Assembly: GCA_003171065.1 (NCBI GenBank) | Contig: PMXQ01000019.1 | Location: forward strand, 1 to 43,599 | Length of the DNA stretch: 43,599 nt | Direction of reading: 5' to 3' | Origin: Chloroflexota bacterium | GTDB taxonomy: Bacteria > Chloroflexota > Limnocylindria > Limnocylindrales > CSP1-4 | Shown: positions 1 through 43,599 of the stretch, one piece after another | How positions within the stretch are numbered: the first letter of the stretch is position 1 | Layout of the letters: every line of letters begins with the position of its first letter | Made by a program: the position numbers and the translations under genes | Notes under the pieces: generated by a model | Databases searched by the model: none | What the model saw: only the letters and a program-made list of their open reading frames with translations | What the model was told of the DNA's origin: nothing

Positions 1-89
1 AGCCCTGCGGCCAGCTCCGACAGCTGCCCCGCCTCACCGATCGAGGTCAGAACCTCTTCCAGCTCTGGATACGGCTCGGGAAGACTCAT
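1..89 (-). CDS. Class II aldolase-like protein, N-terminal fragment (cut by window edge)
   Basis: Reading leftward from ATG at 89 an open frame begins MSLPEPYPELEEVLTSIGEA and continues past base 1, so only 29 residues are visible. A GAGG core sits 7 nt before the ATG, and the gene begins 48 nt after the DeoR stop on the same strand, so it is probably the next operon gene. The acidic start followed by a helix resembles the N-terminus of class II aldolase/adducin proteins such as L-fuculose-phosphate aldolases, and a sugar-phosphate aldolase would suit the neighbours. The diagnostic GNxS and histidine motifs lie outside the window, so the product is a guess; that a gene starts here is better supported. 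Confidence 0.45.
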   Translation of the reverse strand, partial: MSLPEPYPELEEVLTSIGEAGQLSELAAG

Positions 90-137
90 TGACTGCCTCA
101 ATTCGACTGGTGTGTCCAGCAGAGACGCCGCGGCGGT

Positions 138-947
138 CTATTCGGGTCCGAGGAGGTGTACCTGGACCCCTAGTTTGCGAAGCGAATCTACCATCTCCGC
201 CGGCGCCGCCCCGTCGGTGATGACCGTGTTGATATGGTCGGTCCGGCAGAAGGTCGCGGCCGCTACCTTGCCCCACTTGGTGTGGTCGACGATGGCCACG
301 ACCTCGCGCGCCGCCGCGACCATAGACCGCTTGATCTGTGCCTCTTCCTCCATCGAGTCGCTGAGCCCCAACTCAACGGTGAAGCTGGCAGCGCCGACGA
401 ACGCGGTCTGAACGTTGATCTTCCGGAACATCGACCCGCCGAGCTGGCCGATGAGCGACAGGGCCTCGTAGCGGACGCGGCCCCCCGGCATCAGGACTGC
501 GATCCCCGGATGGCCGGCCAGTTCCGAGGCGATGGGGATGCCGTTGGTGACCACCGTGAGCTCCTGCCAGTCGCCCGTGGTCAAGTGGCGGGCAAGGTAT
601 AGAGCCGTGGTACTGGCATCGAGGGCGATGCCTTCGCCGTCGCTGACGAGGCTCGCAGCGAAGGCGCCGATGCGCGTCTTCTCGTCCCGCTGGAGCCGCT
701 CCCGTATGGCGAAGGCGAGCTCGGTGCGGTTGTGCCCGATCGCGATCGCGCCGCCGTGCGTCCTGACCAGACGTCGCTCGGACTCGAGGACGAGCAGGTC
801 CTTGCGGATGGTCACGGCCGAAACGCCAAAGCGCGTGGCGAGGTCACCGACGTGCGCACGGCCCCTCGCCTCGACGATGGCCGCGATCTGCTGCTGGCGC
901 TCCCTGGCGAAGACGCCGTCAGGCTCGCGTCCAACTGTCGAAGCCAC
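138..947 (-). CDS. DeoR-family transcriptional regulator
   Basis: 269 residues, the usual DeoR length. Residues 15-70 form the N-terminal winged helix (RERQQQIAAIVEARGR, then GVSAVTIRKDL as recognition helix). The rest is the DeoR sugar-phosphate sensor domain, with the typical ALDASTTALYLARHL segment, VVTNGIPIA, MPGGRVR and VDHTKWGK. The family usually represses sugar catabolic operons and is released by a phosphorylated intermediate. GTG start at 947 follows AGGGGA by 7 nt, and the gene begins 11 nt after the upstream dehydrogenase stop, so it is cotranscribed with the operon it probably controls. A paralogous regulator lies at 21617-22498. The effector is unknown. Confidence 0.93.
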   Translation of the reverse strand: MASTVGREPDGVFARERQQQIAAIVEARGRAHVGDLATRFGVSAVTIRKDLLVLESERRLVRTHGGAIAIGHNRTELAFAIRERLQRDEKTRIGAFAASLVSDGEGIALDASTTALYLARHLTTGDWQELTVVTNGIPIASELAGHPGIAVLMPGGRVRYEALSLIGQLGGSMFRKINVQTAFVGAASFTVELGLSDSMEEEAQIKRSMVAAAREVVAIVDHTKWGKVAAATFCRTDHINTVITDGAAPAEMVDSLRKLGVQVHLLGPE

Positions 948-958
948 GCTAGATCCCC

Positions 959-1972
959 TTAGCTATACGGCTGGACGACGACCTTGAGGCCGTCTCGTTT
1001 GGCCGCGGTCGTGAAGGCCTTGTCGTACTGCGCCATCGCATACGTGGCAGTGACGACGGAGCGAACGTCCGCGAGTCTCGATTCCACGATCTGAATCGCA
1101 TTGGGGTAGACCCGGTTCATCCGGCGCGAGAGCTTGAGCGTCAGGCCCTTGCGTCGGGCCGGCGACGGGTTGAAGGATGTCCTGCTCGCGCTTGGGATGC
1201 CGACGATGACAACGGTCGACCCCGGGTAGGCGAGCGCGATGGCAGTATCGAGCGCGTCGTCTTCACCGGCGGCTTCAAACCCGACGTCGATCCCCCGGCC
1301 CCCGGTCGCGGCCATCAGGGCCTTCCGTTCCTCGCCCCCGGCCACGAGGTGGGTATGTGTGGCGCCCATCTCCCGGGCGGCGTCGAGGCGATGCTCCATG
1401 AGGTCAGTGGCCACGATCCTGGCCGCGCCGGAGGCGTGCGCGAGTTGGATGATGAAGAGGCCGATCGGGCCGCAGCCGAAGACCCCGACCGAATCGCCGG
1501 GCTTGATCTCTGCCAGGCGGCGGGCATGGATGGCCACTCCGAGCGGCTCGAGCATGGCCGCATCGGACTCGGTGAACGTGTCCGGAACCGGTACCAGCGA
1601 AACTGACTCCCAGGCGACGTACTCACGAAGCATGCCGTCCGTGACACCGTCTCCGGCGAAGCGGAGCTTCAGGCAGAAGTGCTGATGGCCGGCCAGGCAG
1701 TGCACGCAGCGGCCGCAGGACATCGCGGGATCGATGGCCACCCGCTGGCCGGCCCGCGGGCCTTCCTCGATGACGCCCCCGGCTTCGTGGCCCAGAACCA
1801 GCGGGCTCGTCAGCCCCGCTTCGCCGATCCCCGACTCCGCGTACCAGTGCAGGTCCGAGCCACAGAGGCCCACGGCCGTCACACGGACGAGCTCCTCGCC
1901 CTGGCCCGGCGTCGGAGTGGGTTCCTCCTCGACGCGCAGATCGCCGGCACCGTGGATCCGGAGGACCTTCAT
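959..1972 (-). CDS. Zinc-dependent medium-chain alcohol/polyol dehydrogenase
   Basis: 337 residues if started at ATG 1972, whose first four bases overlap the stop of the upstream reductase (ATGA). The frame is open further upstream, but that would run 26 Arg-rich residues back into the neighbour. Catalytic zinc ligands are recognisable: Cys37 in GLCGSDLHW and His62-Glu63 in LGHEAGG. Cys86, 89, 92 and 100 form a complete structural-zinc lobe (CGRCVHC...C). The NAD(P)-binding motif is GVFGCGPIG. The family (sorbitol, threonine, idonate and galactitol dehydrogenases) oxidises a secondary alcohol on polyols or sugar acids in the cytoplasm. Context suggests a sugar-alcohol substrate; which one cannot be read from sequence. 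Confidence 0.9.
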   Translation of the reverse strand: MKVLRIHGAGDLRVEEEPTPTPGQGEELVRVTAVGLCGSDLHWYAESGIGEAGLTSPLVLGHEAGGVIEEGPRAGQRVAIDPAMSCGRCVHCLAGHQHFCLKLRFAGDGVTDGMLREYVAWESVSLVPVPDTFTESDAAMLEPLGVAIHARRLAEIKPGDSVGVFGCGPIGLFIIQLAHASGAARIVATDLMEHRLDAAREMGATHTHLVAGGEERKALMAATGGRGIDVGFEAAGEDDALDTAIALAYPGSTVVIVGIPSASRTSFNPSPARRKGLTLKLSRRMNRVYPNAIQIVESRLADVRSVVTATYAMAQYDKAFTTAAKRDGLKVVVQPYS

Positions 1973-3696
1973 GCCCCGGGTACCCCCTCTTCGCCGTTTA
2001 GGAGGTTTCGAGCGTCGCGAAGCAGCGCCTCCTCGGCGGCTCGGTTCCAACGTCCGCCGTCGAGCGCCGCGGCGGCCGCCGGAACGCGGTCCGCGAGCTC
2101 GGCGAGCGGCGTGAATTGGAGAGCCGGGAGGGACGGGTACACCATGATCTTGCCTGAAGAAGTGCGAGCATCCACGGCAGCGATCGCGTCGGCGAAGCCG
2201 TCGAACCCGGTTACCGCGTCGAGGGAGATGTTCGTGTCGAGCTGGCCGCTCTCGAGCTTCCGGAGAACTGCCTGCATGTCGTCGATATTCGATCCGCTCG
2301 TGCCGAGGAAGTAGCAGCTGTGGGTGATGTAGTAGTCGAGGTCGATCTCAGCCCGCGTGCCGATGGCGAATCCGGCGAAGATGTTGATGCGGCCGCCCGG
2401 TGCGGCCAGATACAGGGCCTGGGCGACGAGGGCCGCGGCCGGCACCATCACGGCGACGTAGCTGAAGCCCGGTTCGAGGGTTGTCGTCTTGCTGTTTGTG
2501 ACCTCGAGACCGACGCCCCGCTCGCGAGCGAGAGGGCCAGCCAGGCGTTCGAGGTGAGCCAAGCGCGCATCGTCGATGTCGACGCCCGCCACGAAGAGGT
2601 TCTCCCAGCCGCCGGAGATGGAGCGAACGACGTGCATCAGACCCATCGGACCCGCCGCCCCGATGACGGCGACGCGATCGCCGTCGTGAAGCTCGCCGCT
2701 TGGCGGGGCGGCCGCGTAGCCGTCGGCGGCCGACCCGGACGTGGTGCCGGTCCAGCGCGTCAGGTCGTAGTGGACGCGGCCGACGTCGAGCGAGACCGGA
2801 CGCCCGATGAGCTGCCCACCGGTCACGATGTCCAGGACGCCGCGGGCGGCGAGGAGGTCCTGGAGGCGCTCGATACGGGCCACGTCGGCGCCGAAGTAGA
2901 CGACGTCGTCGAAGGACTTGGCGGGCAGGCCGTCGAGGCTAGCAACGGACGCCGCGGGCACCGACCCGAGCGCTGGCGCCTTGCCCGACGCGGGCAGGCA
3001 GTATGTGGCCGAAGCCGGAGCGTTCGCCTGGACGAGAGAGGCCAGACCTTCCACCGTGTGGCCTTCGTCGGCCGCGACCAGCAGCCGCCCGCCTGCCAGA
3101 AGGTGATTGCGCTCGGCGTACACATAAGATGCTTCGACGCAAGCCCAGGGCTCCACGAGGGCGATGGCCGACGCGCTCGGACCATCGCTCACTCGAAGCA
3201 GGAAGCGCTTGCCGGTTTCGCGCTCGATGATCACCCGCTCGTCGAGCAGGACGTACTCCTGAAGCCCGCCTTCGAAGTTGTAGCCGAATGCCGCGTTCGC
3301 GACGGCGGTCGGCAGGTGCCGGAAGTCGGCCTGGACGAGCACCCGCTCGCCGAGCTTATGGTGGCGAACCGCGTCGCCCACGGCGACGATGCGACCCACG
3401 GCCTCATGGCCCGGGACCGTCGACTCCGCTCCCGGGACGTAGGACGGGATCTCCGCCAGGATCTCGGCCGGCAGTCCGGAGCGAACCTCACCCTTGCGGG
3501 GATGGCTCGTAAAGGCGTGGAGGAGCTTGGTGTCCGAGAAGCAGATCCCGCACGCCTCCACCTGAACCAGGATCTGGGTGGGCCCCACGGCCGGCACGGG
3601 CTTGGCCCGGTTGTGCACGATCTCGCCCGGACCGACGAACTGGATAGCGTGCTCGGTCTCGGGAATGGCCGGGGCAACTGCTCGCGTGTCGTTCAC
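1969..3696 (-). CDS. Zinc-binding reductase (sorbose-1-phosphate-reductase-like) with duplicated nucleotide-binding domain
   Basis: 575 residues, far longer than the 340-430 usual for medium-chain dehydrogenases. Residues 15-195 are the GroES-like catalytic domain with Cys52 (GICFSDTKLL) and His97-Glu98 (VPGHEAVG). Residues 203-325 look like a degenerate Rossmann domain lacking a glycine motif; their second half (DDVVYFGADVARIERLQDLL, then GRVHY) aligns with the end of the nucleotide-binding domain of the 427-aa paralogue at 22957-24228. Residues 341-520 are a second, intact Rossmann domain with GAAGPMG at 346-352. About 55 Ala-rich residues follow. GTG start at 3696 has GGAG seven bases upstream. 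It overlaps the next dehydrogenase by 4 nt and lies 13 nt after the aldolase gene. Reduction of a keto-sugar phosphate is an inference. Confidence 0.85.
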   Translation of the reverse strand: MNDTRAVAPAIPETEHAIQFVGPGEIVHNRAKPVPAVGPTQILVQVEACGICFSDTKLLHAFTSHPRKGEVRSGLPAEILAEIPSYVPGAESTVPGHEAVGRIVAVGDAVRHHKLGERVLVQADFRHLPTAVANAAFGYNFEGGLQEYVLLDERVIIERETGKRFLLRVSDGPSASAIALVEPWACVEASYVYAERNHLLAGGRLLVAADEGHTVEGLASLVQANAPASATYCLPASGKAPALGSVPAASVASLDGLPAKSFDDVVYFGADVARIERLQDLLAARGVLDIVTGGQLIGRPVSLDVGRVHYDLTRWTGTTSGSAADGYAAAPPSGELHDGDRVAVIGAAGPMGLMHVVRSISGGWENLFVAGVDIDDARLAHLERLAGPLARERGVGLEVTNSKTTTLEPGFSYVAVMVPAAALVAQALYLAAPGGRINIFAGFAIGTRAEIDLDYYITHSCYFLGTSGSNIDDMQAVLRKLESGQLDTNISLDAVTGFDGFADAIAAVDARTSSGKIMVYPSLPALQFTPLAELADRVPAAAAALDGGRWNRAAEEALLRDARNLLNGEEGVPGA

Positions 3697-3709
3697 ATTC
3701 GATCTCCGG

Positions 3710-5773
3710 TTAGCTGAGCATCACCTGGCCGCCGGTCACCGGGATGGCCTGACCGGTCTCGTAGCGCTGCGCGACCACGTAGTAGAGGGCTTCCATGACG
3801 TCCGCCGGCGTGCAGCCGCGACCCATCGGCACTTTGGCCTCGTAGGCGTGACGGACGTCGTCGACCGTCTTTGCCCCGGGCACCTTACCCTCGCGCAAGT
3901 ACTGCACGAAGAGCCCGATCTTCGGATCCGACCAGAGCGGACCGTCGAGGAAGTTGCCCGGGCAGATGGCGTTCACCTTGATCCCATCGCCGACGAGCTC
4001 GAGGGCGAACGACTGGGTGAGGCCGATGCCGCCGAACTTGCTGCCCGCGTAGGCGCTGTTTCGGCTCGACCCGGCGAGGCCGGACTTCGAGTTGATCTCG
4101 ACGATGTCGCTCCAGTAGTCGGGCTTGGCCCGATGCTGCTTGGCCAGGATCGGGGCGCCGTTGCGGACGCACAGGAAATAGCCGCGGTAGTTGACTCGCG
4201 TGACCGCGTCGAACTCCCCGACGGGCTGAGAAATGACGCTGCCGGCCTTCAGAATGCCGGCGTTGGACACTATGAGGTCCAACCCGCCGAACCGCCGGAC
4301 GACGGCCTCGAACAAGGCCGCCACCGAGGCGTCGTCGGTGACGTCGACCGCCAGCCCAACCGCCCGCCCAACGCCAAAGCGGGTCGCCAGGGCGGCCGCC
4401 TCGCCCTCGGCTTGGGCGGCGTTTAGGTCGGCGAGAACGACGTGAGCCCCCTGTGCCACGAGGTCGCTGGCGATCGAGAGCCCGAAACCCTGGGCACCAC
4501 CGGTGACGACGGCAACGAGACCGTCGACGCGACCAGGCCGGGCCGACCTTGGCGAGATGCGGCGCCGGTATTCCTCGGCCTCCCGGTGCTCGATGAACCC
4601 GCGCTCCTCGTCTGAGAGCGGGTGGACCCCGCCCAGCACGGCGGCGAGACTCGCCACCCTGACCGAGTCGAGGCAGACGTCGCGCACGGTTTCCGCCTGG
4701 CTGATCGACGAGCCGGCCGCGAAGACACCGAGGTTCGGGACGATGACGACGGCCGGCTTGCAGCCACGGTCGCGCTCGAAATGTTGGACGGCGGCGACGA
4801 CGCCAGCGGCCAGCGCGTCCGCGTCGAGCGGTTCAGCCTCGACCGGGTCCAGGACGAGCGGCCAGGAGCCAGTGTAGACAATCTGGTCCGGGGTGAGCGG
4901 GCCCCCGGCAACGAGCGTCTCGCCGGTCACCGGATGTTGGAGCCTCGCGTGTCTTGCAGCGAGGGCGCCGTCGTCGAAGGTGACGACCTCGAGCCGGTCG
5001 CCGGTCGCCAGCGCGGCTCGCAGTGTCGGCCCGATCGCTCGGATCGCGGCGGAGGCCGCCGCCGGATCGAGGGCCGGCTCGCCGCTCGAAGTGGATTCGG
5101 ACGTGGCGGCGTCTCCCAGTCGGGCGCTGATCGTGTCGACGAGCCAGCTGGAGATGCGGTCGATCTCGTCGGGGCTGTCCGCGGCGACGACGAGCCCGTG
5201 ATTCTGAAGAAGGAGAGCGGCCGGCGCGGCGCCGCCGGTTCGGGCTTCGTGCTCGCGGCGCTCGTCGCGAATACGTCGGGCGAGAGGCAGACCCGGGTTG
5301 GTATATGGAATCCAGAGGACCTCGTCGCCGAACAGCTCGGCGGCGAGCTCCCGGCCGCGGCTCGCACAGGTCACCGCGTTGACGACGATCGGGTGGGTGT
5401 GCAGCACGTATGTCTGGGGAAGGAGCGCGTGAAAGAGGAGCTCCATCGAGGGCCGCCGACCGTCGTCGAGTCCGACCCGCGAGGCGGCCGCCACTGCCAT
5501 GACCTCGTCGGTGCCGCCGACCGAGCCGGGCGGCTCGGGAGTGTCGAGGAGATCGAGCAGTGGCTGGATGCGCAGCCCGATCAGAGTCTCTTGGGTCAGT
5601 GTGGCAAGGGGCGATCCGCTCGGCTTGATGTACATCACACCCTCTGCCTTGGCGGAGCTGTTACCACCGCCGGCACGCGAGAACTCGGGATCCGCTCCGA
5701 AGCGGCGGGAGACCTCGACGATGGCGCCGAGCGTCTTGGAGATGGTCGTGTCGGCGACCGTTCCGGCGCTCAT
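3710..5773 (-). CDS. Bifunctional class II aldolase / short-chain dehydrogenase (RhaEW/YuxG-like)
   Basis: 687 residues, matching the known fused rhamnulose-1-phosphate aldolase/lactaldehyde dehydrogenases. Residues 15-400 are a zinc class II aldolase: GGGNSS at 35-40, Glu111, HTH at 125-127 and His192 (LLQNHGLVVA), which supply the catalytic acid and metal ligands. Residues 417-687 are a short-chain dehydrogenase: TGGAQGFG at 424-431, NAG at 504-506, and YAGSK with Tyr575/Lys579. In this family the aldolase splits a deoxy-ketose 1-phosphate into DHAP and L-lactaldehyde, and the dehydrogenase oxidises the aldehyde to lactate. Its ATG overlaps the stop of the PHP-like gene by 4 nt. With FucI and the kinase at 12-16 kb it would complete 6-deoxysugar breakdown. 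Rhamnulose- versus fuculose-phosphate preference cannot be decided. Confidence 0.9.
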   Translation of the reverse strand: MSAGTVADTTISKTLGAIVEVSRRFGADPEFSRAGGGNSSAKAEGVMYIKPSGSPLATLTQETLIGLRIQPLLDLLDTPEPPGSVGGTDEVMAVAAASRVGLDDGRRPSMELLFHALLPQTYVLHTHPIVVNAVTCASRGRELAAELFGDEVLWIPYTNPGLPLARRIRDERREHEARTGGAAPAALLLQNHGLVVAADSPDEIDRISSWLVDTISARLGDAATSESTSSGEPALDPAAASAAIRAIGPTLRAALATGDRLEVVTFDDGALAARHARLQHPVTGETLVAGGPLTPDQIVYTGSWPLVLDPVEAEPLDADALAAGVVAAVQHFERDRGCKPAVVIVPNLGVFAAGSSISQAETVRDVCLDSVRVASLAAVLGGVHPLSDEERGFIEHREAEEYRRRISPRSARPGRVDGLVAVVTGGAQGFGLSIASDLVAQGAHVVLADLNAAQAEGEAAALATRFGVGRAVGLAVDVTDDASVAALFEAVVRRFGGLDLIVSNAGILKAGSVISQPVGEFDAVTRVNYRGYFLCVRNGAPILAKQHRAKPDYWSDIVEINSKSGLAGSSRNSAYAGSKFGGIGLTQSFALELVGDGIKVNAICPGNFLDGPLWSDPKIGLFVQYLREGKVPGAKTVDDVRHAYEAKVPMGRGCTPADVMEALYYVVAQRYETGQAIPVTGGQVMLS

Positions 5774-7014
5774 GCTCGCACGACCTGGGCCGCGGCGATC
5801 GCCTGCTCGCCGATTTCTTGGAACCAGCGGATCCGCGCCTCGCCGTCGACAAACCCGGACGCGAGCCGCCCGTCGGCATCAACGTAGCCGGGCTTCCCTT
5901 CCTGGCACAGGCGTTGATGGGCCGCGATCACGCAGGTCGCCTCCCAGAAGCTCGTTCTGGCCAGCTCCGACAACGCCGCTCCCCCGCGGCAGCTCGGTGT
6001 CATGGGGATCATGTTCTGGGTATTGTGTTCCGTTCCAGCCAGCACCAGGATGCCGGCTTTGCGGAACGCCGATACATAGCGATCCACGACGTCCGGCGCG
6101 TTGCGCGTAGGGATGAGTTCCGCCAAATAGACCCCGCGGCCGAGGAGCGCATCGGCGAGCGCCTCGGGCGGATCCTCGAACGGGCACACCGGGCTCGCCC
6201 CGTCGGCGAGCGTCGGGTAGCAAGGGATCCCGCCGAGTTCCAGCACAAGTCGGTAAGCGTCCTCGAACGAGATCGCGGCTTCCGGCACGAACGCTGGCCG
6301 GCCGGCCTTCATGAGCTTCGAACGGATGGCATCCTGCAGCCCGATCGGATCACCGGCCACGATGGGGTCGACCTGACCCCCGAGCATCGCCGACAGAACC
6401 GCCGCCCGAGCGTCGGGCGCGAATTCGGAGTACACGGCCTCTTGAAGAGCTCGCGCCAGGTGGCGTTCCTGCAGGGAGACCCACTCCGCCGGCACGCCGT
6501 TTCTGGCCGCGACCGCATTCACGATCTCCGCGATCGTGGGTGGGTCGTTGAGTCCGGCCTCACGAGCGTATCCCGCGAGCCGCTCGGCCATGGCGGTCAT
6601 CCGCTCCTCGTTGGTCCGGCGAATCGTGGCCAGGAGAGCCGCTGCGATTGGCGACGGCGAGTCGAACCTCGCCATCCCCTTGCCGCATACATACGTTCGG
6701 CCCGGATTGGCGGGGTCGTTGACGAGGGTACCGCTCGCCTGCAGGTCGTCCTGGACGGCGATGATCTCAGTCCCGAACAGCGCTAAGATGCCCGCTCCCG
6801 CCGACGCCTCGGCGAACCTGCGGTATATGCGGAAGTCGAAGTAGTTCGACGAGCCGATCGCGACGACCCCTTCTTCGCGCGCGCGTGCCACGACGGTCTC
6901 CACATCCTCGAACGCGGAGAAGTTGGGTGGCAGGTGTACGTGGGCGTTGACGCGCTGCGGACCGACCTCGGGTGCGGCAGAGGAGTCTCTCGTGTCGACG
7001 ATCGTGCGTGTCAC
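5770..7014 (-). CDS. PHP-like (metallo-phosphoesterase-type) protein of unknown function
   Basis: 414 residues, first gene of the minus-strand operon. It starts with a PHP-like HxH metal motif (NAHVHLPP, His25 and His27), has Glu83 in LFGTEI and Glu329-His330 in AGTEHNT. The usual second PHP motif (TDH) is replaced by GSSNYFDF, so this is a divergent member. A conserved internal block NDPANPGRTYVCGKG (99-113) and QERHLA (182-187) are also present in the C-terminal half of the fusion protein at 24236-26959. That paralogue is joined to a polyol dehydrogenase, which argues for a role in the same pathway as sugar or polyol oxidation, perhaps hydrolysis of a phosphate ester. GTG start at 7014. Family similarity is clear; the reaction is unknown. 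Confidence 0.75.
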   Translation of the reverse strand: MTRTIVDTRDSSAAPEVGPQRVNAHVHLPPNFSAFEDVETVVARAREEGVVAIGSSNYFDFRIYRRFAEASAGAGILALFGTEIIAVQDDLQASGTLVNDPANPGRTYVCGKGMARFDSPSPIAAALLATIRRTNEERMTAMAERLAGYAREAGLNDPPTIAEIVNAVAARNGVPAEWVSLQERHLARALQEAVYSEFAPDARAAVLSAMLGGQVDPIVAGDPIGLQDAIRSKLMKAGRPAFVPEAAISFEDAYRLVLELGGIPCYPTLADGASPVCPFEDPPEALADALLGRGVYLAELIPTRNAPDVVDRYVSAFRKAGILVLAGTEHNTQNMIPMTPSCRGGAALSELARTSFWEATCVIAAHQRLCQEGKPGYVDADGRLASGFVDGEARIRWFQEIGEQAIAAAQVVRA

Positions 7015-7187
7015 GTGCCGATGCTCCGTTCAAATCAGGCCGGCGAAGCGCGCGGGCCCTTAGGCCGGGTGTCCGGGCGACTTTCGGGTATGTACGATTC
7101 CTTTCGACTACCATACACTACGGCATGGTTCTGGCGGTCACAACCTCCAGATTGAAACAATCCGAAACCGGGCAGACTGTCGAGTGA
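7015..7187. promoter_or_regulatory. Divergent promoter region between the PHP-like operon and E1
   Basis: Non-coding region separating two operons that point away from each other, so it must hold both promoters. No pair of good -35/-10 hexamers stands out on either strand; TTGAAA at 7152-7157 is a weak -35 candidate for E1. The stretch around 7078-7130 contains TTCCTTTCGACTACCATAC, loosely like the AT-richer stretch at 22790-22816 upstream of the second reductase, so a shared DeoR-type operator is possible but unproven. Confidence 0.4.
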
Positions 7188-7211
7188 GCGCCGTGGCGCC
7201 GAGGCGCCGTG
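7188..7211. repeat. Three tandem 8-bp repeats GCGCCG(T/A)G
   Basis: The units are GCGCCGTG, GCGCCGAG and GCGCCGTG, directly adjacent, ending 31 nt before the E1 start codon. The position in the 5' leader would suit a regulator site or an mRNA structure, since each unit contains the self-complementary GGCGCC across its junction. It may also be a chance GC-rich slippage repeat. Confidence 0.55.
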
Positions 7212-7242
7212 GTCGGCTATGAACTGTACAGAGGTGACGGAA

Positions 7243-9543
7243 ATGGTGACGGAGACCGCATATCGAAGCGACACGCGGCCCGATTTCGAGCCGTTTGAGG
7301 AGTCGCTTGGTTCGATCAGCGGCTTCGTCTACACGGGGGACCTGCGATCGGAGCTCGGCTCCGGCCGCCTGACCACCAGTTCGGCGCTGGGCGTGCTCGA
7401 CGACATGCTGGGGATTCGCGAACTCGAAGAGATGATCGTTCGCCTGCGCTCGGGCGGCTACGACCCCCTCCCCGGCTACGACTACCGAGGCCCCACGCAC
7501 GTTTCGATCGGCCAGGAGGCCAGTGCCGTCGGAGCATCGAGCGTCCTCCGGCCTGACGACCACGTCACCAGCAGCCACCGCGGCCACGGCGACGCAATCG
7601 CAAAGGGCTTCGCGGCGATCAGGGCCATGACCGACGTTGAGATGCGAGCACGCGTGCCCGGCACGAAGCTCAAGACACGTGGGGACCTGCTCGGGGCGGT
7701 CCTCGAAGAGCATGTCTATCGTGTGATCGCGGAGCTCTTTGGCAAGGAAGAGGGCTACTGCAAGGGCCGCGGCGGCGGCATGCACATCGGCGACTTCTCC
7801 ACCGGGCATCTGGGCGCCAACGCGATCGTCGGCGGCAGCGTCCCGATCGCGACCGGTGCCGCTATGGCGCTCCGTTACAAGCGCTCGGACCGAGTCGTGT
7901 GCTGCTTCGCGGGCGACGGCGCTTACGCGAACGGCGTCGTGCTCGAAGCGCTCAACTGGGCTTCGCAGGACCAGTGGACCAACCACTTCGCCGGCGACCA
8001 CGTCTTCGGGCTGCCGGTGATCTATTTCATCCAGAACAACCACTATGGCATGACCCATCGCACCGACGACGAGGTCATGGGCGTGAAGCATCTGGCCCGC
8101 CGGGCCGCCGGCTTTGCCGAGAACAACATGCACGCCGAGACGGTCAACGGCATGGACGTGCTGGCGGTCCGCGACGCCGTCGCGCGCGCAGCGGCGCTCT
8201 GCCGCGAGGGCAAGGGCCCGGTCCTCATTGAGGCGAGTACCTACCGCTACTACGGCCATTCCCTCTCGGATCCGCGCAACGAGTATCGGACCCGCGAGGA
8301 GGAAGCGGCCTGGCGGGCGGTCGATCCGATCGAGCGCCTCAGGGCGCAACTCCTGGAGTCGGGCGTGGATGAGGCTGCGATCGCTGCGGTCGAAGCCGGG
8401 GCGCGAGAACGCAACGCCCGCGCCGCCGTTCGCGCATCCAAGGCCACCGACCCGAACCCTGCAGACGTCCTCCGCTACCTCTACACAGATACTCGGGCGG
8501 ACGTGGTGCCCGATCCCGAAGGCGCGGTCGTTACGTATGCCGACCCGCCCGTCGCCGCCCGGGGCAAGGACGGTGCCATCAGCTACAAGGATGCCCTGCG
8601 CGACGCCCTGACCGAGGAGATGCTTCGCGATCGGCGCGTCATCGTCTACGGCGAAGACGTGGCGGACTACGGCGGCGCTTTCAAGCTGACCAAGGGTCTG
8701 CTCGAGTCCTTCGGCCGTCAGCGGGTCTTCAACACGCCGATCTCGGAGGCCTGCATCTGCGGCACGGCCGTCGGGGCGTCGATGGTCGGCCTTCGGCCGG
8801 TCGTCGAGCTGATGTACATGGACTTCGCCCTGATGGCCTCGGACCAAATCGCCAACCAGGCCGCCAAATGGCACTATATGTCGGGCGCTCAGGTCGAAGT
8901 GCCGCTTGTCATCCGCGCCTCCGTGGGCGCCGGCAAGGGCTATGGCGGCCAGCACTCCCAGTCGCTCGAGAGCGTGTTCACCCACATCCCCGGCATCTAC
9001 GTCATATACCCGGCCACCCCGGAGGACGCCAAGGGCCTGCTCAAGAGCGCGATCCGGGACAACAACCCGGTCCTCTTCGTCGAGAGTCAGGGCCTCTACC
9101 CGACCAAGGGCATGGTGCCCGACGGCGAGTACACGACCCCGATCGGCGTAGCGCGAGTCGCACGCGAGGGTTCGGACGTCACGATCGTGACCTGGGGCCC
9201 GGCGATGGTCGACGCCATGAAGGCGGCCGACCGCCTCGCGTCGGAGAAGGGCGTGCAGGCCGAAGTCATCGACTTGCGCAGCCTCGTTCCGCTGGACATG
9301 GAGACCGTCCTGGCGTCGGTCCGCAAGACCGGGCGGTGCGTGGTCGCCGCACAGGCCGTCCTCACCGGCAGCTTCGTCAACGAGATCGTCGCGCGCATCC
9401 AGTCCGAAGCTTTCGACGATCTCGATGCTCCGATCGCTCGAGTAGGGGCCGCGAACGGCATCAGCCCTCAGGCCGAAGGGCTCGAGAAGGCGTTCCTGCC
9501 GGACGCATCGACCATCTTCGAGGCCGTCGCCGGGCTTGTCTGA
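7243..9543 (+). CDS. 2-oxoacid dehydrogenase E1, alpha and beta subunits fused
   Basis: About 766 residues from ATG 7243, chosen because AGAGGTG lies 8 nt upstream; an in-frame ATG at 7219 has a poorer site. The N-terminal half is the E1 alpha domain with the thiamine-diphosphate motif GDGAYANG and the downstream asparagines in FIQNNHYGM. The C-terminal half, from about residue 435, is E1 beta (YGEDVADYGG, then the transketolase C-terminal domain ending VAAQAVLTGSFVNEI). Fused E1 proteins occur among pyruvate, acetoin and branched-chain 2-oxoacid dehydrogenases. The enzyme decarboxylates a 2-oxoacid and passes the acyl group to the E2 lipoyl arm. Context (lactate from lactaldehyde) makes pyruvate attractive, but the substrate cannot be settled from sequence. 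Confidence 0.92.
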   Translation: MVTETAYRSDTRPDFEPFEESLGSISGFVYTGDLRSELGSGRLTTSSALGVLDDMLGIRELEEMIVRLRSGGYDPLPGYDYRGPTHVSIGQEASAVGASSVLRPDDHVTSSHRGHGDAIAKGFAAIRAMTDVEMRARVPGTKLKTRGDLLGAVLEEHVYRVIAELFGKEEGYCKGRGGGMHIGDFSTGHLGANAIVGGSVPIATGAAMALRYKRSDRVVCCFAGDGAYANGVVLEALNWASQDQWTNHFAGDHVFGLPVIYFIQNNHYGMTHRTDDEVMGVKHLARRAAGFAENNMHAETVNGMDVLAVRDAVARAAALCREGKGPVLIEASTYRYYGHSLSDPRNEYRTREEEAAWRAVDPIERLRAQLLESGVDEAAIAAVEAGARERNARAAVRASKATDPNPADVLRYLYTDTRADVVPDPEGAVVTYADPPVAARGKDGAISYKDALRDALTEEMLRDRRVIVYGEDVADYGGAFKLTKGLLESFGRQRVFNTPISEACICGTAVGASMVGLRPVVELMYMDFALMASDQIANQAAKWHYMSGAQVEVPLVIRASVGAGKGYGGQHSQSLESVFTHIPGIYVIYPATPEDAKGLLKSAIRDNNPVLFVESQGLYPTKGMVPDGEYTTPIGVARVAREGSDVTIVTWGPAMVDAMKAADRLASEKGVQAEVIDLRSLVPLDMETVLASVRKTGRCVVAAQAVLTGSFVNEIVARIQSEAFDDLDAPIARVGAANGISPQAEGLEKAFLPDASTIFEAVAGLV

Positions 9544-9589
9544 ATCCGAATAGAAGACTATTGAGTCCAAACCGAGTCGAGGGATACCG

Positions 9590-10909
9590 ATGGCCCATCC
9601 GATTCTGATGCCAAAGCCGGGCCAGATGACCGAAGAGTGCACGATCGTCACCTGGCTCAAGAAGCCGGGCGATCCGGTCCACCGCGGCGACGTCCTCTTC
9701 GAAATCGAAACCGACAAGTCGAACATGGACGTCGAGTCGTTCGACGAAGGCGTTCTGCTGAAGACCTACGTCGAGGTCGGTCAGACCGTTCCGGTGAACA
9801 GTGTCGTTGCCTATGTCGGCCAGGCCGGCGAAGAGGTGCCCGACCAGGCACCGTCGTCGGCGCCCGCGGTGGCGGCTCCGGTGGTCCCCGCCGAAACCCC
9901 GCAGCCCGTGGCGGCTGCGCCTTACGTGGCCGGCAGCCACGAGGCGTCCGCGGTCGTGACTCCTGCCGCCGCCGTGGGCGGATCAGGCGATAGGATCCGG
10001 ATCAGCCCGAGAGCCAGCCGGTTGGCGGCGGCGTCGGGAATCGACATCCGGTCCATCGCCGGCACGGGACCCGAAGGCCGGATCACCGAGCGTGACGTCC
10101 AGTCGGCAGTGGCTGTGCAGACGGCCCCCGCCCCGGCGCCCGCCGTTCTCGCGCAGCCCGTCGCCCCATTGACACTCGGCGCCCCTGCGTTCGTTCCTCC
10201 GCCGGTCGCCGGCGACGACGAAGAGGGCCCGCGGCCGTTGAGCCGCATGCGCCGCGTCATCGCCGAGCGCCTGACGCTCTCCGCCACGACGGTGCCGCAC
10301 TTCACAGTGACCATTGCCGTCGACATGACGAAGGTCGTCGCCCTCCGCGCGGAACTCAAGGCTTCGTGGACGTCACTCAGCGTCACGGACTTCATTCTCT
10401 CGGCGACCGCCCAGACCCTCGTCGAGTTCCCGGACGTCAACTCGCGGACAGACGGGACCCAGGTGTGGCCGCGCAAGCGGGTTCATCTCGGGTTGGCTGT
10501 GTCGGTGCCCAACGGATTGGTCGTCCCGGTGATCCGCGACGCCAACCGACTGAGTCTCGTCGAGCTTCACGATCGGGCGGCAGCCCTCGCGGTCGGCGCT
10601 CGGGAAGGAACCCTCTCGCCTGACGACCTTTCGGGGAGCACCTTCACGATCTCGAATCTGGGGATGTTCGGCGTCGACGAGTTCAGCGCGATCATCAATC
10701 CGGGCGAGTCGGCTATCCTCGCCGTCTCCAGCGTCACGCCTACGGCTGTTGCGATCGGAGACGGGCTGGCCGTCCGTCAGATCATGAAGCTGACTCTCTC
10801 GGCCGATCACCGGCTCATCGACGGCGAGCTGGGCGCGCGCTTCCTCAATGCCCTCCGACGCCGACTCACCGAAGTCGACGCGTTCCGGATCGATGCCCTG
10901 AATTCTTAG
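9590..10909 (+). CDS. Dihydrolipoamide acyltransferase, E2 component
   Basis: 439 residues, starting 46 nt after E1 with GAGGGA five bases upstream of ATG. Domains in order: lipoyl domain 1-80 with lipoylated Lys43 in ETDKSNMD; Ala/Pro/Val-rich linker 85-130; peripheral-subunit-binding domain about 136-172 (ISPRASRLAAASGID); second linker; and the catalytic acyltransferase core from about 210, with His407 and Asp411 in DHRLIDG. It transfers the acyl group made by E1 to CoA. Single lipoyl domain as in most bacterial acetoin- and branched-chain-type E2s. No dihydrolipoamide dehydrogenase (E3) follows, so E3 must come from elsewhere in the genome. Confidence 0.95.
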   Translation: MAHPILMPKPGQMTEECTIVTWLKKPGDPVHRGDVLFEIETDKSNMDVESFDEGVLLKTYVEVGQTVPVNSVVAYVGQAGEEVPDQAPSSAPAVAAPVVPAETPQPVAAAPYVAGSHEASAVVTPAAAVGGSGDRIRISPRASRLAAASGIDIRSIAGTGPEGRITERDVQSAVAVQTAPAPAPAVLAQPVAPLTLGAPAFVPPPVAGDDEEGPRPLSRMRRVIAERLTLSATTVPHFTVTIAVDMTKVVALRAELKASWTSLSVTDFILSATAQTLVEFPDVNSRTDGTQVWPRKRVHLGLAVSVPNGLVVPVIRDANRLSLVELHDRAAALAVGAREGTLSPDDLSGSTFTISNLGMFGVDEFSAIINPGESAILAVSSVTPTAVAIGDGLAVRQIMKLTLSADHRLIDGELGARFLNALRRRLTEVDAFRIDALNS

Positions 10910-11248
10910 AGACGAGTCCTGGCCATGAGCCTGGCGATGTAGGCCGCTCCTGGCGAGAGCCACCTTCGATCCTGGCTCGGATCTTGGGTAGTGGGCAAAC
11001 TTGCGGTGACACAGAAGGAGAGGGTGCTGGCGATGCCGGCGGCCTCTCGCGTTACGTTCGACCTCCCGGCGGAGGCTCATGCCTCAATTCGCCGCCGTCG
11101 CTGTGGCGTTTCAGCCATAGATCGGAGCGGCCTTCTTGGCCTTGGGGGCGATCGTCTCGGTGCCCACCAGGGGGGCCCGCAATGACGGGGAGATGTCAGG
11201 TCCCGGCGTAAGATGTCGGCGACAGCCTCGAAGGAGCGAGAGGACGCC
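10910..11248. other. Intergenic region, no supported gene
   Basis: About 340 nt. A short plus-strand frame from GTG 10991 (inner ATG 11033, stop near 11185) begins MPAASRVTFDLPAEAH, which looks like the start of a real domain, but it turns into low-quality Arg/Gly-rich sequence and stops after about 50 residues. It may be a decayed gene end or coincidence. I see no intrinsic terminator with a T-run after E2. Confidence 0.4.
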
Positions 11249-12190
11249 ATGACCAACAACCACCTCGCATCGAGCGCCAGCGGACCGGCTCGCCTGCTGA
11301 AGCGCCTGGGTCGTTCCGACGTCGACCTCTTCGACCTCAAGCAAGGGACGCCCCTTCCCTGGCGCCCGACGTCACGCGATGACGTGCCGGCGGCGGCCTG
11401 GGCCCAACTGGAGAAGTCCTGCGATAGCCTGGAGCTCGAGCGCCTGCTGCTGATCCCCGGGACCGGCAAGCGCACCTGGATCGGCGGCCGGCTCGCCATG
11501 CGCACGCGGGTGCTTGCCTTCGGCACGACGGGCGTCGGCGAATGGACTGAGAACGACGGCGTGGGCGCCGTGGAATTCATGCCGGTCGACGACCTACTTG
11601 CGATCGACGACAGGGTCATCCTCTTGCGCGGGCGCCTGGCCCTGATAGGGCGGACCCGCCGCCTGGAAACCCATTACAATACGGTCGCCCGGGCGCTGTT
11701 CCTCGAGAACGTCTTGCGGCTGCGCCAGATGATCGCCGGTCCCCGGTTAGCGACCGAACGCAACTTCGTCTGGCTCGGCATGGACGTCGAACCACGTCCT
11801 GCCTCCGAACTGCCCTACAAATGGGCCAACCTGCTCCTGGAGCGCACGGATCTCCGGATCGATTCACCGGAGGCCGAGATGGTTGCCGTCGGCGACGTGG
11901 TCGAGCTGGGCGCACGTCGCAAGGGACCGGCAACAGGCCTCGCCCTGCTCGGGCCGCGCGAGCTGGTGATCGCTGCCGAACCTCCCAACCGAGCCGACGA
12001 TCCCCGACATGGAGTCGACCTGACGGTCGTCCCGCGCCGTCACATTCGGGACGTGGGCTGGAGCCGCGGCAGCCTGACTATTCGGCTGGTCGCAGACGGT
12101 GCCTCCGGGCCATCGATCTCACGACCGCTGGACGAGCGGCTCTTCGAGGCGATGCGGCAGTCGTTCGGCGACGCGGTCGCTTGGGCCTAG
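11249..12190 (+). CDS. Hypothetical protein
   Basis: 313 residues from ATG 11249, which has GAGAGG five bases upstream; a longer version from 11213 lacks such a site. I do not recognise the family. No signal peptide, no convincing membrane segment and no Cys clusters, so it is probably cytoplasmic. Residues about 75-155 alternate short hydrophobic strands and turns (TRVLAFGTTGVGEW, VEFMPVDDLLAIDDRVILLR) in a pattern reminiscent of bacterial PH-like beta domains, but that is only an impression. Codon composition resembles the neighbours. It stands alone on the plus strand and converges with the kinase gene that ends at 12251. Confidence 0.7.
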   Translation: MTNNHLASSASGPARLLKRLGRSDVDLFDLKQGTPLPWRPTSRDDVPAAAWAQLEKSCDSLELERLLLIPGTGKRTWIGGRLAMRTRVLAFGTTGVGEWTENDGVGAVEFMPVDDLLAIDDRVILLRGRLALIGRTRRLETHYNTVARALFLENVLRLRQMIAGPRLATERNFVWLGMDVEPRPASELPYKWANLLLERTDLRIDSPEAEMVAVGDVVELGARRKGPATGLALLGPRELVIAAEPPNRADDPRHGVDLTVVPRRHIRDVGWSRGSLTIRLVADGASGPSISRPLDERLFEAMRQSFGDAVAWA

Positions 12191-12250
12191 CCCTAAGGCG
12201 GAACTGGCCTCTGAGGCACGGCCCGAGCGCGGGCGAACGGTTCTCGGACG

Positions 12251-13744
12251 TCAGCGCCCGGCGATCTGGCCCCAGACTCGAGCGCGCTCAACCGCGTCGG
12301 CCCACCGATCACTCGGGTGCGGCTCGTACGTGTCCACGGCGATGGAGTTCCCCACGGCCACGCGGCCCTGATCAATTCCCGCGAGCTCGCCCGCCCCGAT
12401 GGCCTGGGCCATCAGATTGCCCAGGGCCGTGGCCTCGGTGGGACCCGCGATCACAGGGACACCGCACGCGTCCGCCGCGAGCTGGCAGAGCAAACGGTTC
12501 TGGCTGCCCCCGCCCACGATCCTCAGCGCGTCGACCTTCCTGGCGGTGAGCTCCTCCAGCTCGCCGAGCGCGATCCGGTAGCGCAACGCCAGGCTCTCGA
12601 GGCAGCACCGGACCATCGCGCCAGGGTCCTCGGGTGCTGGCTGTCCGGTCCGCAAGGAGAACGCCCTGATCGCTGCCGTCATGTCGGCCGGGCTGAGGAA
12701 GTCCGGTGCTTCGGGGTCGATCAGGGATCGGAACGGCTCCGACGCGTCGGCCAGCGACAGCAGCTGGTCCCAGCCGTAATCGCGTCCAGCCCGCTGCCAG
12801 CTGCGGCGGCATTCCTGGAGAAGCCAGAGCCCGGTCAAGTTCTTGAGCAGCAAGGTCCTGCCGCCGAGGCCGCCTTCGTTGGTGAAACCCGTCGCCAGGA
12901 CACGGGAGTTGACCACTGGCCTGCTCGTCTCCATGCCCATGACGCTCCACGTGCCGCTGCTTATGAAAGCGCTCTTGTCGTCGAGGCCCGGAACGGCGCC
13001 CGCAGCACTGGCGGAGTCGTGCGATCCCACGGCCACGATGCGCGTCCTGCCGCTCAAACCCGCGTCGGCAGCCAGCTCGCTTCGCAACGAGCCGATCTCG
13101 GTCCCCGGCTCGACGAGCGCCGGAAAGATTTCGGGGCGGATGCCAAGCCGGGTGATCAACTCGTTGGCCCAAGCCCGCTTCCGGAGATCGAGGCACTCCG
13201 TTGTACTGGCGACGGTGTATTCGGCGCACGTCCCGGCGCCCATCCAGTAGTAGAAGAGATTTGGCAACGGCAAGAGTGTGGACGCCGCGTCCAGCTGCGC
13301 ATCCCCGGTCCTCACCATCGAGAACAGCTGGAACAGCGTGTTGATCTGCCAGACCTGAAGGCCCGTGGCCTCGAATATCTCGTCGCGCGGCACGAGTTCA
13401 AAGGCAGGTTCCAGAATCTCGTCCGTGCGGCGGTCGCGGTAGTGGCGCGGATTCCCGACCAGGGCACCACCCCTATCCAGAAGGGCGAAGTCGACGCCCC
13501 AGGTGTCGAGACCGACCGCGTCCATCTGGCCGCCACTGGCCCGCGCGGCGCGCGCGATGCCTTCGTTGATTTCCCTCCACAAGCCCAGCACGTCGGAATA
13601 GAGCGCGTCGTGGACGCGGACCGGGCCGTTGGGGAAGCGGTGGACCTCACTCAGAGAGAAGCGGGTGCCCTCCCAGGCCCCAAGGACGACGCGGCCTGAC
13701 GAGGCCCCAAGGTCCACCGCCAGATAGTGCCGCGTCGTGGCCAT
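12251..13744 (-). CDS. rhaB: Rhamnulokinase-type FGGY sugar kinase
   Basis: 497 residues, close to the roughly 490 of rhamnulokinases. Family marks: N-terminal phosphate loop AVDLGASSGRVV, HRFPNGPV, GLDTWGVDFALLD with the catalytic-base Asp, HYRDRRTDE, QINTLFQLFSM, GSHDSASA, and RIVGGGSQNRLLCQL in the C-terminal ATPase half. It phosphorylates a deoxy-ketose at O1 in the cytoplasm. ATG 13744 has GGAG five bases upstream. It is the last gene of the ABC-LacI-FucU-FucI operon, so although the sequence says rhamnulokinase the partner isomerase is fucose-type; it may serve as the L-fuculose kinase. A hairpin separates it from fucI. Confidence 0.88.
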   Translation of the reverse strand: MATTRHYLAVDLGASSGRVVLGAWEGTRFSLSEVHRFPNGPVRVHDALYSDVLGLWREINEGIARAARASGGQMDAVGLDTWGVDFALLDRGGALVGNPRHYRDRRTDEILEPAFELVPRDEIFEATGLQVWQINTLFQLFSMVRTGDAQLDAASTLLPLPNLFYYWMGAGTCAEYTVASTTECLDLRKRAWANELITRLGIRPEIFPALVEPGTEIGSLRSELAADAGLSGRTRIVAVGSHDSASAAGAVPGLDDKSAFISSGTWSVMGMETSRPVVNSRVLATGFTNEGGLGGRTLLLKNLTGLWLLQECRRSWQRAGRDYGWDQLLSLADASEPFRSLIDPEAPDFLSPADMTAAIRAFSLRTGQPAPEDPGAMVRCCLESLALRYRIALGELEELTARKVDALRIVGGGSQNRLLCQLAADACGVPVIAGPTEATALGNLMAQAIGAGELAGIDQGRVAVGNSIAVDTYEPHPSDRWADAVERARVWGQIAGR

Positions 13745-13798
13745 CTAGACTCCTACCTTTCAACATGCCGAAACTAGAGCGTTCTCGTTCCTAGAAGC

Positions 13799-13831
13799 CG
13801 CTCGCTCCGCCTGAATGTGGCGGAGTGAGCG
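13799..13831 (-). terminator. Stem-loop between fucI and the kinase gene
   Basis: Arms 13799-13811 and 13819-13831 pair over 13 bp with one G-U, around a 7-nt loop. No U-run follows in the minus direction, so this is more likely a partial terminator or mRNA-stabilising hairpin that sets kinase expression below that of FucI than a complete stop. The kinase Shine-Dalgarno follows within 60 nt. Confidence 0.6.
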
Positions 13832-13854
13832 CTGAGTGCGTACCAGGTCTGGCG

Positions 13855-15681
13855 TCAGCGCCGGCCGTAGAGGGGGCCGAACGTCTGGCAAGCCCGGAAG
13901 TCGGCGCCTTCCGGATCCGCCGTGCCAAACGAGCTCCATGCGTGCGGCCGGTAGACCTGCTCGGGCGGTACGTTATGCATGTTCACGGGGATTCGGAGCA
14001 TGGACGCAATGCTGATCAAGTCGGCGCCGATGTGGCCGTGGCTGATCGCGCCATGGTTGGCGCCCCAGTTGGCCATCACGCTGTAGACGTCGCGGAAAGC
14101 GCCGGTGCCGGTGACCTCGGGCACGAACCAATGGGTCGGCCAGGTCGGGTCGGTTCGCTGGTCGAGGGTTCGATGTACCTCGGGCGGCAGCTCGACGGTC
14201 CAGCCCTGGGCGAGCTGGAGAACGGGCCCCACTCCGGCGACGAGGTTGATCCGGCTCATCGTGACGGGCATGCCGCCGCGTGTCAGGAAGTTGGACGAGA
14301 AGCCGCCCCCACGGAAGTATTCGGTGGTGCCTGGATACCAGGTAGTCGCCTTCAGGCAGGCGTCGGCTTCCGCCTCGGTAATCTCCCAGAATGGCTTCAT
14401 CGCCGGCCGGCCCCCGATCTCCATCTGGCCGGTGGAGTCGAGCGTAGCCGCGCCGCTGTTGAGCAGATGGATGACGCCGCCTGCAGCGCGACCTTCCAGC
14501 TGTACGCCGGTGACGCGCTTCACGGCCTCGGGGCTCCAGTACGTCCGGACGTCGGCGAAGATCTGGGGCCGGTTCGTCAGGACGTAGCTCAGTAGCATCG
14601 AGGCGCCGTTGAGGCTGTCGTTCTCGGTGGCGAAGACGTACGGGGCGCGAATGCCGTTCCAATCGAATGATGAGTTGAGGATCGCCTCCATGAAGTCGCC
14701 ATTCGGGAACTGGTCGGTCCACTGGCGCTGGCCCTGGAAGCCGCCAAGTATGGCGTTGTGGCCGAGCGCCTCCTCGCCGTGCTCCTCGGCCAGGCGCGGA
14801 TTGCCGGTCAGAAGGTCGCGGGCGATCATGGCCATCTTGACCACCATCTCCCAGTCGCGGTCCTTCTGCTCGCGGCTGCGCTGGCTTGCGGGCTTGTTGC
14901 GATCCGTGCCCTCTGGGCAGTTCGCCTTGGTCCACGCAAGGGCTCGGGAGTACTCGTCCTTGTCGTAGATGCTCTCGTTGATCCGACGCGTCAACTCGCT
15001 CATGTCGACCGCTTCGACGCGCATCCCGAGGTAGTGCTCGAAGAAGGCGTTGTCGACGATCGAGCCGGCGATGCCCATCGAGGTCCCGCCAATGCTCAGG
15101 TACGACTTGCCGCGGACGATGGCCACGCCCAGACCCGCGCGTGCGAAGCGGAGCAGCTTCTCCTCGACGTCCGTCGGGATCGACGTATCCGAGGAATCCT
15201 GAACGTCGTGCCCGTAGATGCCGAAGGCGGGCAGGCCCTTCTGCGCGTGGGCCGCCAGGACGGCCGCAAGGTACACGGCCCCCGGTCGCTCCGTACCGTT
15301 GAAGCCCCATACCGCCGTGGGCGTGAGCGGATCCATGTCCATTGTCTCGGACCCGTAGCACCAGCACGGTGTAACCGTGATGGAAACCCCGACGCCTTCC
15401 TCACGGAACATCTCGGCGGCCTCGGCTGCCTCAGTGACGCCACCGATGCAGTGCGGGGCGATTACGCACTCCACGGGCGAACCGTCCGGGTATCGAAGCT
15501 TGGCGGTCAGCAGTGTCGCGGTGGACTTAGCCATCCTCATGGTCTGGTCTTCGAGCGACTCGCGAACGCCACGCCGGCGCCCGTCGATGGCAGGCCGAAT
15601 GCCGATCTTGGGCCAGCCGCCCACGAAACGCGGCCGGGCCCGGTTCGCGACGGGTTCCGGCGGCTGGTCGAGGATGGTCAT
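13855..15681 (-). CDS. fucI: L-fucose isomerase
   Basis: 608 residues from ATG 15681, preceded by AAAGGAGA. A longer frame from 15723 would add 14 residues and reach the fucU stop. Near-colinear with E. coli FucI (591 aa): [88 protein letters not shown]. The Mn-binding Glu in ATENDSLNG, Asp in [11 protein letters not shown] and His in NWGANHG are all present. It interconverts L-fucose and L-fuculose, and commonly D-arabinose and D-ribulose, in the cytoplasm. The N-terminus is about 20 residues longer than in E. coli. Neighbours are the FucU mutarotase and the kinase. Confidence 0.97.
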
Positions 15682-15719
15682 CGCGGTTCTCCTTTGGTTT
15701 CGGGCGACCGTGAATCGGG

Positions 15720-16139
15720 TCAACTCGGGGACACGACCCCGATGGTGAGCAGCAGGTTGGCGTAGACCCGCCGCTCCCCGGTGGCGATGGCGACGGCGAG
15801 GTCCGGGCCGCGAGCGGCGTCGTAGAACTCGAACCGACCGAGGGGCTGGAGGTCGAGGCCCGGCACCAATTGCCTGAACTCGGCGAATATCGCGGGCTCC
15901 GGGCCCTGCTCGGGCGCCATGACGTGCGCGCTCTCGATGGGGATGGCGTTCACCAGGACCTTCAGCACGTCCGTGACGCGAACGAGATCCGGCGCGAGGT
16001 TGAGGAAGATGCGCCTGGCCCCCGGGTGACTCCTGGTAGCCAGCGGGTAGTTGCCGTCGGCGATGAGGACCTGGGCTCCATGGCCGGCCTCGCCGAGACC
16101 ACGGAGAAGCTCCGGATGAAGCAGTTGGTACTTGAGCAC
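15720..16139 (-). CDS. fucU: L-fucose mutarotase (RbsD/FucU family)
   Basis: 139 residues, the same as E. coli FucU (140). Starts [20 protein letters not shown] with GTG 16139 and GAGGAGG five bases upstream. [14 protein letters not shown] carries the catalytic His/Asp region, and [20 protein letters not shown] and [10 protein letters not shown] are the conserved C-terminal strands. It equilibrates alpha and beta anomers so that FucI receives its preferred form. It sits 10 nt after the LacI stop and 38 nt before the fucI start, in the same operon. Discrimination from ribose pyranase RbsD rests on the C-terminal FYD/GER pattern and the fucI context. Confidence 0.93.
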
Positions 16140-16149
16140 ACGTGCCTCC

Positions 16150-17178
16150 TCAGGAGGGGACTATCGCGGCAATCGACGCGGGCGGCGCACTGGACCGGCG
16201 GACGACGAGCTTGGTCGGAAGGATGATCGAACGCGGTTTGGTCGGCCGGTCGCTCGTAAGCCGGGTCAGGAGCAGCTCCGCGGCCCGGCGGCCCATGGAG
16301 TAGGCATCCTGCACGATGCAGGTCATGAACGGATCAATGGCCCACTCGTCGGGCACGTCGTCGAAACAAACGAGCGAGACATCCTCCGGGACGAGCAGCC
16401 CGAGGTCGCGAATCGCCCTGATCGCTCCGAAGGCGATGAAGTTGTTGCCGGCGAAGATCGCTGTCGGGCGCGGACGCGTGGCCAGCACGTGACGTGCCGC
16501 CGAGCGCCCGGCCGCGACTGCGAACCCGTCGTTGCGGATGAGCGCAGGGTCTACCGGGATCCCTGCTTCTGTCAGCGCCCGCTCATACCCGGCGATCCGG
16601 TCCGCCGCTGTCGAGATGGTCCTCTGCCCGCTGAGCATTGCGATGCGCCTGTGGCCCAGCTCAAGAAGGTGGCGCACGAGCTGGTATGCGCCCGCCTCTG
16701 AGTCGGACCGGACCTCGTCCATGGTTGCAGAGGAGACCCGGCGGTCCAGGACGACCAGGGGCACGTTATGGCTGCCGAGGAGTCGAAACGGTTCGGGCGA
16801 GCTTCCGGACGGTACGAGCAGGACGCCGTCGATCTGCCGCTCGATGAGCATCTGGAGGTGTTCGTTCTCCTCGACCTCCGACTCATCGGTGTTGCAGAAC
16901 ATCACGGCGAAGTTGCGCGCCGCGGCGACGTCCTCGACGCCGCGTGCGATAGTCGTGAAAAAGGGGTTGGTGATGTCCGACAGGACGAGGGCCACAGTGC
17001 GCGTTCGCTTCGATCGCAGGTGGCGGGCGACTGCGTTGGGAACATAGCCAAGTTCAGCTACAGCTTGCTCGACGCGCGCGCGCGTGTCCCCGCTCGCGTA
17101 ACCCGTCTTGTTGACGACTCGCGAAACCGTCATCGTAGAGACGCCGGCGTGGCGGGCTACATCTTTGATCGTCGTCAT
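16150..17178 (-). CDS. LacI-family transcriptional regulator
   Basis: 342 residues. Helix-turn-helix and hinge at 3-60 ([20 protein letters not shown] ... [14 protein letters not shown]), followed by the periplasmic-binding-protein-like effector domain ([45 protein letters not shown]). Members repress sugar operons and release DNA on binding the sugar or a derivative. Encoded between the transporter lipoprotein gene and fucU, so it probably regulates this operon. The palindromes at 21053-21076 in front of the operon are its best operator candidates. The inducer is presumably fucose- or fuculose-related, by context only. Confidence 0.93.
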
Positions 17179-17238
17179 TGCGGTCGCGCGGCCCTTGGTC
17201 GCTCCGGGTTTGCCTCCCGCAGCGGCTGGTTAGAGTAG

Positions 17239-17276
17239 CCCGAAGGGACTCCGCTGTTGACGGGAGTCCCTTCGGG
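17239..17276 (-). terminator. Perfect 14-bp stem-loop after the binding-protein gene
   Basis: Arm CCCGAAGGGACTCC at 17239-17252 and its exact complement at 17263-17276, with a 10-nt loop. No T-run follows on either strand, so termination is probably partial. Position between the binding protein and the LacI gene fits the common arrangement in which a hairpin protects the upstream transporter mRNA and lowers read-through into the regulator and enzyme genes. A second small inverted repeat, GTACAC at 17292-17297 with GTGTAC at 17302-17307, lies closer to the binding-protein stop. Confidence 0.65.
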
Positions 17277-17326
17277 GCCATCAAGTTCTCGGTACACGTC
17301 AGTGTACGTGAGTTACCGTGGCTATC

Positions 17327-18367
17327 TTACTGGTAGAGGTCCGCCACGATGTTGGGGTCGGTGATGTTGGTCTTGTCGTACCAGTAGAAACCGGTATCGA
17401 CGGTGGTGGGCTGGCTGACGCCCTGGATAGCCTTGACCGCGGCGATCACGCACTGAGTGCCGATGCCGACCGGGTTCTGGGTGATGGCGCCCATCTCGTC
17501 GCCGGCGTTGATGGCGTCGATCTGAGCCTTGCCTGAGTCATAGCCAGCCACGAGGACCTTGCCGCCGCCCATGCCCGCTTCCTTGACGCCCTGAACGGCG
17601 CCCTCGGCGGAGCCTTCGTTGGTGCCGAAGATGGCCTTGAGGTCCGGGTTGGCCGTGATCATCGCCTTGGCCTCGTTGTCCGCCGTCGGGATGTCGCCAC
17701 CGTTGGTGTACTGGGGGCCGATGATGGTGATGTTCGGATACTTGGCCTTGATCTCGGCCAGGAAGCCGTCTCGGCGGCTAGTCGCGGACTCGGCCACCTG
17801 GTCCTGAACGAGCAGGCCGACCTTGCCGGAGCCACCGATGGCGGCGGCGATCTTGTCGGCGGCGACAGCGCCGGCCTTCGAGTTGTCCGTGGCCACGGTC
17901 GTCACGGGGACAAACGGGGCAACGCCGGAGTCAAACCCGACTACCGGGATCTTGGCGGCGGAGTACTTCTGGAGTTCCGGCTGGTCTGCCTTGCCGTCGA
18001 GGGCGGCGAAGCAGAGCGCGTCCGGCTTCTTGGCCAGTTCCTGGTCCAGCAGAGAAATCTGCACGTCAACCTGGGTCTCGTTGTCCGGGCCCAGGAAGTT
18101 GATCGTGACGCCTTCCTTGGTCGCCTCGGCCTGGGCGCCCTGCCGGACCGCCACCCAGAACTGGGCATTCCAGCCCTTGGAGATGATCGGGATGTACCAG
18201 TTCGGGTGCGCCGTCGGGCTCGCAGCCACGGACGGAGCAGCAGACGGAGCCGTCGACGCGACGGGCGCCGGGGTCGGGGTCGGGGCCGGGGTTGGGGTGG
18301 CCGAGCTGCTGCACGCCGCGACGAGAATCGCCACGGTGGCAAGGCCTAGCAATCGCTTATGCACCAT
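17327..18367 (-). CDS. Sugar ABC transporter substrate-binding lipoprotein (ribose type)
   Basis: 346 residues. Lipoprotein signal MVHKRLLGLATVAILVAAC with Cys19 as the lipidated residue, then a Thr/Pro/Ala/Ser tether of about 35 residues, then a periplasmic-binding-protein type 1 fold (NWYIPIISKGWNAQFWVAV, FAALDGKAD, VVGFDSGVAP, TVATDNSKAGAVAADKIAA, IFGTNEGSAEGAV, VAGYDSGKAQIDAI, TQNPVGIGTQCV). It captures a monosaccharide outside the membrane and delivers it to the permease. ATG 18367 has GGAG five bases upstream. Third gene after ATPase and permease; L-fucose is the likely ligand from the downstream genes, though the sequence itself only says ribose/xylose/galactose-like family. Confidence 0.95.
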   Translation of the reverse strand: MVHKRLLGLATVAILVAACSSSATPTPAPTPTPAPVASTAPSAAPSVAASPTAHPNWYIPIISKGWNAQFWVAVRQGAQAEATKEGVTINFLGPDNETQVDVQISLLDQELAKKPDALCFAALDGKADQPELQKYSAAKIPVVGFDSGVAPFVPVTTVATDNSKAGAVAADKIAAAIGGSGKVGLLVQDQVAESATSRRDGFLAEIKAKYPNITIIGPQYTNGGDIPTADNEAKAMITANPDLKAIFGTNEGSAEGAVQGVKEAGMGGGKVLVAGYDSGKAQIDAINAGDEMGAITQNPVGIGTQCVIAAVKAIQGVSQPTTVDTGFYWYDKTNITDPNIVADLYQ

Positions 18368-18405
18368 TTGATCTCCTACCTCACTCCTACTAAATGGCTA
18401 CCTCT

Positions 18406-18427
18406 GCTGGCCCGATATCGGGCCAGC
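18406..18427 (-). terminator. Perfect 22-bp palindrome between permease and binding-protein genes
   Basis: GCTGGCCCG and CGGGCCAGC flank ATAT, forming a 9-bp GC-rich stem with a 4-nt loop, 26 nt after the permease stop and 39 nt before the binding-protein start. Without a T-run it is best read as an mRNA-processing or stabilising hairpin letting the binding protein be made in excess of the membrane parts, although a DNA operator cannot be excluded. Confidence 0.6.
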
Positions 18428-18452
18428 CATAAGGCCGAAGTTGGTCCGCCCG

Positions 18453-19460
18453 TCAGGACGCTCGTCCGCGTCGGCGGACGATGTCGAGATAGACGGCCAC
18501 GATGACGACAGCGCCGGTTGCGACGATCTGCCATTCCTGCGGGATGTTGACGAGCTCAAGTCCGTTGGTGAGGGTGTTGACGATAAAAGCGCCGATGATA
18601 GTGCCGATGATCGCCCCCTCGCCACCGCTGAGCGAGGTGCCGCCAATGACCACCGCGGTGATCGCCTGGAGCTCATATCCGAAACCGGTGGATGGCTGAG
18701 CGGAGTTGACACGGGCAGCGATCATCACGCCGCCGAGGCCCGCGAAGAGCCCCGCGAGCGTGTAGACGGCCATCTTCCACCTCACGGTGTTGACGCCGGA
18801 GAGGCGGGCCGCTTCTTCGTTGCTACCAATGGCATACGTGTAGCGACCGAGCACCGTCTTCGAGAGGATGAAGGCGGCAAGGATCGCGGCGCCCAGGAAG
18901 ATGACTGCGATGTTCGGAAGCGGGAACTCTGGGAAGACCGACCCGACGGCGGAACCCATGACCATGCCTTGAAGCTCGTCGGTCGGGAAGTAGACCGGCA
19001 AGAGCCCGGCGATCACGAGGGCGAGGCCGCGGGCGACATTGAGCGTGCCGAGCGTGGCGATGAACGGCGGCAGCTTCAGGCGCGCGATGAGGAAACCGTT
19101 GGCCAGCCCCATGAGGCCGCCGGTCAGAATGCCGACCAGGATACCCAGCGGCACCGGCAGGTTCCATTTCGCCACGGCGGTTGCGCACATGACCGCGGAC
19201 AGCGTCATGACCGTGCCGACCGAGAGGTCGATACCGCCGGACACGATCACAAACGTCGCGCCCAGGGCGAGCACGCCAACGACCGACGTCGCTTCGACGA
19301 TGTTGTTGAAGTTGGGGACGTTGAAGAAATACGGCGACCAGAAGCTAAAGAGGAGAACCAGGAGGATCAGGGCGCCGAAAGCCAGTACCTGCTGGATGGC
19401 GTCTCCCCGTAGCCGCGCCCCAACGGCGGTTGAAAATGACGGGGAAGCCGGCTTGGTCAC
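18453..19460 (-). CDS. Sugar ABC transporter permease (RbsC family)
   Basis: 335 residues with about eight to ten hydrophobic segments (for example FGALILLVLLFSFWSPYF, VVGVLALGATFVIVSGGIDL, PVPLGILVGILTGGLMGLAN, AVIFLGAAILAAFILSKTVL). GGIDLSVG and the EAARLSGVNTVRWK coupling loop are typical of ribose/galactoside permeases. The ALGATFVIVSGGIDLSVGT region and SLSGGEGAIIGT near the end are the most conserved features. It forms the membrane channel, probably as a homodimer. It begins 12 nt after the ATPase stop and lies in the same transcript. Confidence 0.95.
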   Translation of the reverse strand: MTKPASPSFSTAVGARLRGDAIQQVLAFGALILLVLLFSFWSPYFFNVPNFNNIVEATSVVGVLALGATFVIVSGGIDLSVGTVMTLSAVMCATAVAKWNLPVPLGILVGILTGGLMGLANGFLIARLKLPPFIATLGTLNVARGLALVIAGLLPVYFPTDELQGMVMGSAVGSVFPEFPLPNIAVIFLGAAILAAFILSKTVLGRYTYAIGSNEEAARLSGVNTVRWKMAVYTLAGLFAGLGGVMIAARVNSAQPSTGFGYELQAITAVVIGGTSLSGGEGAIIGTIIGAFIVNTLTNGLELVNIPQEWQIVATGAVVIVAVYLDIVRRRGRAS

Positions 19461-19472
19461 GTCGAACTCCTC

Positions 19473-20978
19473 TTATACGGCGCTGGCGCGCTGGGTGGCG
19501 AAGGTCATGATCTTCTCCTGGGTGGCCTCCCCCGCGGTCAGCTCACCGGTCACGCGCCCTTCGCACATTACGATTACGCGGTGGCTCATCCGGAGAATCT
19601 CCGGCAGCTCCGACGAGATCATGACGATGGCCTTGCCTTCACGAGCAAGGTCGTTGAGCAGCCGATAGATCTCGCTCTTGGCCCCCACGTCGATGCCCCG
19701 CGTGGGTTCGTCGAAGATCAGGATCTCGGTGTCCGCCGTAAGCCACTTGCCGACCACGACCTTCTGCTGGGTGCCGCCTGACAGGTTGCGGACCGTCTGC
19801 TTCAGGCTTGGCGTCTTGATGGCCAGGTTCTGCACCTGTCGATCAGCAGCCAGGCGGGTCAGGGCCCCCCGGATCACGCCGAGAGGTCCGAGGAAACGTC
19901 GCATCGCCGCCAGGACCAGGTTGGTCTCGAGATCGAGACCGAGAGCCAGTCCGTAGCGCTTGCGATCCTCCGAGAGGTATCCGATGCCGTGGCTGGCGGC
20001 ATCGGACGGACTCTTGATGGCGACCTTTGTGCCCTTGACGAAGATCTCGCCGGAGTCGAAGGGATCGGCTCCGAAGACTGCCCTAGCCACTTCGGTTCGG
20101 CCCGCTCCGACGAGTCCGGCGATGCCCACGATCTCGCCGCGCCGCAGCCGGAAGCTGACGTCGCGGATGACGCGTCCTCGATTCAGGTTGCGGACTTCCA
20201 GCACGACTTCTTCGCTGGGATGCTCCGGGACTTCAGGCACCGCCTCGAAGATCGTCCGACCGACCATCATCGAGATGATCTGATCGGTGCTTACGTCCGC
20301 AGTCGGGCGGGTATCGACATAGTGGCCGTCGCGCATGACGGTCACGCGGTCCGAGATCTGCTTGAGCTCCTGGAGGCGGTGCGAGATGTGCACTATGCCA
20401 ACGCCGCGTTCCCGCAGCGCGCGGGTGATGCGGAACAGCTCATCGATCTCGGTGTCCGTGAGCGCGGCTGTCGGCTCGTCCATGATGAGGACGTCTGAAT
20501 TGAATGACAGCGCCTTGGCGATCTCGATCATCTGGTGCTGGGCCACGGCCAGCGACGAGACGCGTTTGAGAGGATCCAGACGGAGATGGAGCGTCTCGAA
20601 GAGTTTGGCCGCCTCGTCGTTGAGGGCCTTTTCGTTGAGGACCGACGGCACGACCTGGGGCTCCCGCCCGATGTATATGTTCTGGGCGACCGTGAGATGA
20701 GGCATCAGGTTCAGTTCCTGATGGATCATGCTGATGCCCAGCCGCTGGGCGGCGCGGGTCGTCGAAATGTTCACCGGCAGGCCTTTGACCTTGATCGTGC
20801 CCGCGTCACGCCGGTATACCCCCGAGAGGACCTTCATCAGGGTGGACTTGCCGGCGCCGTTCTCGCCGACCAGGGCGTGAACCTCGCCCGGGTAGAGGTC
20901 GAAATGGCAATCCACGAGCGCGTGGACACCCGGAAAGTCCTTCGAGATTCCGTGCATTTCAACCAATGGCTCAGGCAC
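19473..20978 (-). CDS. Sugar ABC transporter ATPase, two fused nucleotide-binding domains (RbsA family)
   Basis: 501 residues from GTG 20978, the same size as E. coli RbsA. GAGGA lies just upstream; the frame stays open to 21083, but that would include the operator region. First domain: Walker [10 protein letters not shown], signature [15 protein letters not shown], Walker [13 protein letters not shown]. Second domain: degenerate Walker [10 protein letters not shown], signature [15 protein letters not shown], Walker [13 protein letters not shown], as usual in this family, where the C-terminal site is altered. It energises import with the permease and lipoprotein that follow. First gene of the seven-gene fucose-type operon. 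Confidence 0.95.
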
Positions 20979-21616
20979 AGGAAATCCTCGTCCACTCGTT
21001 GTGACAGCTTCGTGACGGCTTATGACGACAGCTCGTAAGTTTGGCGAGCTACCGTGATCACGATAACATGTTAGCGATACCACAGTCTCCGACAGCGTCG
21101 CCTACCTGTCAACCCCCAAACTTTTGGGCAACTCGCTCGGCCAGGGCTTCACCTCCGCCTCCTTGCGAAAGCTATAATGCCATAGGACTTACAGAATGCA
21201 ACCAGTAGCGAAGTATTTCGAAAGACATCCTATAATCCAAGGCCGAGCGGCTCATCGGCGCAGCTCAGCGAGAGCTGGCCTTACTAACGGCTCAGGCACA
21301 ACTCGGGGTCCATGGATCGGCCAGGGCCGATCGACCCTCTATATCGGCGATCCTCCCAACCACAATCTCGCTCGGTTCGCACGCGTTTACAGATGCTGGG
21401 GCTGTGGAGGGCGCTGCGCAGTCCGAATGACAGAACCTGGTTTCCCTTAGTGGTTGCGGACGTTCCGGGCCGAAGGCCTCGAGAAGCCGAAGCATGGCCT
21501 ATCGAAGACCAGGACTGTTGCGATACGCTATGAGCGCAGCCGTTCCTGCCGGCCTACCCCGCGACGGAGACGGGCAGCGACCACCCGGCAGGTACCCAGG
21601 GCCAAAGGAGGCGGAC
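20979..21616. other. Divergent intergenic region, ABC operon / DeoR gene
   Basis: About 640 nt with no supported gene. The left part holds the ABC operon promoter and operators, annotated separately. AGCTCG at 21030-21035 and CGAGCT at 21045-21050 could form a leader hairpin. TATAAT occurs at 21173-21178 and 21231-21236 on the plus strand without good -35 partners, and could serve the DeoR gene. Confidence 0.5.
21053..21112 (-). promoter_or_regulatory. ABC/fucose operon promoter with two overlapping palindromic operators
   Basis: On the minus strand a perfect TTGACA occupies 21112-21107. Seventeen nt further is GAGACT (21089-21084), a weak -10. Around the expected start lie CGATAACATGTTAGCG (21061-21076), a 16-bp palindrome with one mismatched pair, and CGTGATCACG (21053-21062), a perfect 10-bp palindrome extended by TA...TA. 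LacI-family repressors bind such palindromes over the start site, and the operon encodes one. Assignment to that LacI protein is inference. Confidence 0.55.
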
Positions 21617-22498
21617 TTGACTCTGACGGCAGATAAGCGCCAGGGGCAGATCCTCGAGTTCATCGAGCAGCGGGGCTGGCTCTCCGTCGCAGAGATCTCG
21701 ACCGAGTTGGGCGTGTCGGCTGTCACCGCACGCCATGACCTTTTCGTCCTCGCCGATTCCGGGAGCATTCAGCGTGTACGCGGTGGAGCCCGGTACGTCC
21801 AGACCGAACGGGGAGAGGCAGGCTTTGAGCGGCGATGCCGCCAGCGAACGAACGAAAAGCGCGTGATTGCGAACGCAGCCCTCAGGCTCCTTGGCGATGC
21901 TCAGATCGTGGCGCTCGACGCCAGCACTACCTGCTACCACCTGGCCCTGGAATTGCACCCGACAGCCGAGCTATTCGTCGTGACGAACGGACTCAGGACG
22001 GCCGAGGTGCTGGCCGAGCGCCCGCGCATCCTGGTGATGATGCCTGGCGGCACCGTTCGGCCGGGCGGCCCTTCGATGGTCGGCGAGGTCGCCGAGGAAC
22101 AGATCCGGCGTTCTCGAGTCGAGATCGCATTCGTGGGCGCGCGCGGGTTCAGCCCTGAGTATGGCCTGATGGACATGGTGCCAGATGAGGCACGGCTCAA
22201 GCGTGCTCTAGTGTCAGTGGCCGACCGGGTCGTCGGGCTCGTCGATCACACGAAGTGGGGCCGGCTGGCGCTCATGCCTCCGGTGGTCCTCCCAGATCAG
22301 CTCTCAGCGATTGTGACGGACCGTCGGCCAACCCCTGCGGTCATGGAGGAGCTCGATCGTCGGGGCATCGAGCTTGTCGTGGCGCAGGACGAGACGCCCA
22401 CCCGCGAAGGAAGACGCGATTCGTCGCGCGGAACCCTTCTGACGAACACCCCCGAGAACGATCCCGGGACGGCATTCGTGGCCGGACAGTCCAGATGA
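21617..22498 (+). CDS. DeoR-family transcriptional regulator
   Basis: 293 residues from TTG 21617, selected because a perfect AAAGGAGG ends five bases upstream. The frame is open to 21494, but those extra residues are low-complexity. Helix-turn-helix at about 5-60 (KRQGQILEFIEQRGW, GVSAVTARHDLFVL), then the sugar-phosphate sensor (ALDASTTCYHLALEL, VVTNGLRTAEVL, MPGGTVRPGG, FVGARGFSPEYGL, VDHTKWGRLAL). Clearly paralogous to the regulator at 138-947. It precedes the second reductase and the dehydrogenase-PHP fusion and probably controls them through the tandem repeats at 22884-22919. About 40 C-terminal residues extend past the family domain. Confidence 0.92.
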   Translation: MTLTADKRQGQILEFIEQRGWLSVAEISTELGVSAVTARHDLFVLADSGSIQRVRGGARYVQTERGEAGFERRCRQRTNEKRVIANAALRLLGDAQIVALDASTTCYHLALELHPTAELFVVTNGLRTAEVLAERPRILVMMPGGTVRPGGPSMVGEVAEEQIRRSRVEIAFVGARGFSPEYGLMDMVPDEARLKRALVSVADRVVGLVDHTKWGRLALMPPVVLPDQLSAIVTDRRPTPAVMEELDRRGIELVVAQDETPTREGRRDSSRGTLLTNTPENDPGTAFVAGQSR

Positions 22499-22847
22499 CC
22501 ACAACCCAGCGCGGACGCGACCCCGCTTCGTAGACGGTTCCATCGCGTGAACGCGCGTCCGTTTGGCCCGTCGAATCAAGAACGCTGCATCGCCTCGTAC
22601 GGGGGTTGACGTTCCGACAAATGGTTCCCGATCAAGCGCGCGGGAAGGAGCGCCCTGGGCGGTTCGGGACCTTGAGCCGACGGGCGAGGTGCGCCCCACT
22701 ACCGCTCGCGTCGCCTGGTAGAGGCCCACGGCCTACCTCGTTCGGGGCGCGGTCGTTGCTGGCTACCTGAACCCTCCTGACTTTCGCATCACTTACGTAT
22801 TCTTTCCTAAAATACGGCCCAGATCTTCCGGTTACGAGAGTGTTCTA
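22499..22847. other. Intergenic region upstream of the second reductase promoter
   Basis: No supported gene. CGTATT at 22796-22801 and AATACG at 22811-22816 form an inverted repeat spaced by 9 nt, just upstream of the promoter, which could be a second regulator site. Confidence 0.4.
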
Positions 22848-22877
22848 TTGACAATCGGAAACCAAGCCGGTTATCTT
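22848..22877 (+). promoter_or_regulatory. Sigma-70-type promoter of the second reductase
   Basis: Consensus TTGACA at 22848-22853, then 18 nt, then TATCTT at 22872-22877 (4 of 6 consensus bases). The local sequence is clearly more AT-rich than its surroundings. The start codon lies about 80 nt downstream, and the predicted start of transcription falls in the tandem repeat that follows. Confidence 0.65.
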
Positions 22878-22883
22878 CCTCGC

Positions 22884-22919
22884 GTTCTACTTCGCCATAT
22901 AGTTCTACTTCGCCATATA
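22884..22919 (+). repeat. Perfect tandem 18-bp repeat at the transcription start, putative DeoR operator
   Basis: GTTCTACTTCGCCATATA is present twice, back to back, beginning 7 nt after the -10 box. DeoR-family repressors often bind short direct repeats at or just after the start site, so this is a strong operator candidate for the regulator encoded just upstream. Binding itself is inference. Confidence 0.7.
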
Positions 22920-22956
22920 CAGGCCCAATCCCGAACGAGGGGAAGTGCGGTCACTG

Positions 22957-24228
22957 ATGCGGACGTCCGTTCAGCCCCCCGTCCCGCCGGTCCCCGGGTC
23001 GATGCGGGCATTGGTGGTGGATGGTGTCGGAATTGAACACGTCGCCGTCAGGTCGGTTCCCACGCCCCGTCCAGGCCCGCGCCAGCTCCTGTGCCGTGTG
23101 GATGCGGCCGGTATCTGCACCTCCGTCAACAAACTAATCGAGCAGGGCGCCGAGCACCCGCTGATGTTCGGCTGGGATCCGGCAAAGTTCCCCGTGATCG
23201 CCGGGGACGAAGGGGCCGTGACGGTCGCCCTGGTTGGGGAAGAGCTTCACGGGCGATACCAGCCAGGGCAACGTTTCGCCGTCCAGCCGGCGGTGGACCA
23301 CGCCCCCATGAACGACCTGGAGCGTTACGGAGACACGGCCGCGGCGATTGAGAAGATCGCCGTCGGGTACACCCTGCCGGGCCTTCTCGCGGAATACGTG
23401 CTGATCGGGGAGGAAGTACTCGCTGCGTCATGCCTCGTGCCTTTGCCGGTGGGGAACCTCCCGGCCGCTCACGTCGCCATCGCCGAGCCACTATCGTGTG
23501 TCATCTCCGCTCACTCCCACCACGTCCACCTCGCGCAGCGCGATCCCATCTCGCCGCGAACCGCGATGACAGGGCTGAGCCGGGGTTCGGTGGTCGTCGT
23601 GATCGGAGCCGGACCCATGGGGTGGATGCACGTGGATCTGGCTCTCGCAGCCCAACCCCGGTGCCTGCTGGTCGCCGACGTCCTCGATGATCGTCTGAGG
23701 CGCCTCCGCGAGTTGTTCTCCGGACGAGCCGTGCGCCTCGGCGTCGAGCTCGTGACCGTTAACTCCGCGAGGGAGGACATGAGCGGAGCCGTTGGCACGG
23801 CGAGCCAGGGCCTCGGCGCCGATGACGTCATCGTGGCAGTTGCGAACGGGGCCGCGATCGAGGCCGCTCAGCACCTCCTGGCGCGAAACGGGGTGCTCAA
23901 TCTGTTCGGCGGGCTCCCTGCGGGAAGGAATACGGTCGCCATCGACGGTCGGCTCGTTCACTACCTCGAAGTGACCATCACTGGCTCATCGGGCGGGGGC
24001 CCTTGGGACGTGATGGAAGCTCTTCGGTTGATGGCCGACGGCGAGATCGACCCTGGCTTGCACATCGCGCATGTCGGTGATCTCGAGCACGCGCCCCAAC
24101 TCCTCGAGATGGCACGTAGCCAGGCGGTCGACGGGAAGGCGATCGTCTATCCGCACCGGCGTACTTCCTCGCTCCTGGCCGTATCTGGCTGGGACGCCGA
24201 GGATGAACGCCGCTACCTGGCAGGTTGA
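22957..24228 (+). CDS. Medium-chain reductase, sorbose-1-phosphate-reductase-like, altered metal site
   Basis: About 423 residues from ATG 22957; GTG 22945 is an alternative but almost touches the AGGGGA ribosome site. GroES-like domain with Cys54 in AAGICTSVNKL, but the usual GHE metal motif reads AGDEGAV (Asp84-Glu85), so the zinc-ligand His is replaced. Middle insert HPLMFGWDPAKFPV and QPAVDHAPMNDLERYGD, then Rossmann motif VIGAGPMGWMH, then LARNGVLNLFGGLPAG. Paralogous to the 575-aa reductase at 1969-3696 but with one nucleotide-binding domain. Sorbose-1-phosphate reductases belong to this branch; substrate here is unproved. Followed 7 nt later by the polyol dehydrogenase-PHP fusion. Confidence 0.85.
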   Translation: MRTSVQPPVPPVPGSMRALVVDGVGIEHVAVRSVPTPRPGPRQLLCRVDAAGICTSVNKLIEQGAEHPLMFGWDPAKFPVIAGDEGAVTVALVGEELHGRYQPGQRFAVQPAVDHAPMNDLERYGDTAAAIEKIAVGYTLPGLLAEYVLIGEEVLAASCLVPLPVGNLPAAHVAIAEPLSCVISAHSHHVHLAQRDPISPRTAMTGLSRGSVVVVIGAGPMGWMHVDLALAAQPRCLLVADVLDDRLRRLRELFSGRAVRLGVELVTVNSAREDMSGAVGTASQGLGADDVIVAVANGAAIEAAQHLLARNGVLNLFGGLPAGRNTVAIDGRLVHYLEVTITGSSGGGPWDVMEALRLMADGEIDPGLHIAHVGDLEHAPQLLEMARSQAVDGKAIVYPHRRTSSLLAVSGWDAEDERRYLAG

Positions 24229-24235
24229 GTGTCCG

Positions 24236-26959
24236 ATGGCATTCACCGGGACCACTCGGTTCGCCGGCTTCGGCTTCGGGGCGATCCAGGCGGGGCTCTT
24301 CCTGTACGAGGCGTACCAGTGTGGCCAGTATTCCCGGCCCCTCGTCGTAGATGTCCGAGCCGACCTGGTCGAGTCGCTCCGCTCCAATGACGGGCACTAC
24401 CGCCTCAATATCGCGAGGCGGGACCGGATTGATACGGTCGACGTCGGCCCGGTGGCGGTAGCGGACTCGACCCAGGCCTGCGACCGCACCCGGATCGTGG
24501 AGGCGATCTCCAGCGCGGACGAGGCGTCAACGGCCCTCCCCAGCATCGATTTCTACCGGACGGACCAGCCGAGCAGTCCCCACCTGCTCCTCGGTGAAGG
24601 GCTGCGGCGGCGGCGTTCTGCGCGGCCACTCGTAGTGTTCTGCGCGGAGAATCACCGCCGTGCGGGCGCGCTCCTCGAGGAGGCCGTACTCGAGTCTGTC
24701 AGTCCGCTCGACCGAGACCGAATCCGGCGGCGCGCCCGTTTCGTGGACACGGTCATCGGGAAGATGAGCGGGGTGGTCACGGAGCAGTCGGAGCTGCTAT
24801 CGCTCGGCCTTGCGCCGGTGACGCCATTGACGCCCGCGGCATTTCTCGTGGAAGAGTTCGACCATATCCTCACGTCCAGGATTGGCGTCGCTGGGCGCCG
24901 CGGAAGCGCCAGCAGCCCGATGGTGGCCGTGCTCCAACCGGTCGACGACCTGGCTCCCTTTGCGGCGGCCAAGCTATTCGGGCACAACGCGACTCATGCC
25001 CTGGCCGCATACCTTGGACGCCTTCTGGGCCTCCGATTGATGGCGGACTTCACGACCGTGCCCGGGGCTATGGCCTTCCTTCGTGCGGCATTTCTGGACG
25101 AGTCGGGGCGAGCCCTTGTTCGGCGCTATCGCGCAGCAGATCCGCTGTTCACCCCGCTCGGATTCGAAGGCTTCGCGGACGATCTCCTGGTCCGTATGGT
25201 CAACCCTTTTCTTGCCGACACCATAGAGCGAGCTGCACGCGATCCGGTCCGGAAGCTCGGCTGGGATGACCGGCTCATTGGGACGATCCGCCTCGGCCGT
25301 GACGAAGGCATCCCGATGCCTAGCTACGCAATGGGAGCCGCGGCCGCGCTGGCTGCCCTGGATCCTGAAGTCATGACGATCGAACCAGGCGCGGTCGAAC
25401 AACTACTGAGATCGTGCTGGCCCGATGCTGTCGACCCTCGTGAATCTCAATCTGTCGTCCAACTCGTCCAGCAAGGTATTCTTGACCTCCGCCGATGGCT
25501 CGTCACCGGATTCGACGGCAACGGGTTCAGCGCGGAGCCGTCCGACACTGCAGCCGGGCTGATCACACGATCGATCACAACGCTCCAAACCTGCCGGTCC
25601 CGATTGACCGTTCCCTTGCGCAATGACCGAGCCGACCAGGCTGGTCGAAAGGACAGGGCCGACGAGGGCGATCGTCCTGATGGCCATGTCGGCGGCACGG
25701 GCACGAGTTTGACGCTGGTCAACACGCACGTGCACCTGCCGCCCAACTTCTCCGCCTTCGACTCCCCCGAACAGGCCGTGCGATTGGCGGCGGCAGAAGG
25801 CGTCTGGGTTGTAGGCACCTCGAACTACTATGACTTTCGCCCCTACCGCCGCTTCGCGGCCGCCGCCGTCGAGGCGGGGGTAATGCCGCTCTATGGCCTC
25901 GAGATCAACACAGTCGCGAGTGATCTGGTCGAGATGCGGATCAACGATCCCTCCAACCCCGGCCGGTTCAACCTCTGTGGCAAGGGGCTCACTCGCTTCG
26001 ACCCACCACTCGATAGCGCGGCAAGACGAATGGCGGCGATCCGAGGGGCCAATGACGAAAGAATGCGCTCGATGACCGCGCGCTTGTCGGAACGGTTCAG
26101 CCGCGCCGGGCTCGACGGCGCGCCGACCTATGGCCAAATAGTCGCCACGGTGGCCGAGCGATGCGGCGTGCCGGCCGACTGGGTGTCGCTCCAGGAGCGC
26201 CACCTCGCTGAGGCCTTCCAAGAAGTGCTCTTCAGTGCCGTGCCAGCGGACGAACGGGTCGCCGTGCTGGGCCGGATGTTGCCCGGGTTCGTCCACGTCG
26301 ATACATCCGACGAGGTCGCCATCCAGGAGACGATCCGGTCAAGCCTCATGAAGTTCGGCATGCCCGCCTTCGTGCCCGAAGTGCCGGTGTCGTTCGATGA
26401 CGGCTACCAACTGATTCTCGAGCTCGGCGGGATCCCTACCTATCCAATCTTCGCCGACGCCGCGTCGCCTATAAGCGACTTTGAGGACCCTCCCGAGGCC
26501 CTCGCGAGGCGACTGCTGGACCGGGCCATCTACTGCGCCGAACTATTCCCCGTACGCAACAAGCCCGAGGTAGTGGATCGTTACGTTGAGGTGCTTCGGG
26601 CTGCCGGAATCGTTGTTATGGCGGGCACCGATCACAACACAAAGCGAATGATCCCACTGGCGCTGACGGTACTCGGCGGCGCACCGCTCTCGCAGCAGGC
26701 GCAGGCGGCCTTCTGGGAGGCTGCGTGCATCGTGGCGGCGCACCAGGAGCTATCCGCGGCGGGTCGTCCTGGCTACGTTGACGACGCCGGCCGGCTGGCT
26801 GCCGGATTCGACGACTGCGAGGACAGGATAAGAACGTTCGCCAGGATCGGCGCGGAGGCTATCGCCGCTCGCGCCGCAGCGAGGTCAGTCGTAAAGGCGC
26901 AAATCGCAACGACCCGTTCGTTGAGCGTCGATCTTGCAGAAGGGACCTCGCGGGCCTAA
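24236..26959 (+). CDS. Fusion of mannitol-dehydrogenase-family oxidoreductase and PHP-like domain
   Basis: 907 residues from ATG 24236, 7 nt after the reductase stop. Residues 1-460 are a polyol dehydrogenase of the mannitol/fructuronate family: Rossmann FAGFGFGAIQAGLF, VFCAENHRRAGALLEEAV, and KLFGHNATHALAAYLG, with Lys246, Asn251 and His254 spaced as the catalytic triad of mannitol 2-dehydrogenase (i, i+5, i+8). A charged linker near 463-485 leads to residues 493-907, which align over their whole length with the separate PHP-like protein at 5770-7014: NTHVHLPPNFSAF, GTSNYYDF, YGLEINTV, NDPSNPGRFNLCGKG, QERHLAEAF and AGTDHNTK. Fusion implies that oxidation of a polyol (or phosphate) and the PHP step are consecutive. 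I know of no characterised enzyme with this combination. Confidence 0.85.
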   Translation: MAFTGTTRFAGFGFGAIQAGLFLYEAYQCGQYSRPLVVDVRADLVESLRSNDGHYRLNIARRDRIDTVDVGPVAVADSTQACDRTRIVEAISSADEASTALPSIDFYRTDQPSSPHLLLGEGLRRRRSARPLVVFCAENHRRAGALLEEAVLESVSPLDRDRIRRRARFVDTVIGKMSGVVTEQSELLSLGLAPVTPLTPAAFLVEEFDHILTSRIGVAGRRGSASSPMVAVLQPVDDLAPFAAAKLFGHNATHALAAYLGRLLGLRLMADFTTVPGAMAFLRAAFLDESGRALVRRYRAADPLFTPLGFEGFADDLLVRMVNPFLADTIERAARDPVRKLGWDDRLIGTIRLGRDEGIPMPSYAMGAAAALAALDPEVMTIEPGAVEQLLRSCWPDAVDPRESQSVVQLVQQGILDLRRWLVTGFDGNGFSAEPSDTAAGLITRSITTLQTCRSRLTVPLRNDRADQAGRKDRADEGDRPDGHVGGTGTSLTLVNTHVHLPPNFSAFDSPEQAVRLAAAEGVWVVGTSNYYDFRPYRRFAAAAVEAGVMPLYGLEINTVASDLVEMRINDPSNPGRFNLCGKGLTRFDPPLDSAARRMAAIRGANDERMRSMTARLSERFSRAGLDGAPTYGQIVATVAERCGVPADWVSLQERHLAEAFQEVLFSAVPADERVAVLGRMLPGFVHVDTSDEVAIQETIRSSLMKFGMPAFVPEVPVSFDDGYQLILELGGIPTYPIFADAASPISDFEDPPEALARRLLDRAIYCAELFPVRNKPEVVDRYVEVLRAAGIVVMAGTDHNTKRMIPLALTVLGGAPLSQQAQAAFWEAACIVAAHQELSAAGRPGYVDDAGRLAAGFDDCEDRIRTFARIGAEAIAARAAARSVVKAQIATTRSLSVDLAEGTSRA

Positions 26960-26968
26960 GCCATACCT

Positions 26969-27121
26969 ATGAGTGCACGAGTAAAGACCGCTCGCCGTCG
27001 TGGGTACACGAAGGTGAGCGCCAAGAATCAGATCACGATCCCGCAGGACGCCCTCGTTCGGGCTGGGCTCAAAGGAGCAAAGACATCGCCTGGTCACGGG
27101 TGCCCGCTCGGACGAGATTGA
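26969..27121 (+). pseudogene. SpoVT/AbrB-type antitoxin remnant, frameshifted
   Basis: ATG 26969 opens a 50-codon frame containing YTKVSAKNQITIPQDALVRA, the swapped-hairpin AbrB/MazE DNA-binding signature. After GLK the frame degenerates, while a shifted frame reads RLVTGARSDEIE and stops at 27125, which looks like the missing C-terminus. So a frameshift near 27075 has broken an ordinary antitoxin gene. No toxin gene is seen beside it. Confidence 0.6.
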
Positions 27122-27179
27122 ATGAGCGGCAGACTAACGGGCGAATCTGCCGGCTTCACTGCATTGGCGCAGAGCCTTG

Positions 27180-27866
27180 CTATCGGCCTTTGCGACTGTA
27201 GAACACGCCGACGAAGTAGTTTTTGTAGACGCAGTCGACGTCTACAAAGCCGGCCTCCTGGAGCCATCGCAGCTGATCGGCGAGCAGTGCGTCGCGGTCG
27301 TACGTCTGGCGGCGCTCGATACTCTCGGCGATACGAGCTTCGGGGGCGCCGGCCCGACGCACCCGAGCCAACCATGAGGTCCAGTAGAGGTCGCGGACGG
27401 CCGCGGTTCCACCGCGAATCTGGTCGACGTTAAGGAAGACTCCGCCAGGTCGAACGAGGTCGAAGACACGCCGGAATAGCGCTGCTTTCTCTTCGTCTTC
27501 GAGGTGGTGGATCGAGAGACTCGACACGACGGCGTCGAACTGGCGCGCTGGCTGCAGATCGATCGTTCGGTAGTCCGCGATCGAGTACTCAACCGAGTCG
27601 TCGCCTGCAAAACGCACCCGGGCAACGTCGAGCAGACGATCGGCGATGTCGACGAGAACCAAGCGCGAATGCGGGAAGCGCCCGCGGATATGCCAGCTAA
27701 ACAGCCCCGTGCCCGCCCCCAGATCCAGTACGTCGATCGCCTTTTCGGCCACAGCGGGAACGAGGTCCGTGGCCGTACCGAACAGGTCGGCGTACCCAGG
27801 AAGCGCGATGCGCATCCAATCGTCGTAGTAGTCCACAGTTGCGTTGAACGCATCGCCGATCGTCAT
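27180..27866 (-). CDS. Class I SAM-dependent methyltransferase
   Basis: About 228 residues from ATG 27866, which overlaps the stop of the preceding small frame by 4 nt; an in-frame GTG/ATG 19 codons upstream is possible. Motif I VLDLGAGTGLFSWHI, acidic residue after strand 2 (LVLVDIADRLLDVAR), motif II/III region FDAVVSSLSIHHLEDEEK and LVRPGGVFLNVDQ identify a small-molecule methyltransferase fold. The C-terminal WLQEAGFVDVDCVYKNYFVGVF matches the usual last strands. Substrate unknown. It is the last gene of the minus-strand group beginning with the FGGY kinase. Confidence 0.88.
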   Translation of the reverse strand: MTIGDAFNATVDYYDDWMRIALPGYADLFGTATDLVPAVAEKAIDVLDLGAGTGLFSWHIRGRFPHSRLVLVDIADRLLDVARVRFAGDDSVEYSIADYRTIDLQPARQFDAVVSSLSIHHLEDEEKAALFRRVFDLVRPGGVFLNVDQIRGGTAAVRDLYWTSWLARVRRAGAPEARIAESIERRQTYDRDALLADQLRWLQEAGFVDVDCVYKNYFVGVFYSRKGR

Positions 27867-28168
27867 AGCATCACCGGCTTCGAGGTCTGATCGGGGGATT
27901 CTCGCACGGGACCGCGTTGCCATCCGTTCAGGAAGGTCGCGCCGCGGACCCAGCCCGGCCGACCCTCGAGCCTAACGATTCGTCTTCCGCGGCAGGAGGC
28001 CGTGACAAGCCGGATAGATCTCGTCCCGTCGAGATGCCGGACGTCGAACTCGCCCTCGAACAGCTCGGACCCCTCCTCCTCTGGATGGTCGGCCAGCAGG
28101 CTTACCGGACGAGGTCCCGGCCGAGTCCGGTTCGAGATCGATGAGCGCTTCGCCGCAGACAGGATCAC
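27863..28168 (-). CDS. Small hypothetical protein coupled to both neighbours
   Basis: 101 residues from GTG 28168. The start codon overlaps the transaldolase stop (GTGA) and the stop overlaps the methyltransferase ATG (ATGA), so it would be translationally coupled at both ends, which is hard to explain by chance. Basic N-terminus, acidic stretch HPEEEGSELFEGEFDVRHLD, then a strand-rich basic segment IRLVTASCRGRRIVRLEGRP. No membrane segment and no family I recognise. Calling it real rests on the double overlap and on filling an otherwise empty 240-nt gap. Confidence 0.5.
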   Translation of the reverse strand: MILSAAKRSSISNRTRPGPRPVSLLADHPEEEGSELFEGEFDVRHLDGTRSIRLVTASCRGRRIVRLEGRPGWVRGATFLNGWQRGPVRESPDQTSKPVML

Positions 28169-28911
28169 AGGTTTCCCACAGTCGATTGCCTGTCTGCGCT
28201 AGCCCGCTTGCTCCCTGCGGCCGCCTTCTGGTTGATCAAGCTCAGAAGGCTTTGCCAAGCCCGCACGAAAGCGTCGACGCCTTGCTCCTGGAGACGAGAC
28301 GCCAAACCGGCAAGGTCAACCCCTGAGGCTTCGAAACGGGCCAGCATGGCCTCGTTCTCTGGGTCGCGGTCCACCGCGAGCATGCCGCTGACCGTGCCGT
28401 GGTCGGCAAACGCCAACAGCGTTTGATCGGTCGAGAAGAGCAGAGTCACGTTCACCGGAACGCCCGAGAAGATCGATTCTTCGATCGCCTCGAGCCCGGC
28501 CCGCGTCCCCGGAATCTTGATGAACAGGTTCGACCGACCACTCTTTGCGTGGAGGCGGCGCGCTTCGCTCCGAGTTGTCTCGGCGTCGTGGGCGAGCAGC
28601 GGCGATACCTCGAGCGACACAAAACCGTCGACACCGCCGGTCCGGAGATGTATGGGGAGGAACATGTCTGCGGCCCTGCCGAGATCGTCGAGCGCCAGCT
28701 CGAAGAAGGTCGTCTGGACGTCCGCCCCGCTCACGCTTAGCCGTTCGATGGTCTGGTCGTAGGCCGACGAAGTGCCGATTGCCTTCTTGTATATGGAGGG
28801 ATTCGACGTCAGGCCGGTTATGCCCAGATTGTCGATGTAGTGAGTGAGCGTCCCGGTCGTCAGCAGGGCGAACAGCCGGAAAGTGGTTTCAGAGGTACCG
28901 CCAAGAGTCAC
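28165..28911 (-). CDS. Transaldolase-like protein, shortened
   Basis: 248 residues, about 120 fewer than the roughly 370 of the matching transaldolase class. N-terminal and central parts match well: LLTTGTLTHYIDNLGITGLT, SNPSIYKKAI, DGFVSLEVSPLLAHD, LFIKIPGT with the Schiff-base Lys region, and VNVTLLFS. After VNVTLLFS the sequence jumps to what is normally the C-terminal end (FEASGVDLAGLASRLQEQGV), so several barrel strands are missing. GTG start at 28911. Either a decayed gene or an unusual short aldolase. The intact normal would exchange dihydroxyacetone units between sugar phosphates. It lies 83 nt after the kinase. Confidence 0.7.
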   Translation of the reverse strand: MTLGGTSETTFRLFALLTTGTLTHYIDNLGITGLTSNPSIYKKAIGTSSAYDQTIERLSVSGADVQTTFFELALDDLGRAADMFLPIHLRTGGVDGFVSLEVSPLLAHDAETTRSEARRLHAKSGRSNLFIKIPGTRAGLEAIEESIFSGVPVNVTLLFSTDQTLLAFADHGTVSGMLAVDRDPENEAMLARFEASGVDLAGLASRLQEQGVDAFVRAWQSLLSLINQKAAAGSKRASADRQSTVGNL

Positions 28912-28993
28912 GTCAACCCCGGTCCCGTCCCACGCGGACCGTCCCGATCAACTTCCCTGATCAATTCTTAGCGATTCGCGTAGGCACAAACGC

Positions 28994-30598
28994 TCAGCGC
29001 AGCGCCTTCACGGCCTCGCGCTCGATTGCGAGCCCCTTCTCGTGGCGCGCGAAGAACTCCGCGAAACCCTGCACGTCGCGCGGGTCCGGCTTGACGGGCT
29101 GGCCGACGCTGCCGGCGATGCGCTCGTCCAGATACTCCGGCAGAGACTGCTTCGCGTCCGCGCGCAGCATGTAGCCGGCCAGCACGGCCATGCCCCAGGC
29201 TCCACCCTCGCCGGCGGTGGCAGAGACGCTGACGGGGACGTTGAGTGCTGCGGCCATCATGCGCTGGCCCGTGTCGCCGCCTTTGAAGAACCCACCGTGG
29301 CCACGAATCTCCTCGATGACCACGCCTTCCTCTTCGGTGAGGATGTTCATCCCGGTCCGCAATGCGCAAAGCGACGCGAAGAGCATGGCTCGTAAGAAGT
29401 TCCCGAGAGTGAACCTGGCGTCCTCCCGGCGGGCGAACAACGGGCGGCCCTCGGTGAAGCCGGTCATGTGCTCACCCGAGACGTAGTTGACGGCCAGGAG
29501 CCCGCCCGCGTCCGGATCGCCCTGTACGGCGAGCGGCAGGAGCTTGCCGTAGAGGTCGTCGAGGGTGGCGGGGGTGCCGAGAGCCCCGGCCACCTGACCG
29601 AAGAGTCCGATCCAGGCGTCGAGGTCGGACGATCCGTTGTTGGAGTGAGCCATTGCTACGGGCTTGCCGTCAGGAGTGACCACGATATCGATCTCTTCGT
29701 GAACGCGGGACAGACTCTTGTCGAGCACGATCATCGCAAACACCGAGGTGCCGGCGGAGACGCTGCCGGATCGAGATCTCACGGCGTTGGTGGCGACCAT
29801 GCCCGTGCCCGCATCGCCCTCGGGCGGACAAAGCGGAATGCCGGCCGCGAGCTTGCCCGAAGGGTCGAGCAGTTTCGCGCCGTCTGCGGTGAGCTTCCCG
29901 GCCATGCGACCGGCAGGCAGAACTGCGGGCAGGATGTCGCGGAGCTTCCAGCCAAGCTTGCGCGGCTCGATTAGGGCGTCGAACGTCGCCATCCGCGCGG
30001 CGTCCCAGTCGTTCGTCTTGGGGTCGATGGGGAACATGCCGGAGGCCTCGCCCACGCCTATCTTGTGCTCGCCCGTGAGCTTCCAGTGGACGTAGCCGGC
30101 CAGCGTGGTGAGGTGGACGATCTGGGGCACGTGCGGCTGCATTTCCAGAATCGCCTGGTACAGGTGGGCGATGCTCCAGCGCTGCGGCACGGCGAAGTCG
30201 AGGAGCGGAATCAGCTCGGCGCAGGCCTTGCCGGTGACGTTGTTCCGCCAGGTGCGGAACGGAACCAGCGGCTTACCATCGATGTCCAGCGCAACGTACC
30301 CATGCATCATCCCGCTGAAGCCGATGGCCGCCAGGGTCCTCAGTTCCACGGAGTAGCGGGCGCGTACGTCCTGGGCCAGCGACGCATAGCAGTCGGCCAC
30401 GCCCTTCCAGACGTCCTGCATGTCGTACGTCCAGACGCCGTCCTTGAGCTGGTTCTCCCAGGCGTGCGAGCCCGCAGCCAGCGGCGTCGTGTCGGGCGCG
30501 ATGAGGGACCCTTTGATCCGGGTCGAGCCGAACTCGATCCCGAGAATGGCTCCGCCCGACTGGATGAGCCCCGCCGCGCTGCCTTGTTGTTGGTTCAC
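28994..30598 (-). CDS. FGGY-family carbohydrate kinase
   Basis: 534 residues from GTG 30598, chosen for GAGGAG six bases upstream; a longer start at 30658 adds 20 residues. Phosphate loop [92 protein letters not shown] and [11 protein letters not shown] are family blocks. It resembles a branch annotated as xylulokinase- or ribulokinase-like. It phosphorylates a ketose or polyol with ATP. First gene of a minus-strand group with the transaldolase-like gene. Substrate unresolved. Confidence 0.88.
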
Positions 30599-30810
30599 CG
30601 CGTTCTCCTCGAGTCGGCCGGCCGTGTCCGCCGCTGGCGCTGCCGTGGCGGACCTCACTTAGGTACGTTCCGAAGCCCACGCCGATCGTGCTTGGGCTCA
30701 GCCATTACGACTCTTAATGGATCGCCGCTTGATGGTTATCCTCGGCCGCGGCCCCCGAAGCGGCTCTTCTGCCCGTAGTATGCGAGTACACAGGCTCGGG
30801 CGGCGAACGC

Positions 30811-31044
30811 GCAAGCCATCGACCGCTGAACTGTCGGGCGGCAAACAGCAGCGAGTCGCGCTGGCGGACGAGCCCACGGGCACCTCGACTCCGCCGCACG
30901 GAGGAGATCCCGGTCCTGCTCCGCCGGCTCAACCGCGAACACGGCCGGACGTTCATCTTGTCACCTCACGACCCAGAGGTCGGCGAGGCCTGCGACCGGG
31001 TCGTGCGGATGCGAGATCGCCGAGTTTCCGGCGGGACGAGGTGA
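30811..31044 (+). pseudogene. ABC transporter ATPase 3' fragment (LolD/MacB type), decayed
   Basis: AELSGGKQQRVALA is followed directly by DEPTG, so the Walker B strand that normally lies between is deleted. Downstream, in a shifted frame, EHGRTFILSPHDPEVGEACD, then RVVRMRD, ends in TGA at 31042-31044. No Walker A half is seen. Deletion plus frameshift leave no functional product. Confidence 0.75.
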
Positions 31045-31049
31045 GTGAG

Positions 31050-31555
31050 ATGAGAATCGCGGTCATCTACGGCAGCCGCCTTGGAGCCACGCGCGGCATC
31101 GCCGAGCGCATCGCCGCGCGGCTGGGGGCGTCCGGCCTGGACGTCCAGATCGCGGCGGCGGAGCGGCTCGGTGACCTGCCGGCCGCCGACGCCTACGTAA
31201 TCGGCAGCGGAGTCTATGGCCAGCACTGATGAAGCAGGCGACCGCGCTTGTGAGCGGAGCGAGGAGACCCTCTCGGCTCAGCAGGTCTGTCTGGCCCTTC
31301 AGCGTCGGGCCGCTGGGGCAGTGGGCGAAGGCGGCGCACCGGTCGAGCCGCGCGAGATCGCCGATCTCCGGCGGGCGATTCGGCCGGTCGACCATCGCGT
31401 CTTCGACGGCGCATTCGATCGCAGCGCGATCGATGGCAGCGATCTCAGCCTCGTCGAGCGCGCTGTCAGCCGCAGGGTTCTTTCGGAGGTCGACTTTCGA
31501 GATTGGGCAGCCGTCGATTCCTGGACTGACGGCATCGCGGGTCGCCTGAGTTCGT
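31050..31555 (+). pseudogene. Flavodoxin-domain protein, frameshifted
   Basis: ATG 31050 starts MRIAVIYGSRLGATRGIAER with the FMN loop, and stops after VIGSGVYGQH. Adding one base restores HWMKQATALVSG in a second frame, which carries SVWPFSVGPLG. A third frame then gives EIADLRRAIRPVDHRVFDGA and DFRDWAAVDSWTDGIA. This order matches menaquinone-dependent protoporphyrinogen-dehydrogenase-like flavodoxins of about 170 residues. At least two frameshifts make it a pseudogene. It begins 5 nt after the ATPase remnant. Confidence 0.78.
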
Positions 31556-31634
31556 CTAGTCTCTTCTCCGGGACGGGGGCGAGGAAGCTCACAGAGACAC
31601 CCTGAAGGCCATGGAGCGTAGTTGGAAGTGACCT

Positions 31635-32542
31635 GACCACTACGACCCAGCCGCCTTCCAGGGCATCCACGCCGCCGCGGTCCTGGTCCTGATAGATGAG
31701 GCCTGCGGGGTGCCCAGGGCCACAACTTCACCGGCGAGGAGATCCCGCCCGAGGTGCGGCCCCTGCTCATAAGCAGGCTCTGGGTCGAGGAGCGGGCGGC
31801 CGAGTGGGGCGAGGGCAGCCCCCTGTACATCAGCAAGGTGCGCGGCGAGTTCCCCGAGTCGTCCGACGACGGCGTGATCCCCTATGGCCTCGTGCGGGCC
31901 GCGCAGCTCGACCCTCTCGCGCTGCCCCACACTCCGGTCGAGCTCGGGCTCGACGTCGGGGCGGGCGGCGACGAGACCGTCATCTGGGAGCGCCGGGGCG
32001 GCCATCCCGGGCGGCCCTGGCGCGACCATTCCGCCGATCCGATGGCGGTCGTGGGCAAGATCGTGCGGGCCATCGCGGAGACCGGCGCGAGCGCCGTCAA
32101 ATCGACAAGATCGGCATCGGCTGGGCGATCGAGGGCAGGCTACGGGAGCTGGGCGAGCAGGGGCTGCATAAGGCTCGCATCGTCGGGGTCAACGTCGGCG
32201 AGGCGTCCTCGGACCCGACGCGCTTTCCCCGCCTGCGCGACGAGCTACGGTGGGAGACGGGGCGCGAGCTCATCCGTACCACGGGGCATCGATCTATCCG
32301 GCGTCGATGACGCGGTCATCGCCCAGCTCGTGGCGCCGCGCCACACCATCGATTCATCGGGCCGGGTCAAGGTCGAGCCCAAGGCCGAAACCCGTCTGCG
32401 GCTGGGACGCTCGCCCGACGACGCCGATGCCCTGTTGCTCGCGTTCTACGTTCCGGCGGTCCACGAGCCCGGCCTGGTCACCTACTACCGGGAAGAGGCG
32501 GCGAGAATGCGAGCCCGGCGCCTCGGGACGCAGGCGCCATAG
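31635..32542 (+). pseudogene. Phage terminase large subunit remnant
   Basis: The sequence starts YDPAAFQGIHAA and LVLIDEACGVP (ATPase Walker B region), then jumps over about 35 missing residues to NFTGEEIPPEVRPLLISRLW, with VRGEFPESSDDGVIP and ELGLDVGAGGDETVIWERRG (start of the RNase-H-like nuclease domain). At about 32098 the frame shifts: IDKIGIGWAIEGRLRELGEQ continues in another frame, returning near 32278 to GVDDAVIAQLVA and ending in PDDADALLLAFY with the nuclease acidic residues. The N-terminal ATPase half is absent. No other phage genes are visible nearby. Confidence 0.8.
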
Positions 32543-32758
32543 GGGGAGGCAGGGTCGGCGCCCGCGCCGCACGTGGCGGCAGCGTGAGGACCGGGTGGCG
32601 GGCCAGGTCGGAAGGATGATCCGCAAGCCCGTCGCGATGACAGCCATCGAGGCGGCTCACCGGCCCCTTACAGGGCTGGTGATCTCCCCGGCCGACCACC
32701 TGGCGCAAGCTGCCTCCGCTATCCTGTCGGGGTCGCAGCAGGAGTGGGACCAGGGGGC

Positions 32759-34750
32759 ATGGCCAGGCGCGGAACGTCCAACTACAGGCCAACGGGCACC
32801 GCCGGAAGCGGCCGCGGCGGCGCGGCGCCGAAGGGCGGGCGGCGCCTGCACGTGCCCCGCCTGCGGCGCGATCTCGTCCTGGTCGGCGGACTCGCCGGAG
32901 CCGTCGTGATTGCCGCGGCCGCACTGGGCGGCGCGTTCCTGCTGGGCAAGGAGAACGGCGACTGGGCGACGGTCGCCTCGGTCAACGGCCACTCCATCAG
33001 CCGCGAGGCGCTGCGCGGGCGAGTGGGCGTTCTCAGCTTCCTGGCCGACGAGCGGTCCGCCTTCATCGAGCACTCGGCCATCGGCAGCTTCTTCACCCCC
33101 GACGAGCTGCCCGGTCTCCAGGCGGCGGCGAGCGCGCCCCTGGCCGACATCGTCACCGCGGCCCGCGAGAGCCTGATCGACGACGAGCTCGTCCGCCAGC
33201 TCGCGGCCCGCGAAGGCGTCGCCACTCCGGCGGCTCCGGATCCCTGGGCCGAGGCGGACGCCTATGTCAGCGGCGACCTCGCGCACCAGGTTCGCCTCGT
33301 TCGGTTCGGCCTGCCGGAGCCGGGAGCGTCGAGCCCCGCCGCGACCTCCTCGCCCGGTGCGAGTGGTTCGAATCCCTGGCCGCCCGCCAGCGCCGCGGAC
33401 CTCGCCGCCGTCACCGTGTACCTCCGCACCGAGCTTGCGGCCGGCACGGAGGTGCAGACCATCGTGGCCGGCCTCCAAGACGCGGGCTGGGACGCCTTTG
33501 GCGAGGACGTGGCCGTTTCATCGAGCGGCGCACCCGCCGACACGTCCCTCGCCCTGGACCCCGAGATCGCCGCCGCGGCGCAGACCGCGGCCGTCGGCGA
33601 CCTCCTCGGCCCCGCGACCGACGAGGTCGGCCGGGTCAGCATGGCTCTGGTGCTCGCTCCCGCGGAAACCGGCCGCATCTCCAACGCACTGCCCGGCGAC
33701 GCCGCGACTGCCAGGGTCGACACCGGCGCTCTGGCGGACTGGGCGGACGCCCAGGCCCTGCGGCGAGCCCTCTCCGCCGCGCTACTGTCGCGCTGGAAGA
33801 GCGGGGACGTGACGCTGGCCCATTTCCGTGAGCTCGTCATCGGCGACGCCCCCGACTCGTCGGGCACCGCGGGTCCATGGGTGGAGCTGTCGGGTCTGGC
33901 CCTCGATCGACTGAGCGGCCTCGACCCAAGCTCGATCGCCGGCGCGCCCGCCGGCCTGGACCTCGGCGCCGATCCACTGGCGGAGACCCTGCGCGCTCTG
34001 GCACCGACCGATAGAACGAAGCTGTTCGGCGCTCTCGTGAACGCCGCCAACGCCTCGGGCGGCTCGGGCACCTCTGACTCCTCGGGCGAGATCGGCTTTG
34101 TCACGCAGGACGGCCTGGTACCCGACCTGGGCAAGGCGGCCTTCGACCCCAAGGTCAAGACCGGCGACATCCTCGGGCCGATCACGACCTCTGCCGGGCC
34201 GCAGCTCTACCTTGTCGAGGCCCGCTTCAGCGGCGCGCTCGACGAACGTTCCCAGACGGCGCTGCAGGAGGTCCGCGCCGACCCCTCGCCCGATCCGCTC
34301 GCCTACACCACCCGCTTCTCGCCGGCGGATGAGGCCCTCGCCCGCGATGCGGGCTGGCGCGCCGCCGCCGAGTTCGCGATCGACGAGGACGTCCGCTCGG
34401 CGCTCTTCGACACTCCGCTCGGCGCCCTGTCCGATCCGTTCGTTCTGGATGGCAAGCTCGCCTGCGCCATCGTCGACTCCCGAGCCAGCGGCACCCCCTC
34501 GGCGAGAACGCTGGCCCGCCTGTCTCTCGACGGCTTCGATGCCTGGTATAGCGGCGAGCGCGCAGCGGCCACGATCAGCCGCTCGGATAACCCTCTGCCC
34601 GAGCTTGAGTCCCCCTCCTTCGGCCCCTCGCCGACCAGCGCCCTGCCCACGATCCCGGGCCTTGCGACCCCGGCCCTGCCGAGCATCCCTGGGCTGCCCG
34701 AGGCCACGCCGGTCAAGACCGACGCCATGGGATTGCCGGCGCTGCCGTAG
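32759..34750 (+). CDS. Membrane-anchored parvulin-like (SurA/PpiC-type) protein
   Basis: 663 residues from ATG 32759. Basic Gly-rich N-terminus, one membrane helix LVLVGGLAGAVVIAAAALGG (residues about 42-64), and the remainder outside the cell. WATVASVNGHSISREALRGR is the start of a SurA-like N-terminal domain. GEIGFVTQDGLVPDLGKAAF, VKTGDILGPITT and LYLVEARF fit a parvulin peptidyl-prolyl isomerase domain. Ala/Ser-rich spacers separate the parts, and the C-terminus is Pro/Leu-rich. It would assist folding of secreted proteins. Sequence conservation in the isomerase domain is modest, so catalytic activity is uncertain. Not cotranscribed with the pseudogenes before it. Confidence 0.75.
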   Translation: MARRGTSNYRPTGTAGSGRGGAAPKGGRRLHVPRLRRDLVLVGGLAGAVVIAAAALGGAFLLGKENGDWATVASVNGHSISREALRGRVGVLSFLADERSAFIEHSAIGSFFTPDELPGLQAAASAPLADIVTAARESLIDDELVRQLAAREGVATPAAPDPWAEADAYVSGDLAHQVRLVRFGLPEPGASSPAATSSPGASGSNPWPPASAADLAAVTVYLRTELAAGTEVQTIVAGLQDAGWDAFGEDVAVSSSGAPADTSLALDPEIAAAAQTAAVGDLLGPATDEVGRVSMALVLAPAETGRISNALPGDAATARVDTGALADWADAQALRRALSAALLSRWKSGDVTLAHFRELVIGDAPDSSGTAGPWVELSGLALDRLSGLDPSSIAGAPAGLDLGADPLAETLRALAPTDRTKLFGALVNAANASGGSGTSDSSGEIGFVTQDGLVPDLGKAAFDPKVKTGDILGPITTSAGPQLYLVEARFSGALDERSQTALQEVRADPSPDPLAYTTRFSPADEALARDAGWRAAAEFAIDEDVRSALFDTPLGALSDPFVLDGKLACAIVDSRASGTPSARTLARLSLDGFDAWYSGERAAATISRSDNPLPELESPSFGPSPTSALPTIPGLATPALPSIPGLPEATPVKTDAMGLPALP

Positions 34751-34786
34751 GGCGACCGCCTCCGCCTCGGTGCCTACAACCGCCTC

Positions 34787-34815
34787 TTGACGCTCGCGAT
34801 GTCGCCTATCATGCT
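34787..34815 (+). promoter_or_regulatory. Possible promoter of the Fic gene
   Basis: TTGACG at 34787-34792, 17 nt, CATGCT at 34810-34815 (3 of 6 consensus). It lies in the 108-nt gap before the Fic gene, about 40 nt upstream of its start codon. Confidence 0.35.
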
Positions 34816-34858
34816 ATTCGCAGCCTCGGATTATGACGTTTAGCGGAGTATTGAGGGG

Positions 34859-35935
34859 ATGCACAGCTTCGTCGATCTGGAGCGAACGCTCGGTTCCCAG
34901 CCAATTCGACTGGGCGCGCGACTCGCTCGGCTCGACATTGGACGCGGCCGGGAAGCCCTCTTTCGCGACCAGCTGCCGGAGTTGCTGCGCGCGCTGGCGG
35001 ACGAAACGCGCGTCGCCTCGATCACCGCATCGAACGCCATCGAGGGCGTGACCGTGGACCCGACCCGAATCGAGGGCCTGGCTCGAATGGGCGCCGAGCC
35101 CCGCCGGTTTCGCAATCGGAACGAGCGCGAGTTTGCCGGCTACCGCGACGCGACCGACGAGATCATGCGAGCCACGACGCTCGAGCCGATCACGGTGCCG
35201 TACATTCTCCACCTTCACCGCGAACTCTTCCGCTATGCGGGCGGCCTTGGGGGTCAGCTGAAGACCGAACAGAACCTGATCGCGAGCTACGAGCACGGCC
35301 ACCGCGAGATCGTCTTCACGCCGCCGTCTCCCACGGAGACCGAGTTCATGCTGCCCGAACTCGTCGCCCGCTACCAATCGGCCGCCGAGGTGGGAGCCGC
35401 TCATCCAGTCCTGCTCATCGCAGCGTTCGTCCTCGACTTCCTGGCCATTCACCCGGTCGCCGACGGGAACGGTCGACTCGCGCGCCTCCTTACCACCCAC
35501 GCGCTGCTGCAGCAGGGTTACGGCGTCGCCCGGTACGTCAGTGTCGAACAACGGATGTGGGACACGAAGAACGCCTACTACGCCGCCCTCTACGAATCCC
35601 AGCGCCGGTGGCACGAAGCAAGCCACGACATCTGGCCATGGACTCAGTACCTGGTGGCGATCTTGGAGGAGTCGTACGACGACTTCGAGTCACGGGTCGC
35701 CGCGAGGCGCAGTCTCGCCGGGCTGTCCAAGCAGGCCAGAGTCCGCGAATACATCCTCAACCACGCCCAGGTTCTCTTCCGACTCCGGGACATTCGGACT
35801 GCCCTCCCCGGGGTCAGCGATCCAACGATCCGGCTGGTCTTGAGCGCCCTGCGAAGAGAGGGCCTGATCGAGATCGACCAGGCCGCTGGAGAAAGCGGCC
35901 GTAATGCCGCCTGGCGAAGGATCAGCGGGAAGTAG
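34859..35935 (+). CDS. Fic-domain protein (AMP-transferase type)
   Basis: 358 residues. The catalytic Fic loop HPVADGNGRLAR is complete at 198-209, with the His base and the anion-binding GNGR. An N-terminal inhibitory helix motif SITASNAIEG (54-63, Glu62) marks class II self-inhibited Fic proteins, so no separate antitoxin is needed. Residues about 285-358 look like a winged helix (SDPTIRLVLSALRREGLIEI). Such proteins transfer AMP to hydroxyl groups of target proteins in the cytoplasm; the target is unknown. It converges with the RHS module, and its stop is 74 nt from the truncated toxin end. Confidence 0.93.
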   Translation: MHSFVDLERTLGSQPIRLGARLARLDIGRGREALFRDQLPELLRALADETRVASITASNAIEGVTVDPTRIEGLARMGAEPRRFRNRNEREFAGYRDATDEIMRATTLEPITVPYILHLHRELFRYAGGLGGQLKTEQNLIASYEHGHREIVFTPPSPTETEFMLPELVARYQSAAEVGAAHPVLLIAAFVLDFLAIHPVADGNGRLARLLTTHALLQQGYGVARYVSVEQRMWDTKNAYYAALYESQRRWHEASHDIWPWTQYLVAILEESYDDFESRVAARRSLAGLSKQARVREYILNHAQVLFRLRDIRTALPGVSDPTIRLVLSALRREGLIEIDQAAGESGRNAAWRRISGK

Positions 35936-36008
35936 CCAGACCCGGCCGCCGTCCGATTCCTGCATAGGATTCTCCAAGAGATGGAGCCTCCATCAAAGCC
36001 AGGGCGGT

Positions 36009-39000
36009 TCAGGACCCCGTCCCAGGCCACACATCGCTCTCTGTATAGTAGCTTTCTGGCTGGGCAGGTAGAGCGCCACTCCTATTGCCGAACACGCCCG
36101 GTCTGCCGGGTAGTCCACCTTGGCGCACGCCGGGGGGAGGGCTGCCCGTGCTACGGAGAGACGCTTGTACGTCATCGATTTGCTGGTTCAGAGCAGGCGA
36201 CTCAGTGTCGATGATGCCGTCTGGTGCGGCTACGAAACGGGCAGGTGTGGCCCCATTCGGTACGTTCGTCCCGCCGCAGTCCTGATTGTGCACCAGCACG
36301 CCGGCCGAGTCGACGAAGAAGGAGTGGGCGCCGTCGACGGTGAGGTCCCACATGGCGGTGGGAGTCGCGTCGAGGGTGAAGCCGATGACGCTCGCGGCCT
36401 TGCCGGACTCGGTCCGGAGCTGCTCGCCGACGAACAGTGAGCCCGCTTCCACCCAGCCACGGTCAGTGGTGAAGAAGGGATGGTTGGGGGTGGTCTCGAT
36501 CTCGCCTGCATCGGTCGCCAGATGTTCGACGACAGGATCGGTGTGGACCATGACCGCATCGACCGTGTGGGCCGCGGTCACTCCGCTCTTGGGGTCGTAG
36601 GCTTCGACCTTGTCCCCTACCCGCAGGCTGCTGATGGCGACGCCGGTGCCGGCGGCGGTGGCGACGGTGGTATCGGCACTGAAGCTGAGGCCGCCTACGC
36701 CGACCGGACAGCTGGCGCCCTGGTCATCCTCGGGCACGTCCGACTCCGGCTCGCCGCCGCCACCTGCCGCTGCCTGCTGCCCGCTCTGCCCTCCGAATCT
36801 CGAGGCGATACGACCGCCGATGAAGCCCGTGCCGGCACCAAGGGCCGTGGCCGCCCCGAGCTCGCCCCAGTCGAAGCCGACTGGGTTGCCATTGGCATCC
36901 TTGGCCCCGGCGGCGATGTTCCAGACCTGGGTGAAGGCGTCTCCGGCGGCACCGCTCGCGGCACCGGCGGCGGTCGGGCTCTTGGTGACGTCGTAGACCG
37001 CACCATAGGTGAAGCCCGCGACGGCACCGGACATCACATGCTCGGGGTCGGGCATGTGACCCGAAGCGACGTCGCTCGCGGCCGCGCCTGCGGCCCCGGC
37101 CACGGTAGTGGCCGCGACGAAGACACCGGCGCCGATCGGGTTGGAGGTGGCCGTGTCGACTGCCACCACCGTCGCCGCCGCGACCGTTGAGGTCGCCACA
37201 GCCGCGACCACTGGCAGCGCCGCTACCGTCGCGTTGCCGACCGTCTGGGCCGCCGACTGCACGAAGGCGACCGGGTTGATGCTGATGCAGATGCCCCAGC
37301 AGTGGCCGTCGGGATCGATCAGGGTCGTGGGATCGGCGGCCGCATAGAGGTAGCGGTTCATGGAGATCGGGTTCTGGGCGGAGCCCGACACCGTGTCGAA
37401 CCCGGTGAAGATGCCAAGACCAGGGGAGTAGTAGCGGGCACCGGAGTCGTAGAGGTCGCTCGCACCAGCGGGATCTACGAGCAGCCGGCCCTGATATCGC
37501 CAGGGTGTCGGCAGGGCCGATGTGACGCTAGCCACGACGTCACCCCAGGCGTCATAGCGCAGGGCGTCGGTGGTGCTCGAGAGAGTGGAGTTCGCCGCCG
37601 CGGCGACGTTGCCGTGGAGATCGGGGATCAGGAGGCCGACCAGCGAGCCCGCCTTGGTGCCAAGACGGCTCTGGTCCGAGCCGACCAGGGAGTCGACGAG
37701 CGTCGGGTTGGCGGTCCCGACCTTGGTCGAGATGCGCACGACCGTCTGTGTGTCGCCGAGGTAGCTGTAGGTGTCGACGGTTGCGGCCGGGGTCGTGGCC
37801 GTGGTTCGGGTGGCGGTCCGGCCCAGGGCGTCGAAGGTAAAGGTGGCCGCACCCGCGAGAGCCGGCGGTGGGGTGATCGCGGTCAGTCGGTCGGCCGCGT
37901 CATACGTATAAGCGGTCGTGGCCGTCGAGCCGGTCTCGGGGTTGACCGTCATGTTGCCGTATGGATCGAAGCGGGCGTAGCCGGTGTAGCCGCCGGCCGT
38001 CTCGCTGTACAGCTGGTCGGTGGCGTCGTAGACGTACAAGGTCGAGACGCCTGAGTCGTTGACGCTCAGACGGTTCGAGTCGCGATCATACGAGTAGGTG
38101 ATGGTGCGGCTGCCCAGGACATCGGTCTTGACCCGACCGAGGCCGTCATAGGTGAAGCTCTGGGTCCCCTGGCCGGCGTTGCCGCTCGGGATCTGCGCGA
38201 AGTTGCGCGACTCAGAGGTCACCTTACCGCCGCGGTCGTAGGTCTGGGCCAGGCTCATGGCCGCCACCGCGGTGCCGCTGATAGAGAGACCGATCGGGCG
38301 CTTGGCAGAGTCGTAGGTGAACGTGCCCAGGGCGCTCGACCCGCTCCAGGTGCGGGTGCCGACCAGGCCGTCGAGGCGGTAGGTGAACTTGGGTTGCACG
38401 CTCGTTAGCGAGGGCGCCGAACTCGAGGTCAGCTCGCCTCGCGCGTCGTACGTGAAGCTCGTCGTGCCCGACGGATCCGTCCGGCTGGCAACCGTGCCGT
38501 CGGGGTTGTAGGTAAAGCCGGTCAGAAGAGTCGAACCATCGTGGATCGCGGTCACGCGATCGAGAAGATCCGGCGTGAAGGTGATCGAGTCGATCCCCTC
38601 GCCCGATCCGGTGCCGACAAAGTCGAGCTCGGTCCGGAAGCCGTCGCCGGCAAAGATTGCCGTCGACGACAGACGCAGGGTGCCCGAGCCGTAGGTGCCG
38701 GTGTAGGTCTTGACCTGCGTGATGCGCCCGAGGGCATCGTAGGTGCTGGTGTTGTAGCGCGTCGAGCTCGAACAGGCGGTGCCAGTGCGCGGCAGGTTGC
38801 AGACGCTCGTGAGCCGACCGCCGGCGTCGTAGATCCACGCCGTGGCGCCGAGCTGGTCGGACCCGTGGGCAGCAGCGTCGCGACCGGCGGGGTCTGGAGG
38901 CTGACGTGGCCGGCGGCGTCATAAGCGTAGTGCCAGGCCGTGGTTGCCGAGGCCGAGGTCGGGTCGCAGGCGGTGCCCGCGTCGCCGCGGTCCTGGGCGG

Positions 39001-39079
39001 TGCAGTAGCCGGTCATCTCGCCCATGGCGTCGTAGGCGTAGGTCGAGGTGACGTCGCGATCAGGGTCGAGCGCAATCAG
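36009..39079 (-). pseudogene. Orphan RHS module with HINT domain and truncated barnase-like toxin
   Basis: An N-terminally incomplete RHS sequence begins just past the kelch gene stop (LIALDPDRDVTSTYAYDAMG), shifts frame near 38890, then is open for about 850 codons to 36009. Visible parts: YD repeats (YDALGRITQ, YDAADRLTAI, FDPYGNMTV), the conserved RHS end LIPDLHGNVAAAAN, GARYYSPGLGIFTGFDTV, MNRYLYAAADPTTLIDPDG, an Ala-rich hydrophobic segment, a HINT/intein-like domain (about 622-756 of the 848-codon part: FSADTTV, TPNHPFF, VLVHNQDC), and a toxin start GVFGNRSGALPAQPESYYTE of the barnase/N1 family. The toxin stops after the catalytic Glu, lacking the Arg and His strands. No start of its own; probably silent unless recombined onto a full RHS gene. 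Confidence 0.82.
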
Positions 39080-40213
39080 CTAGCCCGCCGGGCTGAACAA
39101 GTCAGTATTGGGGTCGTACAACTCCGCCGAAGCATCAACTGTATCCGCATTGCCCTGACCCCCGGCGACGAAGACACGGCCATCCGACAGGAGTGTGGCA
39201 ACGGGCCAGTAGCGAGCCACGGTCATCGAGCCGGTAGAACTGAAGGTGCCCGTCTTCGGGTCGTACACTTCCGCGGTCCGGATGGCGCGGCCGATCGCGT
39301 TCGTCCCGCCGACCAGAAGGACTCGCCCGTCGGTGAGTGGAACCGCAACATGATCGCTACGCGGCTCGATCATCGATCCACTCGGCGTAAACGTGCCTGT
39401 TCTTGGGTCGTACAACTCCGAGTATGCGATTCTCTCTACCTCGCCGGCCTGCCCTCCCGCGATGAGGACTCGGCCGTCGGGCAGCAGAGTCGCGGTAAGT
39501 CCCGAGCGCGCCGTGGTCATCGAGCCTGTGAAGCGGAAAAGGCCGGTCGATGGGTCGTAGATCTCGGCCGACGCAAGGTCGTGCAGTTGGTCGTTCACGC
39601 CACCGACGAGCAGGACGCGTCCGTCGGGAAGAAGGGTCAGTCCTCCCCACCTGTGGCCGTCGGCCGTCCGACCGGTCGGGCTAAAGGTGCCCGTGCGCGG
39701 ATCGTATAGATCGGCGCTACCGTTGGTGTCTATGACCAGAACGCGGCCATCTTCGAGGATGGTCGCCATCCCGCCGGAGTTCGTCTTGCTCATCGATCCG
39801 GTCGGCGTGAACTTGCCGGTCGTGGGGTCGTACAGCTCGGCCGATGTGAGGTCGGTTGGCGACCCGCTGGCACTGTTGCCACCGCCTGCAATCAACACCC
39901 GTCCATCTTCGAGTAGGGTCGCCGTGTGACCCTCGCGGGGGACGGTCATCGACCCAGTCGGAGTGAACTTGTCGGTCTTTGGGTCGAGCAACTCGGCGGA
40001 GGCCGTGGCCTGCGTGTTCGCCCCTGAGTATCCTCCGGCGACTAGTACTCGTCCGTCAGCGAGCAAGGTCGCGGTACCAGCCACGGGGCCGGGGACTTCG
40101 GAGGTTGCGCTCCTGCCTGAGCATCCTGCCCCGGCTGCGATGAGCAGAGACAAGACGAAACCTAGGGCAGCCAACCGGGAAAGGCGCCACGCTCCAACAA
40201 GACTCGATCTCAT
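39080..40213 (-). CDS. Exported kelch-repeat protein
   Basis: 377 residues. Basic start and hydrophobic core LAALGFVLSLLIAAGAGC end in a lipobox-like Cys31. The rest is about seven kelch blades of some 50 residues, each with the pattern TATLLxDGRVLxAGG ... AELYDPxTGxFTPTGSM, giving a beta-propeller on the cell surface. Its ATG overlaps the stop of the larger RHS gene by 4 nt (ATGA), so it is coupled to that gene, the usual place for an immunity or accessory gene. It ends directly against the orphan RHS fragment. Immunity function is a guess from position; kelch proteins more often bind carbohydrates or proteins. Confidence 0.85.
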   Translation of the reverse strand: MRSSLVGAWRLSRLAALGFVLSLLIAAGAGCSGRSATSEVPGPVAGTATLLADGRVLVAGGYSGANTQATASAELLDPKTDKFTPTGSMTVPREGHTATLLEDGRVLIAGGGNSASGSPTDLTSAELYDPTTGKFTPTGSMSKTNSGGMATILEDGRVLVIDTNGSADLYDPRTGTFSPTGRTADGHRWGGLTLLPDGRVLLVGGVNDQLHDLASAEIYDPSTGLFRFTGSMTTARSGLTATLLPDGRVLIAGGQAGEVERIAYSELYDPRTGTFTPSGSMIEPRSDHVAVPLTDGRVLLVGGTNAIGRAIRTAEVYDPKTGTFSSTGSMTVARYWPVATLLSDGRVFVAGGQGNADTVDASAELYDPNTDLFSPAG

Positions 40214-41727
40214 CTGCTAAACCACGGCAGCGGTCGACGGGGTTGCGCGGGCGACTGCGCTTGAGGAACAAACGGCGCCATGCCGCCTCCGGTTATCTGA
40301 TCGTTGTAGTAGTCAACCGTGATGTCCCAGTCAGCCGGAGCCTGGGCCTTCCAGGCGCGATTGTCTCGAGTGCCGACCATCCCCGCCAGGTCGGCAACGC
40401 CCTCGCCAGCGGCCTCTCCGCCCTGACTGGCAGTATCCCCACCTAAGGTACCGTAGGAATACGCGAGTTCTCCAAGACCGAGCAAGCCTTCGCCTAGTCC
40501 AGCGACCACCTGGGTGACGCCTACAGCCGTCGTGAGCGGGTCCGGGTTCACAACGGTAGAGGAGTCTGGCAGAAACCGAACGAACGTTGTGTCGTTGCTG
40601 TCGAAGTATTTGTCGGCACTCGGGCGATCATCGGGCGTGGGTGTCCGAGTTGCGCAAGTCTGCGTGCAAGTCGTCTGGCGAAAGCCCTGGACGTAGTCAA
40701 GGGCCGTCTGCCATATACCCTCGTGATGAGCCCACTCCGGATCCGTCGGGTCGTGGTGGGTCACGACCCATAGGGCATAAGCACCGTTCGCCTGAAGGTA
40801 CTGGTCGTAGTTGGCCTCGTCCTCGGCCTTGCCGCTGCCCTTCAGGATCAGTATCTCGTTGATGTCTTTGAAATCCGACCTTCCTGGTGGGAGCTGGAAC
40901 GAGGCCTGGTATGTGTTGGTGACCTCGCTGTCGTCAGTCAGGGAGCCGTAGTGGTCCATCCAGACGTCGAATACATATGGCACGATCCGCTTGGGTGCCC
41001 GCGGTCCGGCGGAACCACCGCCGCCAGACGAGGACCCGCCGCCACTCGAAGAGCCACCGCCGCTTGAGGAACCGCCGCCGCCAGACGAACCCGTGGGAGG
41101 ATCAGCTTGGGCGCAGTAGCTGTACATGCCATCCCACACATACTTCGCGCAGTGCCCGTCCGGGTCCACCAGAGTCTCCGGGTTGGCCTCGGCGTAGAGG
41201 TAGCGGTTGAGGCTGAGCGGGTTCCCGGCAGAGCCCGCGACCGAGTCGAGGCTGGTGAAGGTGCCAAGATCGGGGACATAGGCGCGAGCCCCGAAGTCGT
41301 AGGTGGCGGAGCCGCCGGTGGACTCCAGGATGCGACCTCCAAAGCGCCAGGGCGAGGGCACGCCACTGGCGGGCTTGGAGGTTCCCAGAGCGTTGCCGTA
41401 GGCGTCGTAGCGAAAGACGTCCTCGATCGAGCCCGCGCCGGTGCACTGGGCGGCGATGTTGCCGTGGAGATCGGGCACGATCCAGCCGAAGCCGCCGGTA
41501 GCACTCGTGGCGAGGCGGTCGCCCGCCGAGTCGATGCCGGCGTTGATCGTGCCAGCGGTACTGGACACGTCCTGGAGGACCGAGTCACTCGTGCCCAGAT
41601 AGGCGTAGGTGTCGATGGTTGAGGCGCCCGATGTTCTGGTGGCATGGCGTCCGGCGGCATCGAAGGTGAAGCCCACGGTGGTGCCATTCGCCTGCGTGAT
41701 CGAGTCGAGACGATCGGCGGGATCGTA
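40210..41727 (-). pseudogene. RHS protein, 3' half (gene split by IS110 insertion), with unknown C-terminal domain
   Basis: Begins within a YD repeat (DPADRLDSITQANGTTVGF) at the insertion point and is open for 505 codons to TGA 40210. RHS end motifs: WIVPDLHGNIAAQC, FRYDAYGNALG, GARAYVPDLGTFTSLDSV, LNRYLYAEANPETLVDPDG. The variable tail starts at HCAKYVWDGMYSYC, followed by a Gly/Ser linker (41011-41098) and about 250 residues with no family I recognise: aromatic and acidic (PYVFDVWMDHYG, WVVTHHDPTDPEWAHHEG), a CTQTCA pair, a hydrophobic Gly-rich segment, and DWDITVDYYNDQ. This position normally carries a toxin. The reading frame is intact but cut off from its 5' part by the element; its neighbour downstream is the kelch gene. 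Confidence 0.82.
41011..41098 (-). repeat. Gly/Ser-linker coding repeat in RHS tail
   Basis: Short repeated units encode blocks of three Ser and three or four Gly, a flexible linker of about 28 residues between the RHS core and the unknown C-terminal domain. Such linkers are uncommon at RHS tails, where a Pro or HINT junction is typical. Confidence 0.75.
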
Positions 41728-41744
41728 TCGGCTATGAAAGGCAG

Positions 41745-41940
41745 GACAGCAGTCAGTGGCCCGGCGTAGTCTGCGCTGACCGGGACAGGGGCTCCTGTCG
41801 GGACACCAGCTTTGGGGCAGGCCGGTATACCTGTGGACTTCGAGTCCGTGGTCGTATGTGGCCGCCCCTGCGACTCGCCCGGTTGCGCCTTGAGCGCGGA
41901 TCCGTAGGTGTCGTGTTGCCCAGGGCCGGTGTCGATCGAC
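41745..41940 (+). ncRNA. Candidate bridge RNA of the IS110 element
   Basis: IS110-type recombinases use an element-encoded RNA that pairs with target and donor DNA. The non-coding 5' end has foldable parts: 41752-41758 with 41774-41780; GACAGG/CCTGTC at 41784-41799; and 41820-41863, a stem with internal loop capped by GGACT-TCG-AGTCC. ATCCGTA at 41900-41906 equals the element's right end (43341-43347), as expected for a donor guide, and GGTCGTA at 41850-41856 can pair (one G-T) opposite the left target GATCGTA. RNA ends are estimates; guide assignments are inference. Confidence 0.5.
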
Positions 41941-41970
41941 TTGGAGAACGAGCAAGAGGAGGAAGCGACG

Positions 41971-43242
41971 ATGCGCAGCATCGGACTCGATCTGGGCCGC
42001 CACAAGGGTGAGGCGGCGGCGGTCGATGGCCACGGACGGGCGGTCAGCCTCGGATCGGTGGAGGTCAGCCCCGCCGGTCTGGCCGATCTGATCGGCCGAC
42101 TCCGACCCGACGACCGGGTGGTGATCGAAGCCAGCACCAACACCTGGTCGATCGCGGAGCTGCTGACACCTCATGTAGCCCAAGTCGTGGTCTCCAATCC
42201 GCTGCGCACACGGGCGATAGCGGAAGCCAAGGTCAAGACCGACCGGATCGACGCTGCGGCCCTGGCCGAGCTGCTCGCCGCGGACTACATTCCGGCGGTG
42301 TGGCAGCCCGATCCCGATACCCTGGCTCGACGCCGGCTGGTCAGCCTGCGGGCAAGCCTGGTCCGAGGCCGCACCGGCGAGCGCAACCGGGTAGCGGCCA
42401 TCATGGGCCGCCGCCTGGCCACCTGCCCGGTGTCGGATCCCTTCGGAGTCGCCGGACGAGCCTGGCTCGAGGAGCTCGAGCTGCCTGCCGACGAGCGCCT
42501 GGCCCTCGATCTGCACCTGCGCCTCCACGACGCGATCGCGGCCGAGATCGCACTGACCGAGACCGCCATCGCCCGCTCGGTTCGCGACAGCGCCTATGTG
42601 CGCCACATGCTGAGCGTGCCGGGCATCGGTCTGACCACCGCCGCGGCCCTCGATGCCCTGATCGGCGACATCGCCCGCTTCGCTCGACCCAACAAGCTCG
42701 TGGGCTATCTCGGGCTGGATCCAGCCGTCCGCCAAAGCGGGGCCCGCAGCTACACCGGCCACATCAGCCGGGCAGGTCAAGCCCACGCTCGGGCCCTCTT
42801 GATCGAGGCCGCCCATGCCGCGGTCCGGACTCCAGGTCCTCTGGCGGGCTTCTATCTGCGGATCCGCCGGCGTCGCGGAGCGGGTGTGGCGATCGTGGCC
42901 GTGGCCCGCAAGCTCGCCGTGCTTGTCTGGCACCTGCTCACCAAGGACCTCGACTACGCCTGGAGCCCGCCCTCTGCCAGCGCGGCCAAGATCCGCCGTC
43001 TGGAGCTTCTCGGAGGCGACCGGAAGCGCCTCTCTCGCGCCGGGATCGTGATGGGCGAACCAGAAGCGGCCAGGGCTGCTCGCAAGGCCGGGCGAGCGCG
43101 GGAACGGGCCATGCTCACCGGTGCCCAGACCGCCTACGAGCGGTTCGTCGCGAGCCGGAGCGCCAGAGCGGATGCGGCCGCCGCCAGCGGGGAGCGACTC
43201 GATGGTCCGGCAGGGCCGGAACCGGCTGCGCCGCGGAGCTGA
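41971..43242 (+). CDS. IS110-family transposase (DEDD recombinase)
   Basis: 423 residues from ATG 41971, with AGAGGAGG eight bases upstream. The RuvC-like N-terminal domain has Asp7 (IGLDLGRHKG), Glu53 (VVIEAS), and Asp91/Asp94 (KTDRIDAAALAELL), the DEDD set. The C-terminal Transposase_20 domain has MLSVPGIGLTTAAALDALIG, LVGYLGLDPAVRQSG, and HISRAGQAHARALLIEAAHA with the conserved Ser region. A Lys/Arg/Ala-rich tail of about 60 residues follows. No frameshift, so it could be active. Two internal helical stretches separate the domains. Expression as inserted would rely on read-through, since the junction promoter forms only after circularisation. Confidence 0.95.
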   Translation: MRSIGLDLGRHKGEAAAVDGHGRAVSLGSVEVSPAGLADLIGRLRPDDRVVIEASTNTWSIAELLTPHVAQVVVSNPLRTRAIAEAKVKTDRIDAAALAELLAADYIPAVWQPDPDTLARRRLVSLRASLVRGRTGERNRVAAIMGRRLATCPVSDPFGVAGRAWLEELELPADERLALDLHLRLHDAIAAEIALTETAIARSVRDSAYVRHMLSVPGIGLTTAAALDALIGDIARFARPNKLVGYLGLDPAVRQSGARSYTGHISRAGQAHARALLIEAAHAAVRTPGPLAGFYLRIRRRRGAGVAIVAVARKLAVLVWHLLTKDLDYAWSPPSASAAKIRRLELLGGDRKRLSRAGIVMGEPEAARAARKAGRARERAMLTGAQTAYERFVASRSARADAAAASGERLDGPAGPEPAAPRS

Positions 43243-43329
43243 TCCCCATGCTCCGCCGTTTGCCACGGGGTCCGACCGCATCCAGGTCCTGAGTCTAGCC
43301 ACCCGACCGACCGGCGCAAGCCTGGCGAG

Positions 43330-43335
43330 TTGACA
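43330..43335 (+). promoter_or_regulatory. Outward -35 box at the IS110 right end (half of a junction promoter)
   Basis: TTGACA points out of the element, 12 nt before the CGTA edge is complete. In the integrated form it faces RHS sequence GGTGTAGG and has no -10. In a circle it would be followed, after 17 nt, by TATGAA from the left end (41733-41738), giving a near-consensus promoter for the RNA and transposase. Confidence 0.65.
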
Positions 43336-43343
43336 TTTTCATC

Positions 43344-43599
43344 CGTAGGTGTAGGTGGTCGGCTTCAGGCTGCCCGAGTCCGGACCACAGGGCTGGCTCG
43401 AACGCAGGTTGCCCAGGGCATCGTAGCCAAAGGCGGAGGAGCCGGAGCCGCCGGCGGCCGGACCCTTCCAGATGAGCTCGTCGGTGGCGTCATAGGCGTA
43501 GTAGAAGGTCACTCCGGCCTCACTCACCGCGGTGCGGTTGCCGTCGGCATCGTAGGTGTAGGTGCGGGCCTCGGGGATCGAGCCATCAAAGGAGCTGGC
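43344..43599 (-). pseudogene. RHS protein, 5' side of the split gene (continues beyond window)
   Basis: Open on the minus strand from the window edge: YD repeats SIPEARTYTYDADGNRTAVS, FYYAYDATDELIWKG and FGYDALGNLRSS, ending KPTTYTY at the element edge. Codons resume on the far side as DPADRL. The full gene would extend well past base 43599. With the insertion, a polypeptide from this side would end at the stop TGA a few bases inside the element, removing the whole C-terminal toxin part. Confidence 0.85.

What the first reader, a model, noticed from the sequence alone, without database searches (positions are those of the whole stretch)
41745..41970. Bridge-RNA-like region with matches to the element end and target
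ATCCGTAGGTGT occurs in the 5' non-coding region (41900-41911) and again across the right element-target junction (43341-43352), a 12-nt exact match. Seven of these bases equal the element's right end plus CGTA, as a left donor guide should. GCCGGTG at 41925-41931 can pair, with wobbles, with TATCGGC formed at the left end. GGTCGTA (41850-41856) and CCTGCG (41867-41872) can pair with the two halves of the target. Individually the short matches could be chance; the set and its order argue for a functional guide RNA.
Basis: partly seen in the sequence, partly recalled or inferred. Interest (0 to 1): 0.75.

Follow-up and report, generated by a model that had tools for sequence, protein, structure and literature searches.

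The report
Bridge RNA with swapped guide order
A jumping gene of the IS110 family, sitting inside a repeat-rich RHS gene, carries a guide RNA whose two short stretches match the two halves of the spot it jumped into; such guide RNAs are already known, but here the two guides come in the opposite order to the best-studied example.

Summary
The region is real and is a bridge RNA. An IS110-family insertion sequence (about 41725-43346, 1620 bp) interrupts an RHS/YD-repeat gene. Its RNA (about 41801-41930) is conserved across Chloroflexota, Actinomycetota, Alphaproteobacteria and other bacteria, and its stems carry compensatory changes. Across 46-70 distinct RNA/flank pairs only two strong covariation diagonals appear: the 3' side of loop 1 with the left target, and the 5' side of loop 1 with the right target. 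In the window both guides pair 7/7. An uninterrupted paralogue in the same genome confirms the junction.

[quoted passage not shown] Only six bases (ATCCGT) of the 12-nt match are guide; the other six match by chance.

So the RNA lies upstream of the recombinase gene, as in IS110 elements, but reads top-strand match then bottom-strand match, the order published for IS1111 and the reverse of IS621 and ISEc21. I call it a new variant of a known kind. Whether published figures already show this order could not be checked.

The parts
41727..43346 (+). IS110-family element, 1620 bp counting one copy of the core GT
   Evidence: own-genome paralogue aligns without a gap across the joined flanks GATCGT|AGGTGT; relatives share both ends
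41725..41726 (.). left copy of core GT (right copy 43345-43346)
   Evidence: exact overlap is the ambiguous CGTA in the window; a relative (L037) whose joined flanks are 100% identical to 8 plasmid records fixes GT
41720..41726 (+). left half of target (GGATCGT); the reverse strand encodes Tyr-Asp of the YD repeat
43347..43353 (+). right half of target (AGGTGTA)
41801..41930 (+). bridge RNA, conserved stretch as modelled
   Evidence: covariance model R1 scores 122.6 bits here (the window is one of the 26 sequences it was built from); next best in the window 10.5
41815..41867 (+). target-binding loop: closing stem 41815-41818+41820-41823 with 41860-41867, apical hairpin 41834-41838/41844-41848
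   Evidence: 99-100% of cells paired; apical stem with compensatory changes in 12 and 5 of 26 sequences
41826..41832 (+). right target guide TATACCT (5' side of loop 1), pairs with top strand 43347-43353
   Evidence: covariation diagonal 1.54 against a permutation maximum of 0.62; 7/7 pairs with its own target, at most 4/7 with the targets of 38 other copies
41850..41856 (+). left target guide GGTCGTA (3' side of loop 1), pairs with bottom strand of the left target
   Evidence: covariation diagonal 1.60 against a permutation maximum of 0.67; 7/7
41871..41913 (+). donor-binding loop: closing stem 41871-41874/41910-41913, apical hairpin 41884-41888/41894-41898
   Evidence: 100% paired, compensatory changes in both stems
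41877..41883 (+). right donor guide GCCCGGT (5' side of loop 2), pairs with left-end bases 41727-41733 (6 of 7, two wobbles)
   Evidence: CCGGTT/AACCGG exact in many relatives, CCGGAT/ATCCGG in L038; covariation not significant, p=0.085
41900..41905 (+). left donor guide ATCCGT (3' side of loop 2), identical to the element's right end 43341-43346
   Evidence: almost constant in RNA and in right ends; too little variation for a covariation test
43330..43335 (+). -35-like TTGACA in the right end; with TATGAA at 41733-41738 in the left end it forms a promoter-like pair with a 17-nt spacer only when the ends are joined
   Evidence: spacing of 17 in 32 of 37 distinct circle junctions
41734..41739 (+). 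left copy of short subterminal inverted repeat ATGAAA (right copy TTTCAT 43337-43342)
   Evidence: 3-9 bp in relatives
41971..43242 (+). recombinase, 423 aa, DEDD_Tnp_IS110 and Transposase_20 domains

Best explanation
The element is an IS110-family transposon whose upstream non-coding region makes a two-loop bridge RNA. [quoted passage not shown] Loop 2 reads the element's own joined ends in the same polarity: 5' side with the left end, 3' side with the right end. When the element excises, the joined ends form a sigma-70-like promoter that should transcribe the RNA and the recombinase. The recombinase then recombines the circle into a site matching loop 1, at a core containing GT. In this genome the site was a Tyr-Asp repeat codon pair in an RHS gene. 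Shown by sequence: ends, empty site, conserved structure, covariation of both target guides. Inferred: transcription, binding to the recombinase, activity, and the role of loop 2.
For: Recombinase family: NF033542 'IS110 family RNA-guided transposase' 220 bits against a 140-bit cut-off, Pfam domains, profile match to IS621 and ISCro4 structures. Empty site: own-genome paralogue, gap-free at the junction. Structure: 99.7% of 572 cells paired against 31.5-51.2% when slid; 21 double-sided changes against 6.3 shuffled. Two strong covariation diagonals only; window guides 7/7 and 7/7. Divergent guides match their own targets best (7 guides, p=0.0002, the floor of that test). G-U pairs in stems fit the + strand as the RNA. 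Junction promoter spacing of 17 in 32 of 37.
Against: Single copy in its genome, so no proof of recent activity. Folding energy of the single window sequence is not unusual (z -0.19 and -0.99). Donor guides hardly vary, so they rest on complementarity, not covariation. Rfam has no such family. Copies share ancestry, so the permutation values are optimistic; sequences were down-weighted by similarity but not by a tree.
Confidence: 0.93

Rival explanations
1. IS621-like guide order: left guides 5' and right guides 3', with the right target guide at 41867-41872 and the right donor guide at 41925-41931.
For: Short pairings exist in the window itself (CCTGCG with CGTAGG; GCCGGTG with TATCGGC), visible.
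Against: CCTGCG is nearly invariant and sits in and between the closing stems, with no covariation with the right flank. GCCGGTG is in an unconserved stretch outside loop 2. The 5' side of loop 1 takes the right-target signal.
Confidence: 0.03
2. The conserved upstream region is a structured leader or attenuator of the transposase gene and the matches to the flanks are chance.
For: It lies directly upstream of the recombinase gene and could be co-transcribed with it.
Against: Guides vary exactly where the flanks vary, across at least seven clearly different guides and with two sharp diagonals.
Confidence: 0.02
3. A decayed copy: the RNA and ends are real but the element is no longer mobile. 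(This can be true together with the best explanation.)
For: One copy in the genome; no near-identical relative found.
Against: The reading frame is open with the DEDD residues kept, guides still fit the current target 7/7, and both ends are intact.
Confidence: 0.2

Closest known systems
IS621 bridge RNA (Durrant et al. 2024, PMC11208160)
   Same: DEDD recombinase, RNA upstream of the gene, two loops for target and donor, core bases included in the pairing, promoter formed at the joined ends
   Different: IS621 has the bottom-strand (left) guide on the 5' side and the top-strand (right) guide on the 3' side; here both loops are the other way round. Recombinase about 28% identical and longer (423 aa; the solved IS621 chain has 328).
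ISEc21 seekRNA, IS110 type (Siddiquee et al. 2024, PMC11187229)
   Same: upstream RNA, target inside genes of other insertion sequences in many relatives, promoter at the circle junction
   Different: ISEc21 has the top-strand match 3' of the bottom-strand match; here it is 5'
IS1111-type seekRNAs (ISEc11, ISPa11, ISKpn4; PMC11187229) and IS4321
   Same: top-strand match 5' of bottom-strand match; subterminal inverted repeats set in from the ends (here 7 bases on the left)
   Different: IS1111 elements carry the RNA downstream of the gene and usually have longer repeats (7-17 bp); recombinase 24% identical to IS4321; the model does not detect an RNA in the R751 locus that carries IS4321
ISMch4 (Methylobacterium, L038) and the related elements
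   Same: same RNA family, same ends, same guide order; recombinase about 46% identical
   Different: different guides and targets

Membership tests
IS110 family (broad) | DEDD/RuvC recombinase with C-terminal Transposase_20 domain | tested here: met
   D7, E53, D91, D94 invariant and S or T in the GLxPxxxxSG motif
IS110 family (broad) | structured non-coding RNA inside the element with two guide loops | tested here: met
   (target loop by covariation, donor loop by complementarity)
IS110 family (broad) | RNA is expressed and bound by the recombinase | not testable with these tools
   needs small-RNA sequencing or co-purification
IS110 group (IS621/ISEc21 type) | long non-coding region upstream of the gene, short right end | tested here: met
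   244 nt upstream and 104 nt downstream of the gene
IS110 group (IS621/ISEc21 type) | bottom-strand match 5' of top-strand match | tested here: not met
   order is reversed in loop 1
IS1111 group | top-strand match 5' of bottom-strand match | tested here: met
IS1111 group | long non-coding region downstream of the gene | tested here: not met
   it is upstream in the copies examined
IS1111 group | subterminal inverted repeats of 7-17 bp | tested here: inconclusive
   6 bp in the window, 3-9 bp in relatives
IS1111 group | recombinase clusters with IS1111 recombinases | tested here: inconclusive
   small tree: the family is separate from both IS4321 and IS621, which group together on long branches

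The most novel reading that the evidence does not exclude
A widespread third arrangement of bridge-RNA elements: RNA upstream of the gene, as in the IS110 group, but both loops read in the polarity published for IS1111. Guide polarity and RNA position would then be separable, and the 5' side of the donor loop would read the end that carries the RNA instead of the far end.
Probability: 0.5. Interest if true: 0.58.

Novelty: new variant of a known kind. Interest (0 to 1): 0.5.

Why it matters
Predicting targets for IS110 elements, and choosing recombinases to reprogram, depends on knowing which side of each loop reads which half of the DNA. The swap also bears on how the IS110 and IS1111 groups evolved from each other. 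In addition, three copies of this Chloroflexota clade sit in RHS genes (the window and L031 at the Tyr-Asp codons), so the guide appears aimed at a repeated coding motif.

Tried and rejected
First empty-site model with a three-base overlap ATC, rejected once relatives showed that the right end reaches CATCCGT and the paralogue fixed the junction. Right target guide in 41860-41875: pairing above control in some registers, but that stretch is nearly constant stem sequence, and the real signal came from the 5' loop side once it was included. Single-sequence folding was uninformative. Protein search of genome contigs found nothing; a DNA pattern for the RNA found 115 loci. Viral contigs: none. Rfam: none. 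Full target pattern GRTCGTAGGTRTA elsewhere in the genome: none. L015/L006 (37% identical) looked at for guide order: their ends are short and gave nothing.

Full report
What is there. The window holds an IS110-family element whose 423-aa recombinase is encoded at 41971-43242 (Pfam DEDD_Tnp_IS110 and Transposase_20; NCBIfam NF033542, 220 bits; profile match to IS621 and ISCro4). It interrupts an RHS/YD-repeat gene on the opposite strand. A paralogue in the same genome (G000:C79:5144-5432) is uninterrupted and aligns without a gap across the joined flanks GGGATCGT|AGGTGTAGG; the join restores the reading TYTYDP. The overlap between the two ends is CGTA. A relative in Bradyrhizobium (L037), whose joined flanks are 100% identical over 300 bases to records such as NZ_CP086137, narrows the core to GT. 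The element is single-copy.

Relatives. A protein search in related genomes gave six copies, 47-63% identical. Their upstream regions align closely with the window. A DNA pattern drawn from that RNA found 115 loci in GTDB species genomes, from Chloroflexota, Actinomycetota (Thermoleophilia), Alphaproteobacteria and Verrucomicrobiota; plasmid relatives include ISMch4. Those whose ends could be read keep CATCCGT as the right end and a GGxxATGA-like left end.

Structure. In 26 divergent RNAs four stems are paired in 99.7% of cells against 31.5-51.2% when slid. Compensatory changes appear in the apical stem of loop 1 (AU/GC in 14/12 sequences, GC/AU in 21/5) and in both stems of loop 2. G-U pairs in these stems would be mismatches in the opposite strand, so the RNA is read from the + strand. 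Single-sequence folding was uninformative.

Guides. Covariation between RNA segments and flanks gave two strong diagonals: the 3' side of loop 1 with the left target (identity to the top strand, 1.60; permutation maximum 0.67) and the 5' side of loop 1 with the right target (complement of the top strand, 1.54; permutation maximum 0.62); nothing else exceeded 0.67 (left guide first seen). Over 39 copies with both flanks the right guide pairs 4.92 of 7 with its own target and 3.51 with others' (p<0.0001). In the window both guides pair 7/7, and its right guide pairs at most 4/7 with any other copy's target. Seven clearly different left guides match their own targets best (p=0.0002, the floor of that test). 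These permutation values ignore shared ancestry and are therefore optimistic, although similar sequences were down-weighted.

Donor loop. The 3' side ATCCGT is identical to the right end in nearly all copies (L034 has CTCCGT). The 5' side CCGGTT is the exact complement of AACCGG in the left end of many relatives, and CCGGAT of ATCCGG in L038; in the window GCCCGGT pairs with ATCGGCT at 6 of 7 positions. This rests on complementarity; covariation was not significant (p=0.085) because the donor hardly varies.

Promoter. Joining the ends places TTGACA (right end) 17 bases before TATGAA (left end). The same spacing holds in 32 of 37 distinct junctions, matching in kind the junction promoters reported for IS621 and ISEc21 (PMC11208160, PMC11187229).

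The 12-nt match. Only ATCCGT is guide. The following AGGTGT is RNA sequence shared with relatives that have other targets and runs into the closing stem; its match with this particular target is unique among 37 pairs.

Comparison. Durrant et al. (PMC11208160) place the bottom-strand guide on the 5' side and the top-strand guide on the 3' side in IS621. Siddiquee et al. (PMC11187229) report that order for ISEc21 and the reverse for IS1111 elements, whose RNA lies downstream of the gene. This family has the upstream position with the reverse order. I take 'top' in both papers as the strand of the recombinase gene. Published figures for ISPpu10, ISAar29 and ISHne5 could not be viewed, so priority is uncertain.

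Targets. L031 and L032, the nearest copies, also lie in RHS genes: flanks read ...DALRYDPYGETLAQ... for L031 and ...VTDALR for L032. L004 and L005 lie elsewhere. L037 sits in an IS256-family transposase gene; by my reading of their flanks L034 and L038 sit in IS6-like and IS481-like genes.

Noticed in passing
40210-43302, - strand: A 1030-aa open frame runs from the truncated RHS gene through the element in antisense, so the interruption does not close that frame.
   Followed up: no
L034, L038 ends: In the class with left guide GTTGTTA or GCCGTTA the overlap at the junction seems to be a single T (target TT, element GT), unlike GT elsewhere.
   Followed up: partly
L148 and L036 right ends: Right end repeated in tandem (three and two copies of ...CATCCGT), as if the end were itself re-targeted.
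   Followed up: no
L090: Two copies of the RNA 250 bases apart.
   Followed up: no
G034:C57:20324-20451 (L170): Bridge-RNA match; the protein search found no recombinase relative on the same strand just downstream of it, so possibly a remnant.
   Followed up: no
G000:C22 (L015) and L006: A different IS110-like element, 37% identical, with short ends and no evident long non-coding region.
   Followed up: partly
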